Positions 1 to 64,000 of a stretch of 64,000 nt of DNA are shown here, piece after piece; the stretch's first letter is position 1, and each line of letters starts with the position of its first letter. The stretch is from the NCBI GenBank assembly GCA_022393335.1, contig JAJEKB010019319.1, forward strand, positions 8,584 through 72,583, given 5' to 3'. This DNA comes from Macrotrachela quadricornifera. Lineage: Eukaryota; Rotifera; Eurotatoria; Philodinida; Philodinidae. A model generated the notes under the pieces. It was given only the letters and a program-made list of their open reading frames with translations. It searched no databases and had not been told where the DNA came from. Made by a program: the position numbers and the translations under genes.

Positions 1-251
1 ATAGAGCTCATCGAGTTCTACTCTGGAACTCTTTGGAACAGTTGGAGTAGCTTCCTGGACGAATCTTGGCAGGATTTACTGATTATATGGAGACATACAT
101 AGGGTGAAAAAGGGGTATTTTGAGATTTTCTTACGATTGGTAGGAGCTATGGAGAATCTGAGGTTACCAATCGATAGAGCTCATCGAGTTCCACTCTGGA
201 ACTCTTTGGAACAGTTGGAGCATCTTCCTGGACGAATCTTGGCAGGATTTA
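1..251. repeat. Two direct copies of an ~80-bp unit
   Basis: A block of about 78 bases starting ATAGAGCTCATCGAGTTC occurs at 1-77 and again at 174-251 with only a few substitutions, ending in the same GGCAGGATTTACT. The spacing is about 173 bases. The left copy starts at the window edge, so this is probably the end of a longer tandem array. No coding potential is evident. Confidence 0.8.
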
Positions 252-394
252 CTCGAATATGAGGCTAACTTCACCTACGTGATGGGCATGCTCTCCGATC
301 TGGTGGGGGCTGGTGGGAGCCAGCTCCCACCAAAATTTAAGAAATAAAAGTTGTCTCTGCGAAATTTTTCCGATGCTGTTTTTTTTTTACTATT

Positions 395-665
395 TGCTGC
401 TCTCGACTCTTTTATTTTTGCCAGAAAGTCTATTAATTCTATTTACTATTTCTGCGAGAAAGTCTGTTCATTCTATTCACTGATTCTGCCAGAAGGTCTT
501 TTATTTATTTACTATTTCTGCCAGAAAATCTATGAAATATATTTACTATTTCTGCCAAAAAGTCCATTCATTCTATTCATTATTTCTGCCAGAAAGTTCA
601 TTCATTTTGTTTTCTGTTGCTGCTAGAGAGTCCATTCATTCTATTCACTGTTTCTGCCAGAAATG
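395..665. repeat. Degenerate tandem repeat of TTCTGCCAGAAAGTC units
   Basis: The motif TTCTGCCAGAAAGTC, followed by a T-rich ATTCTATTTACT spacer, recurs about eight times with changes and irregular spacing of roughly 30-60 bases. The open frame that covers it is low-complexity (F, I, Y, S) and only reflects the repeat, so I do not call a gene. The unit itself is imperfectly palindromic (CTGCCAGAAAG). Confidence 0.6.
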
Positions 666-669
666 CAAT

Positions 670-1480
670 GGTTTCTGGTCTTCTTTCTAGCTATGTCTAT
701 TTGATGCCTGATACTTTTTCAATATGTTATTGTGAAATAAGTGCGTTTTTTTTGTAGATGACTGTCTCTTGAAAATTAAACCTTTCTGGCAGAAATTCTT
801 TCTGCCAAAATTTAGCTCTTCCACTCTCAAAAGTAATCGGGAACTATGGTGATGGGGACAGAAATAAACAAATGTATACCTTCTTAACTGCCGATGACTA
901 CCTTCAACATGATTATTGAAGAGCAGGTGCTCCCCGTTATGTTTGAGTCAAATGAAACTCAATGTTGAGATTCATTAATAATCATTTATCTTAATAAAAA
1001 ATTTCTTCGTATTTAAATGCCTAAATTTATAATTAATAAATATCTGAAAAAAATTGAAAAATAGTGTACACAAATGAAATAATCAACGTAGGTTTTTTTG
1101 GTTTAATTGCAGAATAATAAACTATGACTGAATCACCATACAAATTTCATATTTAAAAAGAATTTTTAGAAACCTGATTTCCAAGTTTATTTATTATTGG
1201 TTCGATTTTGTTTTTCGTTCTATAGCGAATTTAATTAAAGAAAACAATCGTTTTCTTTTTTGCTTCATGCTGTCAATAAGTAAAAATAAGCAAAGTACCT
1301 GAAATGAGACGCTACCACTTTTTCCACTAATAAATCGTTCATCATGCCTCGAAAAGGAAAAAATGTTAAATATAAATAATTTCATTTTTAAATTGAATAA
1401 GAAAACGAGTACAACAAAATATTATCGATATGAAGATTCATATTGTACTGTTACTCTGCACGTACTGTTCTTAAATATAT
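670..1480. other. No gene seen; AT-rich spacer
   Basis: No recognisable gene or element was found. Short open frames exist on both strands, including a 63-codon minus-strand one at 1194-1385, but they are composed of K/F/S-rich residues typical of AT-rich noncoding DNA. Confidence 0.4.
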
Positions 1481-1487
1481 TATTTGA

Positions 1488-1742
1488 ATGTTTAAGGTCA
1501 TCATTGTCACCCCCTCTCACTCTCACAGATGGCCTTTTATTAAGCGTGTCCAACGTGAAGAAAATAGATTTAATCATATATTATTTCAAACGAAAGGTGG
1601 TCTTGAAGCTGGATCAAAAACAAAAAAAAAACTTGCTATCCAACATGCAATTGATACATTATATACTCATTATGATAATAAAGATATTAATTCTAATGAA
1701 CTTCTTGATGAGTTATCTTATGTTGTTTCTAAAAAATGTTAA
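1488..1742 (+). pseudogene. MULE-type transposase C-terminal fragment (remnant)
   Basis: The plus-strand frame encodes an 84-residue product with the order W-PFIKRVQREENRFN, then a basic KTKKKLA stretch, then IDTLYTHYDNKDINSNELLD. This resembles the region that follows the catalytic domain in bdelloid MULE/FLYWCH-associated transposases, where an HP-x-x-W-x-FI-x-x-L-x-x-EE helix is followed by a basic stretch and a short acidic helix. The unrelated fragment at 34464-34883 (minus) shows the same helix, which supports the reading. No catalytic residues, upstream domain or terminal inverted repeats are visible. The assignment is from memory of the family pattern and could be a different repeat-derived protein. 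Confidence 0.4.
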
Positions 1743-1861
1743 ATCGAAAAGAAAATGAAGAATCATTATCATATATGAAGCTACATTTAGTCTAAATCTT
1801 ACTTATATTTCATAGTTTTATCTCACCTACTTAATAAAATTTATCTCAAGCTTATAGATAC

Positions 1862-2032
1862 ATATATATATATATATATATCATGTCTTAATTAGTATTA
1901 TAATTTTCGATATTTTTTCTCTTCGCTATTTTCTTTTCGATATTTTTTCATTCGCTATTTTTCCTTTTCTATATTTTCTTTTCTACATTTTTCTTCTATA
2001 TTTTTCCTTTCGGCATTTTTCCTTTCTTCCTT
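1862..2032. repeat. (TA)n microsatellite and polypyrimidine tract
   Basis: A run of alternating TA at about 1862-1880 is followed by a strongly pyrimidine-biased tract to about 2030. In that tract the motif CGATATTTTTTC / CGCTATTTTTCC is repeated many times. No coding capacity is evident. Confidence 0.7.
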
Positions 2033-2039
2033 TTTCCAT

Positions 2040-3160
2040 CCATTCGGTCTTATAGCAAAATAGGCCCTATTTGAGAGTCATAAGAAAACCTATATAAATT
2101 AAATATAATCACAAAGGTAATTGATTCTAGTATTTATCTAGATCATAGTTTCCTATAATAGTAATTTTCCTATTGATTTAATCATATAAATACGACACGA
2201 TATATAAGACATACAAAATACAGTATAATACTTGGCTTTCATACCTTCGAACTCTATTTTTTCAAAAGACTTCGTCACCATTTTTTCTACATAAGCAGGC
2301 CTTAGTATGTTCTTCAAAACTGCCCAAACATTATTTTTTCAAATGCTTGCCTTCCAAATTTCGCTGATATCACACTAGTCCTCATAGATCGTTTATATAC
2401 GATTTCAGAAGGTAAAAAATATCGTCGACGCCCTTTTATATCCTTTTAGAATAACATAAATTTCAACGGTAGATGTTGAAATGGGAAGGACAAAGTCGAA
2501 TTCGGACAAGGAGCCGTTTTGTTCTCTTATACACTCACGTCCTTTACATTTGAGTTATTGCTTTTGGGATACCTTGTATTATCTAATTTCTTGAATCATT
2601 TATGAAAAACCGTAATTTTTGACATTTGAAACAACTGATAGAATTAGTCCATAGAACGATAGATTCATGTATTGAGAATAGCACTAATTGGAATACATAA
2701 GGAGTGAGAAAGCAAACAAAAAGAAGTAGTTAGAGTTAAACTGTGCATCTGAAAAAATTAAACAGTACTATGAGAAAAGTTTTACACTTACTAATTTTTC
2801 TTTAAAATGTTTCTGATTTTTTGCTCCTTTTATAATATATGATACTCTATAGTGCACAATTCTGTCTGGTTCACTGACATCAAGTGACTCGTAATGCAAA
2901 GTGAACATTATTTATAATAAACCTTTTGAATCAATGAAAATTCTTATTTATTTATATGAACAATGTGAAATGAAGGATAATTTCTAGAATAATAATTCTT
3001 CGATTTAATGAAAAGTCCATATCATTGTATTAAAATTCTTGAGTCTTTTGTGTTTAATTCGCATTGAATTAGTTTGATAATTTGATTATGAGTAAGTTGT
3101 AAATTGATTAACGTCTGTAATTAAATTAAAAATAAGAATATAACATCAGAAAAGGAACAT
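2040..3160. other. No gene seen; AT-rich spacer
   Basis: About 1.1 kb in which I see no gene, splice-consistent exon or terminal repeat. It lies just downstream (on the minus strand) of the last recognised LRR exon at 3166-3249 and may hold the lost 3' end of that gene. Confidence 0.35.
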
Positions 3161-3165
3161 TTTAC

Positions 3166-6006
3166 TTTATTAGTTTTTATAATATCTGCTAATTGTCGAA
3201 CACCCAGATCTCCAATTTGGTTTTCAGAAAGATTCAATATGGTGAGTGTCTATATATAAAATTCAAGATGCTAAGATGAATCTAGGGAGAATGAAAGAAT
3301 GTGCGTTTAAAGATAGATATTTATTGTACGCTTGGATGTTTTCTTTTATAAGATATCTATGCAAGATTTGTTTCGTTTTATTTTGTAGCTACTCAAATCC
3401 ATTCAGTTTTTCTTTTAATCTTAGTAAATAATAGTCCTTATGTATGTATGCAAATTGTCGTTTCAGAATTTTGGAAGTAATGATTTGTATCCAAATGATT
3501 TTGTGAATTTTTCGAAAAAATATAACAGAGATTATATGAGAAAATATCTTACTGTGTTGTGTTGTAAACCATATGCAATATTTCCTGCACCATGATTTGT
3601 GATTTTATTGAAGGACAAATCCAATTCTGTAAGAGTCTATTAGATGACAAAGAAAGCAAAGAATATCACACATTATTGTTTCGTAATAAATCGATTAAAC
3701 AGTAAGTTCCTTCCTCTCCAATTTTATTTTCTTGAAGTTTCAACTTAGTTATAGTCTAATTATTGATATTGACATGTGTATGGTATTATTGATAAATTCT
3801 TTTACCTAATTATCAATCAAAGAATCAACAAGATATTTTAAACCTCTGTTTCCAATTGAGTTCATATTTAAATTCAATAAAGAAAGTGTCTAAGTAAACA
3901 AAAAATTGAGATCAAACAAGTACTGAGATAGTTAGGGATACTCTATTAATTCTTAAAGCATTCCCAAGATGTTGAGCACCAGAGTCATCAATTTGATTTG
4001 AAGAAAGATCTAAGTCGATAAGTGTCTAAAGTACGAGTATATATAAATGGAAAGATCAAAGGAAAGAAAAGTTCACCTGCTCATCATTTAATGATTCAGT
4101 CAACATTTGAATTTGTTCATCTTTTATTGAACGTTTTGAAAAGTTTAACGAGATAAGCATCTATAAAAGTATAAAAATGAACAGATAAAGAAAGACGAAC
4201 GCATCACTTTCTCCTGCTGTGGTTGATGGACAACTTCATATTTTACACAAGAATAAGTGAGATTATCACTGAGATGAGGATTCAATGGCGTCTGATCAAA
4301 AGAACAATCACTACAGAAGACATCTTTCTCAACGAAATAATCCACTGTATTGTTGTTCAAAGAAGTATGAATTCGTTGTGCTTCATCATCATCAATTTGA
4401 TTATTTTCTAAATTCAATGTTGGGAATGTCTGAAAAAGAAATTTTATTTCATTAAAAAAAAATACAAATATATATTTGACTATGGCAACAATGTGTATCT
4501 CATTAAGCTTTACTCTGTTTACTTTTTTCTCTACAGATTTGATTCATTACCCTCGTTTCAGAAGAATTAGATACACTATTCCTATTATTCAGACTTTCAA
4601 ATCTCACAATTCAACTCTATGAATTGTATTGAGACAAATTGAATAATTTGTGAAGAAAAAAAAGTGAAAATATCACGATTGATGTATTGTAATGAAAGGC
4701 TCAATACAAAAGAGATATATTATAAGATTACATACTATATTACTTTGTATTGCACTATCAGGATGCTTTACTTCATAGTCACGCATTACATAATTGGAAA
4801 GATCTAATGTGATTAATGTCTTGTTCAAAAAAAAAATACATTTGATAGAGAGAAATTACAATCAATATAGTACTTACCCTGTTTTCTCTTAAAACATCAT
4901 TAAGATGTTTGATTCCAATATCTCCAATAAAATTCTTACTAAGATTCAATTTAGTGAGCGTCTGGTGAAAAAGATATCTTCCATAGAATGAAATTGCAAT
5001 CACTATAATACTCACCCTATTTTGTCGTAAAACATCAGCAAGATATTTTGCTCCAATGTCTCCAATCAGGTTCTTAGTGAGATTCAATGTAGTGAGTGTC
5101 TGGTCAAAAAATTGTCTTAGATATGAGAAAATTACTATTAATATAGTTTTCACCATGTTTTTTTGTAAACAATTGGCGATGTATTCTATTCCTTCGTTAC
5201 CGATTCGATTGTTTTGAAGACTCACTTCTTTGAGTGACTGTATAAAACATGGAATAATATTATAAGTTATGAGTTGTGTCTATTTAACTGTATTCTTTGC
5301 TAAACCATCAGCGAGATGTTTCATGTCTGTGTCTCCGATTTGATTATTATCAAGGATCAGTATGATCGTTGTCTATTTAAAGATATCAGTTAGAATGCAG
5401 AAGAAATATTACATTAACTAACATGATTTGTTCGCAATTCAGTGCCCAAAATTTCAAGTTTTTCCTTTTGGATCTAATGATTCCTAAAATCAACTGTGGT
5501 ACATTTCTAAAAACATGTGAAGAGAAAAAGTAAACTACATAATGAAGAACAAGCGTTAGTTTACCATATCATGCCTTATTTCATGCTCCATTTGAATAAT
5601 TGTACATAAACTACTTAGATTGTCCTTAAGCGTTAGTTGCAAAAGTGTCTGAATAAGGATCATAAAATGTAAATAGATCTTCTTTAACAGTATTATATAC
5701 CTTGTTTATTTGTAGAGCATCACGAAAATGTTGTGTTCCGATGTCACCAATACGATTTTTCTGAAGGTTTAGACTAATAAGTGTCTAGAATGTATAAGAA
5801 ATAGTGGAAAGCTTCTATCAAAATTCGTGTCGATGTATTATGTCTAAACTCTGAAAAGTATCATTTTTCCAGGTAAGATTTTTATGGAGACATTTTTTAA
5901 ATTTATGAAAATTAAAATATACCGTATTGTTTCGCAGAAGAGTTGCAAAATATTCGGCTCCCCTATCTTCAATTTCATTTCTTTGAAGATCGAGTATTTT
6001 AAGTGT
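3166..6006 (-). pseudogene. LRR-array gene, 3' block: one 28-residue LRR per 84-nt exon
   Basis: The minus strand carries a series of exons, each exactly 84 nt, phase 0, bounded by AG..GT. Each encodes one ribonuclease-inhibitor/NLRC3-type leucine-rich repeat (pattern TLTxLNLSxNxIGDxGAKxL). Exons in plus coordinates, 5' to 3': 5923-6006, 5701-5784, 5565-5648, 5423-5506, 5289-5372, 5154-5237, 5016-5099, 4878-4961, 4736-4819, 4346-4429, 4208-4291, 4077-4160, 3942-4025, 3806-3889, 3672-3755, 3553-3636, 3166-3249. Several introns are 54-58 nt and alike in sequence, so exon-intron units were duplicated together. Exons 5423-5506 and 3806-3889 contain in-frame TAG codons; 4208-4291, 4736-4819 and 5565-5648 have lost most of the consensus. 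Intact LRRs still lie beyond each stop, so I call it a decayed gene. No NACHT or other partner domain was found. Such LRRs usually act as protein-binding surfaces. Confidence 0.8.
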
Positions 6007-6354
6007 CTGTAAAAGGATAAAACTATAAAATATGTCCTAAAACTGAGTAGATAATCCAATCTGTCATTGATGTTGCAGAAATAGTCTACATTCTTCTTTC
6101 GCCGATTTATTCAATGATAATACTGAACTTTAGCTTCTCTTAAATTTTCAATATTAGAAACTGTTAAATTAATACATGGGAGCAAGAATACTCTATGAAT
6201 GGAGGGAATATATTGATCTCGAGGTTAATTCACTTGACTGATCAGGTCATTCATTCTCAGCTTAAATACAAATTTGTACATTGAAAAATGTGACGAAAGA
6301 TCCTCATGATTCAGAACTGGTTCAACTAAGTGTTCATTACTCATACTTTCGTAA

Positions 6355-6470
6355 ATGTACATACAAAAAATAAGTATGTCGCACGAGTGTGTCGTATATA
6401 TATTTTTTTCGTTCTGTCTGCTGACTGTTCATTCACCTTATTGTTTGAAACATACGGCTATATATAAACA
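6355..6470 (+). repeat. ~115-bp repeat, inverted copy at 9800-9915
   Basis: The segment beginning ACATACAAAAAATAAGTATG and running through TTCTGTCTGCTGACTGTTC to GCTATATATAAAC is matched closely by the reverse complement of 9800-9915. The two copies face each other across 3.3 kb holding the LRR 5' block, a palindromic element and a mariner remnant. They may be terminal repeats of a larger element or independent insertions. No open frame is present. Confidence 0.7.
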
Positions 6471-6509
6471 ACGTGATTGAACATACAAAACTTGTATATT
6501 TTCGTCTTA

Positions 6510-7127
6510 CGAGGGAAGGTCCCAAGGTGCCCAACAAGTTTAGAGCTCATCTTTTGGCCACAAGTAGACATTGATGGGATATGAAAAACTCCAAAAGGAC
6601 ACGTGCCCTTAGGTCTTTCTTCCAGAGTTACAGCTGTTTTCGTATAATTTCAGCCTAAAGCTCGATATGCACCAACAAATCAAATGACATTGTTTCAAGT
6701 TGAAATTTAGCCCACATATAGCTATGCTTATGACTGGAATGCACTAAAAATTTCAGCTCAAAATAATGTTCCCTTCATGAGATATTGAATTTACAATAAA
6801 ACATGAGCTTCGCACTTCTTTCATAGGATAAGAACTCATCTTGTGAATTCAATATCTCGTGAAGGGAACATTATTTTGAGCTGAAATTTTTAGTGCATTC
6901 CAGTCATAAGCATAGCTATATGTGGGCTAAATTTCAACTCGAAATAATGTCATTTGATTTGTTGGTGCATGTCGAGCTTTAGGCTGAAATTATACTAGAA
7001 CAGCTGTAACTCTGGAAGAAAGGGCTAAGGGCACATGTCCCTTTGAAGTTTTCCATATCTCATCAACGTCTACTTGTGGCCAAAAGATGAGCTCTAAACT
7101 CGTTCGACACTTTGGGACCTTCCCTCG
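6510..7127. mobile_element. 618-bp palindromic (foldback) MITE splitting the LRR array
   Basis: The two halves are near-perfect reverse complements. The left arm starts CGAGGGAAGGTCCC at 6510 and the right arm ends GGGACCTTCCCTCG at 7127; arms are about 280 bp around a short centre near 6800-6850. A TA lies next to the left end, and a TA one base beyond the right end, suggesting TA target duplication. It has no coding capacity. It sits between two blocks of 84-nt LRR exons, so it probably inserted into the LRR gene. Family unknown; Tc1/mariner-type mobilisation is inferred from TA only. Confidence 0.85.
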
Positions 7128-7554
7128 GTAGTTATTTTTTTATAGTTATTTCTCGATTATTTATTTGTTGAAAATACACCATTCTCGACCAATGATCGAG
7201 AGAGAATTACCATTAAGTAGTCTGACGAGGATCGGATCACTTTAAGGATGGACAGATTCTACAATCTGACCTCCTTGAATTTTCAACGTGGCAATAGTTA
7301 AATCGAAAAATATATGAATCACATGCTTTTGAGAAAAAAAATTCAAAATTTGCCATATGGTAGATTTCAACCATGCTTTCAGAATGTGTCGTACATTGTG
7401 TTGCAAAATGCGACACATGCGACACATTTTATTTTAGTGTGTATATGATGTTGATCTCAACGGATATACCACAGAGTATAAATAGAGATATTTTTTTCAT
7501 TTTCTTATGTTGAGATAATTAGGAAAAAAAGAGACAAGTGATGATTAAACATAC

Positions 7555-8357
7555 TGTATTGTTTTGTATTGCATCAACAAGATGTTTTACTCCGGCGCTA
7601 TGAATTCGGTTATAACTAAGACTCAGTGTAATGAGTGTCATCAGATAAAAAATATATCTTGGATAGAAGAGATTTATTATTAATATAATACTGACTATGT
7701 TTTTTCTCAAGGCATCAGCGATATATTTCACTCCATCGTCACTGATTTCATTATTGTCCAAGTTTACTGTAGCAATTGTCGGTAAGCAAAAAAAGCTTTC
7801 AGTGCAATCCCTGTAGGATTGAAAATGTGAAACACGATGAAACTGCGTACATTGCAGACCAGATATTCAGAGTTTATCCAAATAAGTGTCTATGATGGTC
7901 TTTAGTCCTTCATAGATTACAGTTTATACTAGAATAGTAAGAGATACTGCAGTGTCGACTGCTGTCTCTAATGGTGACGCTACCTTTAGCTGTTGGTCAC
8001 GATCTGTGGGGGGGGGGGGGGGGGGGGTGCAAATTTCTACCCTTAAAAACTTCAACAGTCTCTTTCAGATCGTGTTTCACAAAAACCGAAATGTGATTAT
8101 ATAAGAGGAAATAGAATAATAAATTACACTGTTATACTGTAAAACATCAGTCCAATACTGTATTATCTTATCTTCAATTTGATATCCATGAATTTTCAGA
8201 TTGCTCAGCGACTATAAATAAAAGAAAAACCCTTACTATTTTGATCTAGAAAAGAACAGAGAGTATATGTTACCGTGTCACACTTCATTCGTTGTGCTGT
8301 CATGACCACATCACAAAGATGACTCGAATTTCCACTTAAATAAATTTTTGAGAGCGT
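7555..8357 (-). pseudogene. LRR-array gene, 5' block with damaged splice acceptors
   Basis: The same 84-nt, phase-0 LRR exons continue upstream of the foldback element: 8274-8357, 8128-8211, a barely recognisable copy near 7806-7889, 7696-7779 and 7555-7638. The last two translate to clear LRRs (for example VNLDNNEISDDGVKYIADAL). Their splice acceptors, however, read TG (at 7639-7640) and CG (at 7780-7781) on the minus strand instead of AG, while the donors keep GT. The intron between them is 57 nt, a multiple of three, and has no stop, so retention would insert 19 residues rather than break the frame. The translation start is not found; the Tc1/mariner end at 8379 lies 21 bases beyond the first exon and may have removed it. 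Confidence 0.7.
8008..8027 (+). repeat. Run of 20 G
   Basis: An uninterrupted run of 20 guanines inside the LRR pseudogene region, between exons 7696-7779 and 8128-8211. In AT-rich DNA this is exceptional. It could form a quadruplex and is also a likely place for length error in sequencing. Confidence 0.9.
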
Positions 8358-8378
8358 CTAAACAAATACATGATAATA

Positions 8379-9388
8379 CAGGGTGGTCCAAATGTCACTC
8401 ACCAAAGGAAAAAAATTAAATATCTCCATTAAGGCTTAAGCAAATGAGCTGATTTTTCCATTGATGGTAGGAACATATACAAGCTTTTTATTCATATAGA
8501 TATAGTTAAGTACACCCTCTGTTAATTAACCCTATTTACTTAAAAAAAAAAGAAACCTTATTTTTCATATATCAAAAAAACAAGTATAATATAAAGAAAG
8601 AGCAGTTGTTTCAGAGAAAAACGTGATCATTAGAAGAAACTTATGAACAACGCATATTGTATTCATATGTACTCTTTTTGTATTTTTCTCTTTCTGTTCC
8701 CCTATAAACCACGTGATAGCTCACACGACATAAATCGTTTTATTAATATTGTTCATTACACTGCTTTAGCGAAAGTGTACGTACATTTTGCATGGGCTCG
8801 GTATGATTTGTGCTTCTTTGCTCTACGTCTTCTATTCCATTTTAGATTGAATTCGTATGTACAGATACCCAGATTTTTAACAATAGAACAAAGGATTTTT
8901 ATCCTCAAGCAATGGTGGATATCAGGAAAAACGTTAAAAACAGTAAATGAAGCGTTTTAAGATGAATATCCTGACGACGAAATTCCAGCTCGACAAACAA
9001 TTTATCGACTGGCAATAAAATTTGATGAGACAGGTTCCGTAGAAGATGCACCTCGAAGTGGTAGGCCAACATCAATAACCACAGAAGAAAATATGGAACT
9101 TGTTTCTTAAAGCTACACTCTTAATCCACAAAAATCACAAGGACGTGCAGCACATGACCTCGATATCTCACGTTCAAGCGTACGATGTATCATGAAAGAA
9201 CTCAATTTAAAACCGTACAAACCGAAATTATTACAGGCCTTAAATGAAGATGATCCTGATCGACGACTTGAATCTTCTCAATGGGTTCTAGATTCAATTC
9301 AAGAAGATCCCATTATCTCAGACCGAATTCTCTGGACCGACGAAGCTATATTCGAAACAAATGGTCGTGTCAATAGACACAATTGTGG
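8379..9388 (+). mobile_element. Tc1/mariner-type element remnant, transposase with two stops, 3' end lost
   Basis: The terminal sequence CAGGGTGGTCCAAATG begins at 8379 directly after a TA. From about 8855 one reading frame encodes RFLTIEQRIFILKQWWISGK, a helix-turn-helix start, then PARQTIYRLAIKFDETGSV and SGRPTSIT (the GRP linker), a second helix-turn-helix, and RILWTDEAIFETNG. The last holds the first catalytic Asp of the DDE/D core. In-frame TAA codons lie at 8958-8960 and 9107-9109 with the frame otherwise preserved. The sequence stops at the NRHN motif, where a palindromic element begins, and does not resume afterwards. The second and third catalytic acids and the right terminal repeat are absent, so the copy is dead. 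Confidence 0.85.
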
Positions 9389-9791
9389 GGAGCCCAGAAT
9401 TTCGTCCCAGCCATTTCGACCCGGCTAAAATTCCGGTGTTTTTTCGGCCTGGATCGAGATTCCGATAGGAATATCGGCCCCGTTCTTAAATAAATTTAAT
9501 TAATTAATTAGTAATTAGTAATGGTCATAGTGCTCAGCATCATGTCATACTGCTTAGCAAGGTGATATACTTGATAATCATACTGCTCAGCACCATGCCA
9601 TAGTGTTCAGCAAAATGAATTTTAGAAAGTCATGGTGCTCAGCACTATGAACATTACTAATTACTAATTAATTAATTAAATTTATTTAAGAACGGGACCG
9701 ATATTCCTATCGGATTCTCGGTCCAGACCGAAAAATCACCGGAATTTTGGCCGGGCCGAAATGGCTGGGACGAAAAATTGTTGGGCCGGAA
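9388..9791. mobile_element. ~400-bp palindromic MITE inserted in the mariner remnant
   Basis: The left arm runs CCCAGAATTTCGTCCCAGCC onward and the right arm ends GGCTGGGACGAAAAATTG, its reverse complement with small changes. The arms carry matching internal blocks (AAGAACGGG, TTAATTAATTAG, TGCTCAGCA) in opposite order. The element is GC-richer at its ends than its surroundings. Several CATxxTGCTCAGCA motifs sit near the centre. No open frame of interest. It interrupts the transposase at the NRHN codons. Confidence 0.8.
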
Positions 9792-9799
9792 TTCATGTA

Positions 9800-9915
9800 A
9801 CCCGTTTATATATAGTTGTATGTTTAAAATAAGAAGGTGAAGAAACAGTCAGCAGATAGAATGAAAAAAATATATATACAACATATTCTACGCACGACAT
9901 ATTTATTTTTAGTAT
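9800..9915 (-). repeat. Inverted copy of the 6355-6470 repeat
   Basis: Reverse complement of 6355-6470 over about 110 bases, including AGTCAGCAGATAGAA and the TATATATA tract. It begins immediately after the palindromic MITE that truncates the mariner transposase. Confidence 0.7.
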
Positions 9916-10209
9916 GTTCGAATGCACCCACTGACAATTGTTAAGTTCTTCATTATAACATTTAAATGCAATAGAAATTCGACGATTGCTATAAGAACAA
10001 TGAAAGTCTTTTTTTCTGTAAGATTACAACTGATTGTGCAATATCTTGTTTTCTCTATTCTTTTTCTCTTATGTACAATAAACAAGGTTGCAAGAAAAAA
10101 AGAAACTAAGTGTTATTACATAACTATACATATGTGTTGTGTAATGACACAGGATAAAAACAATTTTATATTTTATTTAATATTTTAGAAATTTTATTAT
10201 AACTTTGAA

Positions 10210-12783
10210 ATGGAACGGAAAAAACGACAGAAAAATAATCTTATTAACAACAGCAAAAGAAGGAAATCTATATTGGATTCATGCAAGTGAGTCAAAAGAA
10301 AAATAGTTTTTAATAAAATCTATTTTTTGTTGTTTAGTTTATCAGGAGATACTCACACTCAATTTGAAGATGCTTCAAATGAAATTTTTTATGAAATTTT
10401 TGATTATCTGGATTTTTATCATGTATATCAAGCATTTTTAAATCTCAATAGTCGATTTCAAAATCTTTTGCATGATTCAACTTTTCCTATACGAATCAAT
10501 TCAGCATTCATATCAAAATCGAATTTTCAGTATTATCACGAACAATTTATTATTCCATATCAACATCGAATAACGCTGATTCGTCTATCAAATCCATTGA
10601 TTATTAATCGTATTTTCTCACCAACTTCTATTCTGTTAAAATTTCTTCAACTTGAAAATCTTAATCTTTGTAATATTGAATCAAAATATCTTGAAGAACT
10701 TCTTATTCATTTCATTTCTTTACCTTGTCTTTCTTCATTGATTATCAATTGTATTGATAATGTACAAAATAAAAATAGAATTTATCATCAAATATTTCAT
10801 TTACCTAAATTGATATATTGTAAATTATCATTAAAAGGAGTTGATCAATTTAATTTATTACCTATTACAACTACTGATGTTAGTCCTATTAAATATCTTG
10901 ATATTATGAATAGATTATATATAAATGAACTTAATACAATATTATCTTATATTCCTCAAATTCATCGTCTATCTATTCATAATTTACATCAATTTTCTAA
11001 AAATAAAACAAAAAAAAAATTACATCCAATTTCAAGTGTTATTTATTTCGACAATGAATAATAAAACATATCTTGATGCAAATCGATGGGAAAGATTAAT
11101 TAAATTTCATTTACCAAATTTACGAATCTTTGATATTCAACATGAACAGTGGTTTTCTACTATCCATTATAATATTTATGATTCTCTATTTAATAAATTT
11201 AATTCTTCATTTTAGTTCGAACGAACAATATTACATTTATCGTGAAGAGAATAATAATCATATTATTTTCTATTCGACTAATCCATATACACCATGATCA
11301 CGTTGATTTTGACCGTTTTGTGTAGTTTACTGTATGCCAATGAAACATCGAAATTTTCTTATTTCGATATAGTTGGATAGAACATCAATTCCTCTATCGA
11401 ACAATATGGTTTCGATTTGATTTTATTTTTGATTGTATTCCAGAAATTAATGGATTACAAAAGGAGTCAAAAAAGTTTTTTTGAAAAAGGAGCAAATTTT
11501 ATAGCTTCTTTTTCCAACCTCTAATAGATTTTATTTAAAAAACAAAATATATCAGATGGTGCACCGTAAAAAGCTCTACAAGTTACAAAAGACCACTTCA
11601 GTCTGTTTTGTTTTCAAACGGACAAAATCGAGTTTCTCCGTCAGGAAAAAACATTTCTTTTTGCAGGATAAACAGATGTATTTTTACAATTTTGTATTTT
11701 TATTACCTAATGTGTCTTCGTACAAAAGCTTTACGCACCAAAAGAAGCAGCGTGAAAAGTTCTAAAAACTACTCACTAATGCTAATTGAAATAGCTTCAA
11801 AAAAGATTTTAAAAAATGCTGTAAGATTAGTACTCGCATTGTCGACATTCGATCGGTGAGACTTTTGCCTATTTTGAAACAAAAATAGTAAAAGTAAAAC
11901 AAGCGATCTTATGTAAACTGTACAGCTTTTCACGGCGCATCTTCTGGTATATTTTGTTTTTACTAAAGTTTGTTAAATGATGTAAAAGAAAACTTCAAAG
12001 TATGGCCACACATTCTGTTCCGACAACTTTTGCAAAAAGTTTTTTTTTGCTTCTTTCGTAATTTATTAATTTCTGGAATACAATCAAAAATAAAATCAAA
12101 TCGAAACCATATTGTTCGATAGAGGAATTGATGTTCTATCCAACTATATCGAAATAAGAAAATTTCGATGTTTCATTGGCATACAGTAAACTACACAAAA
12201 CGGTCAAAATCAACGTGATCATGGTGTAGGTATATAGAAATTCATTTATTTATCATTATAAGTTTATTTTTTCAGAAGAAAACAGCACATATTATATGAT
12301 AAACATAACCAAAATATTGAAACAAATCACATATATAATTCAGTTAAACATCTTAAAATTCGAACAAATAGAGCACTGATTGATAATAAAAATTATTTTC
12401 CAAATATTAATGAAATAACTTTATCTAACAACTTTCTTCTTCAAAGTAAAAATACATTTCCAATTCAACTCAATAAAATCATTCCGTTAAAATCATTGAC
12501 TAAATTAGTTATTAATTTTAATCTATCTTGTTTTCCAAAGATACTCGAACTACTACGTTATACACCTAATATTCATTCATTAAGTATAGAACTTATGTTA
12601 ATTCATGGTCCACAAGCAACATATAATGGAATTAATTTAAATTTACTGGAAAGTTCAATCGATACAATAGAAAATTTTATCAAATCACAGAAAGAATTTC
12701 ATGTCGAATTAATCAAATTAAACCAACGATTGAAAACACGATACGGTATTAATGAAGGATACACGATATATTTATGGTGGTAA
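10210..12783 (+). pseudogene. F-box protein gene, interrupted and frameshifted
   Basis: Exon 1 is 10210-10286 (ATG, lysine/arginine-rich) and joins exon 2 at 10338 across a 51-nt GT..AG intron in frame. Exon 2 opens with a bdelloid-type F-box (FEDASNEIFYEIFDYLDFYH, then NLNSRFQNLLHDS), followed by an LRR-like region to 11061. F-box proteins usually recruit substrates to SCF ubiquitin ligases; the substrate here is unknown. The frame shifts near 11050-11062, where homologous sequence (NNKTYLDANRWERLIKFHLP) continues in the next frame, and again near 11212, where TTTTAGT replaces an expected Phe-Trp. A 937-bp transposon (11290-12226) sits in the last codon before the second intron. The third exon (12276-12783) continues the family pattern (PLKSLTKLVINF, LLRYTPNIHSLSIE) and ends in TAA. 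I judge it non-functional. Confidence 0.85.
11290..12226. mobile_element. 937-bp TIR element, TA target duplication, inside the F-box gene
   Basis: It begins CACCATGATCACG at 11290 and ends CGTGATCATGGTG at 12226, each flanked by TA (11288-11289 and 12227-12228). The terminal inverted repeats are nearly identical over about 165 bases and continue more loosely inward (GGTGCACCGTAAAAAGCTC against its complement near 11930). Deleting the element plus one TA restores TAT-AG|gtatat, an open codon followed by a splice donor, and the codons on both sides then read NPY-RRK as the F-box family expects. This fixes the boundaries to the base. It encodes no transposase; a TA-targeting superfamily is likely. 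Confidence 0.9.
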
Positions 12784-15720
12784 TATTAGAAACAATCCAA
12801 ATCGTCACGCTTTTTCTTTAACTGACTTTCATAACGAATTCTACAGGATTATTAAATTCACTACGACATCTCTGTTTTCTCATTTATTATTACGAAAACC
12901 CTGTTTTTTTTTCAGAAAAAATTCAAATAATTACTTATATACTTCAAGAAAGCGTCTGAAAAAACAAAGAATTTTATTAAACAGTAAATTCTTAATTTAT
13001 TGCTGGAGAAATTATTTGCTTCGAAATACTTTATTTTCTTAATAGAGAAAATAAATACGATATTGATAAGATCAATTTCAAAAATGATATTTTATTTTAA
13101 TTATAAATAAGTGATGATTTATTATGTCAGATTAATAAAAAGCTGTGTCGTACATTTCACTGATGGAAATCCAACAAATATAGAATAGAAACAAATAGAT
13201 TTTATTAAGATCCGACACGATCTTATCATCCCTCAATCACATGTGTTTACTTTTATTGTGACTAATATTTAACATCAACTCTTTTTTCATTTTCTGTTGA
13301 CCTTATATCTTATCAAAACCATAATTTTTCTCTTAGTATTAAACGTTCGTTTTTTATTTGTGTGCTTCATATTCAAAGATCCTCCATTTCAAACATATGT
13401 ATACATATAGTAATCGAGCTAAAACAAAAAAGTGAGCTGGAACTTTTGTTGTTGACAGTAGCCTATGATTACCTTGACATGAATCAATTTACAACAGTAA
13501 GAGTTGAGCATTTACGTTACTGAATGAACATAAATATCAGCTTGACAGAAAGAGTAAACAAGTCAAAGAAAAGCACAGTAAGACTCGTATAAAAGAAGTT
13601 ATTTTCAAGATGTGAACCATCTTTCAACGATTGCCGCGATGATTCACTGTCGATTTCACTTTTATTCATTTCAATTAGTATAATATTATCAAACGAGTGT
13701 ACAGATATTTAACAAGCATTGTCCTTTCAGAATTTGTGTGAGTTTTACAATTTTTTTAAAGTGTCATCAGATTAGAAATAACATTGAATGATAAGACTGA
13801 AAACCATGTTAAACATTGTGGAATCAACTCCGTTCCCAGAATAAGTTTCTTTCCTGACTTTCGCCCTCAAAAATTTTCTGATCTATTTATATAACTCGAA
13901 ATAATTCATTTACATGACGTCAAGATGAAAAGCTTAGAAAAATAAGAGTTGGTGTATAGCTTCTATAGTGTTTTATTTTCCATCATACAAAAACAAGAGT
14001 AATTGATGCAATAAAATCAATGAAAATTTCTATTCACATTAATTACCATGTGTAGTTTTTGACTAAAATTTCGATTTTTCCATAATCATCATCGGTTATG
14101 TTACATTATTCAATTTTTCAGCACAATCAAAAAACGAATACCTGGAATAATATTATTAAAAAAAATAAATCAGTTTCTGTAGTCAATTTAAAAACAGAAG
14201 GCATGTTTCGTTTTTACAATCGTTATGCTCTCATTTGACAATGACAAAGATAATGCCAAGGAAGAAGAGCATGATAAGTAAATATCTATTCAACTATGTT
14301 AGTAATCAAAAACTAAACATGGAAGATAATAATATAAACAACAGGTACATTTCAAATACATTATCAGTAGGAAAATTTCATTCATTTATTTTACTGATTT
14401 TTAAACTAAAACTGTCAATTGATAAAATCATTTGAAATTCATATGGGAAATATATATTTATTAAGAATATTCTATTCATATATCCTGTTCGTTTTGAAAC
14501 GATCATTTTCAAAGAGAATTTTATTTCAAATGGTGCGGTAATTCCATTCTTCTTACGATGCCAAACACATTTTGCAAGGATTTGTTTACTTATTCGATGA
14601 AAATTGAAATAATGATTTCATATTGATTAGTTGAACGAATATGAGATGGTAAAATGAATAGTCATTATTAAGAGAATAGATTTATTTAGCTTTTTTCTTG
14701 CTTTCATTTACAGCATTTGTTCGAGTGATCTAATATGAGGAATAAATAAGAATTGAATATTCTCTACGATTCCATTTTTCCGTTTGACTATCCCATTTCC
14801 AATAATCTTAGTCATTTATTTTGTTTCTTATATTATGAATTTGTCACGTTTGTACGATGATTGAATTTTCTATGTCAAAATGAACAATGAGAATCAAATT
14901 TCAAGTCAACTATGTGACTTGCCGAAAATAAATGAATATTATTAGTTAATTAACTAATAAATGATTACATAACAAGTGAATTGTTATAACAACATTTGTT
15001 AGAGATTTGTTCATTTATTTTACATCTCTCTTAACTAAAATATTTTCAATCTGCTACTCAATAAAAAGAGAGCAAAAGAATAAACATTACACGTAGCACA
15101 ATGATTTTAGTCATCTACTTTGTTCACAACTGAAGTCAATGTTTATCGTCAAAGAATTTATCAAATATTCCATGATAAATATATAACTATCAGCTTCACC
15201 ACCAGTGTCCTATTCAAATATATTATTTTGCTTAATACATATATTCATCGATGATAATACGATAGAAGATCAATTTACATATGAATGATTAGAACAACGA
15301 AGTTTCTTTTGTAGTATTGCAAGTGATTGATCAGATTGCATAGGGTCTAAATCAATTTATGAAAATAGTATTATTCAAGAAAATCAAGACACTTGTATCT
15401 TTATCCTTGCACTTAGTTGTGGATTAATAATACTTAACAGTTAGTTGAAATTTCTTTACTTTCAATGCTCGATTATATGCATTCTATTTTCTAAACAGTT
15501 AAGTATAGAAATTGATGCAAGAGACGACATTTAACATTTTATAATTATAGAATGAACATGTAAGGGTGTGATATGTTGATAATAGAACGAGAGAAAAAAA
15601 GATAAGACATACATTTTTTGCCTGAGATGTGAAGAGAAATAGTCTGCTTATATTGTAATACTATTACGAAATATATGAACTTCTATCTGTTGCATATGGC
15701 CATCGCTCTTTAATCCATTA
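12784..15720. other. No gene seen; ~2.9 kb AT-rich
   Basis: No exon chain, domain or terminal repeat was recognised. Short frames at 12752-13042 and 14235-14435 are K/N/I-rich and unsupported. A palindrome ATTAGTTAATTAACTAAT lies at about 14939-14957. Confidence 0.35.
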
Positions 15721-15723
15721 TCG

Positions 15724-16388
15724 GGCGGTGTCTGTATTTTCTGTTTTAATGTCTGAAGCATTTCTCTTAACATTTTTTACCAAAAGATGCACTGTGAAAT
15801 ACTCTACAATAACTTTTGTTATTTTATATAAGCCCATAGAATTGTTTCGAAAAATGATTGCAATTTTCTAAACGAGTTAAATAGAGTAGATTCATTGATT
15901 TCCATCGGACTATTTCATTAGGCCCCTGTCTTTAAGTATCAGGAGCGCGAAGTTTGTTGAATTTGAAACTTTTAGGGGCAGATAAATATTGATGAGTAGA
16001 GTAGAAGTTGTCCGGCCTCATCTTCATGGACTGCTGAAGACTCCCAGATTCCCCTCCCACAAATCCACAGGTTTCAATATTTTGAGCTGAAATTTTTACT
16101 GTAGGTCGAAGTACTCAGTCGTGGGGTATATTTCTTTTTTTCAAAAATATTCCTAATACTGCAAACCTCGTCGGAAACCCTGTGTTTTCAGGTTGCTAAA
16201 ACTTTTATGAAGCCTGGCAAAATTTATTGGTAAAAAAAATCCATTCACAAATCAGTTGAAGTATCACCAAAAAAATTTTCAGTTCGATCGGACTTAAAGT
16301 CGCTGAGAAGAAAGAGGGAAAACTAATATTTCACGGCGCACATTTGAAATGCTTCAGATATTAAAACAGGAAATGTAGACATCGCCAT
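15724..16388. mobile_element. ~665-bp foldback-like element
   Basis: The left end reads GTCTGTATTTTCTGTTTTAA then GTCTGAAGCATTT; the right end (about 16345-16385) is its reverse complement (AAATGCTTCAGATATTAAAA then CAGGAAATGTAGAC). GATGCACTGTGAAATA (left) pairs with TATTTCACGGCGCAC (right), so the arms reach at least 80 bases. The interior (15900-16330) is unrecognised. Exact ends and target duplication are not resolved. Confidence 0.6.
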
Positions 16389-16455
16389 TTAATCTGACAC
16401 TCTACTGAGATCTTTTGCTTTCTTTTATCAATTTCAAGTACACTTTAATTTCTTT

Positions 16456-17555
16456 CTATCGTGAAGCTGTTGATATCAATCTAATTCTACTATTCATAAT
16501 GAATGGATGAGAATATGTTGAAAAAATACTTGTTGTATGTACGACAATGTGAATTTGTTTGATTAAATCATCAATATTAGCTTGAAATTGATCAATTCCA
16601 TTCAATTGATATTGAGTTTTAATGGGTGGTTTTAATTCGTCTAATTCTTTCGTAATTTCATTCGAATGGTTTATTAATTGTTCTTTAGTTTGTATTAATT
16701 TGACATGATCATTAGCCGAAACAATAGATTCAAAATATAGTTTTTTTTCATTCAAATCTTGTTCCTTGCTCTTTAATTGTATTTGATATTCTTCAATCGT
16801 TGTCTTGTTCTTTATTTCAACTTCTAAAATCTGTTGTTTTAATGCTTTCTCTTCTTCATTAATTATCATACGTAACAATTCAAAAGTGTTCGTAATTATT
16901 TCAGTATTCATTTTTTCAGTTTCACCTATCATTTCTACTACATGTTTCATATTGTCGTTCAAAGATGATTGAACCTGTTCGAGTTTACTTCTCACCTAAA
17001 GCAAATGAGAAGAATAATAGAATCGATAAAAAAGAAAAAGTATGATTGGATCTAAACCTCTGTTGATAAATCTTTCGCCACTGTTTCAACTAAAGCACAT
17101 TTATGATTTTTATGTTCTGCCACCAAACACTTCACACAAGCAAGTATTTCACAAGTATGACACCAATATTTTATTGATTGGTTATTGTGTATCAGACATT
17201 TCACCACTTCAACTGACTTTCGTGTGATTAATGTTTTTTGATGGTTTGAAAATGCCCGTCGTTGATGAACTTCTTTGCAACAGATTTCACAATAGGCATT
17301 GTTACATTTATTACACCAATATTCAGCTTCAGCTGTTAGACAATCGCAACATATAGATGGAACTAAAATATATTACAAACAAGAGAAGTGATGTGAACGA
17401 CAAAATTGATTTAATCAAGGTAATGATTTTTATAAGAAATATAGAGAATCTAATATCCAGTTCTATCCCTGATCTTGCTGTTAAAGTAAACATCACTTTA
17501 TGGATGTGCATGAAAGCTTACATTCTGTTTCTGTTGTTTCACAGTTTGAGGCCAT
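16456..17555 (-). CDS. B-box zinc-finger / coiled-coil protein (three exons)
   Basis: Exon 1 is 17522-17555 (ATG, 34 nt), exon 2 17058-17362, exon 3 16456-16995, joined by GT..AG introns of 159 and 62 nt with the frame kept throughout. The predicted product is about 291 residues. Residues ~14-55 form one B-box-like zinc module (CCDCLTAEAEYWCNKCNNAY, then CEICCKEVH and a late H); residues ~63-105 form a second (CLIHNNQSIKYWCHTCE, then CVKCLVAEHKNH). From ~112 onward the chain is a long charged coiled coil rich in E, K and Q. This order is that of TRIM-type proteins without a RING finger. B-boxes and coiled coils normally mediate oligomerisation and target binding. No RING, NHL or SPRY part was found, and the C-terminus may be truncated. 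No internal stop, so it may be active. Confidence 0.85.
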
Positions 17556-17624
17556 GTCCAATGATCAATGATCAGATGAGTGAATCGAAGTGTAGTCTAT
17601 ATGCAAAATACAAATAATCAAGTA

Positions 17625-18300
17625 TAACAATCTATATATATAATGTTCAGTGTCTGTCTGTACCGGATCAAAGATTAAAGGTCAAATGAGATTGTAAGCG
17701 AAAAAGCCCAAAGGGCTATTAAATAGGAACATTCATAGGTCCTCAAGGCCTATAATGCTATTAGGAGATAAGTAGATAAGGCTACAACGGAGTAAAACTA
17801 TGGGCATTTAAGGCTATAAGATCTGTCGATATATGCAATGCGAACTGTCTGATTGTCTATTACGGAATCAAAGCTACAGGACAAATGTGAAAACTTTCCA
17901 GAACTGCCTTTAAGCATGCATGGACTCTTGCTAATTATTCTATACTTGCTCTGTACACGGTAATAGTCTTCTACTTTATTAACATCTTTTCTCATGATTT
18001 CTAGATAAATCGGAAACTCTTTTATTATGACTACGAATGAAAGTGATTTTCTTCATGTTCGAATTAATAGTAGAAATTTTTTAAAACAATGTTCAAAAAA
18101 TATTCTATTTCATTCATTATGATGATTATAATATTCACAAGCGATTTCCTATACTGTAGTTATTAAATAGAGAAACATGATCGAAAGATAGTCGGTAGCA
18201 ATGATATTTAATTGATTTGGGTAATTATTTTAGCTATCTATAGATATGAAGTAAAAAGACGGAAACAGAAATATTTAAATACCAGCTTTTGTTTTCACGT
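17625..18300. other. Repeat-like segment and spacer
   Basis: The sequence CTATATATATAATGTTCAGTG followed by TCTGTCTGTACC at 17630-17668 resembles the CTGT-bearing unit at 47660-47720. A GGTCAAATG-type motif follows and is partly repeated near 17880 (GGACAAATGTG). Otherwise no gene was recognised. Confidence 0.35.
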
Positions 18301-18329
18301 GGGACTCATGACCAACAGATTTTCATACA

Positions 18330-18527
18330 GTGATTTTTGCCGTTACTGATTTTCTCTCAGAAACTCATAGAGAAAATTGTGCAAAGCAGTATTTCGAACG
18401 AGCAACTCATTATACTATACACAATACGTTTCCAATATTCATAAGATCATCATATTCGGAAGGAGCCGACCAGAAATATATTGAGGATTTATTGGAAGCC
18501 ATTAGAAAAACTCTGGTTAACTATTAA
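18330..18527 (+). CDS. Unrecognised 65-residue open frame, possible exon
   Basis: The frame encodes AVTDFLSETHRENCAKQYFE and ends ADQKYIEDLLEAIRKTLVNY before a TAA. Its residue balance (D, E, Q, C, H present, little K/N excess) is more protein-like than other small frames in this AT-rich spacer, and the C-terminus looks like an amphipathic helix. I do not recognise the family. It could be the last exon of a lost gene. No upstream exon was identified. Confidence 0.25.
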   Translation: MIFAVTDFLSETHRENCAKQYFERATHYTIHNTFPIFIRSSYSEGADQKYIEDLLEAIRKTLVNY

Positions 18528-18559
18528 TCTTGATTACATTTCATAGAGGGTGGTGATAA

Positions 18560-19936
18560 CTCATATATAATAAAAGAAATGTGTAGAAGAAATAGTATCC
18601 ACTAACGTTTTAAAAAATATAATCTATAAATTTTTCTAAATTGGTCTTACTTTGAAGTAAGAAAAATATTTTTTCCAACAAATAAATTTTGCTTAACTAT
18701 GTTGTTTTACGTCGAAATCTGAATTCAGCGCACTGATAATGTTAAGGGAGCGCTGTCTTCACATCCAAGACTTTTATTTGTTATGGAATGACTCAGATAA
18801 AAACACACACGTTTAGTTTATCATTAAACAAAGAATAAGACAAGATAAAATAATGTAACTCATCAGGTGAAGAAGACAGACATTTTACCAAAATTATTTA
18901 TACTTGTCAATGAAAGATAGTTGAAATTCGATATTGGCTTGTGGATGTCTTTTGCACTTTAGTAATTAAAATTGATTCTACTCATAATTAAAGCATATCA
19001 CGAAAGATTAGTTAAATGATTGCAAACTCAAATTAAAGATGCAAAGAATTAACAATAGTAGAAATATAGATTACTAGAAAAATACTCTGTATTATTACAT
19101 ATAGGCGTACCGTTTTTTTTTTTGATTTATTTTATCTATGATGTAGAAACCATTTAATGACAAAAATATATCAATAGAATATAGACAATGATACGTTAGA
19201 AAAGTAATACCATACTTGAATAAATCCAATCTGGATTCGCTATATAAACTATTCTCTCTTTAAAGATTGAAGTTGTTAAACAATTTCATGTGAAAATTTT
19301 ACGTGTATCGGTAAGACACGCTGTATTGAATTCGACTGAATTATAAAATTCTATACGTGATAATAATACAAGATTTCGACTTGTTGATATTCACAATTTA
19401 ATGATGGAATATCTAGCAACCAATTACTTTCGAAACATCAAAACATATGAAGATATATTTTAAATCTCAGATAAATATGTTCAAGAAGTGATTGAAACAA
19501 CGCTTGAAGAAATGTTCGATGATGATAGTTCAGATACATGAAATTTTGCTTGTATCTCATTTCTTCTACTTTCTTTTTATAATACAAGGAATTTGAAACG
19601 TAATAAAATAGGAGCGATGTTTTAGTTTATTAAGAATGAAAAGTAAATGAGTGCGAATCATTGTTTGTGTATTGCGTCTATTTTTGATCAAAAAGGTTCT
19701 AGTCAGGATTGAATTACACTTTATTATATTTCTTTCTATCGAAAATCGCATTGTTTTTATACAAAACATATCCTTGTATATTGGAGAGAAGAAAAGAGCA
19801 ATAGATTAGAGCAAAGTCCAACATGATGCCGGAGTTAAGAACAAAGTACGAAAAAATCAAACATCATACATATAGCACTGTTTAATCGGGAGTATTACAT
19901 CTATAAATAAAAAAGTATTGTAGACGAAGTTTCATC
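18560..19936. other. Mostly featureless; one degenerate coding-like segment
   Basis: At 19350-19541 the plus frame reads RFRLVDIHNLMMEYLATNYF, then a TAA, then KYVQEVIETTLEEMFDDDSS and a TGA. The balanced composition on both sides of the stop suggests a pseudogene fragment of unknown family. Nothing else was recognised in this stretch. Confidence 0.3.
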
Positions 19937-21841
19937 ATGAATATGTTTTGGATGATTTATGGTGGATTGTTAGTATTTGTACTATTAATCAATACATTTT
20001 CCATAATTTCATCTACAAATTTAAATCAATCCGATGCAAACGATACAAATAATGAAAATCTTACAATAACAAACAATTGTAGTGGTAAGTTATTTCATGA
20101 TTTTTATACTTCTCAAATCAAAAAATAAAATGTATTAATAAATTCTATATAATGTATAAAATATTATTCTGATGATTGTTATTAAAAGAGTATTTATTAC
20201 TTTAGAAGAAACTAACATAACAAAAATTTTTATTGTTTGTGAGATGATCAAAATGAATATTAGTAATAATTCTCAAGTGTTCTATCCGATCAGTTTGACA
20301 TACTATGATGATATTAATCACTATAGTAGAAGTGCAATTACATTATCAGTTTGCACAGTCGAACCTGGAACAGATGTTGATGTGTCTAATATTGTAAGCA
20401 AAATAGATCGTTATTATATATAAGAATAAAATATAATATAATATTTATATTTAGATGAAAATAATTGGAGAAAATCGCGTTCCTTTTGCTATTAAAAGTG
20501 GTGGACATAATTTAAATCCTGGTTTTAGTTCAACAAAAGGTGTTCATATAAGTTTGCGTCGTTTTCGTCAAGTTATTTATCATGAAAATAATAAAACCGT
20601 TGATGTAGGTCCAGGACTTACTTGGGTAGATGTTTATAAAGCATTAGAACCTTACAATATCAGTGTTCTTGGTGGTAGAGTACCAAGTGTTGGTGTTGGA
20701 GGATTAGCATTAGGTGGTGGTTATGGATGGAAATCAAATCAATATGGTCTTACCATAGATAATATATTGGAATATAAAGTAAGATTGACTTAAATTGAAT
20801 GGAATTTGAATATATATTTATTTTAGATAATTACTCCAGATGGAATTATTGTATATATAAATAATCAATCAAATTCAGATATATTTTTCGGTCTTAAAGG
20901 TGGTTTGAATAATTTTGGTATTGTTATTAATTTTAATATGCGTGCATTAATACAAACTGATGTTTATGGTGGAAATATATTCTATGGTCCATTGCAATTT
21001 AATAATGCATTGACTGCTATGATTAAATTTCAAAATATAAATAGAGATCCTAAAGCTCAAATATTAGCATCTATCACTTCATTTAAAGGTATACCAACGA
21101 TGAATGTTACCCTATTTTATGATGCTCCAACAGCTCCGAATAATGTTTTCAAAGATTTTAAGAATATTTTTTATATTGGAACACTTAAATCTCGTTCATA
21201 TGTTTCATTTGTTGAAGATTCACCGATTTTTCTTGGTCGATATATGCGGTAAATGATACATCTTATTTTTATCCTAAGAATCTTTTTCAGTTACTACTGA
21301 ATTTTCACGCTGACAAAAATCTCATTGCTCACTATCAATCCATATAAAATGAAAATATTTTATTTCTAGTGCTCGTTTTCATTCTGTATCAGTTTTAAAT
21401 CTTTCAATTCCAGTGATGAATACAATTAAACAATTATCAATTAGTTACAGTTTACAGTTAGTTACAATGGCAGATACTTTTGTCACATTTGCTATTGAAC
21501 CATTTTTATTTTCATATTTTGATAATTCAACAGATGGAGCATATCCTCATTCATCAGATAATCCAGTTTTTCCCATTCTTATTCATTTTGGTTGGCAATT
21601 AATCACTAGTGATCAATATTTAATTAATGAAATGGAAATTGCTGCTAAGACTATCTTACAATCAGCAATACAAGATGGTCAAAATATTAACAATTCAAAA
21701 CAAATTCTTTATCCAAATTATGCTCTAGAAACAACTCCTCTTGTAATGATGTATGGAGATAATGTAGATAGATTAAAAACCATTCGTCAATCATCGGATC
21801 CTAATAATGTTATGTGTTTAGCTGGAGGATTCAGATTTTAA
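19937..21841 (+). CDS. Secreted FAD-linked oxidase, berberine-bridge type (five exons)
   Basis: Exons 19937-20084, 20206-20393, 20455-20778, 20827-21248 and 21370-21841 splice in frame to about 517 residues with no stop. A hydrophobic N-terminus (residues ~1-25) looks like a signal peptide, and N-x-S/T sites follow. The FAD-binding domain is clear: KSGGH with the His (about residue 130) that carries FAD covalently, VDVGPGLTWVDVYKAL, PSVGVGGLALGGGYG and QYGLTIDNILEY. The C-terminal BBE segment ends NYALETTPLVMMYGDNVDRL then PNNVMCLAGGFRF. The position of the second FAD-linked Cys of plant berberine bridge enzymes reads GGR, so a single covalent bond is expected. The family oxidises diverse substrates with O2, giving H2O2; the substrate is unknown. 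Closest-looking relatives are fungal, so horizontal origin is plausible. Length matches the family. Confidence 0.92.
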
Positions 21842-22740
21842 TTTTAGTATATAATATAAAACTGTTTTTTGTTTACTAATCTATTAATATGATTTACACT
21901 TCACAAATCAAAACAAGATTTTTATATTTTTAGTTCACATTTTTATTGAAATTTTATCAATAACTATTCAACAACTTTTTAATAAAACTATTCATCTAAA
22001 TATCAAAGTGCATTAAATGAAAGAGTTGTGTGACAAATTCATTATAGGATATATCAAACGTGAAACAAATTTAAAAAACATTTTCGTAGATTTCATCCTT
22101 AAAAGACTTCTCATTCAGTTTTATAATGATATAGATGCAAATAAAATGTAAATCAGTAATAGGATATTTTCCTTTTTGATGGTATCACCAATCAAACAAA
22201 TAGAAGAAGGCACAACGACAAACTTTCTATGGAAAAGATAAGAAATTTATTAAATAATCCGATCATCTGTATTAACTTAAAGAAAACATAAAATCTATTT
22301 ACTTTACAATTCATTGCATAGCTACCGTAGTCGACTCTCACCTTCGAAATCTCCAGAGATCCCTGTTGTGAGTCCCCGAGGAGTTGTTTAGGTGAGAAAG
22401 TCACCGAGATGTCCCTCGAAAATTTTCATCAACCGAGAATTTTCAGTGATATTCGATCTGTTCACTTATAGAAAAAAAAAAAAGAGAAACATCTCTTCGT
22501 GAACGTAGGAAAAAACTTCTAATCGAAATCCCAACATTTTTGACTTTTTCCTGAAAAATATTGACTGGTTAGAAGTTGTTTCTAAAAAAAAATACTTTTT
22601 TTTTCAACATTTTTTCTACTATTATAAGCAAATACAGAAGCCGTTGTGATGGCTAAACTTTGAACAGACACACTACACACTTTGTATAGAAGTGTGATTT
22701 CTTTTCTCTCCAATACGAGAACAAAAAGAAACTTTATCAA
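21842..22740. other. 3' flank of oxidase; no gene seen
   Basis: AT-rich DNA after the oxidase stop. An AATAAA-like AATAAAACT lies about 140 bases downstream (near 21980). A GC-richer patch at 22330-22450 (CACCTTCGAAATCTCC, AGTCCCCGAGG) may be a small repeat. No exon was recognised. Confidence 0.35.
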
Positions 22741-22829
22741 AAATGCACAATATAGTATCGACATCAACGATTAGTCACCACCTTCATAATTTTATGGTTA
22801 TAAAAATGTTTTACCTAACCTACTCATAT

Positions 22830-23410
22830 GTTAACATCGGATCAAAAAGAACAATCCGTAATACTATTCGTCGTTGGACGAAATCTCGCAATAAAAAATT
22901 AAAATGTTCGCCTGAAAATCGTCAAAAAGTTCATATTTGGATGTGATATGTGTAAAAGATTTACTGATCTATCAATCATTTAAATGCAATCTTGATGGTC
23001 CATATTTTGCTTCAATCCTTGAAAATTATTTTCTTCCTGCTGCCAAACGTAAGCAATGAAGGAAAATAATGTAACATTACTTATTTATGCTTTCCTTTTA
23101 GACCAGTTTGGCCAGTACTGGTGTCTACAGCAAGATAATAATCGAAAACATAGAGGTCATATTTGTACATAATTGATTGACGAATATGTACCAAAATTAT
23201 TACAGTGGTCATTTAACAGTCTGGATATAAATCCAATCGAAAATATATGGTCGATAGTGGAACGTAATATAGGACAAAAAAAACCTGCAAATATCGATCA
23301 ATTCAAAATATTGATATTAATATTGTAAAAAAAAATCTGTAGAAGAATTAGTACAAGTCTTTTTACAGATATCTGTGAATGGAGCAATATTTCATTTAAT
23401 GAGTATCTTA
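22830..23410 (+). pseudogene. Tc1-like transposase remnant with an intron
   Basis: Plus-strand pieces read IRNTIRRWTKSRNKKLKCSP, CNLDGPYFASILENYFLPAA, then after a GT..AG intron (about 23049-23101) DQFGQYWCLQQDNNRKHRG, and finally LQWSFNSLDINPIENIWSIV. These correspond to the helix region, the central core, the second catalytic D in the QQDN motif and the SxDxNPIENxW motif with the third catalytic E of Tc1-type DDE transposases. Stop codons interrupt between pieces (for example a TAA where a Trp is expected before LIDEYVPKLL). No terminal repeats were found. Dead copy. Confidence 0.75.
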
Positions 23411-25176
23411 AGATAATATTCGACGTTTCGAACTACTATGAGTTCATTATGAAGAAGAAAAATATTTTCTATTGTAGAGGAAGAACGAGTATTATACAAC
23501 AACCTGAATTTATAATTTTGAAGTTTTCTTCATGATGAGATTATTTTGTATTACATTAAAACAAAATAATTTTAATAATTATAAAGAGTGTTAATTTTTC
23601 ATATATAATTAATACACTTCTCATCTTTATATCGATTCTATATGAAAAAACTAATGCTCTCTATAATTATAAAATTCTTTTATTTTTATTTTTTCTTCCC
23701 TATTCCATATATAGTCTTATCAAGTAACTCCTTCCCTGAAATATTCATAATTATAGCATTCTGTCTCTCCCTTAACGAACGCTGCATTTATTAAGCATAA
23801 TTAAAAAAAAGAATCAACTATAACTGAAACAATTTTATCTGAAATTTGACATTCTTTCTAAGTCAATATTTTTAGTGTTTAAATAAAAAATGATTCATTA
23901 ATCTTCTTTCTGAAATAACATCTTAGTTAAGTAATATAATGGATTGGCTTTTTTTCAACAGAATATTATTATTTGTTTCATTATAATTATTCTTATTTTT
24001 TTAGTTAATAGAAAAAGTGTTCTATATCTCAAAAAACATTTTTACTTAAATAAACATTTATGTCAATAATTATAATGTATGAATAAAATCTTTAAATAAA
24101 ACTAATTTAAAAATGATAATATTCTTTAAGTTTTATATATGTTGATGATAATTATGTTTACTAATTATCTAATGCCCATGCAACAATACTGTTATTTTAT
24201 TAATTGTTGGAAAAAAATTCTCTCTTTTAACGATGAAGTCTATGCTCATGTGTTTGATTACGATCAAATTGCGACGCAGTTACGGCTTGACTATTATGCA
24301 TTTGCTAAAATCGACGACATAGATGAGAATTTTCTTTTATCAAAGCTTTTATTGTTTAACAAGACTTACTGATGAAAAAAATTTTTAAAACGTTGACACG
24401 TATCCTCTTTCAGTAGAATGAACTATTGACTGAAATGTCACGGGGCACAACCACTGTCTTTTATACAGTCCTAATATGGCTAAGTATTGGTACTAGAGTG
24501 TAACCAATTGCAAATATGGAGAAATCAAAATTGGCTATGGGGTAACTACAACACACTTGCTAAAAAGGAGTCGACATGAGATATTCCATAAAATCATGAT
24601 AAAAAAATATTGAATATATTTTATATAATACAGTAAGATCTTTGAAAGTATCGAGAAAACAAAATTTCAGTTAATACTCGTATTTTTATTTTAAATCTGA
24701 AGCAATTAGTGCTCAAAAAAATTTTCTTTCATATTCGAATGTAAGTTTATCAGAAATGATAAATAAAAACGTGGTATTTTATCGATTCATTTTTCAGTTT
24801 ACGCTCCAAAGTACTGTTTATTACAAAATTTACTATTCAAAAATAGAGTATTCTTTTTTTCAAGTTCTTGTCTTTCTAATTACTTTAAATATTTTGTGAA
24901 ACATTATATAAGATTATTTTTTTAATGGTATATAAATATGAGTTTTCTTTTTTCTTCCATTGTTTTAACTTAAATCATAAAAAAACAAGTTTTCAATGCA
25001 TTCACCATCAGCTGGTAAGAACTTAAACACATTTCTATCCATATGAGACATAGTTCTTTATTAAAAATAATAATTTCATATGAAATAATTGTTACCATAT
25101 TTAACACGCTGTAGTCTTATCAGTTTCCTTATGTTTTCTTTATATTCAGACGTGGAAGTTGATTGATTAAAAAAGA
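23411..25176. other. No gene seen; AT-rich spacer
   Basis: About 1.8 kb without a recognised feature. A 77-codon frame at 24139-24372 has a more balanced second half (DEVYAHVFDYDQIATQLRLD), but I cannot assign it and no splice partners were seen. A possible leader exon (ATG at 24996, followed by GTAAG) lies before the membrane-protein pseudogene. Confidence 0.3.
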
Positions 25177-26451
25177 ATGGGTATAATTGATCGTATTAGA
25201 CTATTATGGAACATTCTTCGTTTCAAACTCATTACACTTAATATTTTCGATACAAAATCAACAAATGAAGAAATTATTCGACGTGAAATTCTTTCAACTC
25301 GATTATTTCTAATTCTATTTTCAATATCTATATTCATAATAAGTCTCTATAATTGAATAATTATTCATGTTCAAATTGAAACTCTTAAATTTCCAACACA
25401 AATATCAATATATTATAATGAATTTACTCAAATAAAATCATCATTTCATGAAGTTTGTTCAAATTATTTTGTTTCTGAAGAATAGATTAATTTAATCTAT
25501 CCAAATAATTTATCAATTATATGGCCTATGAATATTTGAACAAGTTTAAGTTCAATGTGGAGATTAATTTCTGATTTTTGTAAATATTTAAATAATACAA
25601 TTAATGATGTTTTTAATGAATTTTATAATACACAATTAATTAGTTCATTGATATTTTCAGAAAATTTATTAAAAATTCAAATTGAAACAATGATTAAATT
25701 AATATATAAAACAGCATCAGAAACGTTTATTCGATCATATATATTTGCTCATCAAATAACACAATCAAGTGGATTTTTAACAGGTTTATTAACTAATTAT
25801 ATTACTTTATTACCAATTAATGGATGGGAATCATTTCGATACTTATATACAGGACAAAATCGTTATATACAAACAAATTCATTAGAAAAAATATGTTATT
25901 GTCAAAGTGATAGATCATGTCCTATGTCTGGAAATTTATATTTATATAATTTAACATTAATTATTTCTAATGAAACATTACCTGGTATTATTGTTGATTG
26001 TTTATCAATATAAATGATGTTACAATCATCATTTGAATGTTTTTATAATTTATCATGTATTCAAATTATTTTATCAACATATTCAACAAATATAAATATA
26101 TCATTATTAAGTAGATTTAATCCTGAAACAAAAATTGAATTTATTATAAATGAACTTTTTATTGAAGATATTAATTATAAATCATATTTTTATCAATGTA
26201 ATCCTAATTATTGTACTTATTCAATTTCACGTAGATTTGATATTATTTTTGTTATTACAAATATTATTGGTCTTATTGGTGGACTTAATGTTGCTTTACG
26301 TTTAATTAGTCCTTATCTTATTTATTTTATTTTATATTTAAAAAATAGAAGAACTCGCACAGATCAAAATATTCAAATAGAAAGTAATATTTCTTTCTTT
26401 TTTTTAATAAATATTTTAGTCTTATTTTTATCTTTTAGGATTACCAATTAA
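25177..26451 (+). pseudogene. Bdelloid multi-copy membrane protein, copy 1 (stops)
   Basis: Read from ATG 25177 in one frame. A hydrophobic N-terminal segment (RLFLILFSISIFIISLY) is followed by a long extracellular-type region with conserved CYCQSDRSC and ECFYNLSC cysteine motifs. A C-terminal membrane segment (ITNIIGLIGGLNVALRLISP) precedes a basic tail. I recognise this order as a large uncharacterised bdelloid family; its function is unknown. Four in-frame stops occur, near 25356 (TGA), 25483 (TAG), 25538 (TGA) and 26011 (TAA). At least the second and probably the third fall where the family has Trp, consistent with TGG to TAG/TGA transitions. The frame is otherwise kept over about 420 codons, so decay is recent. 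Confidence 0.7.
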
Positions 26452-27609
26452 AATTCGTTTAAGAAATTTGATAAATAATATCAAATTATATTTTATTGAA
26501 TTAAATATCTTCAATAGTCATTCACGAGATATAATTCGAACAAAAAATGAACGTATTTCAACTCGATTATACATAATATTATTAACAAGTGCAATAAGTA
26601 TCCTTATATTTTATACATATTTATCATTACAAACAATTATTAGAACAATTGAATATCCATCAGTACATGAATATGAAATATTAGAAGAAAAATATCGAAA
26701 TACATTAACTGGTAGTTATCCTCCTAGTAATTTTCGTTCATCAGCTTCATCTCATTTTCAAATGTTATCAACATTATGTGAATTAGAAAATTTAACATTA
26801 ATTCATGTTAATCGTAGATTTTATTCAACAGAATTAATTAATAAAGAAATATTATCTCGGAATTTATTTATTTCTCAAACAAAATCATTAATAAATTGAA
26901 CAAAATTTGAATTTTCATATACATTATCAATGATAAATACAGTTATTCATTCTAATCAATATATAAGTGGTACTCAAACAAATGCATATCTTTTAACAAT
27001 GGATTTAAGTTTATTTGGTATATATTCAAATAAATCATTACAAATTTATCCATCTAGTAGAACAATATAAATTGTATTTGCGCAAAAGATTCGACTTGTA
27101 CAGGTCCATTTAATAATAATTTTCTTTGGAGTATTTATGGAGTACGTCTTGGATGTTATATTATGGATTTAGTACTTCAATCATCACTTATTTGTTGGTA
27201 TAATCAAACTTGTTTTAATAATTTTCGAGAAGCTTTTCTTGCTACTGATGTTTATTTTTCTAATGATATTTCATTACTTGATGTTACTTTAGATAATAAA
27301 TTATCTCCAGATACTATTTTACAAACAATTGTTCAAGAAATTATGGTTAATTATTGGAATACATCAATTTCATATGACAATTTTTATAAAGAATGTCATC
27401 CAATTTATTGTAAATATACATATCAAATTATAAATAATCCTTTATTAATTGTTACAACTATAATTGGATTATTTGGTGGACTTAATATTATTCTTAGACT
27501 AATTTGTCCTATTATTGCTAAAATGTTTGTCAAATGTAAGAAGAGACTTACCTTGAATATTCGATCATCTACAAATGATAATCATCAACAGATTTGTAAT
27601 GATGAGTAA
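26452..27609 (+). pseudogene. Bdelloid multi-copy membrane protein, copy 2 (stop, frameshift, deletion)
   Basis: A second copy follows the first head to tail. It has the N-terminal segment (STRLYIILLTSAISILIFYT), NFRSSASSHFQMLSTLCELE, a cysteine cluster CICAKDSTCTG, CWYNQTC, and the C-terminal membrane segment TTIIGLFGGLNIILRLICP with a basic tail ending at 27609. A TGA interrupts at about 26897 and the frame shifts near 27065 before CICAKD. Compared with copy 1, roughly 40-60 residues are missing after EILEEKYRNTLT, the part that should hold the FHEVCS motif. Tandem duplication followed by independent decay is the simplest history. Confidence 0.7.
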
Positions 27610-27769
27610 ATAATATTCTATTAAAAAAAAATCAGCTTTTTCCAGATGAGTTCATTGCATATTCTCTTTCTCGTAGAGAAGAGTCTTACAAACATTAATT
27701 GTCTGCTTGCTTGCTTGCTTGATTGTATGTCCGCAGGGTCAAAGGAACATCCTATAAGAGTTCAAGTCC

Positions 27770-27970
27770 GAAACAGGTGTTTTTCGAGCAACTGATGACA
27801 TCTCGGTGATGGGTGATGAATACCATTGCATCTGATGATGGTACATGTATTGATCAATGGATGTTAGGAATTGGTGAGGTTTGGTATTTCTTATCGTAAA
27901 CAGGTGTTTTTCGACCAACTGATGACATCTCGATGATGGGTGATGAATACCATTGCATCTGATGATGGTA
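27770..27970. repeat. ~73-bp direct duplication inside element A
   Basis: AAACAGGTGTTTTTCGAGCAAC through TGCATCTGATGATGGTA occurs at 27770-27842 and 27897-27970, about 127 bases apart, with three or four differences. Confidence 0.85.
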
Positions 27971-28389
27971 TATATTCTCTCTCGTAGAAAAGAGTCTGGA
28001 AACATAAATCGTGTGCTTGCTTGCTTGAGTGATTATAAGTCCGCAGGGTCAAAAAAGACATTGATTCGGAGTGATTCCCATAAAACTTGACTAAACGGTA
28101 ATCGGGGTCAAGGAACTCGAATGAGATGTTAATTTTCGAAACTTGAAGATTTATTAGCTATTCATGGGTCACTTATGTTAATACTATTATGGAAACTTCA
28201 CGAAATTCAATGAAGAAGTGTAAGTGAAGCTTGATGTTGACTTAGAAACGCTGAATGGCTTTAGGTGTATGAGTTTCAATGACTTAGAGATAACTAACAT
28301 ATGTATTGTAAGTAATTTACTAACAGTAAGATTTTGGTTATTCTATAGAATGCAGCTAACGGACCCATTTGCGAGCGTTTTTTTCTTAA

Positions 28390-29145
28390 GTGAAAATCCA
28401 AATGAGTAGACTAGCATTTATATATGTCATGTTTTATTTAAAGACTTTGATCCATCTATCAGACAATAAAACCGAGCTTCTTCCTGGCCTTTTACCCTTC
28501 GTACCCAACATGCCTGTGCTTCTCACCGATAACATTGCCTGTGAACTAGGACTTTCAAACGGCACTCAAGGTATTTTTCGACAACTTGTATACGATGATC
28601 AGGAGGAGCTAGATACTTTCAAGGTGAAGAGTGATGTATTTCCCTCAAATACCATATACATACGAAAACCATTATATGCGCTCATAGAAATCAAGACATC
28701 ACAATTAGAAACAAATCTTGATGGTCTTCGTCCTAAACTAATTCCTATTCCGTTAATCAAAAAGCGATTTACGGTTCCTATGAAGCAACTTTTCGGACAT
28801 CTGTTCGAACGAATGCAAGGTGGAAGAAAAATTCCACAAATGGTTCAAGTTACTAGAACACAACTGCCAATTGTACCTGCTTTCGCAATAACTACTTATA
28901 AGGCACAAGGACTAACAATGAACAAAATCGTGGTCGATCTTCAAGTTCCAGTTGGAACATTGCAAGTCGCATCGATTTACGTACCACTCAGTAGAGTGAA
29001 GAGAGCAGAAGACATAGTCATTCTTCGACCTTTCGATATGAAGGTTCTACAAGTTCGACCTACTTCCGCTCAAGATGCCGAACTGAAACGTCTAGATGAA
29101 CTTGACAGAAAGACAAAGCGAGAATGTTCTTCTTTCACTTTTTGA
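28390..29145 (+). pseudogene. Pif1-like (Helitron) helicase, C-terminal third
   Basis: A 251-codon open frame whose recognisable part begins LPGLLPFVPNMPVLLTDNIA, then LGLSNGTQGIFRQLV, as in the C-terminal RecA-like domain of Helitron/Pif1 helicases. Superfamily 1 motif V is visible as PAFAITTYKAQGLTMNKIVV, and motif VI as VPLSRVKRAEDIVIL; the Arg in VPLSRV is the expected arginine finger. Walker A and B and motifs Ia-III, which should lie upstream, are absent, as is the HUH Rep domain. The frame is open to TGA at 29145. In an intact Helitron this protein unwinds DNA during rolling-circle-like transposition. Here it is a fragment inside element A; the start codon is arbitrary. Confidence 0.85.
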
Positions 29146-30084
29146 ACGTGTATAAATAGATACTTTGTTACGAGTGTAGTGTCATAGAAAGTATATAAGG
29201 TGTATCATAATATGAGTTTGTCGTGAAATAATTAGTCATTTATATTCATTTTCTCTATTTATATCTATGTTAATCACTGTAATTGTCACTTTACTTTTGT
29301 TGTGTCAGATATTTCCTATAATATCTTTTATCGCTTTCTTTTCTTATTGTTTTTTCTTTTAAATGTAATTACACGGGTCTTCCGATCTGTAATGTTGCTC
29401 ATTTGAAGTATCTAATCTTCAATAAAAAATTTCGTAAAAACATATGCTCTTCTACATATAATAAGAATATGTAATTTAAATTAGAAATAAACTTATATAT
29501 GCAATATTGTACTAAAAATCTATCGTCTGAAACCGACCCATCTACGAGAAAGAGCTGAGCGAGTGCCCGCACGAGCGTTACTTGTAATATATGTCATAAT
29601 ACTTCATTTATTTCAGAGAAATTCTACTCCCAAATAACACTCTAAACAAAAAAGGGTATTTTACTGAACGCATTAAAACACATGATTATACGTTAAAGCT
29701 GAATTAGAATGAAAAAACGCATAAGAATCCACAAGAACAGAAGCACATTAAATTGCGTCAAAACATATTGAAACATGTAAAATTGCATCAAAAAACATTG
29801 AAACGCACGGAATTACACCAGAACACAATAGAAAAAGACTTTTTAACAAGAACTGTTGCAGCACACCGAAACCAATCAGAAGCAGTGATTTCACAAAGTT
29901 TCAAAAAAAAGATGCCTGTTATTCACTAGCATGATAAAGAATTCAATTCGAAAGACCTCGCGTTATTTATCCTATATTTAAATATTTATTTTTCGTCCTG
30001 TTATTTTTCTATTCCCTAGACTGAAAGGCTAGGGTCTGCAGAACGTAAATTCACCTGTGTCTGTCTGTCTGTCTGTCCGTAACG

Positions 30085-30730
30085 CCACATAGTACAAATG
30101 ACCATTTGCCAACTATGATTCAAATGTCCATAGTAACTGTCGTACAAATAATTAAAATTATAACAGCTATGGCTGAAGTATTCACAGTAACTATAGTGTA
30201 AAAGTCTATAGTATCAATGGTAAAAATGACCAAATAATAACTATGGTGAAAATAGCTATTTTATTAAAATGCTTATAGTGACCCTAGTACAGATGACCAA
30301 ATAATAAGTATAGTCTAGATGCCTTTTCCCTAGACTGAAAGGCTAGCGTCTAGAAAACGAAATTCACCTGTATCTACCGGTCAGTCTGTCTGTTCGTCTC
30401 TTGGTAACGCAGTCAAAATGACTATTTAATAACTATGATTATAATGACCACAATAACTATGATTAAAATGACTATGGTTAAAATGAACATGATAGTTATG
30501 GTACAAATGACCATTCAACAACTACGGTACAAATGACCACTTAATAAGTATGGTACAAATCACCATATAATAACTATGGTTAAAATGACCACAATAAGTG
30601 TGGTTATAATAACCATAATAACTATGATTATAATGACTATGATAACTACGGTTCAAATGACCATTGGAAACTATGGTTCAAATATACTTCAGATAACTAT
30701 GCAGAAGACTATTACAATCATCTAATTACC
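30085..30730. repeat. Minisatellite of ~25-bp AACTATGGTACAAATGACC units
   Basis: About 20 degenerate copies of (T)AACTATGGT(A/T)(C/A)AAATGACCATT follow each other inside element B. The same unit reappears at 52670-52780 in element C, linking the two elements. Confidence 0.75.
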
Positions 30731-32818
30731 ATGATTTAAATTAATCTATCAGTATTGATTAAAAATGACGATCGTTGTTTAATTATTTATTTATTTTGAT
30801 TGGATTGTTGTTCAATGCTGCATCAATAACTAGGTGCTTTATGAATAAATTAAAATTTTATAAGTCAGTGTGAGCATAAAATTACAATAAATAAAAATCA
30901 TATTCTTTGAATAATGTGACCAAAGTTTTCTCCACTAGAAATAGCACTTAAATAATATAATTATCAAAACTCGCATTGTTGTTTACAATGTCATTGTAGT
31001 TCACAATAAAATATGAAAACGTTTTATGTAAAAGAGTAGCAGCCAAGCGGTCATATACATAACAATCAATAATATCGGATGCAAAAGGTTTTCATATTTG
31101 AGTAGTATTTTTCTCACGATTGAGCATCGATATCGATATCCATACTCAACCTGACTATCGATGGTATTTCGATGCCTCGAGTTATATTTTCGATGGTCAT
31201 CGAACATTCAAATCGACTGTTAGGAGTGACATTCTCCGATGGGTCGACCATGCGGAGGTGGGTCATTTGGATATCTTATTTTAATTCTTTCTTGAAAATC
31301 TCGGAATCTTTTCCTATGGGTTCATACCTATCGAAATGGAGTAACCCATCGCCGTGTGCTCGACCCATCGGAAAATGTCACTTCGAACACTCGATTTGAG
31401 CCTTCGATGGGCATCAGAGAACCCATCGAAACGTTCTTCGGGGACTCGGGAAAAGGTTAGAAAGAAAAAATTCCGGCATATGCACGGCTATATGTCGAGC
31501 CCTCGATGCCTATCGAACATATTCAGAATAAGAGGAAAATTAGATTCGAACATATGTACTCACGATTATGAACCATACATTGACGAGTTGATCTAAACAT
31601 ATCTTGATCTTCTAACTATAGAAACATGTTTTATCAATATATCCACTACACGATATTTCTATTTTTTTCTTTATGTTTCGAGTCTTGCATTTCATGAATA
31701 TAACTTCTTTCTTATATTCTCATTTGGTCAGACGACAATCATTATTTTCTAGAATATTTTTTGCAACTCAACATTCTATAATTTAACATTAACCAAATGT
31801 TGTGGAACTGCTTTCAGAAAGAGACGTGAAGAGTAGATGTTCATATAATAATGGTAAGAATTGATTAATGACAAAAAAATTAAGACTAGTTAATATAGAT
31901 CTATCTATAATCAATAATCGTAGAACTCGCTAAGAACACTATTTTTCTGAAAACCGTATAATACTATCTTTCCTTGGATCGATCAATCATTGATAATAGC
32001 GAATATTAATCGACTCCCAAGCTATTGATATCTCAAATGAAAGCGAATTCTAAGATAACAATGTAAAAAAGTTCAAAGATTTTCAATCCATTTGATTAGG
32101 CTTCTTTCCTATGTAGCTTAAAATTTATGAGAGAATCAAGTGCAGATCTGACTTTGAGATTATCAGCGATCGTATCCTAGCATCAACGATTTTCCTAACG
32201 GGATCTTTATAGCTGATCTTTGACAATTTTGATAAGCTTCTATTGCACACAAAAAAACGAGTGATGGAATAGTGCACTTAGATGTGTTTCTTTCACCGAG
32301 TACTCGCTATTTCGATAGAATTGAAGCGCTCGAAAGAAACCCAGATGAGTGAAAAGAAGAGACAACTTTTCAATTCTTTAGAATATTTTTACGCTTGCTG
32401 AAATTCGAGCGCTCATAGAAAATCGACTGGTCGAATAGCCAATATCGAGGGCATTGAAAGTGTAGATGAGCAACGATTAGATTTTTCGAGGGGTGTGCAT
32501 TATAACAGAATCGAAAAAATTTGATCGAAATGATTCTCGAGCACTTGCCGTGCTTATCGAAGACCTTTCTAGATCTACTTAGAAATAAAAAATGCTTTTA
32601 GAAAGGTAGTTTAAACTCAAACAAAGAATCATATGAAATTATTTAAAGAATATGATTTCTATTTTTCATAATTTGATGTCCCAACTCACTTGTAAAATTC
32701 TAAATTATTCGCAAAGCATCTAGTTGTTGATACAACATTGAATAACAACCCAATCAAAACTAATAATTAAACAATGATCGTCATTTTTTATCAGCACTGA
32801 TGGATTAATTTAAATCAT
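30731..32818. mobile_element. ~2.1-kb element with ~200-bp inverted repeats, nested in element B
   Basis: ATGATTTAAATTAATCTATC at 30731 is matched by the reverse complement ending at 32818, and similarity continues inward about 200 bases (to about 30930 and 32640), including ACGATCGT and GTTGTTCAATG blocks. The core (31120-32560) is unusually rich in TCGA, with an internal inverted pair GACATTCTCCGATGGGTCGA / TCGACCCATCGGAAAATGTC at about 31224 and 31350. Frames in the core (31172-31596) look unsupported. Superfamily and target duplication are unresolved. Confidence 0.65.
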
Positions 32819-33014
32819 AATGACGCGGTGATCTTTCAAATCTTCTTCACAAATGTTGCAACTGTATTTACCAGATGAGCACTATAACAAAGTTATTCGG
32901 TTACGCGCAATCAAATATATTAAATCCCCGGTCACATCTATGAGCAATTATATCGACATTCCTGTTGTGTCAGTCTAGGGCCAAATGAATCGACAGTCGA
33001 TGAACATTACTTGT

Positions 33015-34440
33015 TATAATTTATAATTATAAAAATGTTTTGCTTTTTGGCTATTTAGCCAAAGTTTCTGTATTCTTTTCATTTATTTTCGAAGTTATAT
33101 TAAGCTGTTAAGTTGCCATTTATATTCGAACTCGAATTAGGCATCATATGGGAAATATTGACTTTTCAGCACGCAAAAAAAATTCTAACATTGGTACGAT
33201 GCAAATTTTCGCGAACGAGTCTTTGTATACAATTCAACGACGTTTCTGATTCAGGATCGTCAGCCGCAACTACCAGTCAAACGAATCTTGATGTTTTGGT
33301 TGATATAGAAAGAAGGAAAATCTGATTGAATTAAATAAATAATTAATGGTGAATATGGATATTTGGTTTATGCGAAATAAAAAAGAAAATCTTACTTAAT
33401 TAAATAAACACTTACTGATCAATGTCGATGTTGGATCGATCTGAAGTCGAGAATAAAAAGTTAATTATTAAAATATATACTTCCTGTTTATTTGGCTCTT
33501 ATGGAATTCGACTGCATTTGATTGAGGGAAAACGTTGGAAACCAAAGAATATCACTAGTTTTCCGCTATCAGCACATCATCGATTCCGACTATGGGAATT
33601 TTTTATCTCTAATACGATGCGAAGGGTAGGTTCATCCTGCGAACTCCTATGGAATAGATACATTGTGCAAGTTTTTCAGCAGGAACATCAGCAGATATCT
33701 GTGATAGTGGCGTAACTAGAATTTTGGCGATGTCTATCATTATCAGTGGAAATTGTGATTCTTGTGTATCGTTCAAAAACAAGTATAACATGAACGAGAT
33801 ATATTGCGTCCATTATTTATGATTTTAAAGAGTATAATGTATTACTTCATACGGCACGCATCGATCGACAAGACTCTATTATATTCGAGAAAAAGAATGC
33901 AGTCAATCCATTTCTATTTCGGGAAAAACTAACAGATCCAACCAATACACTGACAGTTCATATAGATGATATTATTGTAAAACTTGCTTATAGCAAACAA
34001 CATGTTTTTCATTTTTTTCGATATCCAAATACAATAGAGACCACTTAAATAGACATAACAAGCCTCGTATCGTGTGTGCTTTCCTGGTTTATTCCTGATT
34101 TTCCTGTTTTTGACCAAAAATCCTGAGGGTGAGGGTCAGCGTGATCATCCTCACACTCGCCCTCAAGATACATGGGGATCTTTCCTCGTAAGCTACGAGA
34201 AGGGTCGACGACAGGGGAATTCCGCTCTTCGCCAATAAGACTTTCTCCAATTGACCAAAGATATAGAGAAATCTGAAGTTATTGTATGCGAAGCATGCAC
34301 TCCATGTTATGTTAATACACTTCGATTATGAAGTTTAGAATACGTTCAAATATGATCAAATCATTTTTTTGGATGAAGAATGCTGGAATAAAAGAAAGAA
34401 AAGAAAAGTTTGTTATGAAAAATACGAGAATAAGATGAAT
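33015..34440. other. No gene confirmed
   Basis: Two plus-strand frames at 33113-33325 and 33422-33715 have moderately balanced composition (for example SSAATTSQTNLDVLVDIERR), but I recognise no domain and found no splice chain. A repeat-like phrase (TTAAATAAATAAT, ATCTTACTTAATTAAATAAA) lies between them. A GC-richer patch at 34120-34240 is unassigned. Confidence 0.3.
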
Positions 34441-34463
34441 TATAAAAAAACTTTTAGATAGGC

Positions 34464-34883
34464 TTAATCATCATTTCTTGATAAATTCGTCGATGAATAT
34501 GATGAATCGGGAATTGAAACGTTATTTTTCTTTTTCTTTTCTTTTTTCCCTTGTGCTACAGGTTCTTCGACAAGATTAGCAAGTGAGTTAAGCGTTTGAA
34601 GAAGAGATAGTTCATCTGATTGAAGTAGTTGTATTAATTTTTCAATTTGTTTAGTTTTATGAAGTGCTTTGCGTGTTGATTGTGTTTGTTTATTTGTTGT
34701 AAATCCTAGTTCTGTTCGAGCCATTCGTTGAGATATAACACTTTCCTCCTGTTTCAAGCACTGAATGAACCTCCAAAGATTCGGATGTGTTTGCACAACA
34801 CGGGAGAAAAATCGCCGGTTTTGAGCTAAGACACACCAAATGAGAAATATGGATTTGTTTAACAGAGGTGCTTTCGAATTCAT
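34464..34883 (-). pseudogene. MULE-type transposase C-terminal fragment
   Basis: The minus-strand 139-codon frame has NRRFFSRVVQTHPNLWRFIQ, CLKQEESVISQRMARTELGF, then QLLQSDELSLLQTLNSLANL and a lysine-rich, serine-rich tail. In MULE/FLYWCH-associated proteins this helical segment, with the HPNLWxFI motif, follows the DDE core. The core, zinc fingers and FLYWCH domain are absent upstream (34884-35300). The starting Met is arbitrary. It shares the same helix pattern with the fragment at 1488-1742. Confidence 0.5.
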
Positions 34884-35329
34884 AATCGAGTATTATATTT
34901 ACCCTCCGCGAAGTTGTTTGTTCGCCATCAACTACTGCTGACTGACCAAGAAGAAGGCTTGAAATGGTTCAACCATTCTTTCTCAAAGTAGGATGTGAAT
35001 GATTTTAATTGATCATGCTGAGGAGAAACTAATGCTTTCATCGAAAGGAAACAGTTAACACATATTTGGAAAGAGGATCAAATTTTGATTCTAACTGACT
35101 GATTTTTGCAGTCAGGAGTTGTTTCTAAGTGACCTAAAACTGGATAAACATTTTATACGAAGACTTTCTAGACGTAGGTTATTAACTCATCATTTATAAG
35201 AAAAAATACGATTCATTATATTTAGTATGAATCTTTGAAAATCTTTCTCTTTGATAGTCTTCTTTGACTATTATATAGATAAATTCTTCAATATTAATTT
35301 TTTACTAATCAATGTGAATATAGATTCTG

Positions 35330-35700
35330 AACATATCTGATGATTGACAGCTTAAGCAACTGTCTAAACGCGTCGTATGATGCTTTGAATCTAATTGTCT
35401 ATAAATTCACCACTTACTTTGATTTTTGAGATTTTATTCGTTTGCAAAAATAATATTCTAAACTTACCTGATGACTTTCTAAAGCAAGAACGAAACCGGT
35501 CGTAAGAAGCTTAGAATATTTTATTCTTCTAATGAAACTCATCCTCAATCTATAACTTCTAATTGATATGACAATACATCTTGCTATGCAGATTATATTT
35601 ATTCCGAACTTACCTGATGATGAATGGGTTAAGCTCCATTCGAAACGCATCGTAAGAAGCTTGAAATTATCTTCCAAACTCACTCTCACCCTGATCCTGA
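35330..35700 (-). repeat. Three ~60-bp direct repeats resembling exon ends
   Basis: On the plus strand the block CTTACCTGATGA...CGTAAGAAGCTT(A/G)(A/G)AAT occurs at about 35465-35520 and 35608-35668, with a weaker copy at 35334-35390. Spacing is 130-145 bases. Read on the minus strand, the first two give KLLT-T/M-x-F-x-x-x-L followed by a GTAAGTT donor, so they could be duplicated exons, one per copy, like the LRR array. No acceptors or flanking exons could be fixed. Confidence 0.4.
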
Positions 35701-36020
35701 CCCTCAAGGTTTTATACGAAACCAAAAAAAGGTTTCGCGTTTATGCCCAGATTAAGATCCTTTTTTAGTTTCGTAAAAAATCTTTTTTTTTAGAGTGCAC
35801 CATCAAGGAAATAAAGAGGATTCTAGAAAAAGAAGGAAAACGCAGATTTATTTTTACGGACGAACGAAAGACAAAAATAGAGTGAACATAATGAACTGCA
35901 TGATATATCGAGCAGAAGAGATTAAGGACGTCCAAAGAAAAATAGAAGAACGATTAGTTCATGCACATGTAACATTATGAGTTCTACCAGGTCTGATTTT
36001 GGTATTGTATCGTAGTAATT

Positions 36021-37553
36021 TTACAGGCGTAAAATAATCTGGTTGCCATCACGTAAGGGATTCTCGCCAAAATATCTTTTAGTTTCGTAACTAAGCGAAA
36101 TAGAAGAGATCAAATCCGAAAGTTATCACTAAAGCGACAGTGCAGAACACTGCTTACCTCGCACGCACATTACCCGCTACAACATCTTTACAACCTTGAA
36201 TGCATCGACGAACATCTTGATCCACCTTAGCATCACCTGTGGGTAAAGGCAAACGTTGTTCTGCAGCTTCGAACTTAGCAAAAGTTTCGTGAACGAGCTG
36301 AGCGGTATGATCAATTGCAGCCTGGGGAGATAGATCATATTGATGAATAAGTGTTAGAATCAAGTTGTCAATTTGACCGTCTGCCTATCGTTGTATCACA
36401 TTATAAGTCTTTAGGGGACATGATTAAATACAAAATGACTTACAATTTCTTGGACGAAAGAAACCATGTCATTCATCCTGATGATAAAATGCTAATAGCG
36501 CTTTCTAAATTGAAACTAATAAAGACAGAAGTGAATAAACTCACAGTATGATCAAATCATTTGCCATCAACAGTATTGTTTGTATCGCTTCATGCTCCAT
36601 GATATGTTTCGGAATGTCGAGTCCGTAGGCATATCTAAGAGGTCATGGTGTTTAAAACTCAAAAAAAGTAAGAGATCCGGAAACACATACTCGACTAATG
36701 CAATACTAACACAGGCAGCACCACTTTGTCGTCGTTCTTCCAAATATTGTTCAACAGTTTGAAAGGAACCTTTACGATCACGTTGTAGCTGGCACACTGC
36801 ATCGGCATATTTTTGTAGATGGTGGAGTAGCCGTGCTCGAGCATCTATGAAATAGAATTATTAATTGATATATCGATAGTCAACATCTATAAAAACTAAC
36901 CTGAGGTAGAACCAGTTACAACTTTGGCAGCTATTTCACTAAAACGTTGAACCATATCGCATACTTCAGGAACTTCACCAATGAAAGGAGTTGATCCAAG
37001 AGTATATGTGAGAAAATCTTTCAGCTGTTTGCGAAATAGCTTCGTTCCTGCGTCGTCATCTTTCAATGAACCGCAGTCGATTGCTAGCAGATAGAACTTG
37101 AGTTCAAATGTTTTTATCGCATGAGTTAAAACTTACCATCATCGCAAACAAATATCTATGAGCAATAGAATTACGTTAGCTTCAAATCTATTAAATGAGA
37201 AAATATACTCACCCATCCGGTGTAATATGATACTGTACGATATCGTTCTTCTTCAGCATCAGGATAGAAGCAGCCACTAGTTTTTGCATAATCCCCATCA
37301 ATGATACGTTTGCGCATGCGTGGATCTTTGGTCCAGCTATATAATACCGGTCAATGATAATCAATCGAAAGTGTGTAAACTTATATACATACCTAAATAG
37401 CCAAGACTCTAGTTGTGGACGTATTTGTGGGTACATGCTGTTAATTTTAAAATACCAGCCAGGAAGAAAAGCATACAAATCTGGTATGACAATTTGGCTG
37501 CCTTTGATTTTCTGGACGACACTTTGACGAGAACAATAGGGACGTTCGAGAGG
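36021..37553 (-). CDS. Class I terpene synthase (nine exons recognised)
   Basis: Exons in plus coordinates, 5' to 3': 37393-37553, 37213-37336, 37137-37155, 36901-37083, 36691-36844, 36545-36634, 36444-36477, 36158-36384, 36021-36090. All join by GT..AG with phase kept, giving 353 residues from the first recognised codon to TAA. Motifs, numbered from that codon: IPDLYAF near the start; Asp-rich metal motif DDAID at 100-104 (after WIFVC); RRQSG at ~200-204 containing the pyrophosphate sensor; NSE triad NDMVSFVQE at 246-254 (N246, S250, E254); terminal KRYFG at 335-339 with the RY pair. Length and spacing match microbial/fungal class I enzymes, which bind Mg2+ and cyclise farnesyl or geranyl(geranyl) diphosphate; the product cannot be read from sequence. 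The residue before SYETKRY is Ala where family members usually have Trp. The initiator exon was not found (37560-37760 is likely). Probable horizontal acquisition, now intron-rich. Confidence 0.92.
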
Positions 37554-38130
37554 CTAGAATACATAAACTTGCACAAAGTGATTGTCGTTTTTGAAGGAAA
37601 AAAATTATACTGTGAAAAAGGGATGAAATGCATTCTATGCATACAAGTGAAAGGAAACCGCTTTGAAAAAAGTAGAAATGAAATATTTTTTTTATACGTG
37701 TACTTCATGAGACTTTAATCTAGTAATCCGTAGCACGCATAAGAGTGTAATGAACAAAGACGTACTTTTCAGATTTCTGTCTGAATGGGCATCAAAATAT
37801 CAAAATACACAATTTTATTCAGTTTTTCATCGTCTCTCAAATGAGACATTGTTCGGAATAATCTGTCAAAAAACGAAAAAAGGATTTTTAGATGATATCT
37901 CGAAAGTCATAATCACAGTTTTTTTAACTAAAATCTTTTAAAATATTTTTAAAAATAGGATTTGTGCCTTGTTATGATCACACTCAACTGAATAGCGAAT
38001 GCTTCTTAAGTATGTTGATCAAAAGACAATTCAAAGCTAACTCGCTATATATCATTTTATTTGCCATAGAGCTTATAATTAATATGTATGTTTGTATGTT
38101 GAAGACAACACTTCTATCTAGATATACGAA
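37554..38130. other. 5' flank of the terpene synthase
   Basis: The recognised coding starts in phase 0 after a TTCTAG acceptor at 37554-37559, so a short upstream exon with the Met must lie to the right (higher coordinates). Several ATGs exist at 37600-37760 on the minus strand, but none gives a phase-0 donor that I trust. No other gene was recognised. Confidence 0.4.
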
Positions 38131-38143
38131 ACTGACGACAGAC

Positions 38144-38479
38144 TAGGGGTGCACTTTAACTTTAAACTGTACAAAAGAAAGTAGTTAAGGTTTAAAGCAA
38201 ACTTTAAACTTTAAGAGTTAAAGTTAAAGTATGACTCTTTAATACTTTAACTTTATTAAAGTTTAGTCACTCTAACTTTAATACAGTTAAAGTTTAAAGT
38301 TATTGCCGAAAACCATATAGAATTGAACACGAAGGGTTAACAGTTATTTTTGATTTTTATGCCTGCTTTTATTAAAGTTAAAGTATTAAAGTGTCATACT
38401 TTTACTTTAACTTTAACTCTTAAAGTTTAATGTTTACTTTAAACTTTCATTTTGAAGTAAAGTTAAAGTGCCACCCCTA
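38144..38479. mobile_element. 336-bp hAT-type MITE with 8-bp target duplication
   Basis: It starts TAGGGGTGCACTTTAACTTT and ends AAAGTTAAAGTGCCACCCCT-A, imperfect inverted repeats. It is flanked by CGACAGAC on both sides (38136-38143 and 38480-38487). The interior is filled with repeats of TTTAAAGTTAAAG in both orientations. The 8-bp duplication and (T/C)AGGGGTG termini are typical of hAT elements. No coding capacity. Confidence 0.9.
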
Positions 38480-39018
38480 CGACAGACCGAATAAAAAATA
38501 ATTCTCCACTATAACTACCGTTCTACACAATCTATCTAAGTTTGATTTGACAACTGAGTATTTGCATAAAAATATCAGACTTTCGATAATGACAAGGCTA
38601 GTATTATGTGTATTTCATTGTCTTCTTACTTTCCCTAAGGTGTCAGTTACAGGCACTTCATTATTATTGGCCATATTGTTGGATGCTTCAATTGGTTTTA
38701 ATAGGCAAATGCCATCGTCTTGCGATTTCAATTGTTCATGCATATCAGATGATATCGATTCCTTGACTGTTGGTATGGCTACGTTGTCAGTTTGAAATGC
38801 ATGCATCTAGTAATATACACAAACATAGGTGAAGTGTATAGAAAGAAATTAGTTCTCTCTTTCTAAATCGATTTTCTTTGGAGATACAGAGGTGCATCGG
38901 TATAGAAGTAGGCATGCATTGAACTCGAAGGTTCAAGTTCAGATTCGGTCTAGACTGCAATTATTTTCAGTTTTTCAATAAAAAGAAACACAAGTAAGTC
39001 AAAAGCGGATCGCTTTAA

Positions 39019-39314
39019 ATAGGCATGCATCGAACCCGGAAATAGACCGCGATTCCCGGGTTCGTCATACCAGGATCCGGCCATTCACGGTATCCGAAAT
39101 ATCAGGCTTAGTCATTGGTTTACTTTGGTCTATAGTAGGCATGCCCCACAGCTTGGAATAGATCGGAAACCACCGCACCGAGGATTCTCAGATTCCGTCG
39201 TATTCGGTCGCGGGGCATGCGTACAATAGACCAAACTAAACCAATGGCTGAGTCCGATATTTCAGGTACCAGGAATGACTAAACCCGGGATGTTCGGGCT
39301 CGGTGCATGCCTAT
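39019..39314. mobile_element. ~296-bp nested palindromic element
   Basis: Outer ends ATAGGCATGCATCGAACCCG and CGGGCTCGGTGCATGCCTAT are inverted copies. An inner pair, TATAGTAGGCATGCCCC and GGGGCATGCGTACAATAG, repeats the GGCATGC theme, with matching ACCAGGATCCGG- and CCAATGG-type blocks between them. A related but shorter GGCATGCAT end lies at 38911. GC-rich relative to flanks. No open frame. Confidence 0.75.
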
Positions 39315-39524
39315 ATTCATCGTATTTGGGATAGACGATGAAAGGGTAAAATAAAGAAAAGGAAGTAATATTTCAATTGCTTTGAATGAGTTTGATTGTT
39401 GTATACTTGTAGAATTGAATATTTCGTTTTGAATAATGAAACAATTGATACTATTATTGTAAGAAAAATGTTTTTTTTCTGCTTTATATCTGTCTGTTAC
39501 CTATATAGAGACTGAGTTTTTTCC

Positions 39525-39660
39525 AAGGGGGAAAAGGTGGTACTCCAGGAGTGCATACTCCATTCTATTCCGACGATACTCCAGTCGTACTCCACTGATA
39601 CTCCACCGTACTCCACTCTACTCCATCGATACTGCAGTCTACTCAAGGGGAAAAGCGAAT
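39525..39660. repeat. Minisatellite of ATACTCCACTG units bounded by CAAGGGGAAAA
   Basis: Degenerate copies of (G/T)(A/T)ACTCCA(C/G)T lie between CCAAGGGGGAAAAGG and CTCAAGGGGAAAAGC. The same ACTCC unit recurs at 44430-44515, 45890-46240 and 46860-46990, so it belongs to a dispersed element family. Confidence 0.65.
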
Positions 39661-39910
39661 TCCATGTATCGACGATACGGTGGTGATACATACGATACGG
39701 TTACAATCCAGAGAATATATATAGACTAAGAAGATAAAATTTCATTGAATGATGGAGATACAAAATCTACATGACAGAACTCATGAGATTAAGGCCTCTC
39801 CTCCTAAAAACAAAGTCAATTTTCGTTAAAAATTTCGAAAATAGGACAAATATATGGAAAGATTGCCTGTGTTTAAATCTTTCTGAAATGATATGATTTA
39901 TAATCAACGC

Positions 39911-40717
39911 GGAAAAAAACGGATTCTCGGATCGCAGGATCCTACGGATTGTACAATCGCTCGTGCGATCATACGGATCGCGGATGCGAATGGTCCACTA
40001 ACGGTACCTTTGGACCCGTCAGTCCTATATTTTGGGAGTACCCTTACGTCCTCAAGCCCGCTATTTCAAGTTATCCTCAGGTCTTCAAGTTCTATATTTC
40101 GGAGGTAGTCTTAGGTCTTCAAGCCCTATATTTTAAAGGCACCCTAGGCTCTCAAGTTCAATATTTTAGAGGTACCCTAGGTCCTCAAATCTGATATTTC
40201 GGAGGTACCCTTAGATCCTCAGGAGCTACTCTATCGGGGTATCCAAAGGTCCTCCAGAGTCATGCTATGGAGATCCTAAGGAGTATCCATAGGTGCTCAG
40301 GTTCCATTTTATAGGGATCCTCATAGCGTATTGAGTTTCGCCATAGACTAGTTCTGGAGAACCTATTAGTAACCCATAGGATAGCTCTGGAGGACTTATG
40401 GGTACCTCCATGTGGTAGCCCATGAGGATCTAACGATACCCCCATAGGATGACCTTTGAGAATCTATGAATATCTCTATATAATTGGACTTGAAGACCTA
40501 AAGGTAACCCTGCGCAAAAGCCCTTAAGGACCTATAGATACCCTCATATAATAACCTTTGAAGGTCTATGAGTATCCCGATATAATAGAATCTGACGACC
40601 TAAGAGTTTCTCCAAAATATAGGACTTGAGGACCTAAAGGTACAGTGAGCAGAACATTGATATCGGCTATTCGTACGATATATACGATCCCGCGATCCGA
40701 CAATCCACTTTTTTCCC
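39911..40717. mobile_element. Foldback element built from inverted minisatellite arrays
   Basis: The left end GGAAAAAAACGGATTCTCGG is the inverted counterpart of the right end GCGATCCGACAATCCAC-TTTTTTCCC. Inside, units of about 30 bp read GGTCCTCAAG..ATATTTCGGAGGTACCCTTA in the left half and their reverse complement (GAGGACCTAAAGGTAC) in the right half. This is the layout of Foldback/Galileo-type elements, whose long inverted repeats consist of tandem subrepeats. No coding capacity. Confidence 0.65.
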
Positions 40718-40871
40718 TTTGGTCTAATCCCTCATAACTATGTCTTTCCTATTATAGTTATGCTTAAAATTCGTATAACTATTTCCATCTGTTCCTAACA
40801 ATGTGTAAACTCTTATATCTATACTGAATCGCTTATAACTAGCGGTTAATAATTATATCTATATCCAACTC

Positions 40872-41497
40872 ACAAGGGAATCTTTGTAGATGTCAAAACG
40901 CTTTTGAATCAGAGCTTAGTGCATCTTATAGAGCTTGGTGAATTATGTTTATGGTTAAAAGAGTTCGGACCCATGATGTGTTCTTGGCGAGATATGGAGG
41001 TTTTAGTGAATTTCCTCAATAGGACCCTGCTTTTCCAGCACAATCTTATTTTCGAACTTTTGACATGAAACTTTGCCCACATAAAGACCTCAGCTAGACT
41101 AGCTTGCAAAAAAGATTTTGAGAACTTTTCGGCAAACTCTCTTCGAGATATGAGAATATCAAGATCTAGGTTTTTTTTCTATTGATAACATACACAGCAT
41201 GCATTTTTTCAAATCTTCATATCTCAAACAAACTTTGTCGAAAAGTTCTCAATATTTTTTTGCAAGTTAGTCTAGCTGAGGTCTTTATGTGGGCAAAGTT
41301 TCATGTCAAAAGTTCGAAAATAAGATTGTGCTGGAAAAGCAGGGTCCTATAGAGGAAATTCACCAAAACCTCGATATCTCGCCAAGAACACGCCATGGGC
41401 CCGAACACTTTTATCCATAAACATAATTCAACAAGCTCTATAAGATACACAAAGCCCTAACTCAAAAGCGTTCTGACACCTGGGAAGGTTTTCTTGT
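40872..41497. mobile_element. ~626-bp palindromic element
   Basis: The left arm (ACAAGGGAATC, then GATGTCAAAACGCTTTTGA) and the right arm (TCAAAAGCG, then TTCTGACACC, to TTCTTGT) are reverse complements with about 10% change over some 280 bases each. Centre near 41160-41210. The layout is close to that of the 6510-7127 element (similar length, two long arms, no open frame), but the sequences differ. Confidence 0.8.
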
Positions 41498-41946
41498 CAG
41501 TAAAACAGTGTCTAAGCCTTATGCTTTGTCTAATCTCGGCTTGTGCACTCAGCAGTAAAGTTAAAAACATGTTAAAACTTTTGCGTTTGGTGAAAAAAAT
41601 AGTTTAACATTCTTCTATAAGTTTCGAAAAATATTTAATGCTTCAGGACTCGTATGAATTTAGCATTAGCACAATGAACATTTATCTTACTCATGTAAGC
41701 TTCATTTGGGTATATGAGTTGAGTTATAATCTGCAAAGAGAACAAAATTGTTGTGATATTGAGAACAAAAGTTCAAAAATACAGGAAAAGTGTTGTGTTG
41801 TGTAGTGCTGTTAGGAGCCGTAATTGTTTGCATTATGCCGATGCTAACTTGATACAAATATGAAAGTATCCAGTTACTTTACTAACACTAATAGAGAAGT
41901 GTTCTATTAGTTTTTCAATTTCAATAGAGAAATATTAGAAATAGCG
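41498..41946. other. No feature seen
   Basis: AT-rich spacer between a palindromic element and the piggyBac derivative; no gene recognised. Confidence 0.35.
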
Positions 41947-41950
41947 TTAA

Positions 41951-42887
41951 CACATTCGACCCGATTCAGTTTTCTTAGAAAAGTTTTTTGAGATGTTCAT
42001 TTTCATGGACTGTTAACTTCTAATAAACAAACATAATGACGTTTTCGTTATCTTCTACTGATTATCTATCGTTCTCTTCTTTATATCACTATATAATGAC
42101 TCATTTTTTTCTGATTAACTGAATAATCGTTTAAGTTACTTTTTCGTTCGTTTTCATATTATACGAAGCATGTGCAAAAAAAATAAAGAAAGTTTCCAGC
42201 TTTTTCTCTCTTATTCCTTTCTCTCTATCATCTTATATATAAATACGACCTGAGTTTTGGAACAGTTTACATGTCGTATGAAGAAACCAATACAGAAGAT
42301 AACTGTAGCTCACTTAGTGAAGTGAGTTCTTTGGATGAGGATTTTGATAGAATGCATCCTGAATCTGACAGTTCTAATGAAGAAGTTACTGATAACAAGA
42401 AAACTATACGGAAAGCAATTTGACCATTCCGCAGTTTCGTGAAAGTCTTGTCCGGTCTTTACTGCTTGGAACGGCAACTGAGAAGCTAAAACCTGGTCCA
42501 AGACAACAATCAGCAAGTCATTCGAAGCGCAAACTCGCTGATTACAAGCTCGAAGAAAAAGAAGGATCTACGCGCAATGTCGGCAGACGGTGCACTGACT
42601 CCTATGCGAAGGGACGAGCCCAACAGTCAACAGAAACTAGCCGTGCGGCAGCAAAGAAAGTAAAAGCTTTCTGTTCTGACTGTAATAAATTTTTTTGTCC
42701 TGAGTATTTTTAATGATAAGCATGTTGCTGTGGAGTAAAGAACTCGAATAAAGCACTAAAGGCAGCACAGTTGACTTCTTATATTTAACCTCCTACTTAA
42801 GAAAAAAACAAAAGAAAATGTTTTTCTATACAGTTTCTCGTTAAAGTATAGCGTAGCCCACCGGTGGGCTACATCGGGTCGAATGTG
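41951..42887 (+). mobile_element. piggyBac internal-deletion derivative, TTAA target sites
   Basis: The terminal repeats are CACATTCGACCCGAT at 41951 and its exact complement ATCGGGTCGAATGTG ending at 42887, each flanked by TTAA (41947-41950 and 42888-42891), the hallmark of piggyBac. A 20-bp perfect palindrome GTAGCCCACCGGTGGGCTAC lies just inside the right end (42854-42873). The element keeps only the two ends of a transposase. At 937 bases it is far shorter than autonomous copies and must rely on a transposase made elsewhere. Confidence 0.92.
42271..42713 (+). pseudogene. piggyBac transposase ends fused by deletion of the catalytic core
   Basis: From ATG 42271 a 50-codon acidic N-terminus (SSLSEVSSLDEDFDRMHPES) runs to a TGA at 42421-42423. 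From 42420 another frame encodes FRESLVRSLLLG, then KRKLADYKLEEKEGSTRNVG, RRCTDSY and KVKAFCSDCNKFFCPEYF, stop at 42711-42713. The second part is the piggyBac C-terminal region with its cysteine-rich DNA-binding domain (CxxC..CxxC). The DDD catalytic core is deleted between them and the frame changes at the junction. No active protein is expected. Confidence 0.85.
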
Positions 42888-42891
42888 TTAA

Positions 42892-43370
42892 TTAATGGAA
42901 TGTTACAGCTAAGGCGATGGCACTGATCCAATCTCTCATACCTATTATCTGAATACCTTACACCTAACTATATAGAAACCTTTATGTTCATTTTTAGCAT
43001 TTTTATTGATGTCTAACCACTTAAATCTGACAATAATCTGATGCACATGTTTCAGCTCTCAATACCTATTTTCATTTAGCTGGACTATATGTACCTTATC
43101 TGTCTGTTTTTACTCCAATATTCAAGAATGTCTCCTGGTATATCGCCATTGCCTGAGTTAAATAGAAGATGAGCACTATCGTCATGTTCTAAGCTAGCAT
43201 AATCTTCAGCAAGAGAGAGTGGCATGAAAGTAATCGTATCAATAGTAGAAATTTATTTTGTGAATAATCATTTTTCATACGATAGAGTTATTGATTTGAA
43301 TCGTCAATGCTTTGCTCAGAATTGTTATTTTCCCTTTCTCTGAATTAAAAAATATTAAGTTCAGTAAATC
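42892..43370. other. No feature seen
   Basis: Spacer between the piggyBac derivative and the palindromic array at 43380; no gene recognised. Confidence 0.35.
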
Positions 43371-43379
43371 CTTGATTTA

Positions 43380-43620
43380 GTCGCAACTTAGTAGCGATAT
43401 AACAAAATCGCCGATCAATTGCGATTAATTGGCGGTTTTTTCTCGAAACCACGATTTACCGTCATTATTAATAGAAATCGTCGATTAATCGCGGTTTCTC
43501 GTCAATATTTTAAAAAATCGCCAATCAATCGCGATTAATTGGCGATTTTTGGTCGAGGTCATCATTAATCGTTAATATTTTGCAAAATAGCGATTAATCG
43601 TCCAAACCTAGGCGATTTTG
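43380..43620. repeat. Tandem palindromic units (AATCGCCAATCAATCGCGATTAATTGGCGATT)
   Basis: Four or so copies of a unit whose core TCGCGATTAATTGGCGA alternates with its complement (for example AATCGCCAATCAATCGCG at 43530), spaced about 60 bases. Each could form a hairpin or cruciform. It abuts the minisatellite that starts near 43625. Confidence 0.7.
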
Positions 43621-43624
43621 ACGA

Positions 43625-44418
43625 TATGGAAAGGGTACTTCCAAAATATAGGACACCCTCACCCCTAAGTGTACCTCTGTATAATAGTCCTTGCGGATCT
43701 AAGGGTCCTCGAAAATATAGGACTAGAGATCCTAAAGGTATCTCTGAAATATAGGGCTTGAGAACCTAAATGTACCTCGAAAATATAGGACCAGAGGACT
43801 AAAGGGTACTGTAACGACAAATGGAGATAAATGCCTGTTTGTGCCATTCGGCACGATGTTTATTTGGCTAGATCACCACTCCAAATGTATCTTCTCTCAT
43901 CTTACATGCGCATTTTATAGATACAGATACAGGTCAAGCGCCAAACATGAGAGGACAAAGGGAGAGGATCAGTCCATGATGAAAAGGTCAGGCAGATGAA
44001 GCATAACGGTCATTGATCGTTACAGGTACCTCCGAAATATAGATGTTGAGGACCTAAGGGTACTTCCAAAATATAGGACCAGAGGTCCTAAGGATACCTT
44101 CGAGATATAGAGCTTGGGGACCTAAAGGTACCTCGAAAATATAGGACTAGAAGGCCTAAGGGTACCTCCGAAATATAGGTCTTGAGGACTTAAGGGTGCC
44201 TCCAAAATATATGACTAGAGGTCGTAAGGGTACCTCTGAAATATAAAACTTGAGGACCTAAGGGTACTTCCAAAATATAGGACTTGAGGACCTAAGTGCA
44301 TCGCTGTATAATAGTCCTTGAGGTCTTAATGGTACCTCCAAAATATAGAGCTTGAGGACCTAAACGTATAGTCAGCGGAACATTTGTATCCGCGATCCAA
44401 TAATCCATTTTTTCCAAG
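43625..44418. mobile_element. Minisatellite-bearing element related to 39911-40717
   Basis: Units of about 30 bp (GAGGACCTAAGGGTACCTCC-AAAATATAG) repeat throughout, the reverse complement of the left half of 39911-40717. The right end GCGATCCAATAATCCATTTT-TTCC matches the right end of that element. Only one array orientation and one clear end are present, so this looks like a half copy. It is interrupted by a small MITE at 43810-44024. Confidence 0.55.
43810..44024. mobile_element. ~215-bp MITE with TGTAACGA ends
   Basis: It starts TGTAACGACAAATG and ends CATTGATCGTTACA, imperfect inverted repeats, within the GGTAC-containing minisatellite. GGTAC occurs on both sides but is part of the repeat, so a target duplication cannot be proven. 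The interior is unique and GC-richer, without a gene. Confidence 0.6.
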
Positions 44419-44429
44419 GGGGTATCGAC

Positions 44430-44515
44430 ACTTCGAGATCCCAATACTCCGGTACTCCAAATGATACTCCAGTACTCCAAGTGATACTCTTGTACTCCGG
44501 TACTTCAAAACACTA
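44430..44515. repeat. ACTCC minisatellite
   Basis: Six or so units of (A/G)TACTCCA(A/G)(A/G)TG, same family as 39540-39640. Confidence 0.7.
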
Positions 44516-44573
44516 AATGAATATTAGCTGACTAGAAAATTAATAAACTTAGAAATTCAGTCCATTGATTTCG

Positions 44574-46320
44574 CCAAGGGAAAAACGACTCACTGCACAT
44601 TTGTAATATATGCTCCAAGGCTCTTGTAGTGATAAACTACAGTCGAAAGTATCCAGAGAAAACTTAACATGTTGGAGGCCAATGTGGAGTATGCTCTGGA
44701 GCAGGGCTGCCACACGTACCCCATTTTGAGGTACAATACCTCATTTCGCTTTTATGTACCCCAGAAAATTCTGTACCTCTGAGGTACACATTTTGTACCC
44801 CATTTAGGTTTTTGAATCTGTACTATGATAAACTGATCTTCTTATAAGAGTACGTTACGTTCTCCAGTAGAGTTTTTGTCATTTTTATAGGGAAATCTAT
44901 AATGGAATATATTGTGAGAGAACTGACCAATAAATATTAGCATTCATTCCATTTATTTACTCTCGTCTGGAAGTATTGGGTTCTCCGTTCTTATTTTCTC
45001 CCTAGAACTAAAATTAAATTTAATAAATGTTTTCTTTTTCTCATCGTTTTATTATTCTTTCTATCGTATTTGATTAGTACATATTATGTCAAAAACTAAT
45101 TTAGATTTAAACTTTTCCTCAATCAATATGTTAATATTGTTTATAAAGAATTGAATGAGAATAATGAAATACAAACTTCTGAAGAACCAAGAACAGAAAT
45201 AATAACAATAGTTAACAAATCTTTTAGCTCTTTAGAAAAAAACAATTTTAAATAATAAACAAAAAAATGTTAATCCCTCATCAAAATCAAAAAGACGCTG
45301 TACATTTAACAAGAATTGGTTAAAAGATCCAAAATATTCAATATTTCTAAGAGAATGTTAAACTAATTCTTATTTTGCATATTGTTCTATTTGCAAATCT
45401 AATTTTTCTATTTCAAATGGAGGTGTTTATCTGATTAATCGACATGCTGAACAAGCTCGTCATAAACAATTACTTGAACCTCAAGCTAGAGAGAAATGTA
45501 AAGTTTAATATTCGTACACGATAATGTTCCATTTTTTGATTTATTTTTGTTTGTTCCAGCTAAGTCGATATTTAACATGTCTTAATATAAAATTTTCTAT
45601 TTTTCTTGCTGATTAAATTGTTCTTAAAGTTATAATTTAATTGTGAAAGTGCCTTTTTGTGAAAAATGAACAATAAAATTGATTTCTACTAGACAAAAGG
45701 TCGACTAGAGTGTTAATTTCTATAAAAGATGTTTTATTTCAGTAGCGTTTCCAACAAACCCCGTTATTTCAGAAGTAAAATTATGTACCCCAACGACGTA
45801 CCCCATTATAAAAAGGATTGTACCCCACATGTACCCCATTAGAACTTTTGTGAACCCCATTTGAAAATTAAGATGTGGCAGCCCTGCTCTGGAGTATGGA
45901 AGTATCACACGGAGTATTGGAGTATGGTGGGAGTACCGAAGTATCACTTGGAGTACTGGAGTATCATTTGCAGTACTGGAGTGTTGGAATCTCGGAGTGT
46001 CGATACTTTCTTGACTGGTGCAATATAGATGATTCAAAATAAGGTTTTAAAACTTTGATTTAAGTTGTCATTTATACGTGCTTATACTCAGTATTTTTAG
46101 TAGTATTTCAATACTTCAAACGATACTCCCATACTCCGGATGATACTCCGGTACTCCGACCATACTCCAATACTCCATGTGATACTTCCATACTCCAGAA
46201 CATACTCCACATTGGCCTCCAACTTGTTAAGTTTTCTCTGAATATTTTAGACTGTACTCCATCACTTCAAGAGTATTAGAGCTTGTGTTACGACTCTGAC
46301 GTTGGCCGTTTTCCCCTTGG
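44574..46320. mobile_element. Inverted-repeat element with CCAAGGG ends, hosting a hAT insertion
   Basis: The left end CCAAGGGAAAAACG and the right end CGTTTTCCCCTTGG are inverted. Further in, GAGAAAACTTAACATGTTGG (about 44657) pairs with CCAACTTGTTAAGTTTTCTC (about 46213), and ACTCC-type minisatellite runs in both orientations (45890-46020 and 46120-46210). A hAT-type element (44702-45886) is inserted near the left end. Without it the host element is about 550 bp. Confidence 0.6.
44702..45886 (+). mobile_element. hAT element derivative, 8-bp target duplication CTCTGGAG
   Basis: It begins CAGGGCTGCCACACGTACCC and ends ATGTGGCAGCCCTG, with CTCTGGAG on both sides (44694-44701 and 45887-45894). 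Subterminal GTACCCCA motifs are repeated at both ends (44716-44800 and 45785-45860) and could be transposase-binding sites. At about 45281-45496 a frame reads SKRRCTFNKNWLKDPKYSIF, a stop, then SYFAYCSICKSNF and GGVYLINRHAEQARHKQ. This is a BED/TTF-type zinc finger (C-x2-C..H-x4-H) as found at the N-terminus of hAT transposases. The RNase-H-like core and dimerisation domain are deleted. Confidence 0.88.
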
Positions 46321-46340
46321 CTTTTCCCTCTTCGACTAGT

Positions 46341-46740
46341 TCATATATTAGAGTATGTAATATACAATAAGAATAAGTAGTCGACGAAGGAGATACCGGC
46401 AGTGAAATGAAGATATAAAAGCTCTATGGAGGATGCGAAAGATCTATTGGCAATAAATACGATACTGTCAGCCTGTCTGCAAGGCTGAGAGAGAGTGTAT
46501 GTGAAAAACAGAAAAACGAAAAAGACTCCCCCACTCTGAGTCAAACACACACGTATATAAGAAAAAGAAAAAAAGAGAGAAAGAATGATATCGTAGATAA
46601 CATTCTTTCTCGAAGAAAAAAATGAAACAAAATGGCGCAGAACACTATGTGAATGGAAAGGAGAAAAAATGTCTCTAACGTGATATACTGCAGAGGAGAA
46701 AGAGAAAAAATAGCGAGGACACTCGTTATTGCTAACAGAT
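46341..46740. other. Low-complexity spacer
   Basis: Purine-rich DNA (GAAAAAGAAAAAAAGAGAG near 46560). Long frames on the minus strand are Phe/Ser-rich translations of this tract and not supported as genes. Confidence 0.4.
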
Positions 46741-46995
46741 ATCGACGATACATTGGCGATACATATGATATCCACGATCCATTAGCGATACATACGATAC
46801 TCACGATCCACTGGCGACACGGGAATACAGACAATCCCGCGATCCGACAATCCGCTTTTCCCCCCTTGAGTCTACTCCACCTATACTGCAGTGGTACTTC
46901 ACTCTACTTCACCCTACTCTGCCGATACTCTATTCTACTCCATCTGTATTCAGTCCTACTTCGTTCGTATTACGCTAGTAGTCTACTAGTATTCC
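46735..46995. repeat. GATACATACGAT repeats, CGATCCGACAATCCGC end, ACTCC minisatellite
   Basis: Short units CGATACAT(T/A)GGCGATACATA lead to GCGATCCGACAATCCGCTTT-TCCCCCC, the same terminus as at 40690 and 44395, followed by ACTCC units to about 46990. It appears to be another partial copy of the CAAGGGGAAAA-ended family. Confidence 0.55.
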
Positions 46996-46999
46996 ATTA

Positions 47000-47650
47000 T
47001 CCTTTACTTTACTAGAGAAAGACGAGATTTCAGTACAACCTATTCCTCTGGTACACACTCTAATCAAACCCCACCTATACTGTCGCATACGTCATTGTAT
47101 TTTTGTTTTAGACCCCATTCGTATTTTATCTTTTTCAACCAAATTTGATTGATACAATCATGGAGATTTTTATATCTACCATTTTATAAATTCGAATGAG
47201 CGCAAAACATTAAAAATCATATCTGTTAAATCAAATTCATAGAATCATGGCATCTTGTAAAGAAATATAGTTGATTTAATAGAACTGTTCAATAAATCCG
47301 ATCAGATTAATCGAAAAGAACATATCTATAACAGAGACTGTCATAGGGCAATTTTTTCTGTCCCGACATGTCCTGGTGTCCTGGCCTACAGAACTAGTTT
47401 GCCCTGAACGTCCTATCCGGTCGTGTACGGCATAAAATGTCTTTAACTTGCCCTGCACGACATGACAGGACAGGACGCCCTGTAGGACGAACAGGATTCC
47501 TACTACTCTTAGGTTATGGATTTGATAGAAGTGTCTTCATGTTTCTAAAAGATTACTTATACAATAAGACTCGCATAATGTGATAGAACGAGTTTTACTG
47601 GAAAAAGACGATACAGAAAGAATGATATTATTATATAATTATGGCTGTGA
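47000..47650. other. Spacer with an imperfect TGTCCTG palindrome
   Basis: At 47340-47500 GACATGTCCTGGTGTCCTGG and GACATGACAGGACAGGACG form an imperfect inverted pair, possibly a small MITE. No gene recognised. Confidence 0.35.
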
Positions 47651-47659
47651 AAAAATAAT

Positions 47660-48590
47660 GTATCTATATATATAAAGAAGAATGTCTGTCTGTCTGTCTG
47701 TTCGCTATGCATTCCGTCCCTGTAAAAGCTACGATCACCAAACTTGCCATGGTGCATCCCCAGGTTCGGAGGAAGGTCTTAGCGCGGTCACCCACCGAGG
47801 GTGTGAGTTGGGGTGTGTGGGTGTGGGGTGTGGGTGAAATCTCACCCAGATAGTAATTTCTTAAGTAACTCTACCAAACTTTCCGCGATGCTTTTCTGAG
47901 TCCAGCTGGAGGTTGATAGAGTGCTGTTACTATTAATAGGAGTAAAATGTGGGTGTTTGGGTGAAATTTCAGCCATGTCATGTGGAAATGAGATTTGCAT
48001 GAATTTTTCAGAAATTTAGCGAATTTGTTATGATTCGAAGATTAATCATTTTGTATCGATGGTTCTTTGGTCTAAATGTGAAAACCGAAGGTTTCTAATA
48101 GGTTAAAAGAGAAAAAATTGTATACAAGTGTTTCCTTGATTCACAACCATAATGTATCCATTAATTTTCTATGACTCGCCGAAGCAACGTATTCGTTGTT
48201 TTTTTTGACTCACAACGATTACGTATCTATATATTTAAAGAAGAACGTTTGTCTGTTCGCTATGCAGTCAGTTCGTGTGATAGCTAGCGTCATAAAAGTT
48301 TTCACACTACTTCCTTAGCTTCTGAGAAAAGTCATCTTGAGGTTGAAACCACCAAATGGGGTGCGTGGAAGGGGCTGGGTGAAATTTCATCGCGATCAAT
48401 AGAGATCGAGATTCTGATGAGTCTGTTCGCTATATATTTAGTCATTGTGAGAGATAGCGTCATGGAACTATCCACATCAGTTCCTTGAGTGTGCTAATGA
48501 AAGTCGGCAGAGTGATTGGGGGTGAGGAAGGAAGGCGTGCGTGAAACTTCATCCAAGTCGTAAGAGACTGATTTTATTCACTTTCTAATC
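47660..48590 (+). repeat. Three degenerate ~200-500-bp units with (CTGT)n TTCGCTATGCA heads
   Basis: Heads at 47665-47720 (AAGAAGAATGTCTGTCTGTC then TTCGCTATGCATTC), 48225-48290 (AAGAAGAACGTTTGTC then TTCGCTATGCAGTC) and 48421-48460 (GTCTGTTCGCTATATATT). Each head is followed by a GGGTGTGNGTGAAATTTCA(T/C)C-type phrase. These look like partial copies of a dispersed element with a CTGT microsatellite, possibly another Helentron-like family, but no matching 3' hairpin was found. Confidence 0.5.
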
Positions 48591-48696
48591 AAATGACGCA
48601 GTTCAATGCAATTTTGAGAGTGATCGTATCCAAAGTGGATGCGAGTGAGGGTGTCATCTTGAGCCCGATGAGAAGAGTCCCACTGAAGTTGCCTTA

Positions 48697-49075
48697 AGCA
48701 CGGCAGAAAAAGTTCTGTAAAAGATACTCCACGCACGGTGGGAAATGCTCTGTGAAAGATACCTCACGCACGGTGGGAAATGCTCTGTGAAAAATACCCT
48801 ACGCACTGCGGGAAAAGCTCTGTAGCAGAGATTCCAGGTACGATAAAAAAAGTCCTATGAAAGAGGTATCACGTACGGCGAGAAGAGTTCTATGGCGAAT
48901 ACCTAACGCAGAGCAGGAACAATCCTGTTAAAGATGCATGACGCATACCAGTAAAAGTCCTGCCATAGAGGTTTCAGGGATGATGGGAAAATTTCTGCCG
49001 CAGATGGCTCAGACAGCGGGGAACAGTCCTGTAGAAGACGTGTTACGTACAACAGAAAAACTCGGATGGAAGATG
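48697..49075 (+). repeat. 35-bp minisatellite, about ten copies
   Basis: The unit GCACGGTGGGAAATGCTCTG-TGAAAGATACCTCAC repeats every 35 bases, most exactly at 48734-48803 and increasingly diverged to both sides. Since 35 is not a multiple of three, the frames across it are incidental. Confidence 0.8.
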
Positions 49076-50227
49076 CAAAACTCTAACCATATTCTATTTT
49101 CATCGGGTATCTCTGCTAGTAGTAGAATAAGAATGAATCGGGTTAAAGGCGTTTTAATAATAGATAAGAGCAATAACGGAATCAGTCAATATGACATATT
49201 TATAATTAATTCTCGGGTACCCATAAGATAATAAAATATCACCGATGATTGATTAGTAATCTCACTCTAGATCTTCTCATATTGCGTCACGATGAAAATG
49301 ATGCCTAGTTTAGAACATAATCTTGACAAAAAAGTCGTTATTGATGTAATGATCAACACTGTATGCAAAGTTGCGAGATTCTGTTCATCTTTCAAATTGA
49401 ACTAAATCATCTCATATATTTACAGACGTCTGCTCTCATAAGGTTTCTATATATAAATTTTTCAAAGAAATCTCATAATACATTCGAAATTTCTTTTTTA
49501 ACTCTTGATTTAGAGGGTTTCCTAGGAAACTGAAATGATTTTAGACGTTTTGAAGAGATTAATATACTTTTTTAAAGACTACAAATAGTGTTTAACTCAG
49601 TATTTACAGATATGTACGTAGTTTGAAAACAAAGAAAATATTCTTATTTCTTGGTGCAAATACTGACTCAGCGTGTGCTTTTTTTGTCATTATCAATCAA
49701 TTACAGGCCGATCATTTAATATTCGCTAGACTGAAAGGATACACTGTAAAAAAAAAACGGAACTTTACCGAACCAAAAATGATATCCGGGGGCGGGCACA
49801 CCTCCCGATCCTTTTTTGGTTTCATGAAAAGAATGTTTCGTACCAAACTCTTCTTTGAGGAATGACAAAAAAGGTTTCGTACACAAGGTTCAGTACGAAA
49901 CCTTTTTTGCCGTTCATTAAAAAAAAGTTTGGTACAAAACTTTCTTTTTACGAAACCAGAAAAGGATCGGGGGGGGGGGTGTGCCCGTCCCTGGATATCA
50001 TTTTTGGTTCGGTAAAGTTCCTTTTTTTACAGTGATCTCTACGTTGCATCTGTAAGTTGATCCCATTTTGCTTTTCATACTCAAATCAGATTAACTTACG
50101 AATGCAACGAGGAAATTAAACTGTTTGAATACTTCTAGAGATTCCGTCAACAGTTAAAAATAACATTTAATTGCCAAATAGTTTTTCGTAGTAGTCTACA
50201 ACAAAGAGTAAATGGATTGATTTTATT

Positions 50228-50512
50228 TAATAAAATAAACTTACCCATATAGTTCATATGTGTGTTGGCCTAAAACGAGAATAGAAATATGATGGTTTTC
50301 TATCGTGAAATTTACTGGTGATTTTGATATAAAGATGAATTTGAAATAAAACACAAGTCATTTTGGATTAGATAATAAATATACCCATGAATTCCATGTG
50401 GAGGCTAATCTATAACAGAAAAGAAAGTCATTTATTGAAAACAGCAAACTTACCCATTAATGTGCAAGGTTTCGAAAGATATTGGGTTCGGCAGCGTTGT
50501 CACTGAACCTGT
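50228..50512 (-). CDS. Possible chain of three tiny exons (unknown gene)
   Basis: On the minus strand three segments bounded by AG..GT all end in ATGG|gt. They lie at about 50458-50512 (55 nt), 50387-50411 (25 nt) and 50247-50271 (25 nt), separated by introns of about 45 and 115 nt. In one phase they read through without a stop as SVTTLPNPISFETLHINGLA, then STWNSW, then ANTHMNYMG. I recognise no family. It could be the captured fragment of a host gene inside the composite transposon, or chance splice signals. Boundaries are good to a few bases. Confidence 0.3.
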
Positions 50513-50574
50513 AATTACATAAAATTAATTAGGATACTAGCTTATCATAAATGTCGCTACTTAATGATGCGTAG

Positions 50575-50890
50575 GATGTCTTCTACAACATGACAAGATA
50601 TTTACACAAGCACTTAATCTCAAAACATCTATTATATAATGATAATTTTTCATGAACTCACTCGTATATATATATATAGCTTGTATTGTCGAAACAAAAC
50701 GGTGAATGAGTGGTGGACAAAAAGGTTCCGTAAGTTTTCAAAAGATCCGTAAGGGTACTTAAAACGTCTTCTACATGACAATAGTTTTCTGTGAACTCAT
50801 TCGTGTATATATATATAGGCTGCGCCATCAAAACAAAACGGTGAATGAGTAGTGAACAAAAAGGTTCCATAAGTTTTTAACGCAAATTTA
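50575..50890. repeat. ~150-190-bp tandem duplication with TATATATA core
   Basis: Two copies share TTCATGAACTCACTCGTATA / GTGAACTCATTCGTGTATA, then ACAAAACGGTGAATGAGT and AACAAAAAGGTTCC. The second copy begins about 170 bases after the first. Confidence 0.75.
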
Positions 50891-51270
50891 AGGGTACTAT
50901 AGGTAACTTTTTGAGGGCTATCTCAGCGTACCATTAGTAACTTTTTAAGGGCCATCTTAAGGTACTATGGGTAACTTTTTGAGAGCTATCTCAACGTGCT
51001 ATTAGTAACATTTTAAAGGGTATCTTGAGGTACTATAAGTAAATTTCTGAGGGCTATATTCTGGCACTATAGGTCACATTTTGACGGCTATCTTGGAGTA
51101 CCTTAGGTAATTTTTTGAGTGCTATCACAGCGTACCATTGGTAACTTTTTGAAGGCTATCTCGGACTATTGTTAGTAACTTTTCAACGACTATCTTCGAA
51201 TACTATTAGTAATTTTTTGACGGCTATCTCAGGACTAATACGTGCAACTTTTTGAGACCTATCAGACAGT
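50885..51270. repeat. ~33-bp minisatellite GTACTATTAGTAACTTTTTGAGGGC
   Basis: About a dozen copies of (G)TACTAT(A/T)(G/A)GTAACTTTTTGAGGGCTATCT with ordinary point differences. Confidence 0.8.
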
Positions 51271-51639
51271 ATGTCTCGTAACTACTTAAGACTGTTTGGT
51301 TGCGGAATTGATAATTTTTTAAAACTATTTTTGGGTGCTATCTCTACCTTCCTATAAGTTGACTAAGCATAGTTCATACAAGGCTTATTTGAGTTAGCAA
51401 ATTCTAAAAAAATTGATGTTTTATCGAATTTTTAAGATTTGATACTGTTATATAAGACGATTTTAAGTGTTGTGGCATGAAAATTGTTTGGTAATTTTCA
51501 TGTACGACCTTCCTAAGTGCTAAAAATTGAAGAGAGTTTTGAAGTTTTACTATGAAACAGTTTAGAAGTTTCATGCACCGTGTATTGAAATTTTGGTAAC
51601 TTTGCATCTTTTGCTCAAAATCGCTGACAGTTTCGGAAA

Positions 51640-52560
51640 AAAACTAAAAGCACCGTATATCTTACATGAATCAATCGAACGCTTCGTATAATATTATAAG
51701 GTTCGACATAAATTAAGCGAAATTGTTCGTAGTTTCATAAATGATATAATGGTTCGGTAGACGTGTTACGAAGTCACGAACAACTTCGTAAATATTGCAA
51801 AGCTTCCGCCCATATTTTACGAAATCTTTGATAGTTTCAAAGGCCATATAATAGTTTGGTATATTCTATACGAAGCCATTAACAGCTGCGCCAATTATCT
51901 GAAGGTTCAGTACACACGTTACGAAGCCGTCGACAGTTTCGTAGGGCATCTAAAGGATACGTATAAGTTTTACAAAATCATTCATAATTTTGTAAGCGTT
52001 CTAATAGTTCCGCACATATTGTACGAAACTAGCCATGGTTCCATAAATGATAAACCAAACCATTATATCATTGACAAAACTATGAACAGTTTCGTGCAAT
52101 ATACGCTGAACCTTTTGATACTTTACGAAACTTTCGATAGATTCGTATAAGGTATACGGAACCTTTAATTGTTTCACGAAACTATCATTGGCTCCGTAAA
52201 ATATGAAACGGTTCAGCGTACATTGTACGAAACTGCTCATAGTTTTGTAAATGATGTGTTGGTTCGGTATGTCTTTTACGAAGCCATGTCTAGTTTCGTA
52301 CAACGTATCTAGAACTATTAGAGCATTTACGAAACTATGACTGGTTTCGTAGAATATATACGGAACGTTTAAACACTATGCGAAACCGTCAACAGCTTTG
52401 TACAAAAGATACGAAACTATCGAAGGTTCAGTACGTGGTGCGTAGAACTTCTAGAGGGTTTCGCGAACAAACTTCGGAACCTTCTGCAATTTTCGGAACT
52501 TAAAAAAGTTCTTTATAATAATTACGAAACGATTTGTATGCCACGAAACTTAAAATTGTT
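51640..52560. repeat. ~55-bp tandem array of TACGAAACTAT..ATAGTTTCGTA units
   Basis: Each unit contains an inverted core (TTACGAAACCATxxATAGTTTCGTA) followed by a short AT stretch and GGTTCGGTAT or GGTTCAGTAC. About 16 copies, moderately diverged. The same TTCGTACGAAACC theme appears in the small foldback at 49742-50034, so the array is probably an expanded terminal subrepeat of that element. Confidence 0.7.
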
Positions 52561-54494
52561 TCGTAAAACTGTGCCAAACCTTTAAAGTTCAGTACACTTC
52601 CTATTTTTTTTACAGTGTAGGGTCTAGAAACGGGAATTCATCTTACTGCGTGTATTGCTTTTGTCGGTAACAAGGCACAAATGATCATTTTTTTGGTACA
52701 AATGACCATTTTTTTGGCACAACGGGCCCCTTTTTTTGGTACCAATGACCTCGTAACTATGGCACGAATGACCACGTATCTGTACTATTAAAAAATGATA
52801 ATGAAAGTACAGCAACAATCAGCAGTTAACTACAATAAACGAAATATATCATTTTGATACAGCTGATTATTCTGAAGCTGCGTACATTAAAAAATGATAA
52901 ATAGATAATAATGTTTGAATTAGGTAACAAGTAAAAATTTTCAGGGCATGAGAAGCATTTTTACGAAGATGTATATTTTACGGTGGATCGATTATTTATC
53001 TGCGCATTATATTTAAATTGTATATATTTATTAATGGTACAGAATATTTGCGAAAATATAATTTTCATTCTTTAATATCGTGTTATTTAAATAGTATAAT
53101 ATTAATTTATTTATATTAAAAAGGCGCTAAGTTAAATATTTGAAATATTTCATAGTAATATCTATATTATTATTTTATTCAATAAATATAAATCAGAATG
53201 TAAATCCAATTTTATTCTTGATATGGAGAAGATGAAAGTAATATTAATAACAATAAAAAAAATAGAATGTTCGTATACACAGAATCTTATTAACACTTCG
53301 AAAAAAATGTTGATCTATTTTTTATATAATATGTCATTCTTCACCATCAACAAATATTATTAGTACATATATGAAAAAATTAACGATATATCCGAACGTC
53401 ATGTGCGACAATTAAGAAAAGCAATGTCAGGGAAAAAGATCTTCAAAGAGTACGCATTTATAATTCGATGATTTTAAAACTTTAGGAAATTGTATTATTG
53501 TAAAATATATTTATTTAATGTGTCAGTTTAGTTTTCTCTTATAGTAATATAGATAATATAGTTCAAAATTAGTTTCAATGTGTAATTATAGAGATATTTG
53601 GTGTTGCGTTAAATATTTTGAATCAAAATTTGATGCTAACGAACTAGTGTATGCGAACATATGCATTCATTAACATTCAGTCTTTTAAATAACGTAAATT
53701 CAGAAGAAGAGTATGTAAAGATAATAAACAAATCAGGAAGCGAATTATCTGCAGAGAATAAATATCAACCGGTTTTATATTCTGAAATGAATGATATTAT
53801 TTTGATGCTATCGAAATGTCAGCGAATCTGACGCATTAACACATTTATCGATACTTTGCTCGTCTTAATATTGTAAGTGGCTACGCGATAAATCATACAT
53901 GATAAATCTACTAATGTAGTGTCTGACTGTTTTTAATTATTTTAATGAGTAAAATATTTACAGTGACTGCAAAAAATATTAGACTAATCTCGCCATAAGA
54001 ATAAAGATAATATAAAAATTAAAAAAGATGGTACTACTAAATGCTAGTTGTTTGGGAATGTAGACTTCAGTTTATATATTACTTCTAGTTTATTAACTAA
54101 TAATGATTGAAATAAATGTCTGTTAAACATGTGTCAGATTTGCGAAAAGTATTTAATTTTAAATATATAAACATACTTTTATGCATAGCTGTAATTTTAA
54201 GATGATGTGTTAATTAGTTTATGACGAACTAAGATATACTTTCAGCCGTTTTTTATGGAAAAGAAAATGACCTATTATACAGAAGATAAAATGATTTCAT
54301 ATAAAATCACTGTGATATCTGTTTTTTCTGTAAGTGACATTGATCAACTCTCATTCATATCTAAATACAGTGATATTCAAACGTAAACCGCGACAGTCTA
54401 GGGCCAAGTGAATCGAGTTTCGATGAACGTTACTTGTTTTCTTATAAATAATAAAAATACTTACAAGAAAAAATGATTATATATTATTTATTTG

Positions 54495-56895
54495 TTCCCT
54501 CGACTGTAGGGAGGGTCATATGACAAAAAATAGTTTGTCTGTCTGTCTGTTTGTGTCAGGGTCAAAAAAACATCATATAGAATGGGTTCAAAGGTCAAAA
54601 ATACATCATATTTCCTCGACTGCATAGAGGGTTATATGAACAAAATAGTTTGGCTGCTTGCTTGTCGTCAGGGTCAAAGGTTAAAAAAGCATGTTCTTAG
54701 AAAAATCGATAAAACAATCACACTTCACGGTCAACTCAACGCTTAACGTATGATCAAAGGTTTTCTTGTTTGGGGAATCGAATGCACTATTAGTTTTTCA
54801 ATTTTTTCGAATAAATTTTTTTTGCTAAAAAATGCTTTTTTGAAGAGAATAACGGTCTTCTATAAAGTTTGACCAAAGGTAATCGTGGTCGGGGAATCGA
54901 ATGACACGCTCGGTTTTTTTATGATTTTGGAAAATTTTACTGCGAAATGTATTTTCTTTTTAAAAATGGTGATTCTTTATAAAGTTTGACGAAAAATTGA
55001 CTAGATCAAGAAATCGATCGATAGCATTAGTTTTTGTAAAAATTTTGATAGGAATTTTTGACTGTAGAAGGTTTTTGTAAAGGGAATATCGATTTGTTTC
55101 CTGGATGAAAGTAGGGATTATATAGAATAAAATAAGTTTATTGTTTTATAGGTATGCTTGTTTCTAAAGTTTGTCGGTATGTTTGTGTCTTCATCCCAAT
55201 CGGAAAATGGTGTCCCCTAGATTAATATTTAAAACTTGTGATATTCTATAAAAAAACTGTATGAAGGGTTATCGAAGGTATAGAATTGGAATTTCGAGTC
55301 AAATGTGAGGTTAAGAATGAGAAAATGAGTAATTTATAGATTTTTTGGTATTTTTCTTAAAAAATTTGATTCAAGCTAAGCGAAAATCGATAAATCAAGA
55401 CTGAATGGCTGTTACCAAATAATTAATAATAAATAATATAAACTGTGTGCAGTGAAAAGTCACCAAATATAATTTGCTAGGAGAAACCCAAATCTGAGGT
55501 TAGTTTTTCAATATTGTTAGTTATTCCCTCGACTGAAAGGAGGGTAATACGAAAAAATGAAAATGTGTTTGTGGGTTTGTCGTGGGTCAGAAAAACATCC
55601 TTTTACCGGATGACTCATAGGGGTCAACAAAACATCTTAACCCCGGCTCTCATATAAGGGTTATAGGAACATCACTTCCTTGGATAGTATGTAGGAGACA
55701 AAGGAATTGGTGGTAGTTGTTGGTATGGTCTAGTGGTGAAGAACATGATCGCTCTTTTACCTTTAGTTCATTTGAGTAATGTAGGGAAAATTGTACTAGT
55801 CTATTCCAAAAGATTGTTGGGGCTGTTGCGAGTGACTTTTAACAAAGAAAAAGAAGCTCTAGCTTCGTTCATTCTTAACCACATTCGATGTGGTCGGTTA
55901 TTTTTCTCTCGGCACTCGGAGAAATATTTTTACAATGAGAATGATGGCCGCACAGTATACACGGCGCTTTTGTAATTCGAAAACATTTCCTGTACGTGGG
56001 TAGAGGAGCTGTTTATCAGATGGAAAGGGTAAGGTTAACAGTCTAGAAGAAAGTTTACATGATCAAGAGCTGCAGTGGTATCAATTGTTCCCTCGACTGA
56101 ATGGAGGGTCATATGAAAAAAAATTTTGTGTGTGTATGTATGTTTGTGCCAGGGTCAAAAAAACATAGGCTTAGCTTGGTCTCAGCAATCAAAAAAGATT
56201 GACCTATTCTAACTCAAGGGTAAAAAAGATGTATTTTAAATAAAAACTTAAGGTTTGCAAGAAGAGATGTTATTGAATCCGTCATCACCCTCTTGTTAGC
56301 AGTTTATGCAGTCCATGTAATTGACGTGTGTTTCGTTTATAAACCTGACATTTCCAGAAATTATTTGCAGCAAGAACATGGGATAGTGAATGAGTTAGAT
56401 CTACACAGTTGATGTAGACGAGCAGTCAGGAGTGGCGGACCAAAGGGACGCCGACGACTGACTGCGAGCAATTTTTAATGGAAGATATCAAAAAGCTTAT
56501 CCAGAGAACTGTTGAGTTCAGCTATTATCAAAAATATTTGTGAATGAAACGATTGTACAATTCTTTGGAAGATCTCTTTTAATGAGAAACGTTTTCAAAC
56601 CTAAAGCTTTGGAGGAAATAGTCGAAAACATAATGTATGTGACTGATACTAATCCCTAATCAATCCTTCATAAAGATTTTATAAATGTCCTCTGTGATGT
56701 GAAGATTAAAAGCGCTGGCTAATTATCAAAGGCGAGATTAACAGCCTCGCTTTTGAAAATCAAAAAACGTGGTAGGTTTGAGTGAACTAACCGAACCATC
56801 AGTGTAAATATCAACAATATATCTAACGAAGACATAAAATATGAAAAAGATTCAGTCGAGGGTCAAGCGAGTTGTCCGCAACGAGCGTTACTTGT
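54495..56895 (+). mobile_element. Helitron/Helentron-like element D
   Basis: The 5' end TTCCCTCGACTGTAGGGAGG is a hairpin (CCCTC..GAGGG), followed by (CTGT)n and CAGGGTCAAAAAAACAT. The 3' end has CAGTCGAGGG (56853-56862), complement of the 5' CCCTCGACTG, then a GTTG-TCCG-CAAC hairpin and GAGCGTTACTTGT ending at 56895. Extra 5'-type ends lie inside at about 54614, 55527 and 56093, as if several copies shared one 3' end. A 5'-type end in inverse orientation is at 59889-59918. No transposition protein was found; a frame at 55733-55975 is unassigned. Confidence 0.68.
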
Positions 56896-57342
56896 ACATT
56901 AAAACTACAAATTTGTGTTCACTTGCCAAATTTAAAGAACGATCTATTATTTTATTATCTATTTAAATTCGTCTTAGTTAGCTACTGAAAATGAAGAGTT
57001 GTGATCAGTTTATTTTTCGATTGATTCCTCCTCTGTAACAAGAAAAAAAATATGCTATTTTGATATTGTTTTTTCAGTCACGTGGACTTCTACCATAGTT
57101 GTTAACAAGTACGGTTTTTTTTCTTATTTGTGGATCAAAATCACAATGGATACGCTTCATTAATCTCTAGATATAATGATAGTAAGATTAATGTTTATCA
57201 TGTTTTCTCTTTCTACCTCACCCTACTCTGACGATTGATACATTTATAAAGACAAAAAATAAATACAAAATTATAGTCATTCATTATTTCGTAAACATAT
57301 TAGCACAATTCATCGTCAATCGTCAAACAGCAACAAAATAAA

Positions 57343-57597
57343 ATGGCCTACACCAAGAAATTGTTTTTTACCATGGTGGTGCTTGCAATTTTTATTGCAA
57401 TTATAGAGGCACAACCTCAGTGTTCTTGTACTTCTACTGGTTTTACTTTCAGTGCTGGTAATCATAATTGTCAGCAGTTTGCTGGTGGTAACCGTGGTTC
57501 TGTTCCATGTTCCAATCCATCTGCTACGTGTGTTTCTAATGCTAATAATGCTAATGATTGTGCTAGTTGTTGTTGTTGTCTTAGTTTTGGTGATTAA
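57343..57597 (+). CDS. Small secreted cysteine-rich peptide
   Basis: A single-exon 84-residue product. Residues 1-23 are a textbook signal peptide (basic start, then FFTMVVLAIFIAIIEA) with likely cleavage before QPQC. The mature ~61 residues contain ten cysteines: CSC near the start, four spaced singly, and a terminal CASCCCC-like run of four adjacent Cys. Gly, Ser and Asn fill the rest, and there are almost no charged residues. A TATA-like TTTATAAAG lies at about 57242-57250 and AATAAA at about 57666, as for a short, well-expressed gene. Extracellular location is clear; function is unknown. Candidates are a structural or host-defence peptide, but no known cysteine spacing was recognised. Confidence 0.75.
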   Translation: MAYTKKLFFTMVVLAIFIAIIEAQPQCSCTSTGFTFSAGNHNCQQFAGGNRGSVPCSNPSATCVSNANNANDCASCCCCLSFGD

Positions 57598-57599
57598 AC

Positions 57600-59880
57600 A
57601 GTCAGGTTTGTCATGTTGGTAGAAGATATCTCAATGATAACTCATCGTACGTTTGTACTTAATTGAATAAAACTATGAGAAAACGTGTATGGATCAGCAT
57701 ATGCCAATGATCTTTCACGTTGTCGAAGGTTTTATTTGATCAGTTGTACATTCTCTCTGTGAAATTATCATATTGAGGTCTGTTTTGTTTCAAATGATCT
57801 ATGAATTCTTTTCGTTCTAGAAACTTCAACATATACAGAAAATCTAATATATTCAAGCATCTCAATCAAATATCAATCCCATCTTCGAACATTTTCGGCA
57901 TTTTTTTAGTTTTTATCTGTAGTTTTTCAGTATTTTACTTCAAATAAATTGTCTTGTCTAGTGCATATATTGATCCAATTTTATGAACAGTGTTACTATA
58001 ATCTGTGTTCTTTTTGAGCACTTCAAGCAACAATCCAATGAGAATTAAAAACTAACATATTTGCACAGACAAATTATTATCTAATTTCTTGCTTCTCGCT
58101 AATCAACCACATTATCAGATAAAAATGCTGAAGGTCAATGAAGTTAGAGAGTTCAGCCGACAAACTTCTGTGCTCTAAATTCCAATTATTAAGTGTCGGC
58201 AGTTTTCTAGAATGGTATAAACGTCTGCTTATCGTGTCATCAATAAACGAATATAAAAATATTATTTTGATAAAGAACGATAGTCTTATCTATCGAGTCA
58301 GCTATGATGATTGGCTACGTTTTATAAAGAAAATAAAATACACTACAATATGCAGCGAGAGAATCTCTGTAATCTATGCTTCAAATTTATTTTGTATAAG
58401 CACCTCCAGTTTTTAAAATAGAAGAAATTCTGTGCGAGCAATTTGCGCATGTTAAATATATAATCACTCAAAATTTTGTTCATTTCGAAAACAAAAAGCA
58501 CGACTGTAAATTAAGCAACTTTATATAAATTGTAAAGGTTTTCACACTAGAAATCATTGTATATTTTTATTTTTTAACGTAACATATTACATGACTAAAA
58601 CTTGATATGCCAAATGTGACCATTCATTATGGCCTGCCCGTGGAGATCAGCAGTTCCAAAAAATACCCGGAACCGACAGTTTTATCATAATAAATCATAT
58701 ATGTAAGAAGAAATATTTTTAAAATCGCTATATTTTTTTATCGAGAATCTCTGTGTACATCGTACCACAAATAATCCGATGTTTACAAAGAGTAAAATAC
58801 AAAATAATATCATGAAATGACATATTATAATACAGTTTATCGACGTGGGATTGTTCATCTCACAAGTTCTGAGCAATATCTATTGTATGATTTTCCTTAT
58901 GTTTTCCATACCCAATACAAGGAAAAACACTATTGTCTTCAATGTCCCTTGTGAACTTCTTTGTCGCTGTCCTAGGAAGAAAAAGAGAAGATTTCATTCC
59001 TAAGGTTACGTGAGCTTCTAGTCGTCTCTCAAAGTCTCATAAACTTTTCTGAAGTCTTGATGACCGTAGTTTGTTTTCCCCGGAAGAAACAGCGTAGAGT
59101 TTAGACTAACGGTTGCTGAAATCTTCTAACATTATTGAGGTGTTAACGACGTTCATGGGCCCGCCGAAGTTTTATTGAAGTCTTCAAAATCGTGGCCTTT
59201 TCTCTTACTTTTGAAATATTGGATCATTTAAAAATCTTATGAAGTTTCATAAGTCTGGAAGTGTTCTGAAGCGCAACGAAAGCTAAGGCAATTTGCTGGA
59301 GCCTCATCAATATCACAACAGGTCAAAACCAACGTTACCAAATTTCATTTTTTTTAGATTTTTGACATTTATATCCTCTTCTGAAAACAGGAAACGTCCA
59401 CAAATATTTGTCATCGATAGAGATCTTTCAGATTGACGAGCAGTAAAAACAAGATTTCTTTTTCTTTCAAAAAAAAGATTGATTGTTACGAAGTTTTGAG
59501 AATGCAATTCCGCAACGCAGTATTTCACAAATAAAGTAACTTCAATGGAAAGAGAAGTAATAGAACTTGATACTGTCTATCTATCATAAAAATTTCGGAG
59601 CATTTCCTATTATCGGTGAGAAGATAGATGTGATACAGTGCAAAAAAATGAGGTTCCGTAACGCTGGTTTTGCCCAACAGTTTTCTGAAGTCTTGTAAAA
59701 CTTTTGAAAATCATTAAGAACCCCTTGAAGTCTTTCGGAGTCTTTTGTAGATTACTGTTTTCCACGCGAGAAGATTGTATAAGACAACTCTTTCTCCGTC
59801 TTTGTTTTCTGTTTCAACTCTAACAAGTTTCTTGGTTACCATCAAATAAATATCGGTTCCATTTTTTTGAGAACCGCTAA
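57600..59880. other. No gene recognised; diffuse TGAAGTCTT repeats
   Basis: A 92-codon frame at 58138-58416 and others look like chance. At 58980-59760 phrases of the type TTTCTGAAGTCTT(G/C)(A/T)(A/T)(A/G)A recur loosely, a weak dispersed repeat. Nothing else could be assigned. Confidence 0.35.
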
Positions 59881-59888
59881 TCTCTACA

Positions 59889-59918
59889 TATGACCCTCCC
59901 TACAGTCGAAGGAATAAT
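59889..59918 (-). repeat. Solo 5' end of the element-D family, inverted
   Basis: The reverse complement reads TTCCTTCGACTGTAGGGAGG then GTCATATG, matching element D's 5' end at 54495 except for one base near the start. No tandem repeats or 3' end accompany it. Confidence 0.7.
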
Positions 59919-60155
59919 CTTAATGTTGATTAAAAACAATCTAATATATATTAAGATGAAAAAAGATGATCAATTAGATGAATGAATTCTTATATGTAAT
60001 GTGTAGGCTTATATTGTAAAAGCATTTCTTCATCTCGCAACAACATATATCATATCTATTTTATATAAACAGTTTTTAATTGTAGTAGTAACACTTTTAG
60101 AAAGGATCAATAAACAATTTAACTTTGACTTTGTCACATAAATTCAATTTAATAT

Positions 60156-60535
60156 TCAGTAAAAAGTAATACGTGCTGGGCCATTTACTACGATCAAGAA
60201 TGATCCTGTTACATTTGGAGAAAATGTTGTTACCACCAAAGTATAATTTGTAACGCTGAGTGAAAATTGCAAATAAAACTGTTGATTACCACCATCATCA
60301 TTATTGAATGTCAATAAATTATTATATGGATTTGTATCATTAAAATATCGACCGTATAAATAACCGTACATATTTATTTGACTAACACTTGTGAACCTAT
60401 AAATACCTCTTTTTGGTATAATGACTCCAATTGCTTCATAATAATATGAATCATTTCCAGTATTAGAATATGGTCGAATAAATACTGAACTACTTATTGT
60501 TAAGGAACTTGAATAATTCGATTTTCTTGTGATAT
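60156..60535 (-). pseudogene. C-terminal exon of a secreted beta-rich (PPC-like) domain protein
   Basis: One minus-strand exon runs from an AG acceptor (60536-60537) to TGA at 60156-60158, about 126 residues. It reads SSVFIRPYSNTGNDSYYYEA, IYRFTSVSQINMYGYLYGRY, LLTFNNDDGGNQQFYLQFSL, and NYTLVVTTFSPNVTGSFLIV. The order (ordered beta strands, an aromatic GYLY turn, an Asn-Asp-Asp-Gly loop and a GSF-x-I-V end) resembles the extracellular repeat seen in many bdelloid proteins and bacterial pre-peptidase C-terminal domains. Upstream exons were not found; a foldback element lies directly beyond at 60670. It may be the surviving tail of a displaced gene. Confidence 0.6.
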
Positions 60536-60669
60536 CTAAACAGATTGAAAAAAAAATATATAAATATACTTATTTTTCTCATACAACTATTTAATTATTG
60601 TTTCTATGGAAAATATTCTACTTTTTTTTTCCTTAAGAGAGGGTTCATGAGACCACCGCCAACATGGGC

Positions 60670-61345
60670 ATATGACGAATTTTAAAAACACGATTTAGTT
60701 TCATAAGATGAAAGATTATGTTTGAAAACCAACAAATCCAAAATTTCAGCTCATTTACATTAATTCTAAAAGAGTTATAACGATAACACTGTGATGTGTC
60801 CTTATGGTATTGAGTGAAAATATTGAAATTTTCATTTTGGTGGTATTTCATCAATTTCTCTTCCAATATTTTTTTGCTAAATATTAGTCAGAAAAATTTA
60901 ATAACCTATATTGTCTATAGGATTGCACAGAAAAATTAAATATCGAATCAATGAATTATCAAAATGAAACTTACAGCATTCAATGCAGTTTTTGATGCTC
61001 TTTCAGAATTCGGAGTCAAAAAAAAATGAGATATCGAGATTCAGTACACCTGAGATGGTGTGAAGAAAATATCTTTATACGCTAGTTGATAGAGCAAAAA
61101 ATTCTCTATCTTTTGTGATATTACAATAATAATTACATATAAGTACTGGAAGAAAAATTGATGAAATACTGCCAAAATGTGAATTTCAATATTTTGACTC
61201 AATACCATAAGGACAAATCACAGTGTTATCGTTACAACACTTTTAGAATTAGTGTAAATGAGCTGAAATTTTGGATTTGTTGGTTTTCAAACATGATCTT
61301 TCATTTTATAAAACTAAATCGTGTTTTAAAAATTAGTCATCATTA
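60670..61345. mobile_element. ~675-bp foldback element
   Basis: The left arm (ATTTTAAAAACACGATTTAG, AACCAACAAATCCAAAATTT, TATGGTATTGAGTGAAAATA) and the right arm (its reverse complement, 61140-61340) agree closely over about 200 bases, with a central region of about 250 bases. No coding capacity. Ends are approximate and no target duplication was established. It lies 5' of the exon at 60156-60535. Confidence 0.8.
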
Positions 61346-62143
61346 AAATAAATGTATAAACCTCGGATTCAAATCCGAGTGTTATGTGTACTTCAAAAAG
61401 TAAAAAGAATTAAGAATAAATTGATTTTTATCTAACCGCCTAAAAAATAGTTGTCTTGAATCTATGCTCAGTACTTCGATCTTACCTCATGAACGACTTG
61501 ATCATTTGAGCTGGAGAACGTCTCAATTGAACAGAAGATGGGATTTTCGACTTTTCTCACGTGATGCATGACATCCTAGACTTATTTTTCTTCAAGACAC
61601 ATCTCTTGCTATTAAATTGTAAGAATAGAAAAAACTGGACAACTAATTTAGTTTAGACCACACTCTAGGCGATCCGATCTAGTAACCATTGACTCTACTC
61701 TCAGAGTGATATTATATCTTTAGAAATTACAGAAATCGAGTTCAGATTTGTGTCCAGCATGGAAAACTTATATCTAGCAGGATGACGGTCATGTGTAATC
61801 TTATGGATCTATGATAGATATATGATGCACAGAGACATCAGGATTTTCATAATAACTCACTAATATTAATAGTTATCAATTCGGATTTCTTGCCTTCGAT
61901 AGTCAGTTTTTGAGCATTTTGAGACCTTTCTCAGGCAATGTTTCATGAAAAAGACTACAGTTTAATGCAAAACAAATATTAGATTCAGAATCAGCGTTAA
62001 AAACTGATTCGATTTATATATGTTGTGAATAATTATGAGAAAAATATTTTTTCGAGAAAATAATCCTGTATCCCCCTTCAGGAATGGTCTAATCAATAAT
62101 GACAATTTTTTCGATAACTCATCCATTTCTTAACAGACCCTTC
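61346..62143. other. No gene seen
   Basis: Spacer between the foldback and the U-box gene; no recognisable exon. Any 3' untranslated region of the U-box gene would lie here. Confidence 0.35.
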
Positions 62144-62761
62144 TCATTTTCTTCTCTCGACCGAGATATTGATAGGAGAATTCTGTGCACAAAATTTCAT
62201 CTCAATTGAATACAATTGTGAAGAGTTATCGTGTAAACGGATGAACACACTGGCCGATTCTAGAGTTACACAAAAAGACTTACTAGTAAATGTGAAATCT
62301 ACATTGAAACGACCTAATCCATACTTAAGCCCAAAAAATATCGATAAAAAGACTACAACTGGGCACACGATCAGACAAGTTAATTTAATGCAAGGCATCT
62401 TCGATTTAAGATTTTGTCGGATTAAATAATAACGTTGTTGTAGAGTTATTTGTCTATTATTTTTTGGCATTCGTGGAAGTGGTGGTAATTTTATAGAACT
62501 ATTTTGTACATTGTAGGATACTGTAGAATTTCTTCGTTGAGTAGCAAGACGTCTTAAATGATCATTAGGTTGTAGATCATTAATTTGTAACGGTTCTCTA
62601 GTAAACGGACTGGTACCATGTTCTAATATCCATTTAGTAATTGCTTGTCGTTCATAAACATGACCATCTTTAGCAATAACTGGATCACGAAAAAGTTCAT
62701 ATGTTATAGGACAAATAAGATCATCATTTTCAATTTCTTTTATACTGATTCTTCGATTCAT
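62144..62761 (-). CDS. U-box E3 ligase-like protein with one membrane segment
   Basis: A single open frame of 205 codons from ATG 62761. Residues ~12-75 form a U-box: DDLICPITYELFRDPVIAKD, GHVYERQAITKWILEHGTSP, FTREPL and NDHLRRLA, with the ICPIT, DPV and aromatic positions expected for E2 binding. A basic linker with a Pro-rich stretch (KLPPLPRMP) follows, then a single hydrophobic segment at ~126-148 (LTCLIVCPVVVFLSIFFGLK). The remaining ~55 residues have N-glycosylation-type sites (NSS, NIS). U-box proteins transfer ubiquitin from E2 to substrate; here the ligase would be membrane-anchored with the U-box on the cytosolic side. Substrate unknown. The frame is intact; further 3' exons cannot be excluded. 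Confidence 0.88.
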   Translation of the reverse strand: MNRRISIKEIENDDLICPITYELFRDPVIAKDGHVYERQAITKWILEHGTSPFTREPLQINDLQPNDHLRRLATQRRNSTVSYNVQNSSIKLPPLPRMPKNNRQITLQQRYYLIRQNLKSKMPCIKLTCLIVCPVVVFLSIFFGLKYGLGRFNVDFTFTSKSFCVTLESASVFIRLHDNSSQLYSIEMKFCAQNSPINISVERRK

Positions 62762-64000
62762 TGTTGATAGTTAAAATATTCAATAATATTTTTATATTTT
62801 CATGATTGAGAAGAAACGAAAAAAAAGAGGAACTGATTTATTTACTTTTCTTTGTTCACAAAACACAAATCACATAGGAACTTTCATTTTTTTCTTTTTT
62901 CGTTCGTTTTTAACAGAAAAATATTTCAAAATGTATGTTACTATAGATTTTTCTTTATTTTTATTTATTAACAATGTTTCACTATATAGGATTATTTTCT
63001 ATCGATATTCAAGGTAAGAAAACAAAAAAAAACTAAGAACAAATATTTTTTCAAGCAATGCTTTTTTATTCAATGTTATTCTAAACAAGAGCAAGAAGAA
63101 AAGGGCTTGTCCACGTAATGCAACACTTCACTGATTAAGTTTTGAAAAAAATTGTTTTTCGATTTCAACATTTCTATACAGGCTACCAGATACAGTTTTT
63201 AACGCTGGTTACGAATCTGATATTCATTTTGTGAAAAAAAGTGACTTTTTTAATGTAAGAAATCGAATTCTAAACTTTTCGAAAATGGTATTTTGGATCT
63301 TCGAAGCAGAATTTTATTCTCTACAAAATGAGGTATTTGGTTTTGATGTTTCTAGTCAAAGGTAACTTCTAGCCTCCTGTAAAGTTCCCAACTTACTGCT
63401 CAAACTACGAGCCAACGAAGAGGTCTATCGATCTCATTCTTGGATAGAAAACTTAACAATATCGAGAGAACTAATACCTTAAAAAAACAAATCATTCGAA
63501 ATATGTTAAGTGCCTCGAAACTGATCAACAAAAAACTGCGTCACAGCGTTACGCGACCATAAAATCCTTGCAGAGACACGAGACTTAAATCAAAACTATT
63601 GATTTTTTTACAATCGATAGAGCTTAATGAGCTGCATCCAATAGTATCTGAACGAACTCTGTAGCTTTTATGGTTCTCGAGAAAATTGAAAAATATTCAA
63701 TTGGACACAAATCGAATTTTGAGAATTTTTCGGAACCGGAAAAATGTTCGTAAAACTTTCCAAAAACGTTCATAAACCCGCGAGCAAAAAAAGTAAAATT
63801 CCCAAAGATTGGGGAGCGTTGCGGTCCCAACGCCCCCCCCCCTCTATAGACTATATGTAATATCAGTTTATGTGAAATTCTATCCAATCATACGTTCGTT
63901 TAAATGATTATTTATGAAAAAATATTACATCTCATTTTTCACTTCTTTTCTCTGTTATAAAAGATATGTATCTGTAAGTCAATTCACAAGTTTTATCATT
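62762..64000. other. No gene seen; C-run near 63830
   Basis: 5' flank of the U-box gene and window end. A run of ten C lies at about 63832-63842. The frame at 63624-63887 (minus) spans it and is not supported by any domain. Confidence 0.35.

Follow-up and report, generated by a model that had tools for sequence, protein, structure and literature searches.

A gene in the nuclear genome of an animal, the bdelloid rotifer Macrotrachela quadricornifera, probably encodes a functional class I terpene cyclase of microbial type that would have been taken up from a fungus long ago and retained for some small-molecule function. Animals seldom have classical terpene synthases, mites, octocorals and sponges being the reported cases. 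A 2019 survey, in its accessible part, concludes that animals lack them yet gives BLAST matches in two metazoan species (PMC6681836). Our literature search for rotifer or bdelloid terpene synthases found no report in a collection of 5.39 million papers; two articles that mention both rotifers and terpene synthases are by their titles on other subjects, and in the available text of one the enzyme occurs in a reference only (PMC13357843). The gene lies in a 64-kb stretch of DNA (hereafter the window; C3656:8584-72583) of a 450 Mb assembly of 5695 contigs, and its features are collected in Table 1.

Table 1. Features of the window gene and terpene synthase loci of the assembly (window positions; C numbers are contigs).
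Feature	Position or loci	Strand	Remarks
Exon 1 (first resolved coding)	37393..37553	-	37494-37553 in frame; 5' boundary and start codon provisional; free of indels in both near-identical copies
Exon 2	37213..37336	-	GT-AG; position and phase match copies on C4555 and C4341
Exon 3 (19 nt)	37137..37155	-	Holds first two aspartates of DDAID; position and phase as in C4555 and C4341
Exon 4	36901..37083	-	Position and phase as in C4555 and C4341
Exon 5	36691..36844	-	Holds sensor motif RRQSG (R180)
Exon 6	36545..36634	-	Position and phase as in C4555 and C4341
Exon 7 (34 nt)	36444..36477	-	NSE motif NDMVSFVQE; window and C4555 copies identical here
Exon 8	36158..36384	-	Position and phase as in C4555 and C4341
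Exon 9	36021..36090	-	KRY and stop codon
4.4 kb block bearing the gene	35322..39739		Recurs on C4555 (L017 2029-6434) with 92% identity, in another context
hAT-like miniature inverted-repeat element	38144..38479		Upstream of the gene; 8-bp direct repeats CGACAGAC; also in the C4555 copy
Class A (class of the window gene)	7 loci: C3656, C4555, C994, C4341, C2378, C4409, C4153		
Class B	1 locus: C5280		34% identical to 7ofl
Class C	8 loci: C2477, C4980, C948, C896, C897, C4631, C4286, C1139		Two exons
Class D	4 loci: C4677 three times, C4411		Frames of about 500 residues
Class E	3 loci: C4683, C4640, C1374 (L013, L015, L016, L030-L032)		Open frames of 402-412 residues

The initial annotation had joined nine minus-strand exons without a frame break, and rebuilding the exon chain bears this out. 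From 37553 to 36021, nine exons and eight GT-AG introns (56, 57, 53, 56, 56, 67, 59 and 67 nt, in order) maintain a single open frame that ends with a stop at 36021. Reading through the introns brings in an in-frame stop in six of the eight, and the other two (introns 1 and 5) shift the frame instead. The spliced model used here starts at 37493 and has 334 codons including the stop, i.e., 333 residues of which the first is I. Upstream of 37493 the frame stays open to 37553, immediately before which an acceptor-like TTCTAG is present in both the window copy and the near-identical copy on C4555. The intron sizes of 53-67 nt are consistent with those of bdelloids, for which the accessible sections of one study give medians of 55, 58, 67 and 61 bp in four species (PMC5916493).

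Where, then, might translation begin? In the open frame of the window gene, no ATG in phase precedes residue 20 (numbering of the 333-residue model), and a screen of 41 candidates for a first intron upstream gave none that was convincing. The top-scoring candidate, which placed an exon 1 upstream and used the donor GTATGC at 37644, was rejected because the donor is absent from the C4555 copy. The paralog on C4341 starts with MSEAHVPELLEKF directly ahead of the conserved strand IIIPD, and neither the window copy nor the C4555 copy has an ATG at that place; comparison of the paralog N termini did not identify the start codon of the window gene. The options that remain are an upstream exon, perhaps in the conserved stretch at 37.71-38.12 kb, an internal methionine, or trans-splicing, which is known in bdelloids.

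The predicted spliced product is by its sequence a member of a known enzyme family, terpene synthase family 2, class I. The profile search suggested in the initial annotation found this family: in Pfam the 333-residue product matches PF19086 (Terpene_syn_C_2) at 7.3e-37, with 127.5 bits against a cut-off of 23.7, which is far above chance. PF03936 also matches above its cut-off (1.6e-6), and these two were the sole matches; PF00348, which covers the animal terpene synthases derived from isoprenyl diphosphate synthases, gave none at 0.001. Among the families of named bacterial cyclases in NCBIfam (isoafricanol, epi-isozizaene, pentalenene and others), none of the nine listed scored above its curated cut-off, the best being isoafricanol synthase with 106.5 bits against 500. 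Terpene cyclases lead the best 60 of 69 matches to solved structures in the PDB, headed by 7w5f (5.8e-37) and 8h6q (6.9e-30).

Every class I hallmark that had been listed for the gene (DDAID, the RRxSG sensor, the NSE triad NDMVSFVQE and the terminal RY) is in place. In the numbering of the 333-residue model, DDAID satisfies the first acidic motif DDxxD with D80, D81 and D84, and NDMVSFVQE satisfies the NSE triad ND..S...E with N226, S230 and E234. The sensor arginine R180 lies 46 residues before N226, the spacing seen in class I terpene synthases, and the terminal R316 and Y317 are present. Conservation was counted over 93 related rows, many of them fragments; among the rows with a letter at the position, the same residue occurs at D80 in 87/88, D81 in 86/89, D84 in 89/91, R180 in 89/89, N226 in 82/84, S230 in 82/83, E234 in 81/87, R316 in 74/82 and Y317 in 70/74. 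Within the NSE motif, position 233 is Q in the window protein and K in 78 of 85 rows. The paralogs on C4341, C2378 and C4409 retain K, and the solved cyclase 8gr5 carries M at this position.

As in other members of the family, the cyclase would consist of one domain, of about 340-355 residues, in which DDAID and N226/S230/E234 hold magnesium ions around the diphosphate of the prenyl substrate while R180, R316 and Y317 grip the diphosphate itself. The substrate is probably farnesyl diphosphate, a guess made by analogy with 7w5f and 8h6q. Once the diphosphate has left, the resulting allylic cation would fold within the helical pocket and undergo cyclisation, and quenching would give a hydrocarbon or alcohol. 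This suggests that the rotifer may be able to produce its own terpenoids, and we would guess that the gene was retained for a small molecule that serves, for instance, in chemical defence.

The window gene has a near-identical counterpart in the repeated block on C4555. The similarity of the two blocks ends on both sides, and the 6 kb flanking L017 on either side resemble the window in no more than two short stretches located elsewhere, so that the copies stand in different contexts. Both contain the upstream miniature element, which we take to belong to hAT by its terminal sequence and 8-bp repeat, and which was thus inserted before the duplication. The gene copies themselves are 97% identical. 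Over the 353 codons compared, the copies differ at 28 nucleotides (5, 5 and 18 at first, second and third codon positions) and ten amino acids, giving dN 0.0134 and dS 0.0766 (ratio 0.18) by NG86 and dN 0.0149 and dS 0.0586 (ratio 0.25) by YN00. The 1062 exon sites hold no indel and the motif residues show no difference, while 32 of 470 intron sites differ and all eight introns of either copy retain GT-AG. The gene is maintained under purifying selection. A recent pseudogene, whose protein would be inactive or no longer produced, might be suspected from the start codon that was not identified, from Q233 and from the stop within the C4409 paralog, but the dN/dS ratios by either method, the exons free of indels, the intact splice sites, the identical NSE exon and the M of 8gr5 at the position of Q233 make this quite unlikely.

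The host is an animal, as had been supposed. The Wnt profile, to our knowledge restricted to animals, has 45 matches in the same genome (best 9.6e-80). Two glutamate receptors were compared with solved structures: one, from a family with many long single frames, has as its best solved relative the ligand-binding domain of AvGluR1 (5e-80; next 3.6e-46), presumably an Adineta vaga protein, which would point to a bdelloid, and a fragment of the second is nearest to the kainate 4 chain (5ikb, 1.6e-19). About 19 kb from the gene, in the same window, a B-box protein matches 11 different PDB sequences, each of which is named as a TRIM-type protein (Midline, TIF1-beta, TRIM2, 3 and 29). A contaminating fungus or a chimeric scaffold as the source of the gene would agree with the fungal identity of its nearest named proteins, and with a GC3 of 0.305 (36021-37493), which is above the 0.09-0.22 of seven further coding stretches measured in the window, though an eighth, encoding a helicase, reaches 0.307. 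Against this stand two copies on different contigs and in different contexts, five further paralog contigs, intron sizes like those of neighbouring genes and of bdelloids, the B-box protein, and an identity of 24-32% to the fungal and unnamed matches that cover most of the query. Such a source is exceedingly improbable, and we regard it as ruled out by the copies in two contexts, the common intron positions and the animal marker genes.

The introns are shared well beyond the two near-identical copies. The paralog on C4341 is 54.7% identical to the window protein over 342 residues, and in a spliced alignment guided by that protein 8/8 introns fall at the same residue and phase, the fourth being 219 nt long. 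In the paralogs on C2378 and C4409, 7/8 window introns recur cleanly; around the fourth, the model places two long, uncertain introns. On this pattern the introns are most likely older than the duplications. A gene of probable fungal source, acquired long ago, would have carried its host-type introns by the time it duplicated. Part of the family is decaying, since the coding frame of the C4409 paralog is interrupted by a stop. That the window gene is "domesticated", as first proposed, agrees with eight introns common to a 55%-identical paralog and with purifying selection between the two copies.

A single-gene view is ruled out by the search of the rotifer's own genome. The PF19086 profile gave 22 matches on 15 contigs, grouped into 17 loci, and the window protein gave 48 matches with six additional contigs, for a total of 23 terpene synthase loci on 21 contigs in five sequence classes, haplotype copies included. 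Several loci form near-identical pairs that are likely haplotypes, e.g., C896 and C897, so the number of distinct genes is below 23. The class C locus on C1139 has a stop within its first exon match. In class E, 3/3 loci match trichodiene synthase (PF06330, best 9.1e-15) besides PF19086. One of the four class D loci is split over two frames and another is cut by the end of the fetched sequence. Class D (L011, L012, L014; three in a row on C4677, and C4411) was also seen to match PF19086 weakly and to bear odd motifs, e.g., DDYVVEK and NELFGMARD. Fourteen control genomes, all prokaryotes by name and so of little weight, gave no match to PF19086, PF06330 or Wnt.

In 6/8 class C loci a PF00348 polyprenyl synthase lies downstream on the same strand. 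Its frame opens 475-944 bases past the end of the terpene synthase frame in the five loci read (C2477, C4980, C948, C896 and C1139; L018, L021-L024), and no simple splice fusing the two passed the filter. They may be either a gene pair or a fused enzyme. No PF00348 match falls on the seven class A contigs among the matches listed. Long frames with a polyprenyl synthase near the C-terminal end were also noted, in several copies, on C5463 and C4095 (L058, L060); their N-terminal part has no Pfam match. Taken together, the classes invite the tentative proposal that several uptakes from fungi built a terpenoid arsenal for defence, in which some enzymes would be paired or fused with one that makes their substrate. 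Its five parts would be class A (7w5f-like, its eight introns being old), class B (a 7ofl/Cop4-like gene), class C (expanded, with two exons), class D (divergent, about 500 residues) and class E (resembling trichodiene synthase).

Horizontal acquisition of the rotifer gene, put forward in the initial annotation, is likely on the present comparisons, and a fungal source of class A is favoured. All named organisms among the protein database relatives are fungal and the unnamed ones cannot be placed, in searches that gave two matches among 1334 candidates and, with a profile weighted to Aspergillus, 84 among 7996 scored candidates. The absence of rotifer matches in this collection is uninformative, because a bdelloid-like membrane-protein query found six proteins, none of them named. 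That query comes from the window itself, where 25540-27606 on the plus strand holds broken members of a membrane-protein family that we take to be known from bdelloids. In BLAST, the gene product scores up to 154 bits with ascomycete rows vs. up to 87 bits with bacterial rows.

Trees were built with 17 of the 84 database relatives, chosen by hand, and with four of the eight class C loci, leaving out classes D and E. Class A was represented by the window gene alone, by two of its seven loci or by five (leaving out the incomplete C994 and C4153). With the window gene alone (27 rows), the window protein pairs with 7w5f, presumably a fungal enzyme, at 100/99; class A does so at 100/98 with two loci and 100/100 with five. 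Support for placing this pair on the ascomycete side is 96/87, 89/80 and 91/80, respectively. The initial annotation had proposed a phylogeny with fungal, bacterial, coral and insect enzymes, of which these trees supply the fungal and bacterial part; they contained no mite, coral, sponge or insect terpene synthase.

Placing class A with the bacterial rows while 7w5f is kept outside is rejected (AU p 0.0032, five of seven class A loci), and this mainly reflects the tie to 7w5f. Without 7w5f the same grouping is not rejected (AU p 0.148 with the window gene alone, 0.212 with five loci), nor is it when 7w5f moves along (0.284, five loci). What stands of the proposed transfer is thus the pairing with 7w5f and the fungal names of the relatives, while a bacterial tie goes unrejected in these settings. 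The fungal source leans on one long-branched row and follows only if 7w5f is fungal, the tie between class A and 7w5f being itself strong. A bacterial origin of class A would draw on the same unrejected topologies and on the existence of related bacterial cyclases (L001; scans of bacteria and of viruses each yielded a single confirmed locus), but we find it unlikely given a sister row that is presumably fungal and the higher BLAST scores to ascomycete rows.

A different history would involve no transfer into rotifers at all, with an early animal or opisthokont terpene synthase lost elsewhere, an idea raised by octocoral and sponge cyclases in the accessible part of one report (PMC12685057). 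Introns that are old relative to the duplications would suit it, and a single clade of classes A, B and C goes unrejected both when 7w5f is removed (AU p 0.241) and when it is included in the clade (0.115). One origin is rejected when 7w5f lies outside the group (AU p 0.0059 with two of seven class A loci, 0.00096 with five), and bdelloids are known for foreign genes, with 19.2% of their foreign transcripts most like fungal proteins in the available text of one study (PMC4632278). On balance, an early animal origin is improbable. Even so, the claim that multiple origins are required for the rotifer classes was softened, a single origin of A, B and C being unrejected in the two settings named.

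Among the closest known systems is 7w5f (terpene cyclase 6), which we take to be TaTC6, the trichobrasilenol synthase of Trichoderma atroviride. It is likewise a one-domain class I cyclase and the sister row, on a long branch, in all three trees that include it; it has DDEID where the window protein has DDAID, the same RY, and a common C-terminal pattern LPxxTxDxK and SY..RYF. However, the identity is 27.1% over 332 residues, which is no guide to the product of the rotifer enzyme, and 7w5f has NEILSLQKE in place of NDMVSFVQE. The presilphiperfolan-8-beta-ol synthase 8h6q belongs to the same family with the same motif order and 25% identity, but it groups with 9wf7 (100/99) beside ascomycete rows (93/89), apart from class A.

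The nearest published animal case found is that of trombidid mites, whose laterally transferred, microbial-type synthases, as described in the accessible sections, have expanded into families and share no more than 30% identity with their closest microbial counterparts (Dong et al., 2018; PMC6275457). By that description, which is the basis for setting them beside the rotifer, they differ in that their nearest homologues are bacterial or agaricomycete (PMC6275457). Canonical synthases are also indicated, by title, for arthropods, another phylum (Chen et al., 2024, PNAS), and the available text of a later article cites them as a rare gain by horizontal transfer (PMC13143122). Octocorals and sponges likewise have terpene cyclases in animal genomes, but as described in the accessible parts of two reports these concern marine diterpenes (PMC12685057; PMC11864185). 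Against a fungal pathogen, bdelloids employ NRPS/PKS genes of horizontal origin, according to a report whose text contains neither "terpene" nor "terpenoid" (PMC11258130). A terpene synthase family that is old, bears introns, is under selection and has expanded would put a second natural-product class beside these. It would also illustrate the naturalisation of an enzyme family by an animal, with about 20 loci for expression and product testing.

Scans of the 64-kb window with Rfam (gathering) and for tRNAs gave no match. An FAD-linked oxidase gene lies at 19907-21838 on the plus strand (FAD_binding_4 1.3e-22, BBE 3.3e-4), with two probable introns (61 and 48 nt) and a possible frame problem near 21249. 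A small cysteine-rich frame at 57319-57594 on the plus strand has no Pfam match and a likely signal peptide. Arrays of 33-34 bp repeats with GGTACC occur at 39968-40254 and 44025-44398 in opposite orientation, and are 72-85% alike in the matched pieces.
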